From the NCBI GenBank assembly GCA_003024175.1, contig MDYQ01000059.1:58271-122270 (forward strand): a stretch of 64,000 bases of DNA. Direction: 5' to 3'. The notes beneath the pieces are model-generated. The model was given only the letters and a program-made list of their open reading frames with translations, was not told where the DNA came from and ran no database searches. Shown here piece after piece: positions 1 through 64,000 of the stretch; the first letter of the stretch is position 1; every line of letters starts with the position of its first letter. A program made the translations under genes and the position numbers. Source of the DNA: Planoprotostelium fungivorum (Eukaryota > Evosea > Variosea > Cavosteliida > Cavosteliaceae).

Positions 1-534
1 TCCACTCGCCACAATTTGTTCAGAGGCAGACTTTCTTTGAAGACGATGACAGGATGGACTCCATTTCTGTAGGACATGAGATATTCGATCGAAGTCATCG
101 ATTGTGTGATGGAAATCATCTCACGCGGTCTCCACTCCAAAGCTATCTTGGATGACAGCAACATGAATGAGACGACTGACTCCATCTTTCTCCATGGATC
201 GAAGCATCATGGCCTCTCTATCTGCTGGATTCTCGATGGGTGTCATAGTCTTGCATGCATGATAGACTTTGGCCAACCCATTCAATCGTACGCCTTCTTC
301 TTCTTTCGTCACAGTGAAGAGACGATACAGTGGACGCTCGTCAACGGCGGCAGTGATCTGCCAATCTCCAATCATCACCTCCTGAAATGAGTTAGAATGA
401 AGGTGAGACAATGATGGAACGACCTCGCCATTCTGTGGCTCATACGGGTAGCTCGAGAGCTTATCTGAGGATGTCAGAATGAGTAGGAGAGGAGTGAGAA
501 TACAAATCTCACGTTTCGTCTTGCCCGTATGCAT
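1..534 (-). CDS. Hypothetical protein, N-terminal part (runs off left edge)
   Basis: I do not recognise this protein. Its ATG is at 534 and the C-terminus lies beyond position 1. A basic start is followed by a hydrophobic stretch (ICILTPLLLILTSS) that could be a signal peptide or anchor. A clear 58-nt GT-AG intron sits at 67-124. Splicing it removes the in-frame stop at 118-120 and continues the frame to the window edge. A second possible intron, 382-423, is a multiple of three and has a GTCGTT donor, so the sequence alone cannot decide whether it is spliced. The middle region (VMIGDWQITAAVDERPLYRL) looks like a soluble mixed alpha/beta domain. Confidence 0.55.
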
Positions 535-900
535 AGAGTGGTCTTTCTCTAGATGTGATGGAGATTGGGAGAATGATTCTCAACCTGATCGCGGACTGCG
601 GTGCGTAATCCTAAATCTCCCAAAACAACGAGATCTCGTGTTGCATCACCAAAACCGTCACGGACCTTCGATGAGCGAGAAGAAGGACCAACAGTTGTTG
701 AACTCCTATTGAAATTGTTTATTATTGAACTCTGCTTGATCCACTAGGGTGACTATGTAATCGATGGCTGTCTATGGCCGTGATAACGGATTAAAGAGGT
801 TAAAATAGTGTAGTTTGATCAGCTCAGCGGTGATGTGATGTGATGTGATTAGTGAGATGTTTCCGGATCAAAAGATCTTGCCCGAATCACAGGCGCAATC
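535..900. other. Intergenic gap between divergent genes
   Basis: This gap lies between a leftward gene and the rightward SNAPC1-like gene. Short ORFs occur on the plus strand but show no intron signals or domain-like composition. Repeated GTGATGT runs lie near 830-855. It probably carries both promoters; I see no other feature. Confidence 0.4.
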
Positions 901-2398
901 ATGACATCCAAGGAGGTAGCTGAGAGGCTATCATGTTATTCCATGGACATCAAGAACCTTCTCACTGCCTTCGTGATGGTGATTGTGATTGATCCATCTC
1001 CTGCATCTGATTGAAGCAGGGAAGAGGACACACCTTCGCAGACTTCAAAGCAGTTTGGGCGAGATTTGGATTCTCTGTGATTCACGAGTTGAGAGCAGAT
1101 TCACTACCCGCCTCAGATTTCGATCAATTACTCTTCTCTACGACGTTAGGTACGATCATCTCTCTTCTGATGTTCAGCTAATCGAATATATTAGGATACT
1201 TCTATGTCAATGGAAAAGAGGAAGATCACCTCACTCGATTAGGATGTCTCTTCTGTCTTTACACCCTGCATCAGACGCAACCACGCGAACCAAAGAGTAA
1301 GATCACCATCTCACTAGGTGATGTCTATCACGCAATCATCATCCCATCTAAAACTCCCAAAGCCATGTGGACAGAATTAACGAATTACATCTTGAAATAC
1401 GTCCTTCCCAGTCATAATCTAGAGGCCTACAAGGTTTTCAACTTTATGAAAGACAACAACGTCTTCGCCTTCTCTGCTCTACCTCCTCCACACACCGTCC
1501 AGTTATTTACGGCAAAGAACGAGAACAGTTTACACAAACCGGACGCGATCGTGGACACAGACACAGTGGTGAGCCGACATGTCGATGTCGATGTGCAAGT
1601 CGTCTAAGATGATGCAGAAAGACGTTGTGGACTTGAACCAGCTATATAAAGTCATGAAAGAATACAACGAAGCGAAACAGTCTTACCACTCCATTAGCGA
1701 GGGTAGAGAGTGCGTAACTTGAGACATCATCAGATTCTGACGCGTGCAGTGGTATGTATGTCATCAACGACACCATGGTGGATGAGATTGCGACGAAGAT
1801 CCAGATTCACTACAAAACCACACCTATCTCTGCGTCTCACACTTCCCTGGGCCTTCCAGTGGCCGCCAGCACCAACCAGGCCACCCAGAACTCTGGGTGA
1901 GCGTTTCACGAAAGTCTCCTGACACTTTCAGATTGTTCTCGCCTCGACCAGCTCAAAATCAAGCCATAGAGGTAGAAGCAGTGGAGGAGCCGGCGCCATT
2001 GGTGGTCGCTGTAGCAGCACCAGTCGTTGAGGAGGATCCACTACGATTCACGTCCACAGATGCACCTGGTAAGATCACCATCATCGCATGGATGGATGGT
2101 TTGACACATCTCGTCTAGATTTACCTTCTTTCCTTCCGTCCAGAGTTACGAAAGCACCTGAGGTAGAGGCGGAGGTGGAGAAGGAACAAGAGACAGTCAG
2201 CAACGGTAAAGAACCTGAAGAAGAAGAAGAAGAAGAGGAACAAATTGTCGAAAAAAAGAAGAAGAAAACAGAAAAGAAATCGAGCGCGAAACCAAAGAAG
2301 AGACAAAAGAAAGATACGGAAGAACAGCAAGTGGTGCGTCTGAGTGTCAACCTGAAGATGCTGACACTCAACAGAAGAAGCGTAAGAAGAGCAAGTGA
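901..2398 (+). CDS. SNAPC1: SNAPc subunit 1 (SNAP43)-like
   Basis: Predicted subunit of the snRNA-activating protein complex, which recognises the proximal sequence element for snRNA transcription by Pol II and Pol III. After splicing 973-1019 and 1150-1194, the N-terminal half carries the family pattern: DFKAVWARFGF, then YFYVNGKEEDHLTRLG, LFCLYTLHQTQPREPKSKI and FNFMKDNNVFAFSALP. These line up with the vertebrate SNAPC1 core (DF..LW...F, YxLYxTQ..QPK.KI, F..AMP). Four more short introns follow. The C-terminal tail is rich in E and K and ends EEQQ then KKRKKSK, a probable nuclear localisation signal. One later acceptor must be the second AG of CAGAG to keep frame. The ATG at 901 opens MTSKEVAERL directly before the conserved block. 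Confidence 0.8.
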
Positions 2399-2608
2399 GC
2401 AGCAAAGATGTGGATATGACGCGGATGATTGTTTGGTTTAGACGCAAGCTTTGTGGGCGCTGTTGAATTTCGGCATAAAACAAATTAAAATGCGTTTTGG
2501 GGAAAATGAAATGGTGTCGGCAAGTTGCTTCATCTTCGCATCACAATCCATCACGACCCCAATCAACTGACGTGATCTCTCATACAAGAGGACTCTCAAG
2601 TAACGACC

Positions 2609-3961
2609 ATGGAGAAGAGTGACTTCATTGCACCTTTCAAGAACTCTACAGACCATCAACTCTCACATGCTCTTCTGTTTGCAGCTGAACATGAGAAGAA
2701 CGAGTTGGATGTAGAGTCATACTCCAATTCCTCTTGCATGCCTGCAGATCCGTCACAGACATCCATTTCAATACTCGTAAGTCATTTCTCTAAACCTTGA
2801 GACTCTTCAAGCTGATTCATTCTCTCAGCCTGCAGAGATGATGCACGAAATCTTCTCGCTGCTCGACGGTCTCGATCTTGCACGATGTCAGATCGTATGC
2901 CGCAATTGGAAGAAGCTCGGGTAACAACATGCTCAATATGGATAATTATTTACAAGTACAGAGAGAAGAACTCTTTTTGGCATCGCCTCTGTGAGATCAA
3001 CAAATACCACATCTTCTGGCTACGTGATCTGGACTTGACACGTCCCATGAATTACGATTGGAAGGATGTGTACCGCTGGTATCATCTTGTTGATAGTGTG
3101 AGTCGTAATCCATGCATCATACGATATGGATTAAACATACTACAGCGTAACTTCGTGAACGTCAAAGAATCCGATCAAGACAAAGATGCGTCCAAGGAGA
3201 AGATAGACAAGAACGGCTACGGAACAGATCAGACAGACGCAGGTAAAATGCACGTTCACACTGCATAGACTCACTCCCCATAGGAACATACAGAGGTGAA
3301 TGGAAGGATAACAAGAAGGAAGGAAAAGGTACCCCGACCGAATGCATCATCTTCATCTGACACATGCAGGTATCCATGTGTGGCCAGATCAGAGCCGATA
3401 CGAGGGAGAATGGAAGACAGACAAAAGAAATGGATTCGGAGTCTACTACTGGGCAGGTCAGACATCGAAGATGATGATGTTGGCGACCATCTGATGTGGA
3501 CAGATGGGAGGCGTTTCGCTGGTGATCATCGCAACGATAAGAGGAGCCGAGGTATCTTCTACTGGCCGGAGGGGTCTATATACGATGGCGAATATTTGGA
3601 CAGTCACCGACACGGTAGAGGCAAGTTCACATGGCCAGACGGAGACTCTTACGAAGGAGGGTGGATGAAGGGAGGAAGATTTGGAAAGGGCACGTTGACT
3701 TGCGTCCAGAAGGGTGAGATGATGATGTCATCCATCACACGAACCATCATGTCTGAACTTGTTTAGGAGAGGAGGGCGTGTACATACAAGACAACTGGGC
3801 AGAGGAGAACTTTGAATTCTTCACCAAAGGAGACAAGACTGTGCGGGAGGAAGAAGAACCATCGCCACCATCACGAGAGAGAAACGGAGAGCCACCACTC
3901 AAGAGGGTGAGAGGATGCATTCTCACATCTTATCTGATGATGATTGCAGATGAAAAAGTGA
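2609..3961 (+). CDS. F-box protein with MORN repeats
   Basis: Probable substrate receptor of an SCF ubiquitin ligase. An F-box lies in exons 2-3 (PAEMMHEIFSLLDGL, CQIVCRNWKKLG), followed by a short linker rich in W and Y. About five MORN repeats follow (GTYRGEWKDNKKEGKG, YEGEWKTDKRNGFGVYYW, IYDGEYLDSHRHGRGKF, YEGGWMKGGRFGKGTL), spread over exons 5-8. The tail is acidic then basic (EEEEPSPPSRERNGEPPLKR). Introns are 36-53 nt; one near 2923-2958 is only 36 nt. The last intron, 3907-3949, leaves a three-codon terminal exon (MKK). Reading through instead would add about 26 unlikely residues. MORN repeats are often linked to phosphoinositide or membrane association, so a membrane-localised ligase is possible (inference). 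Confidence 0.8.
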
Positions 3962-4097
3962 TGTCTTCGATGATGCCCTTGTGTGCTCATAGCTCGAGTT
4001 GTATAAATTGTGGATGAAGACTTGTGCACATGTAAACTTTTCTTCGTCGTCTATAGACCGATAAGGTTATTTATTGTATGTTGCAAAGGTCCTGTAG

Positions 4098-4667
4098 TCA
4101 ATGTCTACTCGACTTGATGGTGTCGGCAGGAATGGACTTGTCCTCCGTGAAAGTCAGAGACACAGAGTTCACACAGTGTCTCTCATCAGTGGGTGTGGGG
4201 TATCTCTCTCCCTACCAACCATCATCACACGTCACTATCATTCGCCGTCATACCTTGAACACGTGACCCAGATGACCTCCACAGTTGTGGCAGACGATCT
4301 CGATTCTTCTTCCATCGGCGTCAGAATGTCTATCGACTGCTCCTGGGACGGTGTCGAAGAAAGCAGGCCAGCCACATCCAGAATCAAACTTGTGAGCGGA
4401 GGTGTATAGAGGTGCAGCGCAGCCAGCACACTTGTAAACTCCTGACGTCGCATGAGTTTGATAAATCACTCTTGCATGCTAACCTGCTTCTTTGTGCTTG
4501 TTGTATTCTCCTGTGCCTGGGTATTCAGTTCCCTTCTGTCTCAAAACACGAAATTGTTCCTTGTTGAGGACAGCTTGCCATTCAGTATCTGACTTGTTCA
4601 CGGCGTGAGACATTGTTGTTGATGATGTGTTCGTTGATTGTGTCGTGACCAGCTCCTCTGTTTGCAT
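4098..4667 (-). CDS. msrB: Methionine-R-sulfoxide reductase B
   Basis: Reduces methionine-R-sulfoxide in proteins using thioredoxin. Exon 1 carries the substrate-loop motif EYPGTGEYNKHKEAG. Exon 2 has the zinc site, with two CxxC pairs (CAGCAAPLYTS and CHNCGGHLGHVF) and the conserved SGCGWPAFF. Exon 3 carries the catalytic cysteine in RHCVNSVSLTF. Two introns separate these, about 4441-4482 and 4212-4254. All key residues of the MsrB family are present. The first ATG is at 4667; a second in-frame ATG 18 codons later (MSHAVNKSD) matches family N-termini better. No targeting peptide is evident, so cytosolic or nuclear location is likely. It is convergent with the F-box/MORN gene. Confidence 0.92.
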
Positions 4668-4918
4668 TGTAGATGACGTAAAATTTCATATTGATTGATT
4701 TCAGCTGTCTTTCAGCTTGGTTTAGCCCTGGGAGGGCAAAATATGAAGACAACCACCACCAGCACCTCTTGCCTCTTAATTCATCACTCCATCACGTCAT
4801 ATGACCTTATCTACGTATCCCAATTTGGTCAGCTGAGTGTTGTATTGACCCACCTAATCTACGATGGTTGCCAGGAAACCCAACTACGGTTTTACTTTCA
4901 CAACAGCGACCCGCCATC

Positions 4919-6618
4919 ATGGCCGATCTGGAGCATGTGGTGAGTCTGTCTATCTCAAAGAGGGGACGCGTTGGTCTTGTCAACTGACAGGGGGAAGATG
5001 GCCCTGACACCTGATGTATCGAAGGCGGCCAGAAGAGAAGGATGGCTAATGCGACAGCCATCTGGCGGTATGAAGCTTCTGAGGAAGAAGAAGAGGTCGG
5101 TCTGGATGGAATTAGATCCCTTCAATGAACTGGTTCACGGATATCAGTCCGCACCAAGGATCGGAAGGAAGAATACGATCCTCTTCAAATTCAAACTGAA
5201 AGGTGGGACGATACGGGACATGATTGATTTCTGAGACCTTCTCCAGAAGCCAACTTCGAATCAGCATCCGACCCGAATGTCATCAACGTGAAGGTCGATA
5301 AGAGAAAGGTTGGGCTCTTCGCGTTCGACTGTCCTCTGATGCCATACAACAGTTGAATCTAGAAGCATCGTCAGCCACGGAAGCGCAGGAGTGGATCTCC
5401 GCTTTCATCAACGCCAAGGCATTCTCTCTCTCCACCGACCAGCTCCTCTCTCAGTTGACTGCGGATAAGGTAGAACATGCTTCATACCCAGATCTCCGAT
5501 TGAGTGTTCACAGGATGAATCGGTCAGCGAATACATCCGAGATGCACTCATGATGGGAGAAGCAGAGACATCGACATTAGAAGATTCAGATCTGTCTTCT
5601 CTTGGCGAGGAGGAATCACACATCGAGACGGAAGGTGCGCCGTTTCGATGTTCTTCCTCCGTCCTCACATCTCTCAGATGAAGATGTCGCCTACGATGTG
5701 GTCCGAACTGAAGCCTACGAAAAGGAGGATTTAAAGTGAGCACGAGATGAAACAAGTGGCTCAATACGACAGGTTGGCGCTGGATGTAGAAGTAGAAGAC
5801 ATCAACGGAAATCGAGTCACCATGCGATCTCTCATCGATCCCATCACCCCGACGCTCGTCTTGATGATGCGGCACTACGGATGGTGAGCGCAAAATATTG
5901 TGGAAGTCACGTGACCTCGCACAGTGCCTTGTGTCGACAGACCATTCGAGGAATTATCAACCGAAAAGCCGATTTCTATTCACTAGGTATCGTCATCATC
6001 ATCATCTCTGTCTGTCTCTCATCCTTCCATTCCTCTCGATGGTCATCTCAAGTCGATCATCATCGTGCCGATCTGACGATCATCTCTCGTCGATCATCGA
6101 TCATCTCGTGCTGATCATCGATCGTCAGGTATTCCCATGATCACCGTTGCTCCCGGTACAAATGCCATGGCGAGAGATTTCTCAAAGGATTACGATTTTC
6201 CGGGCCAAATTTGCTCCGATTCGAAACGAAAAGCTCACGCCGCATTCCAGTGTCGCCGCGGTGCCAGGTGACTCCCCCTCCCCATTCGAAATTCAAATTT
6301 CCCGCCAGATACGTCGCCAACCCCAGGTGCGCAGAAAAACTCTTGAAAGCCACGGCGGCCGGATTCAAACAGAATCGAGACGCAACCGTGAACACGAATT
6401 TAGACATTCTACAACTCGGCGGTGTCTTTCTCATCTCTCCCTCTCAAGGCTTCGTCTTCAAGCACTTGGACACGTTCGCCGGAGACACACCCTCTTTAGA
6501 TATCATACTCTCCATCTGTAGAGATTTCCTTCAAGACTGTCCAGCGGAGAATTGGAGCTGTGCGCCCAGCCCCATACGTAATTGGATGAACGTACAGCCG
6601 GACTTACCACCGAGGTGA
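4919..6618 (+). CDS. PH domain protein fused to thioredoxin-like AhpC/TSA-2 domain
   Basis: The N-terminal part is a pleckstrin homology domain: REGWLMRQPSGGMKLLRKKK at the start and SATEAQEWISAFINAK as the C-terminal helix. An acidic linker follows. The C-terminal part matches the PRX-like2 (AhpC/TSA_2, FAM213-type) fold: LDVEVEDINGNRVTMRSL, the redox site HYGCALCRQ with CxxC, and GGVFLISPSQGFVFKHLD. Using an acceptor at CACAG before TGCCTTGTG restores the Cys. The join is a 37-nt intron whose donor overlaps a TGA at 5739-5741. An in-frame ATG eight bases later could alternatively begin a separate peroxiredoxin-like gene. The PH half would direct the redox domain to phosphoinositide membranes (inference). 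Confidence 0.7.
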
Positions 6619-6646
6619 AATTTCGTCGGAATTTCGTGGGTTTTAC

Positions 6647-8690
6647 ATGAGCAGGGACATGGTGACGGTGGATGGCCCGGGGTGGCACGTGGAGACCGGT
6701 AGGAAAGACATCGTCTACAACGGTCTCACACTCAATCTATTGGAGAATCGAGACATGGACGTGCCTTATTACTCTCTCTTCTTTGCAAACAAGCCACATT
6801 CTATATTCTTGGGAGAATCTGACGGAAATTTCAACCCACCACGTGAGATCTGTCACACCTCTCAGATACATCGAGAAATTTCACGAAAACATCGTAAAAA
6901 TTTCTTCGAAAAGTTGACGAAATTTCAGTCAATCCGGTCAGCAGCCATCCCGAATTAGAGGTCACGGCGAACCCCATTGTGGTCACCATCACACCCGTCA
7001 GCGAGAAGAGTGACGCGTACGGTCTCGTCTGGACGAAGAAGGTGAGTGATGTCTTAACATCGACGTATCAACGCAGAACGCAGGGAGCTCAGAGGTTTCT
7101 CATACCGAGGAGGCTGGCCAGCAGTGATAAAGAGTCGATCAATTACATCAAGGCGATGTGTCCTCAGTTGTCGGCGGCCAAGTTGGCCAGGAGTAAAGAT
7201 GCGAACATGACGGTGAGATTTGAAATTTGAATGAGACTGATGGCGGGAAGAACGTCATGATCGAGACGGAGAGGAAGTTCATGAACTCGAACTATAAATT
7301 CGGTGAGAAATCATTTTATTTGAATCGAATTGATGACGAACAGGTATACTGTATGCAGGCACAGAACGTGAAGAGAGAGCCATCTACAGGTGCGTAGATG
7401 TCATTGTTATCCTTATCCTTCCATCCATATATTATCTCATCAAGCATGACTTTTAAAATATCACAACATGTACATACCAGCAGACTTCAATCATCCTATC
7501 CATCATCGTCATCGATCATCAGACATCACATGATGATCTTCATTCTCAACCGTCTCAGCATCGACGTACCCTCCCGACAATTCCAAGAATTTCTCAGCCT
7601 CTTGGGAGAAGAAGTGGAGCTGAAGGGTTGGTCGAAATTTCGCGGAGGTCTCGACGTGAGAGACAATCTGCAGGGCATGTCGTCCATCTACACGACACAC
7701 GATCGATTCGAAATCATGTTCCACGTGTCGACACTCTTACCACGTCGGGACACCGACTCAGAGTGTATCGAGAGGAAGAAACACATCGGAAACGATCTAG
7801 TCGTGGTCGTCTTCAAGGAGGGAAAACAGCCGTTGGATCCCACTGTCTTCCGATCTCAATTCAACCACGTGTTTGTTGTGGTGGAACCCACACCGGTGAG
7901 GACAGATAGAATTTATTATACCTTTATCCTCGATAAGAATGTGTCATTCGATCTCATAATGAGACGTTATACCATTTCATCTCGTGATAATCGTGACATA
8001 TATGAACATATGGATTGAGAATTAAATGTTATAAATAGAACGGACACTACAAGGTAGCGGTGGCTTGTAAGCCAGGTGAGAAGGAGAAGGAATTGATGGA
8101 GCTGATGGTGGACGAGGTGTCAGACCGCACGGACCCTTCCTGTCTGACCCGGCCACTTACTCGCCGAAAGAAATGAGAGAGTTTCTGCTGACGAAACTGA
8201 TCAACGCCGAGAGAGCTGCTCTCTTTGGAAGCATGTTCAGTTCGAACATCAAGGTGAATCATCACATGATCACATCATCACCATTATCATCGCATCGATC
8301 GACATCGTACGGATCGTCATCACGATCGACTGACTTTCATCTCAGGCCAGAAGCAGTTTCCTCTGCGATCTCATCTGTCGAGGCCTCCGTCTCTACTCTT
8401 ACAAGAGAGAAGACAAGTTGACTCACAAGATCAGCCGCAGCTTCTCCACTTCGACTGCACCTCTATCTTCTCCTTCCTCCCCGATATCGAAATATTGCGG
8501 TCGCCTGACTGAATCCGTCAGCACGGGAGACGTGCAAGAGTATAGAAGGAGAGGATCGAGTAGACCACCGACACCGAAGGGTTTCGGTAGTGAAGCTACA
8601 CCTCCGATGATGATGAGGAGGGACACGATCACGGCCGACACGGTGAGTTCGGATCATCAGACGACAGAAGCGTTCAAAGAAGAGTGTTGA
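6647..8690 (+). CDS. Rap/Ran-GAP domain protein
   Basis: Predicted GTPase-activating protein for Rap-type small GTPases. Spliced exons give the Rap-GAP signature in order: FLSLLGEEVELKGWSKFRGG, a serine/tyrosine segment, EIMFHVSTLLPRRDTD, ERKKHIGNDLVVVVF with the catalytic Asn of HIGND, and FNHVFVVVEPTP. The C-terminal helix is EMREFLLTKLINAERAALF. Two long introns (about 190 and 120 nt) lie inside the domain, unusual for this window. A GACGAG acceptor is needed near 8120 to keep frame. The N-terminal 90 residues are unassigned and the Ser/Pro/Arg-rich tail looks disordered and phosphorylatable. It begins only 28 bp after the preceding gene ends. Confidence 0.85.
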
Positions 8691-9053
8691 TCGAGAGGAA
8701 GGTTCACATGAGAAGTGCTCTGAGGTCGAGTGAAAGTGCAGTTCGCATGCCGGTCCGAAAAGTGTCCAGTACCACGTCCTTGGTTTGATGTGACGCACAG
8801 CGAGGGGGATGATGTGTATTGATACGAGAGGAAGATAAACCGAGAGTTACGACTTTGCATTGTTCCGACAGAAGAGACAGAGGAAGAGCGATCTGCTATC
8901 TTTCCAGTTGTATCAGATTGTGATGGTGTGTCCATCATCGATCCAAAAGAAGGAACTACGAAGCGCGGACAGCTGTCAAAGTCTTGCTCAACATTTGTGT
9001 CTCTTTCGCGTCAAGACAATACGGCACCACATAAAAAAAGCAAAGACAAGAAG
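8691..9053. other. Intergenic gap
   Basis: This gap lies between two rightward genes. A poly-A run (ATAAAAAAAG) sits just upstream of the next ATG. I see no coding exon or RNA gene here. Confidence 0.4.
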
Positions 9054-11548
9054 ATGTCGGCCAGTCTCTTCCTCTTCCTCTCTGTCTGCATATCCTTCTC
9101 TGTGGCAGACGATTGTTACTTTCTTAACGACTGTGAAAATGCAACACTGTCTTTCTCTCAGGTGAACAGTTGAGTGTCTCATAGCTGTTCTGATGAGAGT
9201 CTCAGTGCTGGAACTGTACGTCAGGACAGACACTGCCGACTGCAGAATCCACAATCATCTTCCAGTCTGTGGACAATGTGACATTGTCCAATGTGATCCT
9301 GGTCGTCAGGGATATACACATTCGCGACAGGTGCGGATCGCATTTACAGCAGAACATCTCATTTCTTCAATCATCGAATGCTTACTCTTTCTTCAGTCAG
9401 TTGACCTGGACCCAGTCCAACGTTTCCTCTTTCAATCTCTTCGTAACGAGTTCTACATTTATTCTGAATGCTTCCACCGTCCTCATTCGACAAGATCTCT
9501 CTGTCCAGTCGAACAGCAGTGACATACGGTTTATCGACTCGACCCTATACTGCACCACGGCCTCATTCAATCTCACACGGCTGTCCTTCTCATCGGGATG
9601 GACCCATTTAAACATGTTCAACTCTACCCTCACTCGGCTGATCGGAGCAACACTTAACGTCGGTTCACAAGTCGTGTGGAGTGGAGATGTGACGGCATCG
9701 TCTTCCATCGTGGTCCACATTCCACAGGAAGACATGCTGGTGTCCATCACATCCTCAAACTCGTCCGTCATTCTGGACAACACATCCATCCTCGGTCCCC
9801 TCTCTTGGTTCGCTGGGGCCTTCTCCATCCGCAATTGCACTCTAGACTCCACATCACCTTCCACCCCTCCAAACACCACGTCATCCACCTCGAACACATC
9901 CGGCCTCTTACGTGCCTCTTACTGGACGGATCTCCGCAACATGATCTACATCGTCGACACCACCATCAGAGGTGCCTGGTCTCTCCAGAGTGAAATCAGT
10001 AACACGCTGCACCGCATCAACGGATCATCGACGCTCCATCTCAAAGGAGAATGGATCGTCTCACAATTGCGAGCAAAGGAATTGACTATGGAAGAATTCG
10101 ACCCTTACAACATGTGGACAATCCAGAATGTCTTAAACGTCGAACGTCTCATCATCCATCGGCTGATGATCTCAACCAGCTACTCTTATCTCAACTTGCC
10201 TCGCTCTACCTCTTACACTATCGACGAGATTTATCTTCAAACCAGTTCCGTTTGGACATCCACACCGGTTTGGTCGTCCACACCGGTCCGAGGCGGAATT
10301 CCAACTAATTTCTCGGACTCCATTCGGACCACCTCGGAATGCTCGAAATGGGTGTCGGACTACAACATGTCAATCGTCTACAACGAGACGGCTCTGTACG
10401 TAACCTACGTACCCCCCACTCCCAACATCACCTACGGCTGGTCCGACGGAATCCACACGAGTTTTCTCGACGCCGGCCACTCTTTCTGGACTACATCATA
10501 CTGCACGGACGACGATCTAAAATATTATCGTCTCATCATCGAAGATGGTGATCATCGCAGGGTCATCAACAATATTTACTCGAACGCGTACACGACTTTC
10601 TCTGTCCCAGACGAGAACAGCTGCACATATAAGAAGGTCAAAGTCTATCTCGAGAGCATGGGAGGAGGAGAGAAGACGAGATCGATACCGCTCGAGGTGA
10701 AAATCCGCCCCGCCGACGTCCTCTTTGAGAGATACTATCCGTGGGGATTCTACAACGAGACAGAGAGCCGCATGACGGCTTTGGCGGGAGCAGACTCTGG
10801 CAAGATACAGATCTGGTGGAATGCAACGGAGATACCCAGCATCTGTGGCTACGAAGCACAGCAACTCTACTTTGGCAACCAGTCGGTGGCAGTCTCCCGG
10901 GGACAATTTACGTACCGTGCCACACGGGAGCGTAAGATGGATTACCCTTGCGCCATTACCTACTACGCTGTCCCCGCCGTATCAGTGGTCTACGCGAAGG
11001 AAGGAAGAAGCATCAAGAGCTCACCGTTCGTACCACAGGATTACTCTTATCCCACATCTACCACGTACAACTTTTACCGCAATCTCATTCCAGTGGATGC
11101 TGCCATCACCCCGGACCATTTCAACTTGCGAGTCATCCAGGCATATCCAGATTCCGATTACAAAACGCTCCGAACGGACGACGTACCGAACGATCGATGT
11201 GCCTGCGGCAGCTTCGTTCTCGTCGTGCAGATCTACCACCTCAACGGAACCATCTTGACCTCTTTCTCTCTGTCGAACACGATGATGCAGGCGTATACGC
11301 GCATAGCTTACGGACGATATGTGATGTACGTGACGGGAGCTTGTACGTCAAACAGTGTGTACGATGCGTACGGAGGATACGGGAGGACCATCAAGAGTGA
11401 GCTCGTCTTAGAAGAAGAGCCGCTCAGTCCTCTGAGATGGATCCTTCCGGTCTCTATTATCGGAGGCTTGATCGTAGTGGTGGGGGCCGTCACGGGCCTC
11501 GTTTTGGTTAAGAAGAGGATGAGGCATAACTACTACCGTCTGGAATGA
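9054..11548 (+). CDS. Large secreted/type I membrane glycoprotein, unknown family
   Basis: About 795 residues. Exon 1 encodes a clean signal peptide (MSASLFLFLSVCISFSVA) and begins the ectodomain. One intron follows, with the acceptor probably CTTCCAG near 9263, giving SVDNVTLSNVILVV. The rest is a single 2.3-kb exon, very long for this region. The ectodomain is rich in Ser, Thr and Tyr with dozens of N-x-S/T sequons and scattered Cys. The first 250 residues have a repeating beta-strand look (VTLSNVI, NVSSFNLF, NSTLTRLIGATLNVG), suggesting a parallel beta-helix or adhesin-like fold. A single membrane segment near the C-terminus (ILPVSIIGGLIVVVGAVTGL) is followed by a short basic tail (KKRMRHNYYRLE). 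Probably a cell-surface adhesion or matrix protein; no known domain recognised. Confidence 0.8.
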
Positions 11549-11768
11549 TAAAGAGAAAGGTCGCCGATTCTTTTGATTCACTCATAACCAATCACATCAG
11601 GCTTATTGGTAGAGCGAGCGAGATAGTCTATGCAAGCCGCAAAGGCGATCGTGTCGATCACTGGCATCACCTTGTTACTTGAATTTCGAATGATAATGAT
11701 GGAACAGTCAACATCATTGGTTTTACGATGGCTCGTTTTAGAATGAGTGATCACGCAAGAAGCAAAAG
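11549..11768. other. Intergenic gap
   Basis: This gap lies between the membrane glycoprotein and the tRNA gene. No ORF or RNA is seen. Confidence 0.35.
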
Positions 11769-11851
11769 CTCCCCGACCGGGAATTGAACCCGGGTCCCAA
11801 GCGATCTGTGTTTATGACAGGCTTGTATACTTACCACTATACTATCGAGGA
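11769..11851 (-). tRNA. tRNA-Asp (GTC) with short intron
   Basis: The minus strand folds as a tRNA. The acceptor stem is TCCTCGA/TCGGGGA with one G-T pair and discriminator G. The D arm is TAGTATAGTGGTAAGTA (A box) and the T arm GGGTTCAATTCCC (B box). The anticodon stem is CAAGC/GCTTG with loop CTGTCA plus one base. The anticodon GTC lies at 11816-11818. Directly 3' of it is an extra segment of about 11 nt (TAAACACAGAT) at the canonical tRNA intron position 37/38. A CTTTTG run follows the 3' end. The body matches eukaryotic tRNA-Asp closely. Confidence 0.93.
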
Positions 11852-12021
11852 CTTGTGTTCGACGGTTTCAACCGTGAGGTACATTCGGGCGTCCCTTGAC
11901 GCATATCACCCGACTCAGTCGTATAGCTGAATACATTGCACAGTGATATGAAGCTTTCTCGAGATAATGAGACGTGATGACATCACACAGCGATGAAGAG
12001 GTGATGATATAGTTTATTCGC

Positions 12022-13657
12022 CTATTGCGAAATTCCATCCTCTTTCACGACTACCATCTCAATCTTCGCAGAGGTACCCGAATCAGCGCTGGCCTTTTGG
12101 CTCTCTTCCGTCACTGCACTCATTCCCGAAGACATGATGAGAGCTGGATTGAACCATTTGTTCCACTCCCACACGGGCATGCAGATGTTCAGAGCGCAGA
12201 GAGCACATATCCATCGCAGAGTCGAAAATATGTAGACGTTCTGTGTTGATATCAGGTCACACCGTCAGAGGTCACGTCACATTGATGGCTTTGAACCCGG
12301 ATATGGAGGACGTCGATGAGATGACGTGAGTGGTCAGATTTGCGACCACAGATACCAATGCAAATAATCCTATGGATATCATTGTCTGATGGATGGTGAG
12401 GGGTGGTGCGAGATACTACGTGATATGGATGACTCACCGACACGATGCGTACAGAGAGACCACTTGGGATGATCTGCATCAGTCGAATGCCGTAGACGAG
12501 GTAGCCCACACCAAAGACGACCCAGACAATGATCATGTAGATACTGTAAAATGTTCCATAGGCGACCACCGTGTTGAAATCTCTCGCTTCTAAATTGATG
12601 ATGACCTTGATGAAGTCAGCGATAGTAAGATGTGATCGGGGGACCCACCACTGCGATCCAAACTGTGAACGAAACGATTACAAAACCAATATAGGCAAAC
12701 CTGAATTTGGATAAGAACTGCATCTTCAAGATGACCTGTTCATCTCGTCAGACGATGATCACGTCATGACGTCACCTCTTCGATAGACAGAGTGGATTGA
12801 TAATCCGGTTTGATTTTCTTCAGCATGGCCTCTCGCTTCATCTTCCTAACTGAAGAATAATACAACTCGGCCCTGTGACGGTTCACATGCATCGTGACGA
12901 CCGTCGACCCACCAGTGGAAGAGCAGAGCGGAGAAGATGAGGACAAACAGGGGGTCTGTCAATAAGTACAGTACGTACATGGTCTTGTAGTTGATCCTTC
13001 CCAGCATACCCCAATAATCGATGCTGGGAAGAAGAGAAACTGTTCCAGTCTGTCACGATGACGTCATGTAATCTCCACTTACGTATGGAGTGCAGAAACG
13101 TCAGAGAGAGAATCCACCACACGGTCAGTACGGCCGTGCTGCGGTTACCTCTGGAGATGAAGTATTGCACGATGAGGCGATAGATCAATAGGAGAGACAA
13201 GAGACCATATATAACCCCGTGGTAGATCATGGTACCCCGTATGTATGTATCGAACACACCAGGAATCCCCACCACATCTGATGATGACTTCAGATCGCGA
13301 TCGGAGGTCTCATGCGAGATGAATATACTCACTGTATGGACAATCGTCTCCAGCTCCACCTCGGTTATCGTTCAAGAGCCCAAAATAACTGATCCTCTCA
13401 GCACACAACGTCATGCTGATCAGCTCACCCTGCGTAGCACCTGCAAGTTCCATCATACTGACAGACTCCATTTCCATTGCAAGTGGGGCTGCTTCTGTCA
13501 ATCATCTCTTCGTGCCTCCCTCTCACTTGTAAATTCTGCAGTTGTAGATCCTGGTCGGTGCTGCAGTCACAGATGTATCGTTGACACTGGACTCTTTCAC
13601 AGTCTGAGCCACAGAGAGGAGACAAAGAGTCAAGAATAAAGCTAAGGCCGCCAGCAT
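12022..13657 (-). CDS. EGF-like/seven-transmembrane protein, array copy 1
   Basis: First of four tandem paralogues. In order it has a signal peptide (MLAALALFLTLCLLSVAQ), a Thr/Asn-rich stalk, an EGF-like motif (CNGNGVCQYDGTCRCYAG) and a short Cys loop (GGAGDDCPYS). About seven hydrophobic segments follow: VIYGLLSLLLIYRLIVQYF, VWWILSLTFLHSI, MYVLYLLTDPLFVLIF, then later VWVVFGVGYLVYGIRLMQII and WICALCALNICMPVWEW. A lysine-rich loop after segment 3 (SVRKMKREAMLKKIKPDY) is conserved in all copies. The tail is cytosolic. The FGVGYLVYGIRL segment recalls THH1/TOM1/TOM3 7TM proteins, but that link is tentative. About eight introns of 33-55 nt. A putative surface receptor. Confidence 0.75.
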
Positions 13658-13999
13658 CTCTAATTTATGACGATAGTGAAACGGTCGTGCACGATATATT
13701 TGTCGTTCGCAAAACGATCAGCCGCGCAGTATAGGGATAAATTCTATCGCTCCATCGAGGAGAGCAGGTGCAACCTTCTCAAATCTTCGTGTGATATTTC
13801 AATCGGGCTGTCTGTACTGCTGGTGGAGTGAGAAATTTTAAGCAGAGTAACCAATGAAGCTCCCACGAGCGTCACGCATTCCTGTGAATTCGGGTCGTAG
13901 TGGATAAATAATAGATCGTAGTTCTGATATCCACACTGGAACGATCCTCCCGATGAAAGAAGACGCGCTGAACGTATAAACTATACTATTGCTGTATTA
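13658..13999. other. Spacer between array copies 1 and 2
   Basis: This is the promoter-sized gap upstream of copy 1 and 3' of copy 2. No coding exon is seen. It is not obviously similar to the other three spacers by eye. Confidence 0.4.
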
Positions 14000-15594
14000 C
14001 TACATTGTCACTGTGCCCAGTTCCATCTTTGATTCAAGGGATTCCGTGCCGGAAGGGTGACTGGCTCCAATTGAGGTCGATCTCAGGGATTTGATGAGTT
14101 TGGGGTTGAACCACTTGTGATATTCCCACACAGGCATACATACATTGAGGGCACAGAAGGCACTGATCCATCGCAGAGTAGACATGACGTAGACGTTCTA
14201 TAGAAGGTCATCATCTTCCACCACTTCGGCGTCCTCACGTTAATGGCAGACACGCCGGGTACTTGGAGGTTGAAAGAATAAGAGCTGGCGCTGTATGCGA
14301 TGGATGCCGCTGCAAAGATGGCCATGGAGATCATGGTCTGGATCATGTGAGATGGATGTGAGATGATTATCGTCACCGATTTGATACGAGTTGTGAGACC
14401 GTCTGGCACAATCTGAATTAATCGGACGCCGTAGACGATGTACCCGACGCCAATGAGAACCCATATGACGATCATGGCAACGTTGTAGAAGTATCCGTAT
14501 ACATCTGCTCGATGCATGTCTCTTCCAGTCAGACTGGACACGCACTGCATCATCTCACATCAGATGAAGATGATGTTTGGATGGAGCTCACCGCTCCAAT
14601 GAAGAAGGCGAAAGAGAGGACGGCAAGACCCATGTACATAAATCGAAATTTGGACAGAAATTGAATTTTCAAGATCACCTGCGGACGTCAACATCATCGA
14701 CGGATGTCATTCTAACATCACCTCTTCGATGGTCAGATTCGATTGGTAGTCCGGTTTGATCTTCTTCAGCATGCTCTCTGTTTTCATCTTCCTCACGGAT
14801 GAGTAGTACAATTCGGCCCTGTTCCACGCTCAATCGGGGAATGAGATGACGCCTACCAGTGAAAGAGGAGGGAAGAGAAGATGAGCACGAAGAGAGGGTC
14901 TTGTAACACATATATGACGAACAGAGCCTTGAAGCTGATCTTCCCCATCATGCCCCAGTAGTCCACACTCTGTAAACCTCCAACTGTCCCATACGTCAAC
15001 CGATGGTTCTAATCGGCATTTCGTCTCACAGATGGCATGAAGCAGGATGAGAAATAGAATCCACCACACAGCCAGAACCGATGTGTTTTTGTCATTTCTG
15101 GAGATGAAATACTGGATGAAGAGGCGGTAGAGGGTCAATACGAGGAGTATAGCGTATATGACGCCTTGGAAGATGAGAGTTCCACGGATGTATTCGTCGT
15201 AGACACCAGGCAAGTCCAAAGTGCCTGTCGAAATGGTCAACCGATGTCGGTCCATCTTTCCATCTCACTGTATGGACAGTCATCTCCGATTCCTCCACGA
15301 TTCGTATTCAAGATCCCAAAGTAACTGAACTTTGTTAGACTTTTACGGCGGGCGCGACTCACCCATTGTAACATCTGCATGTTCCATCGTACTGGCAGAC
15401 ACCGTTACCATTGCATGAAGGACTGTATCGAGTCAGCTCGTTCACATCGTTTCCTCTCACTTGTTGATCCTGCAGTCATAAACTCGGGTAGGAGGTGCCT
15501 CCGCCACAGATGTTTGGTTGACGCTGGTGTCGTTCACACTCTGTCCGATACAAACGGAGACGATGAAGAGGAGGACGATAGACCTGATCATCAT
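14000..15594 (-). CDS. EGF-like/seven-transmembrane protein, array copy 2
   Basis: Same architecture as copy 1. The signal peptide is MMIRSIVLLFIVSVCIGQS and the stalk ends APPTRVYDCRINK. The EGF-like motif is PSCNGNGVCQYDGTCRCYNG, followed by NRGGIGDDCPYS. Membrane segments include GVIYAILLVLTLYRLFIQYF, VWWILFLILLHAI, VIWVLIGVGYIVYGVRLIQI and WISAFCALNVCMPVWEY. It is the most divergent copy in the last segments (KWFNPKLIKS instead of the W.NRWF form) and has its own tail ending ELGTVTM. The intron positions match copy 1. A longer N-terminus starting at 15654 is possible but would weaken the signal peptide. Confidence 0.75.
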
Positions 15595-16149
15595 CGTGCG
15601 GGGCGGTGGTTGTGTCAGCGGACGATCTCTAGCTGCAGCAGTAGTTCCACACACCTCTAACGTCTTTCGACTGTTGTACTAGGAAAGAGCTCGAAGTATT
15701 GACAGCGTGGCATACGAGTGTCAGTTCATTCGCGTCTCTTTGCGAACAGGGGTGACAGAAAGGACAAAGAAAGTTAAAATGTATGAATCCACACACCAGA
15801 TGTAACGCGAACCTCTTATTCGAAATGTGTTGTCAAGATATAACGATTCGACAGTCTGATTGTTTCGAGAATAAGGTCGCAACATTGCCAAAAGCACAGC
15901 TGCTGGAAGTCGTGATTCTCTATCGGCTCCTCTACCAATAGAGTTCAATGGATCGATACATCTGTATCGGAGACTTTGTCTGTAGGGTGAATCTCGATGA
16001 TAATTCATCACGGAAGCCCACGGATGAGATACAACAAGCTGTCAATAAAACAACGAAGGACATTTTCGATTCAAAATGACACCGCATCCATCCGTCTCTA
16101 TACCACGAACCCAATCGAAGATAGTAAAGTTTATTGATATACATGATGG
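15595..16149. other. Spacer between array copies 2 and 3
   Basis: At 555 bp this is the longest spacer of the array. Short ORFs occur on both strands but none has a domain-like sequence or intron signals. No RNA gene is seen. Confidence 0.35.
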
Positions 16150-17868
16150 TTACGAATCGTGATCGACTCTCAATTCGATGTCGCGCCTCTCCAATTCGAT
16201 GGCATCCACCTTTTTCGGTGAGACCTCACTCTGCGGCAGCGGCGATTCCACATCCGTCATCGTTCCGGATTTGTCCATACCCGAGTTGTGACTTCCACCC
16301 GTTCTCGTGCTGGCCAGCGAAGTGAGCATCGCAGGGCTGAACCATCTGTTCCATTCCCACACGGGCATGCAGATGTTCAGCGCGCTGAACGCACAGATCC
16401 ATCGCAGTGTCGACCATGCATACACCTCCTGTCCTCTCTGTCAGCTCTTCTCTTCTCTTTCGCTCGTGCGTCTCACGTAGATGGCTGTGAGGTCTTTGAC
16501 CTTGAGAGACAGTGCATACACTGTGCAGTTGTACGCAATCGAAGCAATGGCAAACATGGCCAGGCATACCATCGTCTGTATGTTCTTAAGTTGTCTCTCC
16601 TCTCGGCGTGATTACACTTACCGATTTGATGCGAACAGATAGACCGTGTGGCATGATCTGGATGAGACGAATGCCGTAGATGAGATAGCCCACACCGAAG
16701 AGGATCCACACTACGACGAAGAAGATGCTGTAGAAAGAGAAGTAGGCGTCAGATATGGCGATGTTCTTGACCGTCAGACTGCAGATGCACTATCGAGGCG
16801 TCAGATGAGGTGGTGGCTCGTTGTTGATTCACCATTCCGATGTATACAGCGAAGGACAAGATGGCGAGGGCGAGATAAGCGAATCTGAACTTAGACAAGA
16901 AGTGCATCTTCAGTATGACCTGGATATGTCATCAGCTTCTGCATCATTGGCACGATGTCATCATCACCTCTTCGATCGTCAAGTTGGATTCGTAGCTTGG
17001 CTTGATCTTCTTCAGCATCTGCTCCTTCTTCATCTTCTTGACTGAAGAGTAGTACAGCTCAGCCCTGTCTCTGTGTTACCTCTCTTCTTCACGTGCGTGT
17101 TACATACCAGTGGAAGAGCAGAGAAGAGAAGATGAGCACGAACAGTGGGTCCGAGAATAGGAAAGTCACGAGGAGTTTCGGATAACTGATCATGCCCAGC
17201 ATTCCCCAGTAGTCGATGCACTGTAGCAATCCAACTGAAACCGTCGTCAGAGATGATGTGATGCGACATCATGCGAATGCTCACGGATGGAATGCAAGAG
17301 AATGAGGCATAAGATCCACCACACGATCAGCACTGACGTGTTCTTGTTGCTTCCTGAGATGAAGTACTGAAGGATGAGACGGTAGAGAGTTAAGAGGGTG
17401 AGAACGCTGTAGATGACTCCTTGGTATATTCTAGTTCCTCTGATGTATTGGTCGTAGACGCCGGGTATCATCGCCACATCTGCATTCGGTGTTAGACATG
17501 TCTCTCTTTCGATGCGATGCTCACTGTATGGGCAGTCATCTCCGGGTCCCCCTCGGTTATTATTCATAAGCCCGAAAAATCTGAGAACGCCTTCAGTCTC
17601 CCTCTAAAGAGGCGAGATGACCCACCCGTTATAGCACCGGCAGGTTCCGTCGAACTGACAGACTCCGTTACCGTTGCACGTGGGGCTGCAGAAGATTCAG
17701 TCACCTCCACATCATGAAACACTCTCACTTGTTGATTCTGCAATCGTAGACTCGTGTGGGTGGTGGCGGTGTAGAAGACGTCGTGTTGACATCTGTTCCG
17801 TCGGTGCTCTCGGCGGTGGTGCACGCGATGAACGCGAAGGCGATGAGAAAGATGATCCTGCCGTTCAT
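16150..17868 (-). CDS. EGF-like/seven-transmembrane protein, array copy 3
   Basis: Signal peptide MNGRIIFLIAFAFIACTTAE, stalk ending PPPPTRVYDCRINK, then an EGF-like motif and the GGPGDDCPYS loop. Segments match copy 4 closely, for example YRLILQYFISGSNKNTSVLI, the lysine-rich loop KKMKKEQMLKKIKPSYES and FGVGYLIYGIRLIQIMPHGL. The C-terminal tail is copy-specific, acidic and basic, ending ERRDIELRVDHDS. Part of the 3' end (16334-16534), with one complete intron, is almost identical to copy 4, pointing to recent gene conversion or unequal crossing over. The frame is intact throughout. Confidence 0.75.
16334..16534. repeat. Gene-conversion tract, copy-3 arm
   Basis: These 201 bp match 18404-18604 with a single difference (C at 16411, T at 18481). 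The tract covers the end of one exon, a whole intron of about 48 nt and the start of the neighbouring exon. Identity drops sharply at both ends. Intron identity means selection on protein alone cannot explain the match. Confidence 0.85.
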
Positions 17869-18234
17869 CCTGGGGGATGTGAAGCTGAAGCGGTTGGTTG
17901 TTGGTGTTGTCCTCTTAGAATGATACCGGACGATGGTGTATCCGAAGCATAGGGCATCGTCGAGAAAAAAGCCGACCTGCCTGGTGCCTTCGAAAATATC
18001 TTCACTTAACGCAAATCAGGACCTGAAGATTTACTCTGGCATGAGACAAAGGTGGAAGCGTGGTTCTGGCGAAGTGCAGCTCCAGGGTCGTTACCGAGGC
18101 AACCTCCAGTCACCACAACCCTGGAACACCTCACTCTATTTTCAACCACGTCTGAATCGTCAGCGATGGAGGATGTTCTCGACTGTACTTCGAACGCCGT
18201 TCAAATATATCCAATGAATTCTCTAAAACTTTTA
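17869..18234. other. Spacer between array copies 3 and 4
   Basis: This gap is upstream of copy 3 and downstream of copy 4. No coding exon or RNA gene is seen. Confidence 0.35.
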
Positions 18235-19913
18235 TCATGCGTCTTGAACGACTTGCAATTCGACTTCTGTGGTATCCTTCCTCATCGGTAACTCGTTCTG
18301 TGTTGACTGCTCCACATCGATTCCCATCGATTTGTCCACGGCCACCTCCGAGCTGGTGTGGTTGCTCGTTCTGCTCGTACTGCCGAGAGACTTGATGAGG
18401 GACGGGCTGAACCATCTGTTCCATTCCCACACGGGCATGCAGATGTTCAGCGCGCTGAACGCACAGATCCATCGCAGTGTTGACCATGCATACACCTCCT
18501 GTCCTCTCTGTCAGCTCTTCTCTTCTCTTTCGCTCGTGCGTCTCACGTAGATGGCTGTGAGGTCTTTGACCTTGAGAGACAGTGCATACACTGTGCAGTT
18601 GTACACGATCGAGGTGATAGCAAACATGGCCAGGCATACCATCGTCTGTACGTTGTTTAGCTCTCTCTTCCTACTCTCGTCCGTCACTCACCGATTTGAT
18701 GCGAATGGATAAGCCATTGGGCATGATTTGAATGAGACGAATGCCGTAGATGAGATAGCCCACACCGAAGAGGATCCACACTACAACGAAGAAGATGCTG
18801 TAGAACGAGAAGTAGGCGTCAGCGGTTTCGATATGTTTGGTCGTCAGATTAACCGCGCACTAGAATAGCGTCAGAATGAGATCGTTTCGTTGATTTTACG
18901 ATCACCTCTCCGATGTATACGGCGAAGGACAAGATGGCGAGGGCGAGATAAGCGAATCTGAACTTAGACAAAAAGTGCATCTTCAGTATGACCTGCGGAG
19001 GAATGAATGGATGGATCGATGGTCGTACAATCACCTCTTCGATCGTCAAGTTGGACTGATAGCCCGGCTTGATCTTCTTCAGCATCTGCTCCTTCTTCAT
19101 CTTCTTGACTGAAGAGTAGTACAGCTCAGCCCTGTCTCTGTGTCACCTCTCCTCTTTGCATGTGTGTCACTCACCAGTGGAAGAGGAGAGAGGAGAAGAT
19201 GAGCACGAACAGTGGGTCCGAGAATAAGAATAAGACAAGCATCTTCGGATAACTGATCCGGCCCAGCATTCCCCAGTAGTCGACGCTGGGTAAGAGACCA
19301 ACTGAAACGTTTCAATGGAGGATGTGAAGATGATGCATCTCACGGATGGAATGCAAGAGGATGAGGCACAAGATCCACCATACGATCAGCACTGACGTGT
19401 TCTTGTTGCTTCCTGAGATGAAGTACTGAAGGATCAAGCGATAGACGGTCAAGAGGGTGAGGATGCTGTAGATGACTCCTTGGTAGACTCGGGTGCCGTA
19501 AATGTACGTATCGTAGACCTCAGGCAGGATGATGACACCTGAAGATGAGATGAGACACGAACGACCATGAAGTTTCAACTTACTGTAGGGGCAGCTATCT
19601 CCTGAACCTCCTCGGTTGTTGTTCAAGAGCCCGAAATAGCTGACCTTGTCAGAACTTCCTCGTGATCGCACCACTCACCCATTGTAACATCTGCATGTTC
19701 CATCAGACTGGCAGACTCCATTGTCATCACAGTGAGGACTGCTCAGATATCAGTCATCATGTGTGCAGAGACATCATCTCACTTGTAGATCCTGCAGTCG
19801 TAGGCTCTCGTGGGGGCAGGTGCCACGGACGTCTCGTTGACGCTTGTAGAGTTCTGCCCGGAGCACACTCCCAATAAGATGGAGACGATGATGGCAGTTC
19901 TCAAGTTGATCAT
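18235..19913 (-). CDS. EGF-like/seven-transmembrane protein, array copy 4
   Basis: Signal peptide MINLRTAIIVSILLGVCSG, a stalk with sequons (NSTSVNETSV), then an EGF-like motif with an aspartate-rich variant (CDDNGVCQSDGTCRCYNG) and NRGGSGDDCPYS. The membrane core is nearly that of copy 3. The tail is copy-specific and ends VELQVVQDA. The promoter region is divergent from the GMC oxidoreductase gene. Which residues vary (stalk, EGF motif, tail) and which are fixed (core, lysine loop) suggests one signalling core with diversified ligand and cytosolic ends (inference). Confidence 0.75.
18404..18604. repeat. Gene-conversion tract, copy-4 arm
   Basis: Partner of 16334-16534: 200 of 201 positions identical, intron included, while sequence on both sides diverges. 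Confidence 0.85.
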
Positions 19914-20376
19914 CGCGTCTTCTCAGTCGATTCCTCTTCTTTCTGAGATAGAATCAAACAGCAACCCCTGAGTAAGAGTTGACACTGCGAGGGTTGCAAG
20001 GGAAGATAAGCCATCGTCCATAGGGCTACCAAACGATGGCCCTATGGTTTGGAAAATATCTTGCAAGTGCGGTGACCGACTTCGGAATAATCAAAACACG
20101 AAAACTTTAAGCTAAGGAGGTGCGTGTTCGCGGATTTACCCTTGGGAAGCTTCAACCAACAGCAGCACCAGTCAGGTCACACCGTGGAACCAGGTATAAC
20201 TGCCAGTCCGTTTATGGAACCCTAAGTAAACATCGTTTAGCTAACGCGATTGATCCTACTGTCATCAAGAGTTACAGATATTTCATGCGGTTGCTGTGTG
20301 GCGGCGACGTCATAAGGGTCACCTCCGGTATCGCAAGGGTTTCCATAAGAGGAAGGCATTATCCCTGTACCACAAG
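19914..20376. other. Divergent promoter region with interleaved inverted repeats
   Basis: This gap separates array copy 4 (leftward) from the GMC oxidoreductase (rightward). At 20011-20047 two inverted repeats interleave: CCATCGT/ACGATGG (20011-20017 with 20033-20039) and CCATAGGGC/GCCCTATGG (20018-20026 with 20039-20047). As RNA this order would be an H-type pseudoknot; as DNA it is a dyad-rich site. Function unknown. Confidence 0.5.
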
Positions 20377-22573
20377 ATGAGGACCGCAGCCCTCCTTGTA
20401 TTCTCCCTCTTCCTAACGGTTCAATGCGCCGTGTCCAACATCCCCAATGACTACCAAGTCTTCGACTATGTAGTTCTCGGTGGAGGTGGTGCCGGTGAGT
20501 TGGTGAGATCGGATGGAAAGAGTCTGAACGTGAGACAGGTTCGGCCATGGCCAGTCGTCTCTCTGAGTCTCCCTCCAAGAATGTCTTGGTCGTTCAGTAC
20601 GGAAATGACGATGTGAGATGGATGATTCCAACGTATGATGGAGCTGACAGACGATAGCCCTGCTACCTCTGCGACAACACCACGCAGATGACCATGATCT
20701 TCTCCGGACTCTACACCAGCAACGGAGACGACTACTTTTCCACCCCTCAACTCTTCAGAGGTCGCAGCATCCGCGAGGTTAGATCTTCACATCGTGTCCA
20801 TCTCCATCCGATTCACATTCGAGCAGGTCCGTACCGGTCTCCCGGGCGGTGGCACTCGTTACTACGGAGCTGTCTCCATCCCTTCCTCTAAGAAGGTCTT
20901 CGACACGTGAGCAGCCATCATCATACGATCCCATCTGATGCCCATCCAGCAAGTGGCCTGCCGGATACGATTACAACACCATGCTGCCTTATCTCAGAAA
21001 GTTCCAGGACCACTACTGCAACTACTTCAACTCGAGCGTCACCAACATCTCCGCCGCAGACTGTGCTCTTCTCCACGGAAAGGGTGGACCCATGTCCCTC
21101 TCTTCTCCTTACCCCGGTGTCGATTACCAAACCGTAGTTCAAGACTTTTACAAATCTGCATCGGAGGTGATCCACATCCACATCATCTCATTTCGACTCA
21201 TCTTCCATCAGTTCAACGTGTCTGTCGTCCCCGACGCTTACAACCCTCAATACCAGAAGGGAGACTATGTCTTTCCCATCACCTCTTTCCAAAACAGAGC
21301 CAACAAGTACGATCTCCTCTCCAACCGCTCTCGAGCTTCCACCTGGACCGGCTACCTCCCCCTCAGCGTCCGTCAGCAGAGAGGAAATTTGAAGTTTGCC
21401 TTCAACTCGGAAGCGAGACAGCTCATCTACGCCACTGATCTCCTCATGAGGCCGGACCTGCTCATCCGTCTGGGTATTAATGTCTCCACTCTGTCACGCA
21501 CCCCCAAAGTCGTCGGAGTTTTGTACCTCCAGGTGATATATCTGCCCACGCCCCGCTGCATTGTCCCACACCTTCTCCATGAACTGACAAGGCACAGAAC
21601 GACACACTGAAGGCTGCCTTCGCGACGAAGCAGATCATCTTGTCCGGTGGTGTGACTGGTACCCCCCACTTCTTACAGCACAACGGTATCGGTCCCACAG
21701 ATTTGTTGACTCAGAAGGGTATCGCAGTTGTGGCCGACAACTCTCAAGTCGGTCAGAATCTCGCCGTTCACCAGGCCGTCTCCATGGTCTTCGTTGCCAA
21801 GCAACCCGTTCCCACCACCACGACCAACAACGGTGACATGGCCGTGAGTCCATCTACAAAGTCTCATTCGATTGAAACACCTTCAGAACATGCAGATGAC
21901 TTCTCCCTACAACGAGGGCTACCCCGATGTAGAGGTCGAGCTCAAGTTTGGAGTTGGAGTCCGATCCATCGACCCTCCCATCACTGCAGTAGAAGACTTC
22001 TACCTCACCACACCCGCCTCCCCTGAGGGCAACTACCCCTTCATCTCCACGATCGTTACCGTGACGAACCCCATGTTCCGCGGTAGCGTTAACGTGACCG
22101 GTCCCAAGTTCTCCAGCCCCGCCGAAGTCGAATACGGATGGCCAAAGGATGCCGGCGGCTACGCCACTTCAGTCGATTACTCCAAATTGACTTGGGGTTT
22201 CAACAGAATGAGACAGATCTTCACTGGTAACAACTCTTTCGCTAGAAAGTGGGTGCAATACGAGAACTGCCCCGGTGTCTCCTCTACCCTCCCACAGAGC
22301 ACCAACGACCTCTTCTACTCGGCTCAGTACCAACACTCGGTGTACCACCTTACTGGTTCCGGTGAGTTTCGAAACCCGCTCCCGGCCATTTTTTTCCTGA
22401 CCCCTCCTTCAGTCGGTTTGGGTAGAGCGACGGATCTGCAGGGAAGAGTGAAGGGTATCACTGGACTGACCGTGTGTGACAACAGTCTGATCCCCCACCC
22501 TCCCAACGCCAACCCCACCACGACCATGTTGGCCCTGTGCGAACGCATTGCCGAGTACGTCAAGACTTACTAG
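20377..22573 (+). CDS. Secreted GMC (glucose-methanol-choline) oxidoreductase
   Basis: FAD-dependent alcohol/sugar oxidase or dehydrogenase. The signal peptide is MRTAALLVFSLFLTVQC. The dinucleotide-binding motif is split by an intron: YVVLGGGGAG then SAMASRLSE. Later come the GMC pattern LSGGVTGTPHFLQHNGIG and, near the C-terminus, YQHSVYHLTGS and PHPPNANPTTTMLALCERIA, the regions that supply the active-site His/Asn and FAD contacts. Seven short introns lie between. Secretion plus fold suggests extracellular oxidation of a carbohydrate or alcohol with H2O2 production. The exact substrate cannot be read from sequence. Length (about 580 residues) fits the family. Confidence 0.88.
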
Positions 22574-23102
22574 AATGATATGTCCATTTGATAAATTTGT
22601 ACGCTAAGTTTCATGGGTCATGAAACAAAGGTGTGATGACGAATATGATCGATGATGCGGATCACACAGATGTGATGAATCATCACCTTTGACATCACCA
22701 CGTTGTATCTAATTACCTCTGTTTCGGCAGAATCGATCTGAAGAAATATCAAACAGTTCACCTGTCGTCCGTGTGGTGATTCATCGAGACACTCAGCTGC
22801 TGCTTAGTCACCATCTGATCGCATCCGATGATGTATATGGTCTTCCATTTATATCTTCTACTCCTAACTCCATCGCTGTCGTGCACGCTGGAGATGATAT
22901 ATATATGGATGTGAATCTGTGGAAGCCTCGAGGAGGGCTTGGGCTCAAGAAAAACATCCACATCTAATCTGAAACAGTTGGCAGTTTTCTACGAGTTTTC
23001 TGACAGGAGATACCGTCTCATATTCAGACACGAACAACGAGAGCTTCTTATAAATTGAAGAGGTTTGAGCAACAGAAACGGCCACTCTAACTTCGGGTAC
23101 AT
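22574..23102. other. Intergenic gap
   Basis: This gap holds GATGAT/ATCATC-rich sequence and short ORFs without support on either strand. It probably contains the terminator of the GMC gene and the promoter of the coiled-coil gene. Confidence 0.35.
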
Positions 23103-26100
23103 ATGGCTGGTATATTTCCGTTCAACTTTAGAGGTGAGCATCATCTGAGACGCATTCGATGGTGATTGAGTTTATGCAGGGCCTTTCTCCCCTCCTTTGA
23201 ATAATGCGAACGAAGAGAAGGAAAAAGCGAAACATGACGAGCTCTTGAAGAAGATTCAAGCTCTGACCACGCAGCACGGCACTGATACAGGTGAGATGGA
23301 GTCTAAATCTTTGCTCTTTGTCTCGTGATTAGTGTCAGCCGCTCTGCTACAGAGTATACCCCCCCTTAGACATGTCCCTTACGTGTTTCAGCTGATTTAG
23401 GAGACGATCTCATCTCAGCCAAACAACTTTTGAGAGAACATGCCGTAAGAGTTGTCGAATTAGAACATCAAGTCGGTTTACTGCAAAGAGGTAAATTGCA
23501 AATCATCATGTCATCCTCTAATCATCAATCAGAATGCAAAGTATTACGACACACGGATGCTTCGAATACCGACGAACAGAAGATTGAGGCGATGGAAGAA
23601 CTCCTCCTACAAAAAGAGAGGGAGCTGTACGATCGAGACAACGAGTGCGCTCAGCTCAAGAAAGATTTGGAAGAAGAATCGAAGAAGAGAACGACCATCC
23701 AGAGAGATCACAGAGAGGAGGTCCATCGATTGAAGAGCAGCAGAAACATCTTAGAATCGACTCTGGCGAGCTCACCGAAGAACGAGTGGGTCTTCTCATC
23801 CTCTCCATCATCCCATTTCAATCACACATCTCTCAATCATCTCATCTCATACAGAGCCGAGATCACACAACGTCTCACACAGAAGATCGTCCGCCTCGAA
23901 AACTCTTCAAGAAAGTTAGAAGAGGAGAAATCAGACCTCCAACGTCAACTCGATGAACATCATTACCTCCAGAACTATTTAGACTCTCTCTTGGAGAAGA
24001 TCCAGGAGACGGACTCTGAGTCGGAAGGTGAATCGACTGCACAACAAGACAAACTGGGCAGAGTCATCGGATGGTTTGAAAAGATGGAGAGGAGACACAT
24101 CGAGATGAGAGATCGACTCCTCATGGTGCAGATGGAGGGTAAAGAGGGAGAGACCGAACACTCTTTAGAGGTCGAACAGTTGAAGTCGAAGATCAGAAAA
24201 TACAAGGCGAAGGTGATGGTGATGATGATGATGGTGATGCTGATGTGGATGGACAGTACATGAGAGTGAGAGCGAAGGAGGAAGAGTTTGGAAAGAGAGA
24301 AGAGAGGATTCAATTCTTGGAGAGCGTTGTAGATAAGGATGTGGCCATTCTGTTAGAACAACTGAGAGAAGAGCACAAGCAACTCCAAGAACAACACAAC
24401 GTGATCATCATGATCATCATCGTCATCGGCATCTGATGTTGTCCAGAATGCCATCGAAAATCACACGAAATTTCAAGACGAAGCCCGCCTGGCCAACGTG
24501 ATCCAGGCCGAAAAAGAGCTCGAGAACATCTCCCAACAGAGAATTCTCATGGAAGAAAACGAAACCCTCCACCAGCAGAAGAGTCAGCTCATGGAGGAGA
24601 TCCAGCAAAGCCGCATCTCCATGGAGAATCTGTCCCACAGTTCCTCCGTGGAGGCCGGAAAATGGAAGACGCAATGTTCCGAGCTGAAGGATAAGATGAA
24701 TCGAGTGAATCGAAACATCCACCAATCCGTCTACGAGCTGTCACCCATCATCAACAGCAGCCGCAACGGTTCCCCCCTCGTCATCCACGAGGTGAAAAAA
24801 ATCGCCTCGTTGTAGTCTGACGTCTTCCAGGAACACGACGAGACGATGGACATTCACGAGGAAATGCTTCTCATCGTTGACGCTCTCAAGCACAGCAACA
24901 CCAGTATCGTAGCTCTTAACGAGAAGAACGAAGAGGCAGAGAGAAGAGTCGACCACTTGGAGAAGGAGAGGAGTGTCATGATACAAGACCTCGAGTCCTT
25001 CAGTGTCGCTCTACAAGGAGAGAAAGACAAGAGAAAAGAGCAGAAGAAGGAGAGGAGAGAAGAGATGGAGGACCTCTTGAAGCAATTGGACGCGAGCCGA
25101 GAGATGATCGAGAGACATTTTGCGGTGGTGAGCGGGAAATCTCGTGGAGATTTTGTGGATGATCGTTGTAGATATCACGCATGGGTGCGGATGAGATCGA
25201 AGGGGTTGAAGAGATGATGAAGAAGAGAGGAGAAGAGATGGAAGAAGAGAGAAGATTGCACGACATTGCAAGGGAGACGGACGAAGAAGAGAAGGAGCAG
25301 ATGAGGCAGAGGATCGCTTGTCTACAATCGGAGCAGCAAGAGCGAGCGAAGTTGGTAGCAGAGATGAAAGTGAGTTGTCGTGATGATCGTGATGATGATG
25401 ATGATGATGATCGTGATGATGGATCAGGAGATGAAGATCGTGTTGTCCGAATACGAGAGACTGAACGAACTCCTCCGATCAGAGGTGACACCTCTTTCTC
25501 CTTCGAAACTCACTCCAACAGATGACAGACCAACAAGAGACGTCCGACACGAACATCTCCGCCAAGGAGAGAGAAATCTCACAGATGAACGAGAAGACGA
25601 GAGAGATGCAAGAGGCACACGACACACTCATCCACCAACTCGAAGAAGAGAAGAAGAGAGAGATCGAAGTCAGAGAAGACCTGACACTTCAACTTGAAAA
25701 CGTTGAATCTCAATTACTCACGCTGCGAGAGGCGGCACAGCAGAAGGAAGTGGAAGAGAGTGAGAGAAGTAAGGAGAGAGAAGAAGAGATCTCGCGGCTC
25801 CAAGGAGAGAAGGAGAAGCTGGTGTCAGACGTGGAGCATCTCAAGTCCACACAGGAGGACATCGAGGCCGAATTGGTGCGAGCGAATGAGGCACATTCTG
25901 CCGAATTGGAGAAGCTATTGCACAGCAGCGACCTGCAGAACAGCGAGAGAGAAGAGAGGTACCAGAACAAGGAGAAGTTGGTGCAGCAGCTGTCATCGGA
26001 GTTGGAGAATCTGAGGGAACAACTATCCGCCGTGGAGAAACAGCTCCACGAGACCGCAGCCACATCCCAAGACCTCGCATCCGCGCGATCGCAGATCTCA

Positions 26101-28816
26101 GACCTCCAGGCACAACTCGACATCGTCACACGAGAAAGAGAGAAGAACACGGTGGAGAGATCTCTAGAGAGTGAGAAGGAGAGACAAGACATGGAAGAGA
26201 GGATAGGAGAATACGAGAGACAGCTGTCAGAGATGGAGAAAGACTTGGAATACCAGAACGACTTTTACGTCAACGTCATTGCGGAGAAGGACAAGTTGCA
26301 GAAGGACTTTCAGGGGCTTACGATGAAGCAGATCGAGATCTCACAGCATCTGACGTCGTCGCAGACGATGTTGTCCGAGTACAAGGAGATCAACAAGAAT
26401 CTCACACAACAGGTGACATTCTAAATCCATCATCATCATCATCATGATCACGATCCGATCACGGATGACCAACTTGAACTGATCACCGAAACAGTTGAGT
26501 CAGATGAGACACCAATTGGATGAAGTCAAGAACGAAAAGGAGAAGGAGAGACTCAACAACAATCAATTGTCCGATCAACTCAAACAACTCAACTCCGAGA
26601 AAGAAGAGCTCTCCCGCGCCAACGACGCGTGGAACGATCACCAAGACGTCTTACAGGTGATATCACACTCCTCCATCTACAACTCACCACTTTCAGCAAC
26701 GCATCCGAGAATTCGAGGAGAGGGAGAAGGCGAATGGTCTCAGATCCATCGATAGAGATTCAGAAGAGAAGAGACTGAGAGAGAGAATCCAGCAGATGGA
26801 AACGGAGACGGAGAACGTGAGGGCCAGGTACGTCATACTCGAAGAGTACAAGACCAAGTTGGAAGAAGAGAGGAAGGTCATCGGCATGAACCAGAGTGAA
26901 GCGGAGAGACAGTACAGAGCACTATCGCTGGACGCCGGATCGAAGAGAGAGGCGAACGAGCAATTGGTGAGTGAAAACGAAGAGATGTTTTCGTATGATA
27001 TCTTGAGGACACGATCAATTGCATGATCATCATCATCATGATCATCATCATGATCATCATCATGATCATCATCATGACACGATCAATTGCATGATCATCA
27101 TCATGCTCATCATGATGATCATCATCATGCTCATCATCATGATCATCATCATCGATGAGCACAAAATTGAAGACGAGACAGATTGCCAACAACGCCGCCT
27201 TAGAGGAGACTATCAAAGCCCTACAACTCCGCAACGATCTCCTCGTCCAACACTCCGACGCCGTGGCCAGAGAACTCAACGAGAAGTCACTTCTCATCGA
27301 TACGCAGAACATGGAGCTGGACAACGTTCACAAGATGGTACTGCAGAGAAATCTCGATTTAGAGATGATGACACGGTATTCCGATGAGAATCAGAGGAAG
27401 ATCGAGGAATACATCGTCGATGCCAACTCTTACGTCGAGGAGACGCACAACTTGAGATTGGAAATCAAAAAGTTGTCACAATCCATCCATCAGGTGATCA
27501 CGATCATGATGCATCCGATCGCGATGATGATGATCTCACGCGTGATAGATCGAAGAGAGATACGTAGAGTCCAGAAATGCAATGTGCATCATTGAAAAGG
27601 AGAGAATCGAATTGAGAGACCAATTGAAGCAAGTAGAAGACAAATACGAGAGAGCTTGCACGGAGAGAAATCTCCTGAGGGCCAACTATTCAGATCAGCT
27701 GAGAGAAGAGACGGAGAAACTGCAAGAAGAGAAGAAGAAGTCACAAGAGCTATTGCAGCAATTGAACGAGAAGGAGAGAGAATCGAGAGAGGTGAAGACG
27801 ATGATGATGATGTGAGGATGACATGAGGCAGTTGGAGGAGGCGACGCATGAGATGGAGAGCCGTCTTCAGAACTTAGAACACGAATCGTTCGAGAAACAG
27901 AAAAAGTTGATCGCATTGAAGAAGGAAGATCAGATGAAGATGGACCAACTCGCACACGAGAAGGACGAGCTCACGCTCCGATTGGAGGACGCACAGAAGG
28001 AGAGAAACGAATACAGGATGCAGGTGAATCCCATCTCATCATCTCATTCGAATCATCTGATTCGTCATCAGCACGAAGTCAAGATGCAAGAGATGGAAGC
28101 CCAAGTGGCTCGCTGGAACACAACTCTCATCACGGCTCACTCGCAGAAAGAGGCCAGATATGATGCAGAAGTCAGGAGGCTTCAATCCGAGCTGGCGCTT
28201 GCATCGGAGGAGCTACACAAGATCGACACGAAACCGGTGACACCGACAGAGAGTCTGAGCACCTATTATTCTATCCCCACCACACCCAACCAGAGCCGCT
28301 CCGAGATGGGGTATGTCCATCGATGGACGTGATATGAGATGCTGATGTGATGCAGACGTCCTGTGGATCTGTCTACTGTATTGAGAGGTAGACAAGCTCA
28401 CAAGTGGGTCCCTGCCAACGCTCAATTCGAGCGCGCCGAACCCTCTTCGACGTGAGATGTGATTGCATCACATGCATCCTCTAAATCATCACAGACTGGA
28501 TCTCACCGCTTATCGGAGTGCGTCCTTCCAGCCAACTGTCCAGGCAACGACCCCAATGCAACATCGTGCCACATTAGATCCCTCGCAGAGAACAATGAGC
28601 ACACAGTCCATCAACTTCCAAAACCGGTCGAATACGACTCTTGGCAACGTTAGAGCAGGAAGCAGCTGGGCCAGGGCCACATTAGATACGACACACCAAC
28701 CAACATTGATCAACACGACGAGGAGCTCTTTCAATCTGCTGCCCTCTTCGAGGTCTCCCGAGGCAGAACGCAGGAGACGAAGGAGGAGAAGCATGTGGCC
28801 CAGCGTGATGGTGTAA
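23103..28816 (+). CDS. Very long coiled-coil protein
   Basis: Starts MAGIFPFNFRGPFSPPLNNA, a short Pro-rich head. Roughly 1,500 residues of nearly uninterrupted heptad repeats follow, rich in E, K, Q, R and L. They are assembled from about twenty exons, the longest being 25522-26412. Typical segments are QKIEAMEELLLQKERELYDR and KEKLVQQLSSELENLREQL. The C-terminal 150 residues are non-coiled, Ser/Thr/Pro-rich, and end in a basic cluster (ERRRRRRRSMWPSVMV). No motor, GRIP or CH domain is visible, so a golgin, centrosomal or cytoskeletal tether role is only a guess. Several introns carry GATGAT/ATCATC repeats. Small internal exons make individual joins approximate. Confidence 0.8.
27005..27155. 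repeat. ATGATCATCATC microsatellite with internal duplication, intronic
   Basis: An intron of the coiled-coil gene is filled by a 12-bp unit (ATGATCATCATC) in near-tandem. A longer block starting GACACGATCAATTGCATGA occurs twice, about 65 bp apart, showing a segmental duplication on top of unit slippage. Confidence 0.85.
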
Positions 28817-28982
28817 AGAGGATGAATAGATCTTAGATAAGTTAAGGACCCCTATAAGATGAAATCTACACTTTAATGCCCCAAAAATACGAAGCCGATT
28901 ATTCTTCTATCTGTGACCATTCTCTATCGGCCGTCTCTGAAACAAGTACCTTTCACCACAGCAACACCTCTTCAGCATCATC

Positions 28983-29342
28983 ATGAAAGCAGTCGCCATT
29001 TTCGCTCTCGCTCTTCTCATCTGTTTCGCCGCTGCGGAATGGAAGTTCACTCCTCCACCTCATTTTGTCGGCCCCATCTGGGGTGGTGGTGAAGAGTACA
29101 CCAGTCTCACATGTGGTACAAACTGCCAGCCCACATCCAGAAACTGTCTATGGGACCCCACCACGAACCAAACATGCTCGGCTACTTATTCCAGCAAGAG
29201 AGGACTCGTCGTCGCTGAAGTATGCGATGGAATCACTACCTGTGGTCCTGTCTTTTTACCCGAGGGAAGAGGTGAAGATAAAGGTTCGCATGGACAATTA
29301 CTAAGGAACGTAGGACACCGCTTCGGCTGCGTCAAGTGCTAG
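28983..29342 (+). CDS. Small secreted cysteine-containing protein
   Basis: 119 residues in one exon. A strong signal peptide (MKAVAIFALALLICFAAAE) is followed by a Pro/Gly/Trp segment and about seven cysteines (LTCGTNCQPTSRNCLWD, NQTCSATY, CDGITTCG). One sequon (NQT) lies in the mature part. No family recognised. It may be an extracellular peptide or small matrix protein. An intron near 29270 that changes the last 30 residues cannot be excluded, since GTGAAG follows GAAGAG there. The position just downstream of the coiled-coil gene and upstream of the DUF455 gene gives no functional clue. Confidence 0.6.
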   Translation: MKAVAIFALALLICFAAAEWKFTPPPHFVGPIWGGGEEYTSLTCGTNCQPTSRNCLWDPTTNQTCSATYSSKRGLVVAEVCDGITTCGPVFLPEGRGEDKGSHGQLLRNVGHRFGCVKC

Positions 29343-29429
29343 AGAAGACTGGCTGTCCATCGGTTCATGTAGTTAGCAAATAAATCTCCCTCTGTCACAT
29401 TGATAAAAGTCCAGATCTTTACGAGCGAC

Positions 29430-30659
29430 ATGATTTGCAGGCGTGATGTCATATCGAGATCGATACATTCGATAGGATCACAGAAGAGGTGTCTCTCGTC
29501 ACAGACTGCACAAGAATCCCTCTATTCACTCTCGGGTGACATCTTGAGGTCGGCTGATCCACTAACGAAGGCTAAATTGAGCCAAGACGTTCACAGACGC
29601 TGGATGTGAGTCATTCCATCCATTCTCACATCACATCCATTCGATCACGATGATTGACATCGATATCATACAGAGCACGGCAGCTACCATTGACACTCCC
29701 CAACTTGAGCTCAGAAATCGTTCCAGAACGTCCCTCTCGACCGCTGAAGCCTCTTCTCGTTCCAGTTCGACAGATGCCAGATTATAAGACGGCAGGAGCG
29801 ACTCTCCCAGAATGGCTTCTTCACAGTATCGCCCACGTCGAACTGAACGCCATCGACATGGTCTGCATTCTCCATTATTCCTGTGCATCATTCCTGATAT
29901 GAGAAGGTGTGGGACATGCTGTTAAGATTCAAAGGAGAGTTTCCACAAGACTACTATGACGATTGGGTCTCTCTGGCTGCCGATGAGGCCAGACATTTTC
30001 TCATGCTGAACGATCGTCTGAACCAATTGGGACGTAACTACGGCGATTTTCCCGCCCACAGCGCACTCTGGAAGGTGTGTCAACTTACCGAGACACATCA
30101 CACTCATCTGCATCAGACAGCAGAGGATACATCTTACGATCACCTCGCTCGCATTACGGTGAGATGATCATCTTTTCACATCACGTGACTCTCCGATAGA
30201 CGATGCAATTGGTCGAAGAAGTGAGGGCCCTCGATGCTCACGAGAGGTGATTCTGTTCGTGTCCGATGTGATGATGCTGACACAGAGACGAGATTGTGCC
30301 AGAGAGTGGGTGCTTTTGGTGATCATCAGAGCCGAAAGATCGTGGACACGATTTGTACAGAGGAAGTGGGCCACGTAGCCATCGGCGTCAGGTTGGGATG
30401 ATCATGATGATGTTGACGGTGATGTTCATGATGGTGACGGTGGTAGGTGGTTCAGATACATCTGTGAACAGAGGGGTGTCGATCCAGAGCCCACGTTTCA
30501 GTCCATATTTCAACAACACAACGGTGGCAGGTGAGAAACAATAGACCCAAGGATGAATTTGTTTACGACCATAGATTCCTACCGCCGTTGAATTATTTTG
30601 CGAGAGACAAGGCGGGTTTAGAGAGAAGCTGGTACCAGCCACTCGTGGCGAATAAGTGA
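29430..30659 (+). CDS. DUF455 ferritin-like protein
   Basis: Matches the DUF455 (PF04305) ferritin-like family: HIAHVELNAIDM in helix 1, DMLLRFKGEFPQDYYDDW, the metal-ligand pair in ADEARHFLML, GRNYGDFPAHSALW, TMQLVEEVRALDAHE and TEEVGHVAIGVRWFRYI. The E, ExxH, E, ExxH ligands of a di-iron four-helix bundle appear present. The N-terminal 50 residues are Arg/Ser-rich without acids at the start (MICRRDVISRSIHSIGSQKR), suggesting a mitochondrial presequence. About seven short introns; one needs the acceptor GACGAG to keep frame. The enzyme activity of the family is not established, to my knowledge. Confidence 0.88.
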
Positions 30660-30693
30660 TTCAAAGATAAAAATAAGGAGAGAAATTGTTCAT

Positions 30694-32724
30694 TTATCTC
30701 TTGGCTTTCTTGCTCGCTCTCTCCATTGCCATCTTCGGATGAGATAAGATCTCTCTCCCCTCCTTAGAATCCTCTGCAAGCGTGTGACAATCATCATCAC
30801 CTCAATTGTACTCACTTCCCCAACTGTGCTCTACCACCTCACGAAGGAAGTCATCGTGTGAGACGGTGACTTTCGGATGATTCATCATGAGCTTGACGCT
30901 GTCTAATTCTCTTCTGGCACACATGACGTGGATGTAAAAGTTGTTGAACATGCCGGGGTGGATCTGAATGAAGGGTGAGAGATGATCGGTGATTCTGATC
31001 GACACACTCCCATGTCTTCCAGATGAGAGATGATGCCGGCGTGCCACAATTTGCAAACTCTCATGCATGTCAACCATTCTGGCTTACCGATGGGAAATTG
31101 TCGTAGGACGAGCAAGAGGATACATCTGCTCTGTTTCATACGTCAACCCGAATGCGATGACAATTGTGATGATGACGACGTGTTCTCACCAGATGAATCT
31201 GTGATTGGTCTCCGCCTGTGTTCATGAAGATAGTATCTCTGGTGATGGGCTGATTATACGTGAGAGAGATTGAGGAATGTCTCTCACCGCTTGAGTGGGT
31301 AACCAGCTGGGTTGAGGATCAAATCTCTCATAGAAGGGCCTTTTATCTTCATCTTTATCGCTATCTTGTATCTCATAACGTACCATACTCCTCAGGTCTA
31401 CAATTTGTAAATCATGGTGAATCACAAACATGTTGTGATCATTGGATTCATCACACACATCCAACCGAACGTAACATCTCACCTTTTGCGCTCAACTCGA
31501 TATTATCTCTACCTTCTTCCAATCGCTGATATTTCAACTGAATCTCTCGTCAATTGTACTCTCACATCAAATCATCTCACTTGCTCAATGGAGTCCTTGA
31601 CAACAAATTTGATGACGAATGCTTCCTCTCCCTTTTCATTCTTTATCCCACGGATCGCTGCATTCTCTTCAATTCTCTCTTTCATCTCGAACCTCTCACT
31701 CTTCCACGCTTCTTGTGTGTCTGGGGGAGTGGTTACGATGACGGCATCGGCTACGAGTTCTCCATCACGTGTCATCATGTCCTCCAAGTGAAAAATCTGT
31801 ACCGCGAATCCATCCTCCTTCTCTCCCTCTCCCTTTTCTATACCCTATCATCAACGTCACGAACGTGTCACATATCATGCAATTCCATGATTACCCCGTA
31901 CGATAGGTGCCACTTTCCGGTAGCATCTTGTCTTAAAAATTCCTCGATCATCTGATCGACATCAGATCGTGATCGTGATCTCATGCATGAATCGCGCACC
32001 TCTTCGTGATCGAGCCCGTCTCGCTGTGGACACGCCACGATGACTCTCGCTTGAGATCTCTCTCCCATCATTCCCGCCAGATCATCGATGACGTGTTCGA
32101 ATCGATGGGGTCTGTCGCTCTCTCGGAAAGTATATTCTTCCCATTCGTCCAAAAGTTTTTTGTTGAAATAAAAAGTGTGATGAGCTTCCATCATGATCTC
32201 TTTGAATTCCTTCTTCTTTGGAAATGTGAATGTCTTGATGTCGCTATCTATCTCTTTCAATCGATCTCGTATTCCCTGCGTTTCAGGTGAGCCTGTGTGA
32301 CAATCGTCGTAAAGAGGTGGATCGTGTCAGTTTCTTGTTGTATGAAGTGAAGGCATCACCTTTACGAAATGTCTTGCATCTGTGATGGATGTGAAGGATG
32401 GATCGGTCAATTTCGGTCCCCAATTGGTCGAGTCGATATCATCTCCACTATAGATTGGCTAAATCAGAGGAGACAGAGTCTTGTTCGTTCAGCCTCACGT
32501 GCAGTTGAAGAAATGCTCACCTCGCCGAGTTGGTCTGCAAGAGGGGATATCCATCGGATGACGTTCAGATTGTTCTTGACGAGCTCTCTCGATTCGATCA
32601 AGGTGGCTAGATGGGTGCTGTCGGACTCCTGTTGCCGTTAGGTGCTAGGTGGATGATCATCTTACTGCACGTTCGCTCCTGAGGAGGTGTTCGAGGACGA
32701 CGAGAACGTGTCTAGCTTCTTCAT
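30694..32724 (-). CDS. Hypothetical charged protein, probably nuclear
   Basis: Not recognised. From the ATG at 32724 (MKKLDTFSSSSNTSSGANVQ) several short exons give THLATLIESRELVKNNLNVI, DSTNWGPKLTDPSFTSITDA and SPETQGIRDRLKEIDSDIKT. A long exon follows (FPKKKEFKEIMMEAHHTFYF to about 31860), then RDGELVADAVIVTTPPDT, a CYVRLDV segment and the tail IHPGMFNNFYIHVMCARREL. The last exon ends MAMERASKKAKR, a plausible nuclear signal. The protein is soluble, rich in D, E, K and R, with no coiled-coil periodicity. Introns of 42-80 nt are supported by GT-AG borders, but phases were fitted by eye. It is convergent with the DUF455 gene, 34 bp away. Confidence 0.6.
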
Positions 32725-32909
32725 GCTTTTCGACGGATAACAACTGGCGAGAATACTAAATAACAATTTCTCAGACCGGATGGATCGGCAGAGCCGTGAT
32801 GTATGATCCAAATCACCTTGTCCTTGTGACGACGTATGGAATATGGAACAGCGGAGCACGAGAGAACATCATGAAGTATTACATTTATTCTCTTCTGATA
32901 AAGAGCTCA

Positions 32910-35900
32910 TCACACGATGATGTTCCTCTTCGCGGACAATTGGTCTGCGGACACGTGGAATTCCTTCTCTCTATCAACAACAGCTGCATCTCACTCTCTC
33001 ACCTTGATCTGCAGGTTCTCGATGCCCCTCAGACGATCTTCATCGCTCTTGAACACGTTGATCTGTTCCTTCACATCGAATGGCTTGTCAGCTACGCACT
33101 GTACGTACGGTCAACGCCAAGTCAATCAATGACGACAGGAACTCACCCCTGCGAATAGAGATTGCTTGTCCAGGCAAGATCTAAAGTTCTGCAGAGTGAT
33201 GGATGAATTGTTCCATTTTGCGACATCCTTCAGCCTCAAGATATTCTCATAGTTCTCGATGTCGAAGGTGAAGCCCTCCACGTTCCTCTTTCTCCTCTCT
33301 GAGATGTCTTTCATCTGAGAGGAAGTCAAGGTCATGTCTTGTCCCAATTGTCGGTGGAGTATGTCGTTCCACATCTTCTCGGTGGCCTCGTTGACGGTCG
33401 TGCAGCGACGACCCAGGAGAATTTTCTGAGAAGAGTCAGTCTACAACGGGGCGGGATATCTCACTTCTCCCACGGTGGTGTACAGGTCCATCATGTGGTA
33501 GACATAGAAACCGATTTCAGATAAGATCCTACCGAAAGGGCTTTCCAATCGAGTCTGCGAGTCGGACAGTGAGGCTGACACTCATCAGTCATGGAGGAAT
33601 CGGACGCACTCACCCAGCGATTTGAAGTGGTGGTCTCTCAACGTGGCGAGGACCTTCATCTGTTTGTACACCAACTTGCTGTCTAACCCTGCGTTCCAGC
33701 CGGAAGAATTGCGGAAACTGATGGGAATATCGGTGAAATGTCGGAAGAATCGTGAGCTCACGCTTCCTGCTCCATGAAGATATCCGAGACGATGGCTGAG
33801 AGTGTGACGTGCAAGTTGTTCGATGCGTCGGTCACGTGCATGAAATCACCCGTCAGGTCACCGATCAGCTTGCCACTCTTGCATTGCATGTCCAACAACT
33901 TCAACTTGCTCTCGAATGGTAGACCTGAGGATGTGAGGAGAAGGGGGGAGGTGTGAATCACCTTTGACTACGGAGAACATGGTGGAGGGTGTGTTGATGT
34001 TCTATCGATGGTCATCACGATGGTGTGTTGCGATGATCGTGATGACCGGTGATGATGTGACGACAATGGATGATGTCTCACCCTTTCTTCGGTGAAATCG
34101 CCGACCAGACAATGACCCAACTGAGAGACATTCTTGTTCAGAGAACGGTACACGTACAATTCTCCCAGTCGCCTGTAGTATGTCAGATGTCACGTGACGT
34201 CACGTGACGTCATCACTTGAGTCCGAAGGTGAGATCCACTGGATCGTAATGATACGCCACGGTGTACGTCCTCGTGGGGTATCTCGCCTTCAATTTCTCC
34301 GAAAATTCTCTCGCCGCCTCCGCAATATCCTCACTCGATGGTTCAGAGAACACGAATCGACCTGTCAAAGTTGAGAAAACTCGACGGAATCTCGCCATCC
34401 TGTCACCCGTCACAGGAAAGTGTGCCACCAAATTGGTCCCTGCCTTCTGTGCCTCTAACAACTTCTTACCCTCCTCACTGCTGACGTCCTTTCGAATGGC
34501 GTGTGATTGTCTCTGATCGCTGAAGCCTTTGAAGAGAACGGAGAAATTGTCGACGGCGGCAGAGAAATTCTTTGGAGTGAAGTCGAGGGAGGCCAATCGC
34601 TCGATGAGAGTGTCGGCGTGGTACCAGGCGGATGGAGAGACTCGTTGTAGAGCGTTCATCCAGGCGTCACGGTCTCGCTTGGTGGTGGCGGCGAAGGGTA
34701 TGGGGTGATCCTCGGTGAAGATCTAGTCTTTGTCATTACTGAAGGTGATGCGAAGAGATGATCATCATCATCATGTGATGGATCATCATTCATGTGATGG
34801 ATCGATCATCATGTGATGGATCGATCATCATGTGATGGATCGATCATCACGATCATCATCACGAACGTCATCGTGATATAGACACTCACGTCGAAGGGGA
34901 AGAAGTTCTCTCCATCGTTCTCTTGTGATCCACACTTGATCCAATAATATTTACCCAGATAGAAAGTCTCTGGCAATTGGAACTCTCCTTCCTTCTTGTA
35001 CGTAATCGCTCCCAGCAGAGAATCCAACTCGTAATATCCGGTCTCCCATTGCTAACCGTTTCAATACATTGAGACGGCCCATTGTAGATGACTCACGTCC
35101 TCACTGTTCTGACGCAACAGATGCCCCTTGCAGGTGATGGCATCGGAGGACATGGACAGGGGCGTGAGGACTGTCTTCCACTTGTCTAAACTGGGACGAG
35201 TGTAGTTCATTCGGCCCGAATATTTCTCGTCCTTGGATTCCCACTGAGATTTCGTCAATGGTTCGCTGATGACCAACGAATTCTCGCTGATATCGATGAG
35301 ACGTAAACTGGGTCTGCCCTCGAATCTCTCCTCCTATTTCTCCGTCAGATCCGAATTTCAAGTGAAATTTCATGAACGTGCGGAATTTCTACATTACCTG
35401 GATGCGGAAGGATTCCAGGGAAAGAGTTTGATCGGGGTAGCTCTGCTTGGCGGAAGTGTAGATGCACAACGTCTTCATTTTGATGTCCATCGACAACCAA
35501 CGAGGAGAACCCAACACGAGCATGACTCCACAGAGGTCGCTGGTAGCTTCTGCACCGATGGCGGCACCTGATGACGTCATCACACGTCATCCACCTCGCC
35601 CACCTTCTCCGACGGATTCCAACTTGTCGTTGTCGAGAGTCTGCGTGGAGTGAATATTCGTGGAATCTTCCATCTACAACGCTCACCCTCAGCAGTTGGT
35701 CGGCGTCTCTGAATAAGACGGGGGGGATGGTGGTGAAGTGAGAGGGTAACATCTCGGTTTCAAGTTGAAAGACACCCAGACCCATGACCAACGTGTGGAT
35801 GTTGTGTTCTCTCGCGGCTAAAAATAGCTCCCTCCACCTCGTCATCTCTACCGTATTGATCTTTGTCGTATTGTCGGGTGCGATGAACCTGAATCGATCA

Positions 35901-38639
35901 TTACATCAACGATGACAGAGATGTAAATTGACTCACTCGTTGTTCAGTATGATCATCAATTTGTTCGAAAAGTCCTTCAAGAGAGAGCTGCCGTCCTGTC
36001 TCGTGAAATCGAGGGCGAGATCTTGATACAGAGAGACGTTCCACGTGTTGAAGTTGAGGTTCAAGCTGATGAGCAGCTTCCTCCAACCTGAAATCATCTC
36101 GTAGCTCGTTCTGTTGTTCACGATCAAGAGGACCTGCGAGTGTTAAGATGTGGAGAAGGAGGGAAAAAAGGGAGGGGACAGGGATCGAACCCACGCACCT
36201 CAGCACTGGGGTCGAGTACGTATGCCTCCGCAAGTTGAATTTCGAATTGACGATTCTAATTCACGTGAGTGTCTCGTCTACATCGTTGTAGATTACCTGT
36301 ACATTGACCTCCCTCGAATAATCTTGTGGGTGACCCAAGAAGAGAGAAGAAGTGAGGGCGATGCGAGTGTAAGGAGGTATATCGGTATTAAGGAAACCCA
36401 TGGATGCAGTCAAAAATTTTCTGCGGGGGATCAGACGCCGAAAATGGAAATTTGATATCTCACTGATCGGACTGAGTCAGGTCCAAGATGTTGGCATTCA
36501 CGGGCCTCTCGGTACTCAACGTCTTTCCATCGCAATCTCTCAGCACGAGATCGCTAGGAGTAATTTTGACGGGTCCAACACATCCTGTCCCCCATCAGCT
36601 ACTCTACAACGCATTGTATACTATACATGTGATTATGACTCCACTCACGGTCATAATCGATCTGAAGCGAAGTCCTCAAGACTCTCGCCTTCTCCGTCTG
36701 AGCTCCCAAATGCAAGAGAGAGACGTTGTCGATGCAAAACACGACGGGTGCCTCCTCTACAACGCTGATGGAAGAAGGGCCCTTGATGCCAGACATCTCG
36801 GCGGCGTATCTCAGATCGAAACCGGTTGTCACCTGGGACACTTGCTCGTAAAATTTTCCCACTCGAGTGACGTAGGCCAAGTGTTCCAATTTCGCTCTCG
36901 CAGCGAACGGGTTACCTAAAGTAGGTTCGAGTACATCGGTGATGCTCAATCGAATGGGAACGGAGATCCTCTCGTGAAGGCGGTAGGGCATGCTACGGCT
37001 CAACTGTAACGATGAGAGGGGAGCGTTGAAGGTGAAATCACCTCAGAGTGGGACTTGCAGTTGACCCATTGGTTGTCCGCGACGTAAGCTTCCACGGCCT
37101 GATGCTTGGGTGTGGGCATGTCAGCTGTCGTTAGTCAGTGTCAAGTGTCACGTGTCACTATGTCACCTTCGTTCTCGTGATCGACGAACAGCTCGACGTT
37201 TGAAGCTGGTTCAAAGACACCCCACCCCTCCACGTTGTAGAAATAAGGGTCGCTCACTCTCAATTTCGACGGAGCATCGTAAGAGATCTACCCCCGTCAA
37301 CCATATACAACCTGCCATTCTCTCACGTGGTGTCCTTCGTCACTCAGTAGATCGATTCGATATACGGCGTCTGATCCATTGTAACCGCTGCGGCCGGAGC
37401 TTCCGCTCGAACCAGGGCTTCCGTTGGGCCCTCTATGACCTCCCGGGTTCGAGTGGTGTGTCGTGTGGCGATTATCACCGCTGCCGTGTGTTTCTGTCCT
37501 GTGATACCATTCAGAAGAGATTTCGAATCGTTGTAGATGGAGGATGCGAGGTCCTACCAGCTGTAAGAGCTACCACCGGGGCCGCCGCTACCACCCGAGC
37601 CACCAATACCACCACTACCGCCGGTACCATGGAAACCACCTCTCGTCTCTGACACCTGCTGATCCAACAGCATGATGAGATCCATGTCTTTCTCGCTGAG
37701 GTGAACCTTTGAAATTTCAGCGATATTCCGGGTAAATGTCTCACCGTGATGTTACCACCGTTGCCACCGTTACCACCAGAACCACCGTCGCCACCTTTGA
37801 AGATGATTTCGTGAAATGTGGATGAAATGTGGACGAAATCTCACCTCGACCACCGTGACCACCGGGTCCACCGTTCGTACCTGAACTGATGGATGTCAGT
37901 CGCCGTTTCATCGAAAAGAAAGAGGGAGGCAGGGGATAGAGTGACGACGATCTGTTTGACATCACCTGTGGCGAGTTGCATTACGTCCGTGATAGCCTGT
38001 CGCTCCATTACCACCACGACCACCGCAACCTCCCGTTCCTCCGGCACCACCGACAGCGGACATCTGTGATTGTCAGAAGAGTTACATGATGTGGATCGTC
38101 TCACTCGGATGCCATTGGTTGAGACACCCATTTCGAACATTTCGGTCTGATCGGAGCCTCCGAAACTGAACTGATTCAGATCGATGCAAGAGGAACACAC
38201 TGCTCACTGTGTTCTGCCCATCATCACACCACGGCTGACGATTTGATGTTGATCGGCTGATGCGGACAAGTGCAAATCGATGTTACCCGCGTCTGTTCCT
38301 CTGTTACCCGGCGTGCCTGTAAAGATTGAGATCTGAAATCAGATGCAATATCATCACCTGCCCCTCCCGATTGTCCAGATGCACCAGCGCCGGAGCCACT
38401 CATTCCAGAGCTGCCGGTCCTTCCATCTGCGCAGAGTGAGGATGATGCATCGGCAACGGCTCACCATCTCCCCTGACTCCGTCGTTCGTCAAGACCCAAG
38501 TGTGAGATTTCTTCATGTGTGGTGTCAAAGAATGGATTGCTTCTCTTCTGAAGATTTCGAGCTTCGGCGAAGGACGGTGTTTGTTGTGTGTGTCGCTTGA
38601 GAAAGCGCTAAAATATGTTCCCGAGAAGGGTCTATTCAT
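32910..38639 (-). CDS. Very large protein with glycine-rich N-terminus, unknown family
   Basis: More than thirty short exons. After a start at 38639 (MNRPFSGTYFSAFSSDT) comes a region of Gly/Asn/Ser low complexity, SSGMSGSGAGASGQSGGAG and AGGTGGCGGRGGNGATGYHG, interrupted by conserved-looking strands (GNIDLHLSASADQHQIV, FSFGGSDQTEMFEMGV). The central region has beta-rich segments with sequence like ISVPIRLSITDVLEPTLGNP. Then comes a stretch that begins VLLIVNNRTSYEMISGWRKL and contains EHNIHTLVMGLGVFQLE, resembling a Rossmann-like or vWA-like core without a clear MIDAS. The C-terminal third is alpha-helical (LHRQLGQDMTLTSSQMKDI). The 3' end, near 32910 or 32880, depends on the last acceptor. 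Its domain architecture is new to me. Confidence 0.6.
34771..34848. repeat. 19-bp minisatellite in an intron
   Basis: About four tandem copies of TCATGTGATGGATCGATCA; the first copy has a small deletion and substitution. It lies in an intron of the large glycine-rich gene that is longer than its neighbours. Confidence 0.8.
36163..36237 (-). other. tRNA-like remnant or SINE-like fragment in a long intron
   Basis: The minus strand carries a perfect Pol III B-box/T-loop (GTGGGTTCGATCCC), a possible variable arm (CCCAGTGCTGAGG) and a T6 run (36164-36169) right after TCCCCTCCC, as at the end of a tRNA gene. No 5' acceptor strand complementary to CCCCTCC and no convincing D arm were found upstream. 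It therefore is not called a functional tRNA. The host intron (about 160 nt) is three times the local norm, consistent with an insertion. It could be a decayed tRNA, a tRNA-derived SINE head or a tRNA with an undetected split. Confidence 0.45.
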
Positions 38640-39176
38640 GGACAGTCTGTTGTCATGGTGTGCTCCTTAGGAATAAGTCACGTCAGACTGGTTCATTTCG
38701 TCTTACGGATGAAGAACGTCTGTTGTATGGATTCTCTCTGTAATTCACATCCTCTTCGCCTTCAATATTAAGGAGGACAGTCTTCAGAATAATAATAACG
38801 TAATCTAATCTGGAGGAAACTGTGGTGGCGATCTCTCATCTATCTTAATTTCGACGTATGCTCATGACCCTAGAAGATTCGACCATTCCTCGGCTAAACA
38901 GCCACCTAATGTGTTCTGTATATGCTGTAAGCGAGATCTTTGGGACAGACGAAGAAGGCGTGGTGGAGAGCTGTCGGCGTTGTCGTGATGTAAAGTGGTG
39001 TGTGTTGATGAACGGCTGACAGCACATACACCGTTTGAAATCCGGTAATTTCATCCTGATCCAGGCAAAGCCTTCAGATCAGCAAGAACTGAAGTCGCTT
39101 TTTCCGTACTGTCACTCCACCACACGGAAGCTTGGAGAACGTATCCAGGCCTTTGGGAGCTCCACATGACGGCACC
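38640..39176. other. Gene-poor gap, left part
   Basis: This stretch lies upstream of the large glycine-rich gene. No supported exon or RNA gene is seen. Confidence 0.35.
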
Positions 39177-39305
39177 ATATTGTGCGGCCCATGCGAATAT
39201 TACCTTTCTTTAGCACGCGGTACGATAACGCAAAATCACCGTGGATACTCGTCTTCTTAACGTGCTTTTTTGAAAAGGTAAATAATCGCTTGGGCCGCAC
39301 AATAT
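39177..39305. repeat. Foldback (MITE-like) element
   Basis: Two arms of 41-45 nt in inverted orientation: 39177-39217 starts ATATTGTGCGGCCCA and 39261-39305 ends TGGGCCGCACAATAT. The first 15 bases pair perfectly and the rest pairs with a few indels (TTACCTTTC...AGCACG). The loop is 43 nt. The outer ends lie directly in ATAT. No transposase ORF is present, so it would be non-autonomous. Confidence 0.75.
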
Positions 39306-39395
39306 GAATCACGCACGTCGTACAGGTGATCCCGAGTAATTCCTCCACACAAGCGGTGGACCTTCCTCGATGATCACTATTCAATAGCACAGAAG

Positions 39396-39661
39396 ATGAC
39401 AAACAAGAGGTGAGCCGTCGTGGTGGTCATCGGCACAGAGTTCGAGAGGAGACGACACCTTCGTGGATGCTCGCCCACGCCAAACTGGCAACGGAATGGT
39501 CACAACGGCGCCCACTGCCCGCTTCAGATCCTTCCTTCAAAAGAGAGCCTCTGGAGCAGCAGTGTATGGGCAGCCTGATGTTTCGTACGCTGGACAAGAG
39601 AGAGAAGACGAGTGCAGACGATCAAAGAAGAATTCTATTGATATCGAGAGAGAGGCAGTGA
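39396..39661 (+). CDS. Possible small basic protein (weak)
   Basis: An ATG exon (MTNKR) could splice at 39410 to an 84-codon exon reading VREETTPSWMLAHAKLATEW and ending at 39661. A different splice phase gives another open frame to 39678 (GNGMVTTAPTARFRSFLQKR). Both frames are open, so neither is proven. Composition is protein-like, but no family is recognised and it sits alone in a gene-poor gap. Confidence 0.2.
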
Positions 39662-40005
39662 CATGTGTAAATAGATAGCTCGAAAGACGAGGCGTCCGAA
39701 CCGCAGCAGACACTATCGGAACAATGCGGCGTCCATATCATTGTTGGAGGACACGCTTGTAGTGATGGTGGACCGTCTGATCCGCTCTGGTGAGACCAAT
39801 AGACAATGGAAGATAGAGAACATTCGTCATCTCTCATCAGAGGGAGAGACGACCTAAAGCGAATGATTTCTGTGATGAAAGTTGGTTACTCCCCGATTTC
39901 ACTAAAAACCACCACACTCCTATCATCAGACCCACTCGAGCTCTTCGAGCTGTTGGTCGATACCCCACTTGAATAAAATGATTCGAGTATGGACCTTTCA
40001 TTTCT

Positions 40006-43000
40006 TTACTCAAAGTTGAGACGGAGAACGTACTTCATCCTGACTTGGTTCACGTCGTACACGACATACTCGTTGTGCGAGCACGCGCTCTTGATCTTCG
40101 TGTCGTGCACTTTCCCCAGCGGTATCACGCAGCCTCCCTCCTTCTCCACGTCCCCCTTTGGATTCGGTGCCCTTCCACCCATGGCCTTCGTGCAGTCGTA
40201 ACCCGCCTCTGCCTTTTCCATGTACTGATCTCTCAGCAACTCGTTCATCTTGCCCAATGCAACTTCAGCCAACAGCATGACGGCCGGGCCCTTGTGAACG
40301 CCACAGTAGGCGGCGCTCTTACTAATGACGTCGGCAAAGTAGATGCCCTTTCCGAAACGGTAGCCTGAGGCAGGGGCTTCGGGGGGAGCGATGCGGAGAC
40401 CGTTCGAGATGATGCCGACCCAGTTGGTCAGACGACTGCCGTGCCACAGTAATTTTCTGTTCTCGTTGTCCTTCCATCTGGTGGAAGGTGAGATGATGAG
40501 ACGTAATGATGTGATGTTGTGATGTTGTGATGTTTGATGATGACTCACGGAGAATATCTTCCGCTCTCTCCTTCTCTGTCCACACAGAAGACCTCCTGTA
40601 ACGAATACTTTGCCCCGAAGTAATTGGTATCCGTCGAGTTCTTCACGTATTCTGCCAGCTCTCGGAACAAATCACTCTCCTTCTCCACCGACACGAACTC
40701 CGTGCGTAAGGCCGCGTAATTAGCAGCCACCGTTCCATCTTCGTCGTCCTCTGTCTCCTCCGCCATCAGCTTGTTGGCGATCTCGATGTCACAGAGGGCA
40801 TCCAACAGATCTGATTTGTTCTTGATGTCCTCCACCGTCCTCAAAACAGGTGCGGCAGCGTTACCAAAGTTGTGAGGCTGTCACAGTCAGTGTCATGTCT
40901 CTCGTCGATCTTTTCTCTCACGATGATGGTGTAGAATTGATTCGAGAGGTCTTTCAACTTGATGTCGCTGGCGCCTTCTGTGATGGCGCGCTGGACGTTG
41001 GTCAAGATGGTGTATCCGCTCTTGATTTGAGATTTCGAGATCTTCCCAAGGGGCATTTTCTTCATGTCGATGTTCTGTGCCTCGAGGGCCTGCCTCATCA
41101 TCTCCGTGTCGAAAATGTCCTTCATAAACTGCTTCACCCTCCCATCCATTCGTTTCTACCCAAATTAAGTCCAACTACAACGAGCCACTCACTGCGTCCC
41201 CGGTGGAAACTTTCGGTTTCACTTCGAGCTTCGGTCTCTTCACTTCATGACCTTCATCATCGACTTCGTTTCCGTCGTCCAACTCGGCCATGGCATATCT
41301 ATAGAGGTGTCAGTGTGGCCGTGGTGGTCTACTGACCTTCCGGGAAGTTTCTTGAACGTGGAACGATCTTCCCAGTTGTTCCCAGTGCAGTCAAAGAATT
41401 TGGCGGCAAAAGCTTCGATGGCCTTCTTTTCTGAACGGTACTCGTATGTCTGACCACGTCAATTCTCCGATGGTGATGACGTCATCACGACATCTTCCGG
41501 ATAGATATGACGTCACACCTTATTACCCCCCGATCCAGTTCCTACCCTTCCCCACGCGATATAGAAGTAGAATTTTGCCTTACTCTTCTTGACGATCTGT
41601 ATGGCTGAGCGAAGGCCTCTTACGCTACACTCTTCACCTGCATCTTGTAAAACTTGTTGCCTCCGCTCTGGATGTCGGCGACGTTCATCATGACGTTGTA
41701 GACGGTGAAACCGGTGACGTCATCATTCGTCACCAAGATATCTCCTTCTCCGTCTACTTCTCGGTCCACCTGTTCGCGTGAGTGTCGTCTACAACGAGTT
41801 GATTCTCTCACTTGGAGGATCTCTGAATCGGGCTTGGGCTCTAATCTTTTTCTCTTGGTGACTTTGACTTCTTCTTTCTCTTCCTCTTTTCCTCCTCCTT
41901 CTTCGTTCTCTTCTTCTCCTTCTTTCTCTACGCGAGATTTCAAGTAGATCTTCGATACGATACTGTCTTAGATCAGATCAAGACTCCGTCTCAATCACCT
42001 CTTGCTCTCGTCGTTCTTATCCCAAACCCAATGGTCCTTGCAATTCAAGTGAGATCTCAGAGAAATACCCTTTCCCTCCCTGGATGTCACATCGTGCAGC
42101 CACTGTGGAGTCAACACGACCAGTCCCTGCTTGATGGCCTCTTTCACCTTCACACTCTTCTTTGCCTTCTTCAGCTCGGACTGATAGGGTGAGTACCGGA
42201 ATCTCCGTGAAATCTCACCAGAGGGGCGATGAGTACCGTGGAATCTTCTTCGACGGAATCGTCTACCCTTCCTCCGTGCTGTACGATCTTCTCTTCGATC
42301 TCTTCTCTGCTACCCCCCAGATCTTTCTTCGTTCCCGCCAAAACGATGTGGATACCGTACAGCTCCATACCTTCGGGTACCTGCCCGTCTCAATTTCGTC
42401 CCAAATCCGTTCGTCACCTCTTCTTCCTTCGTTTGATCCTCGTCGATGTGTCCTTCTCTCGTTTCAGCTTCATCCGTCGGGTGAGCCTCGGGTGCCTTCC
42501 ACTCTGACAAAAACTTGGACTTTAAATTCTTTGGTAGGTGCCATTTTGACCTCTTGACGCCTTCTCTTCCTCTCCACTCGCAGCGAGTGTATTCGGACAT
42601 CCATCCGGTCCTGCAGATGTACTCTCCTCTTCCGCTCATGGAGAGAGTGTTCTCTCCCTTGCATTCGGGACAAGGTCCTATCTGTGGAAGAGAATTAGAG
42701 ATGGGTGATGGAACATGATGTGATACCTTGCCCCACAACATGCCGTCGGCTGCCTTCGTGTAGAGGAAACGCTGTTGGTGCTTGTCGAGGGTGATACCGT
42801 TCTCTTCTAAGATGCTGATGACCTCTGCCTTCTTCGTCTTGCCTTCTAGATGATCGACGAGTTCGTAGAGGGTCTCCAAGTGCTGACCGAAAGCACGGTT
42901 TTCCTCGTTGTCTTCCAGCGGCTGCTTACAAATATCTCTGACGTACTCTTGATCGTTCCACCTGAGGTTACATGAGCTGAATTGAACGTTGTTATGTCGT

Positions 43001-43294
43001 ACCTGAGATCCTCAAAGTCTTTGATTTCAGAGATTCTCAGAAAACCTGTCGCACACCGAGGGTGGTACCTTCCAGACGTCAGCGTCGATGATGGATCGGA
43101 TGTGCAATCATCACCATGATACGTCGAACCCATCGTGATAAGACGATCTAAATGGTGGTCAACCTGATTCGTTCGCGACATCTTCCATCTTACCTGGTCT
43201 CTAATCCAAACTTGATGGAACCTTGGTCCATGCCTCTACCACACATTTTACAACTGGCCCTATTGGACGGACAATACTCGGCTCTGATTGGCAT
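40006..43294 (-). CDS. PARP1: PARP1-type poly(ADP-ribose) polymerase
   Basis: DNA-break sensor that adds poly(ADP-ribose) chains from NAD+. Domains in order: one PARP-type zinc finger (EYCPSNRASCKMCGRGMDQG, ending in an HPRC-like YHPRCA), a PADR1/zinc-3 region (CPECKGENTLSMSGRGEY, EYTRCEWRG), a BRCT domain (IHIVLAGTKKDLGGSREEI), a WGR domain (NKFYKMQ then FYIAWGRVG), the helical regulatory domain (MPLGKISKSQIKSGYTIL) and the ART catalytic domain. The H-Y-E triad is intact: LLWHGSRL, GKGIYFADV and HNEYVVYD. Only one N-terminal finger is seen where animals have two. Introns are short and several contain CGTTGTAG. The start at 43294 (MPIRAEYC) opens directly into the finger. Confidence 0.93.
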
Positions 43295-43632
43295 GACTGT
43301 GTTCTATCTGGGTCTGTCGGGTTTGATTCGTGTGTGTTGTAGACCTCATTCCAGGAATTGGCGCGCCGAAGGCTCTACAGGGCGGAGGCTATGAAAACGA
43401 AAGAGGTGCTCCACCACGAATATCTTTGCTTCGGTGTACCGTCTCCCCGTTGTGATCAGCCCCAGAAACGCGTTCGCACCAGTCTCAGTGCCAAATGAAG
43501 AGGAGGACGACTCAGACACTGATTTCGATCACCTTGAAGGAAGGGGGAGTGCGATGATCATCCATTTCATTGTGAACGCTTGTCTGTTGATGTGTCAAGA
43601 TTATTTATTTTCATTTTCCCAGACTCAGAACG
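43295..43632. other. Divergent promoter region, PARP1/aspartate dehydrogenase
   Basis: This gap separates the leftward PARP1 and rightward ASPDH-like starts. A plus-strand run beginning at an AG near 43352 stays open for about 45 codons (ELARRRLYRAEAMKTKEVLH) and another frame carries an acidic stretch (NEEEDDSDTDFDHLEG). They are in different frames without a clear donor, so I do not call a gene. Confidence 0.35.
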
Positions 43633-44798
43633 ATGAGCATCAAGCAGAAGATTGGCATTGTAGGATTCGGTGCTTTAGGTGAAGACACTTATGCAGTTGA
43701 GCGTTGGAAGAGATGAATGAACAATCGTAGGTCAATATCTCTCTCGTGCACTGTTAGAGGATGATCTCTTGCGAAACCGATGTGAACTTGTCTTTGTGTG
43801 GAATCGTTCAAAGGAAAAGATCCTTGAATCCACAACACCATCGATTCCAGCTCACCTCATCCTAGAAGATCTCAGCGACTTCGCTTCACGTCAAGCCGAT
43901 CTCATTGTCGAGGTGATCCATCGCTGAAATCACCGTTCACGATTCCTAAAGTCAATCGGTCTCGTTGCTGATACCCAATCAGGTGTGCCACCCAGAGATC
44001 ACACAGCAATGGGCTTCTAAATTCCTACAACACTCTGATGTTATGGTTGGCTCACCCACCGCCTTCGCCTCTGTATCATTCCACGATGGAGTGAAAGAGG
44101 CCGTCAAGCAACACGGACGTTCCGTCTATGTCCCCAGCGGTGCTCTATGGGGTGCTGAAGACATCCAAAAGATGGGACAGAGAGGTACGTGCGTCCATCC
44201 ACAATCTCTCATCCCATCCGACAGGCACCATCGGTCGCTGCAGTGTGACCATGAAGAAGCATCCTTCATCTCTGAAGGTGGAGAGTCCTCTGAACGAGAA
44301 GTTGGATTCTTATGCCAAGGACCCAGAGGCCAAGGGAGAGTTCATCGTCTTCGAGGGAAGCGTGAGAGACCTCTGTCCCCTCGCACCAAACAACGTCAAC
44401 ACCATGGCATGCGCTGCGATCGGTGCGTCACACGATGATGATGCAAGATGGACGGAGGTGACGATGCATGCAGGTGCCAGCAATTTGGGATTCGACGTGG
44501 TGAGAGCCGTTCTCATCGCGGACAAGTCACTGCAAGCCCACGTGATAGACATCGAAGTCGAAGGAAAATCGAACCCAGGTGGGCTGATGATGCGATGGAA
44601 GATCGAGATGGACGATGATGGAGATGGACGATCATGCTGACGACATCAGGTACACCGAAGGAGGACATCTTTCACGTCATGACGAGGAGATACAACCCAG
44701 CGAAACCTGGAGCCGTCACAGGTTCGGCGACGTTCGTGTCCTTCTTGAGTAGTTTGGCTCAGGCCCATTCTAGATCTTCGGGTATTCACCTCTGTTAA
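43633..44798 (+). CDS. ASPDH: Aspartate dehydrogenase domain-containing protein
   Basis: Predicted NAD(P)-dependent L-aspartate dehydrogenase or related imino-acid oxidoreductase. The N-terminus has the Rossmann motif GIVGFGALG, then ELVFVWNRSKEKI. The diagnostic block VGSPTAFASVS, YVPSGALWGAEDI and VTMKKHPSSLKVESPL follows, then VRDLCPLAPNNVNTMACAAI, GASNLGFDVVRAVLIADKSL and EPGAV-type PAKPGAVTGSATFVSFLSSL. It ends GIHLC, exactly as vertebrate ASPDH does. Six short introns. In bacteria this family feeds NAD biosynthesis; whether it does here is inference. Its promoter is shared with PARP1, an NAD consumer, which is suggestive only. Confidence 0.92.
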
Positions 44799-44904
44799 AG
44801 GAGATCGTTCACCTCGTTCTTCTTTGTGGTGATCGTGTATCAATGTCAAATGAGATCATCAGAAGGAGCCGATGTATTTGAGCATGTCATCACAGAGTGC
44901 ATTC

Positions 44905-45494
44905 TCAACGGATAGACTGTGAAACGATTGAATCGACATGCATTCGAGCTTTCGTCATCACCACTGCACACAGACAATTATGACGGATCTTGTTACAAAC
45001 ATTGAATTCACGAGTGTATTGCCTCTGATGTGAGTATTGAGACCAGGTCGTGTATCTCTGACTGGAGAAGTTGGTGAGGAGATCACCTCGGCAGAGTGGA
45101 TCGTAAGAAGGTGTACCCAAGTGATGAAATGCGATCTTGGCCTCGACAGATGAGAATTCTTCAATCTGGATGTCGATCTATGGATCCACCAGACTTGCAT
45201 TGAGTGCGACATGTTCTCGATCTCACCTTCAACTGCGGAAGAACATGACCTCATCCCATTTCGAACAGATTCGCCCAGATGATACGCTTCGCTCTCGATC
45301 CTACATATCAGCTCCTCTCTTGGTTCCATCTGCTTCAGCATGGTGTCCCGACGGAGGAACAACTCCTCTAAAAGTCTGAATTCAGAAAAAGTAGGTTTCA
45401 AGACACGTGTCTGCCTCTGTCGACAAAACGGTTGTCTACATTTCGTTTCCCTCAGAATGGAAGGACCGCCACTTTTCAGGTTACCAACCATCAA
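44905..45494 (-). CDS. Hypothetical protein, exon structure unresolved
   Basis: The minus strand is open for 178 codons from 45494 (MMVGNLKSGGPSILRETKCR), but the best protein-like stretch lies in another frame at the 3' end: IDIQIEEFSSVEAKIAFHHL then GTPSYDPLCRGDLLTNFSSQ, stopping at 44905. A GTCATG donor after WDE and an acceptor at CCATAG join SGRICSKWDE to it in phase. The upstream exon is unclear. A plus-strand frame across the same DNA (RPDDTLRSRSYISAPLLVPS) is also open. No family recognised. Convergent with ASPDH. Confidence 0.3.
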
Positions 45495-45653
45495 CGGTGA
45501 GAAATGATGACTCGATTCGTTTCTCTCCTCACACCTAATCGAATATTCAATCTCTTCGTGTTAATAGATCGATCGTGTTCTTTCACCTTCTGATCTCGCT
45601 ACACAGGCATAATTCACGAAAAGTCGATCGTCATTCCTCGTTAAATAACACTC

Positions 45654-46774
45654 ATGAGTGAGCTGCTACTCTACATCGTCGCCACCGCTGTGGTTCTGGC
45701 CGGTGTCGCCTACTTTTTCATCAAACAGCGTGAACAAGAGGCACTCGACAGACGTACCTCCACCAAGCAACAGGGAAGAGGAAAGAAGGAACCAAAGGCC
45801 CCCAAGGAGCCCAAGGAGAGAAAACCTCGCGAGGAGAAACCCAAATCTGCCTCCAAGCCCGCCGCTAAGAAGGAACAACCCGCACCCGTGGTCACTTCCT
45901 CAAAGAAGAAGAAGTCCAAGGACGAAGATGAGACGAAGGGAGTGCTCGAGTTTCTCAAGGGAAAGAAGTTTACCACCGACAAGAGCGAGAAAACCGCTCA
46001 AGCCAAGGTCAAGACTGCCCCCGCTCAGACTCAACAGAAAGGTGCGTTCGATTTCTCCAGCTCCTTCGATCATATAAAATGGATCGAACATCCATTGACG
46101 ATCGAACAGCACCCAAACCCGCCCGCATTGAATACAACTCGGACAGCGAGACTGATTCCGAGGATGAGGGCTACGATTTGATCAAGAGGAAGGTCAAGTC
46201 TACCAAAGAGAAGGCAGAAGAGGTAGCGGGAGCTGCCGTCGACGCTGTCACCGGCGAGAACCAGAGCCAGAAGAAGAAGAAGTTCTTCACCAAGGCCGAG
46301 GAAGCCGAGTACAAGGCCAAGCGAGAGGCAGCCAAGGCCGAAAGGGAGGCACGCAAGAACCGTCCCCCCGGAGAGAAGCGTGAGAGGAGGAAGAAGCAAG
46401 AAGGCGACGGTGAGACATCCATCATCATCTCCATTCCACAATCATCTCATCCTCTACGCTCGACATCACCTGACCAACAAACAGAGGAGGGAGAATTCAC
46501 TTCCCCCAAGGAGAGACGTCCACGCCGCGAGCGTGCACCCCGTGGAGAGGGAGAGGAGGGAGCTGAAGAGGAAGGAGAGAGACGAAGGAAGTTCCCTCCC
46601 CGCGAGCCCGATGCCGCCCCAGTCTTCGCCGCGGACTACGAGACCGCCGACATGGATAACCTCCTCAACTCGCTCACGTCGTTCTACAACGCGAACCCCC
46701 AAGCCGGTCGCACAAAGAAGACCAGACCTGCCAAGCAGGAATCGGAGGGAAAGGCTGAAGAGGCCGACGAGTAG
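45654..46774 (+). CDS. Membrane-anchored highly charged protein
   Basis: An N-terminal membrane segment (LLLYIVATAVVLAGVAYFFI) is followed by about 300 residues dominated by K, E, R, P and A (KEPKAPKEPKERKPREEKPK, EEAEYKAKREAAKAEREARK). An acidic casein-kinase-like patch (YNSDSETDSEDEGYDLIKRK) lies in the middle. A short conserved-looking tail follows (TADMDNLLNSLTSFYNANPQ). Two introns are supported. The layout, a short lumenal end, one membrane span and a charged cytosolic arm, resembles ER proteins such as ribosome-binding or DDRGK-type adaptors, but no domain confirms that. Codon use is strongly C-ending, suggesting high expression (inference). Confidence 0.75.
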
Positions 46775-46922
46775 TTTATCGAATACATCTATCACGCACT
46801 GTCTACACATTCATCATACAGTGTCCATACATTTATCACACAATGTCTATACATCTATCTGCTAGCTTGAAGGTGTCATTATAAGATACACATCTACAAT
46901 GGAGAGTGTATTTTCAAACATT

Positions 46923-47177
46923 TCACATCTTGCTGGTCGTGATGGTGAACCACCCAGTGGATGTGTCGAAGAGAATGTCTTTTGTTCTGGGCCACTTGAT
47001 GTCCCCACAGACTCTTCTCATGGCCCACGTTGCATCATCTTCCTTCTCAGATTTAGAACTCGACGCTGGAGGACTTTTCGTCCACTCACGACTCGCGTGG
47101 TCTGTCGCTGTCCACTGATCATGTCTCTTACGATGAGATCTGTGACTAAGAAGGGCGGTGTGCCGGGTGAGTTCCAT
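46923..47177 (-). CDS. Possible small protein or terminal exon
   Basis: An 84-codon minus-strand frame ends in a natural-looking sequence (CGDIKWPRTKDILFDTSTGW). The frame stays open upstream as far as 47225 without another ATG, so this may be the last exon of a gene whose first exon overlaps or lies in the 3' region of the histidine phosphatase. No family recognised. Confidence 0.3.
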   Translation of the reverse strand: MELTRHTALLSHRSHRKRHDQWTATDHASREWTKSPPASSSKSEKEDDATWAMRRVCGDIKWPRTKDILFDTSTGWFTITTSKM

Positions 47178-47272
47178 TTCAACTTCCTCTTGTCTAATTG
47201 GAGCACTGCCATGTGCTTTCCATCACCACATATCTGATCCGACATCATTGATTATCACATCGCGATCAATTC

Positions 47273-48269
47273 TCATCGGGCATCTCTCTTCACCTCTTGG
47301 TATCGACAGGGATAGAAAGTCCGAGTGGGTTGATCAAAGTAAGTGCAATACGCCTGAGAGTTGTCCAATGAGAACCCGATCATCTGTTTGATGAAGGCTC
47401 TGTGACCCACGGCCGCAATTTTCGCCTCCGGTCTCGTCTCTAACCAATCTTTGAACATCTGAATCTCATCAGCTCGATGAAGAGATCATCATCCATCTTC
47501 ACCTCCACTCTCGCTTGAAATTTATCTTCTGGTTCTAGAAACGGCTTCTTCTTGTATCGTTTGATCGATTCGAATGGATCTGGAGCCATTAAAGAGGGAG
47601 GTGGAAAGATTTCACCTCGGTCGGGGGCACCTGGGCCAGTGTACCACCACACCGTTGGGAGCTCTGTGAAGTCGAATTGTTTGAATCTGTTTGGACGATG
47701 AGTCGTGATGATGGTGACGATGGGCCTCTGACCTCTTGGATAAGACATCAGGTGGGCTTCCTATGTCGTCACTGGAACCGATGTCAGATGAGCACGACAT
47801 GATGGATCATCATTATGATCGTTTGATACATACCATCCACTCAATCTCTCGCGAAAATCAGGTAGAATCTTTGTTGCAGTCTGCATCTCCTATTAGAATA
47901 AGGGACAGATGAGAGATCTCACCGTAGACAATCTCTCTGCAAAACCGATGCAAGTCGTCATAAGAGCTCGACTGAGAGGAGAAGTGACGATGAGATCCAA
48001 TTCTGTTCCACCTTGAACACCTATTCCAAGACGTAAACGCACCTGGTAGATGGCTGACAATAGAGGACAAGAGAGTAGCTTGTTGGACTCCTCTCTCAGT
48101 TAGACCAGCATCAGGTATCATAGGGTCTGGAGTAGGTGTTTAATAGGGGTGAATTCAATTCATCTCTCTCACCTGGGGCGCCTGAAGATACAGCAGCATT
48201 ATAAAAGCTCTCTCCATGTCGAACAAAATAAACGACGCGATCAGGGGGAGATGCTGTCTTCTTGGACAT
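47273..48269 (-). CDS. Histidine phosphatase (phosphoglycerate mutase-like) family protein
   Basis: The histidine phosphatase signature is in exon 1 (VVYFVRHGESFYNAAV), with the catalytic His in RHG. The second arginine block is VTSPLSRALMTTC and the general-acid region is EIFPPPSLMAPDPFES. The second catalytic His is in IAAVGHRAFIKQM. Introns of 22-55 nt were removed; the 22-nt one (minus-strand GTGCGTTTAC...) is unusually short and may belong to a longer join. The protein ends TFYPCRYQEVKRDAR. The substrate could be a sugar phosphate, nucleotide or protein. The start is 60 bp from the divergent methyltransferase gene. Confidence 0.85.
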
Positions 48270-48329
48270 GATGTGGATTGTGTGTTGCTGTTCCCGGAAT
48301 TATTCTACAACGGGATCTGAGAAGATGTG

Positions 48330-49500
48330 ATGTCACTTGTGATGTGCTCAGAATCATCGACCGAGTGGTCAGTGGAAGGATTCATCCATGACACTCTCGG
48401 TGACGAGAAAGGGTGAGGCGGTGTGCTTCATCTCATTTTGATTTTCGCAGAGACACGCGATTCGAAGTAGCAGACATCCCTTTACCTGGCGATGTCACCT
48501 TGCATTTATTACACACAACGAAGGGGATAGTGAGTTCACCCCGATCGTATCATCACTCACGTGTACAGCAAGTGGACATGGAGAACATGGACCACGATAA
48601 CACCGGTATGAAGATGTGAGCATGCGTCCACCTCTCAAGTTGACCCCCACAGCTGGCCGGTGGCGAGAGAGTTCTGCGAATACCTCCACACACAGCGAGA
48701 AAGACTGAGCGGGAGAAATATCTTAGAGTTGGGTGCAGGAACTGGAATGTGTGGTCTCTACACTTCACACCTCTGTCGAAGGGTGATGATCACCGATGGA
48801 GATGATGCAGTCGTGTCCATCGTCAAGAAGAACGTAGAGCTGAACGGACTCAGTGAGTGACGGTGATCATCTCGTTCTCAACCTCTACAGAGAATGTGCT
48901 GGTGGAAAAGTTGTGGTGGGGTGATCATCTGTCGACGGAGAGACTTTTACGAGAAAATTCAGAGGGTTATGACGTCATCATCGGCTCCGAGGTGGACGAA
49001 TCTTCTGAGAATCCTCTGAGACTGATCGATGACATCGACAGATCTTGTACCACGAATCACACGCACCCAGCCTAGTTCAGACGGTCAATCAGCTCTTGTC
49101 TTCAAAGGGTGAGACATGTCCATGATGGTGATCATCATTCTCATCTGATCGACGCAGGAGGACTCTTCATCATGGCCATCGCCGTTCGCATCCGCAGCGT
49201 CTTGAACACACTGATCCAGCTGACATCGAACAGTGGATGGAAACAGATCGCCACGGATTATTCTCTGACGAATACCCCGAGATCGGCTAACTTCTCGTTC
49301 AGAACTCTCTTGGTGTGGGAGGTACCCAGTGGCTGTGATGTCAGAGGTGGTCGATCATGTTTCACACTTTTTTTCTCCTCTGTTTCTCCACCGTTTTATC
49401 ATCAGCAACACTGAACTTCGGAACAGAGAAGGAGAGGAGAGAGAGTGAAGTCAAGATCGATCCAGAAGAGCAATTAGAGGGAGACTGCAAGCTGAGTTGA
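48330..49500 (+). CDS. METTL21-type protein lysine methyltransferase
   Basis: Seven-beta-strand SAM-dependent methyltransferase of the PF10294 group. Spliced exons give KIWPVAREFCEYL, then motif I NILELGAGTGMCGLYTSHL, the acidic loop VMITDGDDAVVSIVKKNVEL, motif EKLWWGDHL, YDVIIGSEILYHESHAP in the substrate site, and GGLFIMAIAVRIRSV. The C-terminal strands end TLLVWEVPSG. An extra charged tail (EKERRESEVKIDPEEQLEGD) follows. Eight short introns, one about 80 nt with a T-run. The ATG at 48330 has a second in-frame ATG at 48342. Human relatives modify chaperones or elongation factors; the target here is unknown. Confidence 0.85.
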
Positions 49501-49681
49501 GATGATGGGACACAAATCTGTAGATTGGATGTTCTCGCTCTTTGTTGCGTAGAGTTCGTATAAAATCGTTGAAGTCTGGATCTGGTTTGCCTGCGGAATC
49601 GGCAGATGAGCTCAAATCACGTGCTCTTATTCCGGGTCGACCCACCCACATCACAAGGTTTCCGAAACAGGGAACAAGCTA

Positions 49682-50863
49682 ATGAGCGTCAGCACCTCTT
49701 ACAATCATATTAATAATTTGACTAATCCGTCGGCGGCTATAAGAGGTAGTGCCTGGATCGGGCTGAAGAAGGTACTGGAAACAGTGGATGCTTGCCGCAA
49801 ACCACAAGATCCATACGATGATCCCGCACCATTGGTTAGCTTCTTCACACAAGAATGTCTGTTAAGACTATCTTCTGGTAAGATGTTCTTTTTCGACCAA
49901 GTGCACGAACTGAGCGGAGAAACAGAGTTTCTACAAGACATGATCGACAGTGGTGTTGTTCACTCAGCCATTAAGAGACACAAGAGTGATCCTACTCTTT
50001 GTCCATGGATAACAGCAGCACGGCTCGTGCCCTTAGGTAAGCATATTTCAAGGCGGTACCCAATCGTGATACATCTCTAATATGATCTCACAGGTGCTTC
50101 AGCTGAGACGTTCTACAAACTATACTATGCAGACAAATCCACCAGCGAGCCACAGATCCTCACCGAATTAGGTTAGAGAATGAGAAACATCCTCAGCTGA
50201 ATCGTGCGATCAGATTATGTCCTACTGTGGGAACCATTAAGATCGGAATTCAAACGGCTCATGAAAGAAGTAGATCAAAGGATCGTCATCACCCTCAGAT
50301 CCCTCCGTGAGCGATGAGGAACGACTCGAATCATCTGATCGTGTGAAGGAGGAGAGAAGATGGTGTCGCGTGACATCAACGGCAGCTCAGACCCTTGGAT
50401 TCGGTTCGATCACAAAGTGAATGGAAAGAGAGAAAACTTGTACAAATCGAAAGTCATGAACAAGACTCTGAACCCAGAGTGGAAGCTGGACGATGAGAAC
50501 TACCCACGCTTCACAGTCAAGATGCTGACACAAGTATGCACCCTCTAGGATGATCGTCATTGTCATCTGATGTGCACGTAGGTTCACGTAGAAGTGTTAG
50601 ATCACGATCTGATCGGGAAGGATGATCACATGGGCAGTTTCTTTTTCAACGCGGCACAGATGTATTTATTGCAGAAGGTGATCTTGATCTGAATTCCGAG
50701 AGGTGAAGAATCGCAGGAGTCCAAGTTCGATCGGATTTCGTGGGTGAGCCGAGTGTGTGGAAAGCACATGAACAGCCGTGGCAGTCTGCACAACATTTCA
50801 GATCTAAGAGAGAATCAAGACTTGGGAAGAGTTTATGTGGAAGCGTCGTTTACGTTAGAATAG
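49682..50863 (+). CDS. C2-domain protein with novel N-terminal region
   Basis: The first 125 residues form one exon (MSVSTSYNHINNLTNPSAAI ... RLSSGKMFFFDQVHELSGET) that looks like a helical lipid-transfer or MUN-like domain but is not recognised. The C-terminal part is a C2 domain: IVITLRSLQKMVSRDINGSS with DPWIRF, then KTLNPEWKLDDENYPRF and VLDHDLIGKDDHMGSFFFNA. The aspartates of the calcium-binding loops (SRD, SSDPW, DHD, KDDHMG) are present, so Ca2+-dependent membrane binding is likely. The first C2 join needs an acceptor ending GGAGGAG. It ends 120 bp before the convergent small gene. Confidence 0.75.
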
Positions 50864-50982
50864 AGACAAAGACGTGAAGAGGAGGTGCTCGTGTCGGTTT
50901 AATGCTAATGATATCGCTCCGGTATATATGATTCGGATGACGATGATCTGACGGTGCGACGTTGTCCTCGATCCTTCCTTGT

Positions 50983-51438
50983 TTATGGGTGCTTCTCGTC
51001 ATCCATATCTGCATAGTGAACTATCGCCGATCTCGCCTCTTCGATTCTCTGTTGCAGATAAGTGATGACCTCCCTCGTGATGAATGCATAGTGACTTGTC
51101 AGCGGCAAGATTCTGCGTGTAAGAGGAATTGAGGTCAAAGATGAGAAGAACGCTCGAGATGACGCAGGAGGAGAGCGATGTGAGAGACAGACACGTACGA
51201 TCATGAAGTATGCCTCCACGCAACACTTGATGAACGTCACTCGCCGCCATCTCTTTGAAGCAGGACGGCCTCCTTTCCAAAGTACATAGATAAATAGCCC
51301 TTAATGATAAGATCGACCGTGTCACCAGAAGTAGGCGTTGATTGGTGCTCGAGCGCTCACCTGAGTGCTGCAGAAATCTTTGTGGTAAATGTTGCAGAAA
51401 GCCCTGAGCCTGTACACATACGAACGATTTGACAGCAT
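50983..51438 (-). CDS. Small hypothetical protein
   Basis: About 88 residues from three exons: MLSNRSYVYRLRAFCNIYHK, then GYLSMYFGKEAVLLQRDGGE, then ILPLTSHYAFITREVITYLQ, ending MDDEKHP. The last exon looks like a single long helix (QQRIEEARSAIVHYA). The second intron (about 115 nt) is long for the region. Other splice choices use the same DNA, so exon 2 is uncertain. No family recognised. Confidence 0.45.
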
Positions 51439-51613
51439 AAGCCTACTTATGGTCTCCCTATCCTCATCTTATCTTTCAAAATGTGGAGCTCTCAACTTCC
51501 AGAGTCAACGATAAGTGGATAAACATTCTATAGAAGCGGAGATCACAGACGATATATTCAATGCTGGGTAAGAAGAAGGAAGGCTTGCGATCCTCTCGAG
51601 AGATTTAATACAT

Positions 51614-52933
51614 TTAAATCGCTCTACGCCGCGGTCGACGCGGTACCTGATCTCCTTGGACAGATTCAAACTTGTTCTCTGTCTGTCTCATCCACGGCCT
51701 CCTCTTCCTTTGTATGTCTTCGACTTGTTGTTCTCCACCGTAAATGGATCTGAAAGGATCTTCTGTTCGTTCAGCTCCTACCACCATCAGCCTCATCATC
51801 GTTCAAGATGTCTCACCGTGGGGTTCGATGAGGCGTAATATTGAACGGTGAATAGGAATCGAAATTGGATCCTGCCCGACGTGACGAGAATCTGGACGAA
51901 TTTCAGCCAAGGGCGTGAATTGTAGTTCTCGTTACCTTGACTGTGAAGTCGACTATACCTCGGTTGAGGTGATTCTTGTTCGTGTTGCCGTTGTTGACTT
52001 CCATCACTGGTTTATCTTCTGTGCCCACGATGGGTTCTAATGTCTCGGCATCGACTGTTCATGGTGAGCTCTACATCGAGAGACGGGAGAGGATCACCTA
52101 ATTGAACATTGACAGTTCCATGGCTGACTAATGCTTCGTCCTTGCATCTCACGACGAGAGGGTTGGGCATGACGTACCTATCTTCCAGTCAATTTCATAA
52201 TGCGGATGATGGGCTCACCTGTTCTCTTTGAGATAACATCTCCTCTGAACAGAACGTGGTTGAGCGCTGAGTTCGAAGATATTGTCCTCCTTCTTGATTG
52301 CGATCTGTTCCATCGGCGAGCTGTCTTCTTCCTCAGATTGAACATCTTCCATAACGCTGGTGGGTATCGTCTCCTGGGTGACATTGTCCTCGTCGCTGGA
52401 GTAATCGAAAGGAGGAGGAATCACTCTCTTCGGTCTTGGTTTTGGAAAGCTTTTCGTCTCCGGAAGAACAAACTCGGATACAACCATCGGCTATCGAGAT
52501 TAGATTCAGATGACACTCTCAAGCGATCCTCACTTCTTCAGTGTCGAATAAGGGATCAGTGAATGATTCAGGTTTGATCGCCTGGACATCGCATCAGATA
52601 TGTATGACAAAGAGGTAAGGTGGATGGACTCTTTGACTTACCATTCTCCACGAGGTTGTATCCCATTGGTTGTATTGTGTGGGAAGATTTTCGATGTCAG
52701 TGTGTAAGAGCTCACTAAATGAGGACCACGAGTCTGTTTCAGAGGTCAGATGTGACCATACGATGTGTTCATAATACGATGCTACCTCCGTCTAAGCGAG
52801 CCCTCTTGGGTCTGGGAAGAAATGTGGGGGGTGCACCAGTCACAATGAACTCCCGTTCTGTAGTTTGCTGAGATCTGTGGGTAGCCAGCATCCTCTGTGG
52901 CTGTTGTTGTTGCTGTTGTTGAGAGTGATTCAT
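51614..52933 (-). CDS. Hypothetical nuclear protein with polyglutamine start
   Basis: Starts MNHSQQQQQQQPQRMLATHR, followed by a basic patch (PRPKRARLDGG) that looks like a nuclear signal. Exon 2 gives SWSSFSELLHTDIENLPTQY. An acidic middle (FDYSSDEDNVTQETIPTSVM) precedes CKDEALVSHGTVNVQLGDPL, a VQILVTSGRIQFRFLFTVQY strand segment, and a C-terminal tail rich in R and E that ends DQVPRRPRRRAI. The beta-strand part could be an immunoglobulin-like transcription-factor fold. I cannot name a family. Introns are short and GT-AG but joins in the middle are approximate. Confidence 0.55.
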
Positions 52934-53148
52934 TCTGCAGAAGCACAGACAACACACAACGCGGAGGCTCTGCAAGACCTACACAATTGTCATCCCCTCC
53001 GCCGTAGAAAAACCCACGCAAATCTGGAGCACACCAAGAATTGCTGCATCCCTTTCTCATCGAACTTTACTTTATGTCATCTTTCAGGTATCCCACAGGT
53101 GTTTCTTTGAAAATCAGCCTTCACCCTTGTCCCTACTTTATCCCAATC

Positions 53149-55700
53149 TCAATACCCCGCTGGTACTCCCAGCTTTCGCGGATCGCTCGCCGCCTCGATC
53201 ATATTGTCCTCGTTGATGACGACAGCCTGTGTCTCTCAGCTCCTCTCTTCTTCTCCCTCTCACCTGCACGGCCGTACTCGGATCTTCCGTCACCATTTTA
53301 TTTCCGGCCTCCTTCAACTTTTGGTACACTGCCTCGCTGTATTCTCTGTAACTGGGCTCTATAATGATCTCGTCCGGTATCCACTGCGTGTGGAAGCGAG
53401 GTCGCCACAGAGCATCGGCCATGGCCTGACCTCCATCGAGGATCTCGTTGAGAACCTGCGAGGGTGAGATAGAGACACGTAATCCAGCCCACCTGCATGA
53501 CGGATGTGATGCACCTGGCACCGCCTCCACCCCCTATGATGATCCTGGAATGTCAGATAGACCCTCCCGAGGAGTGCCTCACCTCGTCTTCCCATCTTTG
53601 TGAAAGATCAGAGGTGCCATGGAGGATATCGGTCTCTTTCCTGGGGCGATGTAATTGGCTGCAGAGGGAGGAATGTTGATGTTGTGCTCGGGGTGCTCCG
53701 GAGTAGAGAAGTCGTCCATCTGATTATTGAAGAGGACACCTTTTATAAAAAATGAGATGAGAACGCGGAGTACCTTTTCGTTGACAGGTGTGCCCTGTTG
53801 TTGCCGAGTGACGCACCTGTAGATGGAGAGACCAGAAAAGAGCCGAAGGCGTCGTTGATGGAGGATGTGAGGGCCACGGCGTTTCTCTCTTCGTCGATGA
53901 CCGAGATGTGAGCTGTTCCCGCATCCTTCTCACAGATCAGATGATGCATGTGGATATGAGATGAGATGTATCTCACCCTACTCGGGTTCTGAACGTCCAC
54001 GACATCTTGGTACCACGAGCTCTCGTAAGCTTTCTCTGATGAGATCCTCTTTCGGAGTGTCTCTCCGTGTGCCTGTCACTCTTTAACATGGATGGCAATG
54101 CAACATCAACACCTTCGAGGTCATGTTCTCGATCACGTCCACCAAACCAGGATAAGGAAAAGAAGGATCACAGAGCCCAACTCTGTTTGCAAAACCAAAC
54201 TTGAGAGCTTCAGCCGTCAGATGCGTGGCCATCGGATCGTTCTTCTTCCACAATTCGGGTAGGTCCGTGAACCCTGCATGAAGTGAGATGTCTGTGGGAC
54301 ATAATAAATCTAAATTCACCTTCCAAGATGTTGAATGTCTGAAGGATGACTGGACCCCCCGTGAACGGAGGACCCGCCGCCGATATGTTGTACCCCCTGT
54401 AACTTCCATACAGAGGCTTAGTGATCTACCCTACCTCAGCTTCGCCCTTCAAAACAATGATTACGACTCACCTTTGGAGCGTAATTTTTAAAGTCATCGA
54501 GGGTGATGGACGCACCCAGTTCGGATAGGTCTCGTGTCATGTTACGTGCGATCTCACCCTCGTAGAAGACAGAAGATCCCTTCTCTGCTATGGTCTGGAG
54601 GGTCTCGGCCAACTGTGGCTGCTGCAAGATCTCTCCTTGGTCCAAGAGAGGACCTCTCGGTGCAAAGATGTCCTTCATGTTGTACTTTCGGATGTCGTTC
54701 TTATATTTCTGTTTCTCATCAGATATGATATCACGAGTGTTACCGTTCACCTTCATCGTTTCACTCAGGAGCTGATTGACTGCGAGACCTTGTGTGGTTC
54801 AATATGGAAAACGTAGACAGATGTAGACTCACCGTCTCTGGCTGCAGATATCGAATCTCGAAACAATCTGGCCCAAGGAATCCTTCCACTACCATACCTC
54901 TGCCAAGCCAGCTCCAAGCCTTTCAATTCTCCGGGGATGGCGATGGAGAGAGGACCGTCTTTGGATAGAGTGTAGTTGTCATCGAACATGTTCATGTTGG
55001 AGGCTGATGGGTGTCATCATGACGTTCGATGAGTCGGAGCACCTGCGGGGGCTACCTCTCGAGCGTCGATGACTTCTTCCGTTCCGTTGGCCATTCGGAT
55101 GCTATTCGGAATCAGCAACTTTGAATACTACAATGAGACGTTCCGAAGACGTGTTCGGACTCACTTGATGACGCAGCCGCCTCCAAGACCGGAAGCGAAA
55201 GGTTGTATGACACCGAGACAGATGGCCGTCGTGACAGCTGCATCGATCGCGTTACCTCCCTCTTTCAATATGTTCAGACCCATGATGGAACACCTTCGTT
55301 GTTTCAGTTGGACCTTATGACATGTAGATCATCTGTCACCTCCTGCTGTCTGCGGCCACCGCTCCCTTCTCGACCAAGATGCTCTCTGGGTGAGATAACT
55401 GTGGAGCTGACGAATCAGAATGGAGCTCGGATCGAATTAGGTCTCACTGGTTCGTAAGAGGATGAGGAGAACAGTGATTCCAATAGCGAGAATGGCCACC
55501 GTTGCCCCAGTAGCTATACTCGCTTTGAATTGAGGTTTCTTGTACCTATGAGAGTCAGAGAGTGTGTGGGGAGCGAAATGTGGAGGATCCACATCTCACC
55601 ACGGGAGTGGGCCTAGATCCTCATCGGTGAAGTAATAAGTGTGAGAGGCGTCTGTGTCGTCTATGTCATCGTTCCCCTGCATATCTTTCATTTGCAACAT
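53149..55700 (-). CDS. GGT: Gamma-glutamyltransferase (type II membrane)
   Basis: Cleaves glutathione and gamma-glutamyl amides at the cell surface. A cytosolic head ([20 protein letters not shown]) leads into a membrane anchor ([20 protein letters not shown]). The large-subunit region includes [20 protein letters not shown] and [20 protein letters not shown]. The autocleavage and catalytic Thr lies in [20 protein letters not shown], matching the family's TAHxSV. The small subunit has [40 protein letters not shown] and ends RKAGVPAGY-like. All catalytic elements appear intact. About twelve short introns. The gene is divergent from the diacylglycerol kinase with 204 bp between starts. Confidence 0.92.
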
Positions 55701-55904
55701 GACTGAAGGCTGTCGAGACGAAAATCAGACTCTGGAAATTGCAGTTGTATCTTCTTCGATGAGATGTCTATTAATCTGAAGAGGATGATGGGATCAGCCG
55801 GCGTTGCAATTTGAATAAAATTTGTAAACATCACATACAGGACGACAAACAAGCGAACCCGAGATTGATCGTCATCCCCATTCACACAAACGAAACAACG
55901 GAAG

Positions 55905-58572
55905 ATGGAGTCAGCGAGCTCTGCTATCCTCGACACGTTATACTCCCTCATTTTCGCAGAGGATGAGATCATAGACGGGAATGCGAGAATTGAAGTGAAA
56001 GACGCCAAAGTGACTACATCTCCATCGATAGACAGTGCTGAAGAGATGCTGGGCAATCCCGTAGAAAAGGTGATCGTTCGATGGAGATTACATTTGACAT
56101 CACTCAGGGTGCCTCCCATCTCTTTCACGAATCCACATTCACCATGCCGACGTTCTGTAATTATTGCAAAGAATACATCTGGGGCTTCACCACGCAAGGA
56201 CACACCTGCTCTGGTGAGCTGCTCTTCCCTCCCACTCTGATCTGTTCCAGTCTGTGGATACAACACTCACGCCAAGTGCACACAGAGAGCACCTCACACG
56301 TGTCGACCCAAGCTATCGGCCATGCTCCAACAGAATCTCAGGACACTGGAGAGGGAACTCGTTGAATCGTCTCCCAAACCAATCCCCGCCTCTGTGGACA
56401 GCGGTAGACACATTGTCTTCCGTCATCATCTGGTGGAGGGAGATCTTCCATTGGGTGATCATCAGACTCTCAATCACTCAACTCATCATGACAGGTGTCG
56501 AATGTGACGTGTGTGCCGACGCCTTCGAGATCTTTGGGAGTCATGGATGGAGATGCTCACGGTACGATCGGTTACTCGATGTGATGCTGATGAGAGTAGT
56601 TGCGAGAAGATGGTCCACGACGAGTGCAAGGGAGCCATAGAGAAGCAGGGATGTAAATCGAGGCACCAGAGGCTCTTCTATATCCACCCCAACATTCAAT
56701 CTCAAGTTTCGGTGAGATGACACGAGATGGAATGAACTGAACAAAGAAGGAAGGACAAGAGCAGACGCCACTGATCGTCTTTGTCAACGGAAGGAGTGGA
56801 GGGCAGTACGGAAGTGCTCTCATCCACGAGTTTGCTCGTCTACTCGATCGTTCTCAGGTGCTCTTCACTTTCATCCTCTCATCTTCTGTTTCGATCGACT
56901 CAATTGAATAGGTCTTTGATCTCAACATGGACAAAGGAGCAGAGAGAGGGTGAGATATATTTATATTCTAGATATTATTACATTCAACGATATACATTTA
57001 CAAGAAACAACTGAAACCATTCAGCCTGAGGAAATTTCTCGGAACACCCAACTTACGTATACTAGTCAGTGGTGGTGATGGAACGGGTGAGTGTTTCGAA
57101 ATGTCGGAGAATCAACTTCGCAGTGGGTTGGGTCCTCAGCACACTCGATAAGCTCGAATTGGACAATTATCCTCCGGTGATCATCACCATCACCCGTCCA
57201 TCCTTATACCCTTACTATCATATATCACCGACATCTACTCTTTCCTTTATGTCCTTGTGTATCTTATTCATTCACCTGATCGAATGCAGATCGGAATCGT
57301 ACCGCTCGGGACGGGAAACGATCTAGCGAGGACATTAGGATGGGGTGCAGGCTACTCCGGAGAAGAGGTAGAAGACACGAACGATACGAAGGAGAACAAT
57401 GAACTGAATGGAAGGACAGGTGTCTCCCATCTTAGATGCCGTAGAGGCGGCAAAGATTGTCAAATTAGACAGGTGAGACTTGTTTCTCTTCATCCATCAA
57501 CGATTTCAGATGGAAAGTGGTCGTCGACGGAGAGAATTCAGAGAAGAAGGGAATCCTAAACAACTACATGTCCGTCGGGGTAGATGCAGAGGTGAGTCAT
57601 TTGTTTCATCCCCCATCGATGATAAACCGTTCGATGGTCAAGATGGACCAAGGATAAAGAAGATGACGTGTGGTTGCAGGTGGCCCTCGAATTCCACAAC
57701 CTGCGAAACAATCAACCGGAATTGTTCACGAGCACGTTCGTCAACAAGTTTTGGTACGCTAACTACGGCATCAAATCGATGTTCTCTGAGATCGAAGAGT
57801 TGGGGGCCTTCTGCTCTCTTTACGTGGATGGTCAGCCCATATCACTCCCATCCGTGCGTAATCACATCGATTCATATGATGATTGAAGTGAATCAGGGGG
57901 TGGGTGGTATCATGATACTGAATCTTCCTTCATACGCTGGAGGATCCAATTTATGGGGAGAGAACACAGACAAGAACGGCTCTTATCAACCACAAGCCAT
58001 AGATGATAAGACACTCGAGATCGTCGCTATCACGGGAAGTTTTCACATGGTGTGTCATCATCAGAGGATCGATCTAACCACCCGTTCTTTCCCTGAGGGA
58101 TGTCAGGGTACCATACACGTCAACCTGTCACAGGCCATACGAATCGGACAGGGTAGTCACGTCAAGATTGAACTCTCTCAGAAGATTCCCATCCAGGTGG
58201 ATGGAGAGCCATGGCTGCAGGTCACCTCTCTATTCCTCTCTCATTGCTCTCTTCTCTTATTCTCGTCACGATTTCGTTTGAAGAGAGACTGAAAGAGAGC
58301 AGGAACCCTGTGCGATCGACATCACGTTCTTCAATCAGGCCAGGATGCTGTACTCTTCGACAGAGAGCAGGATCTTCAGGGGGACGACAGAGGGAGATGA
58401 AGCTCTCCTGCACGAGAACAAACTGCTGAGAGCGGAGGTAGCTCAAGTGAAGGTGAGAAGAGGGGAGGGAAGGAGATGACACAGACAGGCGGAAAACGAA
58501 GAGTTGAGGAAGAAGGTGGAGCAGCTTCAAACACAATTGAGTCGGGTCAGTCGGGGTGAAGATAGTCTATAA
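55905..58572 (+). CDS. Diacylglycerol kinase with C1 domains
   Basis: Phosphorylates diacylglycerol to phosphatidic acid. A short head is followed, after a 48-nt intron, by a C1 zinc finger ([20 protein letters not shown] ... [12 protein letters not shown]) and a second C1-like module ([20 protein letters not shown]). The catalytic domain has [20 protein letters not shown], the ATP motif [32 protein letters not shown], and the accessory domain [20 protein letters not shown] to [19 protein letters not shown] and [10 protein letters not shown]-type [11 protein letters not shown]. The tail has a short coiled coil ([17 protein letters not shown]). The order C1-C1-catalytic-accessory is the standard DGK core without EF hands. 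Ten or more short introns. Confidence 0.93.
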
Positions 58573-59014
58573 AGAACAGGGAGTTCTGCATAAATTAATT
58601 CAAATTTGTCATTGTGTCAGCACCAGGAGTCTCTTCTCGTCGATGTGATCATCAGCGACATATTTGATGACACTCTCACAAGAACCATAAAATGTACTAT
58701 TACCTCCATATTAGCTCTTGCCTCCCCCGACCAAACGCTACGTATAGACAGATGCCTATTAGAGGAGCATGACGCGGTACTGTTTAAGATCCTGTGTGAG
58801 GACTATGTATACTCATACTAAAGTCACAGCGTAAGGCCACCGTGATCGCCCAAAATCCATTATTCTTCGTTCAGATGCATACCCATGTAGCATGGCCCCT
58901 GCGCAAGGATGACACGCAAAGAATTACCATTTTTTTGCAGTTTCCAACACTGCAGTCCGTTGATCAGGGAGAGGGATCAGAGTCTCACTTAAACAGATCC
59001 CCTTATCTTAATAG
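58573..59014. other. Intergenic gap
   Basis: This gap lies between two rightward genes. A 72-codon plus-strand ORF (58606-58821) shows no family or intron signal and is probably chance. No RNA gene seen. Confidence 0.35.
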
Positions 59015-59615
59015 ATGTTCCAGCGCCATCATAAACCAATAGCACTTTTAGCTAAACGAGCCCCAAAGTACACCACTCGGATATTGTTGAGAACGGAAGG
59101 ACGCGAAAAAAAGCCTCCCGTTTTTAAATATGATCCAATCTACAAAGAGGTAAACGCCATCACAAGATCACATCATCATGGCATCTGCGCTCAAGCTTAA
59201 AGTTCACAATATCATTTCATGTCTGCAGGCTCAGGGTCCACAAACCCGCACTCAACTATGGACTAATCTATCCAAAGAAGAGGGTGTCTTCAGAAGCAAG
59301 ACGGACGTGTGTAGCCTTACTACCTTCGAAACCGATCTTCATCTGATTGTCAGTAACACACTTTTGATCGATATGCAGTTTCACAATCATCTGAAGGAGT
59401 TGCAAGTGAAGAGAAGAATTGTGGCCAGGCACCCAGATAACTTCAAGATGAACCAGGGAATGCCTTTTGTATACCACCTATACGATCGTCCCGACAACTT
59501 CAAGCCTTGGAACATTCGTCCCTCTGCACCAGCAAATGAACCCGAGAGGTGGTACGTACCTGATATCGCCCTTCCTCCACAATTATTAGCCAAGAGAAGA
59601 GAAGAACAGAACTAA
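59015..59615 (+). CDS. Hypothetical protein, probable mitochondrial, winged-helix-like
   Basis: The N-terminus is Arg/Lys-rich and lacks acids for 25 residues (HHKPIALLAKRAPKYTTRIL), typical of a mitochondrial presequence. After an intron ending GCTCAAG, the core reads VHNIISCLQAQGPQTRTQLW, then SKTDFHNHLKELQVKRRIVA, a helix-turn-helix/wing pattern, and MNQGMPFVYHLYDRPDNFKP. The intron inside SKTD (about 72 nt, ends ATATGCAG) is a multiple of three and could be retained. The pattern recalls small mitochondrial ribosomal proteins, but I cannot name one. Confidence 0.6.
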
Positions 59616-59832
59616 AGGACAGAGTTTTTTCTTGTGCACAAAACCACTCTTTAGATTGTCTAACATTCTGTTCATCTCATTCTTATAATATTGTGAATGA
59701 CAGCCAGCTTGAGACCTTTCAGAATGAAAGTGAACTAATTCTGTGACTGTTTCATCGCTTCTTCATTTGCTAAATAAAAGAATAAAAGGATTGTTTGTGA
59801 TGTGATCATCACATCTCCGCTTGAATCTGATC

Positions 59833-60299
59833 ATGCACTCTTCTCAACTCCTCAGAAATGAACTTGATTCTTTGGATGTTCAGCGGTTTCCACAAAACAT
59901 AACAATTGAAAAGGTGATCTCAGTGTCTCATCCTCCTGAACATCTTAGGCTAAAAAGATCGACGAAGAAGCTTCGATCATCGCGACGAAAGTGTTAGACT
60001 TCGATTCGAATGACACCAGACGTTATAGCAGCCTCACTCCCATCACGGAGACCATCATCAAATCACCACCATCCAAACCGAAAGTCACAATTCCAAAGAC
60101 ACTTCCCTCCTTCGAAGCATTGTGCGTATGACACAGTCTTCCAATTTGACACCCACCCAGCTTCCCCAAAGACGAACGAGAACCGGAAACGCGAGTCCTG
60201 ATGAACGAAAGATACGATGAGCCACCGGGAGAAGAGAGGATGCCTCACAGAAGAGAAACGTTAGACACTCTGTATCCTCACATGCGTCGAACAGAGTGA
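59833..60299 (+). CDS. Small hypothetical acidic/basic protein
   Basis: About 128 residues from three exons. Exon 1 is MHSSQLLRNELDSLDVQRFP, exon 2 AKKIDEEASIIATKVLDFDS then SLTPITETIIKSPPSKPKVT, and exon 3 FPKDEREPETRVLMNERYDE, ending PHMRRTE. Introns are GT-AG (about 35 and 43 nt) and both joins keep frame. Without the second intron the protein would stop at EALCV. Likely disordered. Not recognised. It is convergent with the p47 gene, only 47 bp apart. Confidence 0.5.
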
Positions 60300-60346
60300 T
60301 GAGAGACGATCCATTTTCCTTGCACTCGGCCTCAAAAGTTTATTCT

Positions 60347-61626
60347 CTAACTCGCCTTCTGGATGACGACGGAATTGGCGAGGCCGGAACTCTGTATAGT
60401 AATAGACTCGTCCGTGATGACCTTCTGTGGAAGAGAAGTGGAGAGATGGTATGCTCTTCCCACTCCCTTCGTCTGGTTGATGAAGCTTCGAATGTGGTAC
60501 ACTCTGTGATCCAAGTTGAACTTTCCAACCAATCGACTTCCGTCGAGCAATCGGATCTGCACCGATGTAACGGGTTTTCCTTCGTCGAGAGACTGTTCGA
60601 GTCAGCCTCTCTCTACTTGGAGTCTTGTGCTCACGTATGGATGGTCTTCGGTGGTGACGGTCACGGGAGCGGCTGTGCCCAGAGTGTGGCCGGAGCCCTC
60701 GAATGGCTTCATGGGAGGGGGAATGTAATCTTCTGTGTGTCTGTCTTTCAATCCCACATCGACTTCACCGTTTCCCATCAACTCTGGGGGCACCTCTCTA
60801 CCTTTGTCAGATGGATCGTGTGAGGTGATCACCCTTTCTCGATGCACTGGATGAACTGTCGATTGTTCGGATCATCGAAAGAGCGAAGTGGTCCGTCGTC
60901 CACGCTGAATCCGTTCTTCCAGAAAGTGATCTCGAACATCTTCTGTTTTTCGATCAGATGATGGAGAGATGTGAGGACACTCACTTGCTCTGAGACTGGA
61001 TTCGATGTGTTCTGGTTGGTACCTCCAACTCGATAAGCAGCTCCCGTGAAGGTGCTGCTCGCTGCATCCTTGGCTCCTAATCTGAAATAACTGAACAACA
61101 TGATCACTTTCTCTTGTTACCTCTTAGCGTTGTCGAACACACTGTTCTTGATGTCCTCGCTCTTTTTGGGAGCTTGCACTTGTAGCCCGCTACGTAGATG
61201 TTGGATCGTTGAATCACAATACATCATCTCACCTCTTATCCCCTCCTGTGTACCACTTTTCCGTTTTCTCATCGTCGTCGTCTTTACTTGATTGGTTATA
61301 ATCAGAGAACCCAGCGATTCCGGTTCTAATCGTAGTGAGTTGAATTATACAGTGTAGATCACCTCTTTGGTGTTGGAGCCGGTTTGGGCTGTGCCTCTGC
61401 TGACAACTTTGTTCTAGAAGGGAATAGAGAGGGGACGTTGTTCATGTTACTACTTGGTCGAGTGCTCATGAACATAGCCAATGCTAGCTATCAGAATTCA
61501 ATCAGTGCACCAATCACACACACAGACCTCTACGTCCCATTCGTTTTTTTCTAGATAATGACGGCTATCAGAATCATTGCAGCCAGTTCGCTCTTGAAAA
61601 CTCTTCAGTAGTTGCCTCTGATCCAT
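60347..61626 (-). CDS. NSFL1C: p47/NSFL1C (Shp1) cofactor of Cdc48/p97
   Basis: Adaptor that links the AAA ATPase p97 to membrane fusion and ubiquitin pathways. An N-terminal UBA-like helix bundle (FQERTGCNDSDSRHYLEKNE) is followed by a linker with KWYTGGDKR and AASSTFTGAAYRVGG, both typical of p47. The SEP domain is ITFWKNGFSVDDGPLRSFDD with NRQFIQCI, then PELMGNGEVDVGLKDRHTED and FEGSGHTLGT. The C-terminal UBX domain is VQIRLLDGSRLVGKFNLDH and ends VITDESITIQSSGLANSVV then IQKAS. All three domains are present, so length and order match the family. Several introns of 40-55 nt. Start 61626 is 107 bp from divergent MED20. Confidence 0.93.
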
Positions 61627-61732
61627 GGATGTGTGTTTGTGTGACGAAGCAAAATTCTTGCCACCAAAACCTGAATTGTGCGTTCGCGTTCTGCTTCACT
61701 GAAACCGATCAGCAGATCAGGTCATCTGCGTC

Positions 61733-62687
61733 ATGGGCGTAAAGAGGTATTCATCTATATCGTCATATCCCAGCTGATGAGAGTAGTGTGTTCCACTACC
61801 GAGTGGTGGGAACCGATACATATGCATTCACCGAGATGCAGAAGAGAATACAGCAATTGAAACCAGAAAAGGCAAGTTATCCAATGACGTATTTCGGTTC
61901 GTGATCCATAAAAGGTTGAAAAGTGGACGGTTAGCTGCGCTCTGCACTTGTCTGTTTCCAAGCAAGCAACCAATGATACGCGGGTGATTGCTTCAGTTTT
62001 CATTATTGATGACAAGATCAGGAACTATTCGTGCTCACGTTTGATGATAAGCCGCGGAAGTGCTTCCTTATGATCAAAGATTGCATCGTGGAGGCAGATA
62101 GAGATATGTCTGTATTAATGGAAAGAACAAAGTCGTACGTACCTCGCCAAGCTGTTACTATCTCGGTGAGTGCTAAGACGATGCAAACGCTGAGCTCAAG
62201 TGATTGAATGGATAGATAGGGATATCAATACCGAATCGGTGACTTCATGGTGAAGATTGGAGTAGCTCTATTGGGCAATGCAGGTAACACAAGAGGAGTC
62301 ATTGTGGAGGTGAGAGAGAGCCAAGAGGGAGAAGGAGAGCTGAATAGGGCAGATCGAGTATACACCTTGCCACCTGATCGAGATGGCGCGAGGGATATTG
62401 GAAGAGTTTACGAGTAACCTGGGTCCATTCGAAGATAACCTCACCCCCATCGGTCTCAATTTTACAGAGGTAATTCACGTCCATCTACATCGTCAGATGT
62501 CTCTCGGCTTTCATCATCTTACAAGATGTCATCATCATCTTTAGAGATGATGGACTGAAGAGAGCAGATGCACCAAGCACCAGCGGTGTACTCTCATCAA
62601 CACACGTCTTATCAATACGTGCAACTGTTCAAGAGTCTCAACGTATTGGGTTCCACTCCAACGGCACAGTCTGGTAAAAAAGAATGA
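61733..62687 (+). CDS. MED20: Mediator complex subunit 20
   Basis: Head-module subunit that binds MED8/MED18 near TBP-related folds. The spliced N-terminus is MGVKSVFHYRVVGTDTYAFT, as in MED20 (MGV start). Then ELFVLTFDDKPRKCFLMIKD, then the diagnostic GYQYRIGDFMVKIGVALLGN and TRGVIVEIEYTPCHLIEMAR, and the last helix TSYQYVQLFKSLNVLG. Seven exons. Intron 2 starts GC rather than GT (GAAAAG|GCAAGTTATC ... ATAAAAG), the only clear GC-AG intron I found in the window. The intron before GYQYR uses the second of two tandem GATAG acceptors. Confidence 0.88.
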
Positions 62688-62698
62688 AGAAATTGGTT

Positions 62699-63497
62699 TC
62701 ATTTGGAAGATTTCTTTCCCTTCAAAACGGTTCTGGCTATCGTCTGAAATACTTCGTCTGTGTTGAGGCCCGTGGCAGCGGAGGTCTCGATGAACGCCAT
62801 GCCAAGAGACTTGGCCAGCTCCTCACCCTCGCTCTTGCTCACTTGTCGCTGTTCTGTGGGATGTCAGAGTCCGAGAGCCATATTCGACTTACGCTCTAGA
62901 TCTGCCTTGTTTCCCACCAAGATCATGGGGACGTACTCCTTGTCCTTCACTCTCATAGTTCTCTCACGAAATTCTCTTCAAAGGTGTGAGTACATCTCAT
63001 CCGATTCAATGACTCACGGTACTTCTTTGAAGCTCTTCTTATCTGTAATACTATATACCTGATTCGCTTCAATACTTCAACAGTCTTCCAGTTCTCACAA
63101 TAATAAATCCTTCTCCTCCTCTCATGTAAACTTCTCGAAGTTCTATATATTCTTCCTGCCCAGCTGCATCCGGTTAGCATCCGATTTTTTTTAAGGAACC
63201 CAGCACCTGTATCGAGAATATCTAACGTGATGCTCTGCCCGTCTAGTTTCAGGTCCTTTCTATAGCTGTCCTCTATTCTAAAAGATGGGTGTCAGCGTGA
63301 CACGCCCATGATCTTTCAGAAGGAGAGGTATAAATATCTCACGTTGGGTTGTAGGTGTCGTTGAATTTAGAGTGGACGAAACGGTAGGTAATGGCAGACT
63401 TCCCCACACCTCCATTGCCTAGCATTACAACTTTAATTTCTCTCGGGGAGTTCTCTCCATCGCCCTGCTTTGATTCTGAAGAAGATGCGCAGCCCAT
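62699..63497 (-). CDS. Ras-family GTPase with N-terminal acylation signal and no CAAX box
   Basis: All G motifs are present: G1 MLGNGGVGKSAITYRFV, effector FNDTYNPTIEDSYRK (one residue from the Ras/Rap type), G3 split by an intron (DILDTA, GQEEYIELREVYMRGGEG), G4 VGNKADLE and G5 FIETSAATG. The Gly and Gln used for GTP hydrolysis are canonical. The C-terminus ends ARTVLKGKKSSK and has no CAAX cysteine. The N-terminus is instead extended by about 20 residues and begins MGCASSSESKQGDGE, a strong match to N-myristoylation plus palmitoylation sites. Six exons. It is convergent with MED20, 11 bp apart. The RapGAP at 6.6-8.7 kb is a possible regulator of this class (inference). Confidence 0.9.
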
Positions 63498-63618
63498 TGG
63501 ACGCGAGCCGTTGATGGAAACAAATAACGGGTTTGTTTTTCGCGCCGAGACATCCTATGACAGACTCGCAGGGAGAAAAAAATTCTGCGCTTTCGGTTCA
63601 AAACACAATTGAGAGGTT

Positions 63619-64000
63619 TTATTCTGTAAAGAAGTACCTGTAGTCCTCTTCTTCCTCCTTATTCTCAGCGTCTTGTGATTCTCCATCGTCTTTCTGTCTT
63701 TGTACAAGCTGAGATCGAAACATGACGGGTTTCCCAGTTCTCTTCACTGTTGGTGCCTGTGATCGCTCCAGAGCTCGTTTGATACGCAGCTCCTGCGATA
63801 CCTTCTGGACCTCAAGCTTTTCCGCCCTCAGCCGTTGACGGCGTTCTTTTTCTTTGGCCTATATATGTGTCACCGATTTTCGATCAATGGAGAAGAATCA
63901 CCTTTTCCGCATTCTGTACGTACTCTTTGGGTAAGGAATCGATCGCCTCAAACAGTTCCTCCATTCGCTTCTCGATCTGTAAAGATTGAATGAATGTCGT
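63619..64000 (-). CDS. CFAP100/CCDC37-like coiled-coil protein, C-terminal part
   Basis: Only the 3' end lies in the window; the gene continues beyond 64000. Two exons are seen: IEKRMEELFEAIDSLPKEYV, then a helical exon (AKEKERRQRLRAEKLEVQKV, QELRIKRALERSQAPTVKRT) and a terminal segment GKPVMFRSQLVQRQKDDG ending EEEEDYRYFFTE. The KRALxRSQ...PVMFRS...E-rich...YFFT pattern resembles the C-terminus of CFAP100, an axonemal protein of the modifier-of-inner-arms complex. This rests on a short stretch from memory of the family, so it is tentative. If right, the organism makes cilia. Confidence 0.5.

What the first reader, a model, noticed from the sequence alone, without database searches (positions are those of the whole stretch)
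12022..19913. Tandem array of four EGF-like/7TM putative receptors
Four same-strand paralogues share signal peptide, Cys-rich EGF motif, a GGxGDDCPYS loop, seven hydrophobic segments and an invariant lysine-rich loop. Only the stalk and tails differ. An EGF-like module on a 7TM core with weak TOM1/THH1 flavour in one segment does not match a receptor class I can name. Diversified outer and inner ends on a fixed core look like a small recognition or signalling family.
Basis: partly seen in the sequence, partly recalled or inferred. Interest (0 to 1): 0.75.

Follow-up and report, generated by a model that had tools for sequence, protein, structure and literature searches.

The report
Large undescribed EGF-capped seven-pass receptor family
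Four neighbouring genes in what looks like an amoeba genome encode proteins that appear to cross the membrane seven times behind a small EGF-like cap; they belong to a family with copies at some 46 places in this one genome that matched no receptor family in the libraries searched, and may help the cell sense its surroundings.

Summary
Four minus-strand genes (13657-12022, 15594-14000, 17868-16150, 19913-18235), 10 exons each, encode 406-435 aa proteins: hydrophobic N-terminus, six-cysteine EGF module, seven hydrophobic spans, conserved Lys-rich TM3-TM4 loop. One reader claim fails: extracellular loops 2 and 3 vary as much as stalk and tail, while the EGF is among the most conserved parts. The array belongs to a family at 46 or more places in this 36.9-Mb genome. 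All 33 that I modelled carry EGF plus the 7TM region, with recurring intron phases. None of 15 members scanned matched a 7TM family in Pfam, and the profile's PDB matches all fell on the EGF stretch. THH1/TOM1 resemblance is weak and confined to TM5 in local alignment. PGAP6/TMEM8 has the same layout, but its three-histidine signature is absent. Unexpectedly, 4 of about 15 GMC-oxidoreductase loci stand divergently beside a family member. Best reading: a lineage-expanded 7TM receptor family not described in anything I searched. Ligand, G-protein coupling, location and fold are untested.

The parts
12022..13657 (-). Gene 1 (414 aa), 10 exons: 13657-13527, 13488-13429, 13388-13333, 13277-13083, 13039-12913, 12872-12776, 12735-12649, 12605-12438, 12385-12281, 12240-12022
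   Evidence: spliced model, all introns GT-AG
14000..15594 (-). Gene 2 (406 aa), 10 exons: 15594-15461, 15422-15363, 15324-15269, 15224-15030, 14983-14857, 14818-14722, 14678-14592, 14544-14377, 14337-14239, 14197-14000
   Evidence: spliced model
16150..17868 (-). Gene 3 (435 aa), 10 exons: 17868-17729, 17685-17626, 17580-17525, 17479-17285, 17234-17108, 17064-16968, 16919-16833, 16789-16622, 16575-16477, 16428-16150
   Evidence: spliced model
18235..19913 (-). Gene 4 (427 aa), 10 exons: 19913-19783, 19738-19679, 19639-19584, 19538-19344, 19301-19175, 19131-19035, 18992-18906, 18859-18692, 18645-18547, 18498-18235
   Evidence: spliced model
15269..15594 (-). Gene 2 exons 1-3: signal peptide, variable stalk and six-Cys EGF module; the sixth Cys lies in the GGxGD[D/S]CPY[N/S] loop. 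Same layout: gene 1 13657-13333, gene 3 17868-17525, gene 4 19913-19584
   Evidence: Pfam EGF-type matches below the curated cut-off for genes 1, 2 and 4 (best E 6.7e-4 gene 1, 9.5e-4 gene 2, 0.0039 gene 4)
14722..14818 (-). Gene 2 exon 6: conserved Lys-rich TM3-TM4 loop (ICL2). Same in gene 1 12872-12776, gene 3 17064-16968, gene 4 19131-19035
   Evidence: 80-95% identity among genes 1-4; M207, K210, E222 in 32-33 of 33 members
20377..22573 (+). Divergent neighbour, 463 bp from the ATG of gene 4: GMC oxidoreductase with hydrophobic N-terminus, 603 aa, 9 exons
   Evidence: spliced model; Pfam PF00732 E 3.4e-10 and PF05199 E 1.1e-14

Best explanation
The four genes are members of a lineage-expanded family of cell-surface seven-transmembrane receptors that no library I searched describes. 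SHOWN by sequence: hydrophobic N-terminus of signal-peptide type; one six-cysteine EGF module directly before TM1; seven hydrophobic spans with loop charges that favour an outside N-terminus and inside C-terminus; a conserved 41-residue basic loop between TM3 and TM4; copies at 46 or more places in the genome; duplicates under purifying selection. INFERRED: the protein sits in the plasma membrane with the EGF outside. The EGF cap is a constant element (folding, dimer or co-receptor contact, or lid), because it is as conserved as the inner loop. Ligand specificity lies in the outer parts that vary: stalk, ECL2, ECL3 and perhaps TM6. Ligand binding moves TM5/TM6, and the conserved ICL2 plus ICL3 pass the signal to one shared cytoplasmic partner, most likely a heterotrimeric G protein. 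The variable Ser/Thr-rich tails set regulation or localisation. A secreted GMC oxidoreductase that is divergently paired with some copies may make or destroy the ligand (speculative).
For: Architecture in 33 of 33 modelled loci, five EGF cysteines invariant in 33 of 33; sixth Cys in 28 of 33 models, and encoded in an alternative or left-out exon for the other five (L043, L048, L049; L042, L052). Hydrophobic N-terminus in 31 of 33 (start codons were chosen among in-frame ATGs partly by hydrophobicity, so this count leans towards signal peptides); the exceptions L040 and L043 probably lack a first exon in my model. Seven spans at best-window KD >=1.0 in 31 of 33. Mean K+R: ICL2 6.8, ICL3 3.3, tail start 3.4 against ECL1 0.9, ECL2 1.3, ECL3 1.4. 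Family-wide identity by region: EGF 46%, ICL2 45%, ICL3 41%, TM3 40%, against ECL3 12%, ECL2 16.5%, TM6 20%. Tail Ser+Thr 28% against 14% for whole proteins. Copies at 46 or more places. G-alpha (PF00503) at 9 places over cut-off, two of them with identical scores, while the named GPCR families I searched in the genome are scarce: Dicty_CAR one place, Frizzled only that same place, GPR180/TMEM145 three places (classes B and C were not searched genome-wide).
Against: No 7TM family in Pfam (15 of 33 members scanned) or NCBIfam (12 of 33) and no 7TM chain in the PDB, so 'receptor' rests on architecture alone. DRY-like motif at the end of TM3 in 0 of 33, NPxxY in 1 of 33. ICL1 charge (1.3 K+R, 1.4 D+E) does not discriminate inside from outside. 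G-protein coupling, location and expression are untested. Two of 33 models miss one span at the threshold (L031 TM7, L047 TM3).
Confidence: 0.58

Rival explanations
1. They are distant THH1/TOM1/GPR137-type seven-pass membrane scaffolds that have gained a signal peptide and an EGF module; the basic ICL2 would hold a small GTPase (ARL8- or Rag-like; partners recalled, ARL8 also in a listing) on a membrane instead of acting as a ligand-driven receptor.
For: Profile of the 33 members against this genome's own THH1 protein (C219; PF06454 E 3.1e-57) aligns TM5 and part of TM6 (YG..L..I motif): score 25.1, reached by 2 of 200 locally shuffled controls. Against the THH1-like protein at C116: score 30.6, reached by 0 of 200. 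In a forced global alignment LLFHWAELY of TM3 lines up with LILFWAEI of THH1.
Against: No PF06454 hit in hmmscan at E<=10 (0 of 15 members scanned), and none of the family loci among the 5 matches of the PF06454 genome search (C219, C116, C450:148.8k). hhalign probabilities are 4% and 17% in local mode and 0.9% in the forced global alignment.
Confidence: 0.17
2. Non-signalling surface adhesion or phagocytic proteins: the EGF module and loops bind prey, kin or matrix, and the 7TM part is an anchor linked to the cortex through ICL2.
For: EGF modules are common adhesion modules (established knowledge); a conserved EGF in a large family fits recognition of surfaces. Nothing in the sequence demands G-protein coupling (no DRY-like motif).
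Against: A single small EGF on a seven-pass anchor is an odd design for adhesion, and ICL2, ICL3, TM3 and TM5 are better conserved than the outer parts other than EGF.
Confidence: 0.15
3. Membrane hydrolases of the CREST superfamily like PGAP6/TMEM8A, which also has signal peptide, EGF-like domain and seven spans, and trims GPI anchors.
For: Same order of parts: the PGAP6 layout is given in the Figure 2 legend of PMC10457582 (passage read).
Against: CREST lipases share three His, one Asp and one Ser (same paper, passage); here one His column is conserved (28 of 33, end of TM3). HxxxH occurs in none of the four window genes and somewhere in 5 of 33 members. No CREST/TMEM8 family in Pfam at E<=10.
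Confidence: 0.04
4. An artefact of reading exons by eye (chance ORFs or pseudogenes).
Against: Splice sites, recurring phases and reading frames hold over 33 loci; overall dN/dS of the window genes is about 0.10-0.24.
Confidence: 0.01

Closest known systems
THH1/TOM1/TOM3 domain proteins (PF06454) and GPR137
   Same: Seven spans; a YG..L motif in TM5 and WAE at the end of TM3 (compared with this genome's own THH1; GPR137 likeness recalled)
   Different: The own-genome THH1 has no EGF and a shorter TM3-TM4 loop; profile similarity is below significance; the true THH1 is a separate gene (C219)
PGAP6/TMEM8A (CREST superfamily)
   Same: Signal peptide + EGF-like + seven spans (PMC10457582 passage)
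   Different: Three-His signature absent; no Pfam match
Remi-sans-famille (RSF) GPCRs (PMC12716839)
   Same: Unclassified 7TM, reported in amoebozoans, weak link to THH1/TOM1 (section read)
   Different: RSF has no other domains and carries NxLQxxMNxL between TM6 and TM7; that motif is in 0 of 33 members here
EGF-TM7 adhesion GPCRs (ADGRE/CD97 type; recalled)
   Same: EGF module outside a 7TM
   Different: No PF00002 7TM and no GAIN/GPS family hit; the ectodomain of about 100 aa leaves no room for GAIN
mGlyR/GPR179 (Cache+EGF on a class C 7TM; PMC12716839 passage)
   Same: An EGF-like module next to a 7TM
   Different: No Cache domain and no class C 7TM hit

Membership tests
THH1/TOM1/TOM3 (PF06454) | Significant match of the 7TM region to PF06454 | tested here: not met
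   0 of 15 members scanned at E<=10; no family locus in the genome search with PF06454
THH1/TOM1/TOM3 (PF06454) | Distant homology by profile comparison | tested here: inconclusive
   Local match at TM5; score reached by 2 of 200 shuffles for C219 and 0 of 200 for C116; probabilities 4% and 17%, 0.9% in forced global mode
CREST/PGAP6-TMEM8 | Three His, one Asp, one Ser in the 7TM core | tested here: not met
   one conserved His column only (28 of 33); definition from PMC10457582
CREST/PGAP6-TMEM8 | SP + EGF-like + seven spans | tested here: met
RSF GPCRs | NxLQxxMNxL helix motif between TM6 and TM7 | tested here: not met
   0 of 33
RSF GPCRs | No domain other than 7TM | tested here: not met
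   EGF in 33 of 33
Adhesion GPCR (class B2) | PF00002 7TM and GAIN/GPS | tested here: not met
   no such family among the hits at E<=10 for 15 members
GPCR (functional) | Seven spans, N-terminus outside | tested here: met
   hydropathy (31 of 33) and loop charges; prediction only, ICL1 does not discriminate
GPCR (functional) | Class A motifs E/DRY and NPxxY | tested here: not met
   0 of 33 and 1 of 33
GPCR (functional) | Ligand-dependent coupling to a heterotrimeric G protein | not testable with these tools
   only shown that the genome encodes G-alpha
GPCR (functional) | GPCR fold | not tested
EGF-like domain | Six cysteines in EGF spacing | tested here: met
   C-x6-C-x5-C-x5-C-x-C-x18-C in the four window genes; Pfam matches of genes 1, 2 and 4 stay below the curated cut-off; best E among the 12 scanned members 1.5e-5

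The most novel reading that the evidence does not exclude
A new class of 7TM receptor, defined by an EGF cap and the near-invariant residues R117 (TM1), D156 (after TM2), W191/Y195 (end of TM3), M207/K210/E222 (ICL2), W280/G291/L294/P299 (TM5-ICL3) and P363/W370 (TM7), that became the main environmental-sensing repertoire of this organism, in which the usual amoebal GPCR classes are few. Some copies work in divergent gene pairs with a secreted GMC oxidoreductase that makes or destroys the receptor's ligand: a built-in signal/receptor cassette.
Probability: 0.25. Interest if true: 0.8.

Novelty: new variant of a known kind. Interest (0 to 1): 0.57.

Why it matters
The one GPCR survey of amoebae that I read in part (PMC10445921: passages and the first of three parts of its results section) found receptors by InterPro signatures and then by BLAST with known members, and would miss a family without a signature. 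In its Table 1 Protostelium fungivorum has 14 GPCRs. If this genome is that species or a near one (not established), a family at 46 or more places would outnumber that list about three to one. One conserved inner loop shared by a varied set of outer faces also makes coupling testable with one chimera or one ICL2 bait.

Tried and rejected
Pfam, NCBIfam and PDB searches for the 7TM part gave no significant match; apart from EGF-type families Pfam listed only weak one-member matches (such as DUF7949 E 0.009, which lies on the EGF, and MSP1a E 0.043), NCBIfam six one-member matches at E 0.11-4.5. PDB gave eight sequences, all on the EGF stretch: five tubular-mastigoneme-type proteins (E 0.0042-5.8) and three ribonucleases (E above 9). 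Scans of viral and prokaryote collections with the family profile gave 124 and 92 pattern matches but no relative, so no intronless relative was available to fold. Membership in THH1/TOM1, CREST, RSF and adhesion classes was tested and not met. Attempts to name the organism: literature searches (listings) gave no assembly to compare; PMC5006619 (passages) has none. Few Frizzled/cAR hits fit the P. fungivorum row of PMC10445921, but that is not proof. Literature searches that could have met this family. Beyond listings I saw passages of PMC12716839 and its section 23, passages and part of one section of PMC10445921, passages of PMC10457582 and PMC5006619; nothing I saw describes the family. The library lacks most subscription papers, and no eukaryotic sequence collection was on hand, so relatives in other amoebae could not be sought.

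Five more places (C410, C268, C471, C120 at a contig edge, C1:520k) came and were seen as matches only. A fourth C5 piece, C26 (EGF part only) and C430 (tail only) are not counted. No modelled row was dropped before the 'of 33' counts. First-pass splice models were refined in two rounds with sub-group profiles. Pfam was run on 15 of 33 members: 12 in A1, gene 4, gene 1 and L040. The 12 of A1 were picked by me to span the clades.
Full report
WHAT IS THERE. I rebuilt the four genes with hand-set splice junctions checked by script. Each has 10 exons and nine GT-AG introns of 38-55 nt; exons 2-8 have identical lengths in all four (60, 56, 195, 127, 97, 87, 168 nt). Proteins are 414, 406, 435 and 427 aa. 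The 'GGxGDDCPYS loop' is the C5-C6 loop of the EGF module; after splicing it reads GGxGD[D/S]CPY[N/S].

THE FAMILY. A search of the window's own genome (36,859,091 bases, 471 contigs) with gene 2 gave matches at 41 separate places (my clustering); two more divergent queries added five; a third added only a tail-only match on C430 that I do not count. The tool says such counts are lower bounds for large families. I modelled 29 places outside the window with a spliced profile aligner of my own (loci; models); with the window's four that makes 33. All 33 carry the EGF cysteines and the 7TM part. Five EGF cysteines are invariant in 33 of 33; the sixth is in 28 of 33 models, and for the other five a Cys-bearing exon was left out (three, two). 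Intron phases recur across clades, though not in every model: phase 2 just after the CRC motif, phase 1 at the end of the EGF, phase 1 after TM2, phase 2 at the end of TM3, phase 0 in or after ICL2 and after TM5. This suggests that the EGF is ancestral to the family. A maximum-likelihood tree gives 23 of 30 inner branches with strong support; the window's four form one clade (100/100), within a group with C21 and C146 (98/92). Other clades are 22-37% identical to gene 2.

TOPOLOGY AND CONSERVATION. Averaged hydropathy shows one N-terminal and seven further strong peaks. Seven spans pass in 31 of 33 members; L031 (TM7) and L047 (TM3) fall short. Positive charge is higher in ICL2, ICL3 and tail than in the three outer loops; ICL1 is neutral. 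Conservation peaks in EGF (46% mean pairwise identity, helped by its cysteines), ICL2 (45%), ICL3 (41%) and TM3 (40%), and is lowest in ECL3 (12%), the linker (16%), ECL2 (16.5%) and TM6 (20%), followed by signal+stalk (21%) and tail (23%). Among genes 1-4 the pattern is similar. Overall dS is 2.0-2.9 for all pairs except genes 3 and 4 (0.62); dN/dS is 0.10-0.24 by a simple count method. Genes 3 and 4 share 236 of 246 bases over exon 9, intron 9 (48 of 48) and the start of exon 10, while their 5' ends are 46-61% identical: a sign of gene conversion or unequal crossover. Site-wise selection was not tested.

RELATIVES. Pfam gives EGF-type matches, below the curated cut-off wherever the cut-off was shown, NCBIfam nothing significant, PDB only matches to the EGF stretch. 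No viral or prokaryotic relative was found. THH1/TOM1: the genome has a genuine THH1 (C219) and a THH1-like 7TM at C116 (25.0 bits; DNA). Profile comparison to both lights up TM5-TM6 only; 2 of 200 and 0 of 200 locally shuffled controls reach the scores, with probabilities of 4% and 17% and 0.9% when a global alignment to THH1 is forced. I regard this as a hint of common ancestry, not membership. PGAP6/TMEM8A has the same layout, but its three-His signature is absent. RSF receptors share the weak THH1 link, but lack other domains and have a motif not found here.

NEIGHBOURHOOD. A GMC oxidoreductase with a hydrophobic N-terminus starts 463 bp upstream of gene 4 on the other strand. The genome has about 15 GMC loci (12 places, three more). 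By contig position four lie divergently within about 0.4-1.1 kb of a family member: C448 (window), C146 (L001), C127 (L051) and C471 (match positions only); the other 11 do not lie near a counted member. With 46 receptors, 15 GMC genes and an assumed 10,000-16,000 genes, 0.02-0.03 such pairs are expected by chance. The four pairs are not independent: C448 and C146 receptors group together, and C471 is similar to C127 (44% over 72 residues). But those two groups lie far apart in the tree, so the link is either very old or arose twice (P for two or more about 2-6e-4 under the same assumption). Most counted members (42 of 46) have no such neighbour among the GMC loci found.

MECHANISM. The constant parts (EGF, TM3, ICL2, TM5, ICL3) and the variable parts (stalk, ECL2, ECL3, TM6, tail) suggest one shared inner partner and many outer inputs: a receptor family. 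The variable outer loops, rather than the EGF, are the likely ligand readers. G-alpha genes are present at 9 places while the three named GPCR families I searched for are scarce. DRY-like and NPxxY motifs are missing (0 and 1 of 33). Everything after topology is inference.

ORGANISM. Not given. Short introns and the GPCR profile fit an amoebozoan such as Protostelium (partly recalled knowledge); I could not establish it.

Noticed in passing
window 20377-22573 (+); L001 2207-3027; L051 from 5879; C471:189622-190737: GMC oxidoreductase genes stand divergently beside family members at four of about 15 GMC loci in the genome; chance expectation about 0.03 under an assumed gene number; the four are not independent.
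   Followed up: partly
window 16330-16575 and 18400-18645: Genes 3 and 4 share 236 of 246 bases here, including an identical 48-nt intron 9, while their 5' ends are 46-61% identical: likely gene conversion.
   Followed up: yes
window 9197-11548 (+): 783-aa open frame, 23% Ser+Thr, 22 N-glycosylation sequons and a C-terminal hydrophobic segment; no Pfam match at E<=0.01. Perhaps a large surface protein next to the array.
   Followed up: partly
L054 about 3200-4900 (-) (C116): A THH1-like 7TM at the PF06454 cut-off (25.0 bits) that seems, read by hand, to have an N-terminal outside domain: a possible second kind of 7TM with an ectodomain.
   Followed up: partly
G000 C41:56580-57578 and C213:35240-36238: G-alpha matches with identical scores on two contigs: recent duplicate or assembly redundancy, so contig-based counts may include a few doubled loci.
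   Followed up: no
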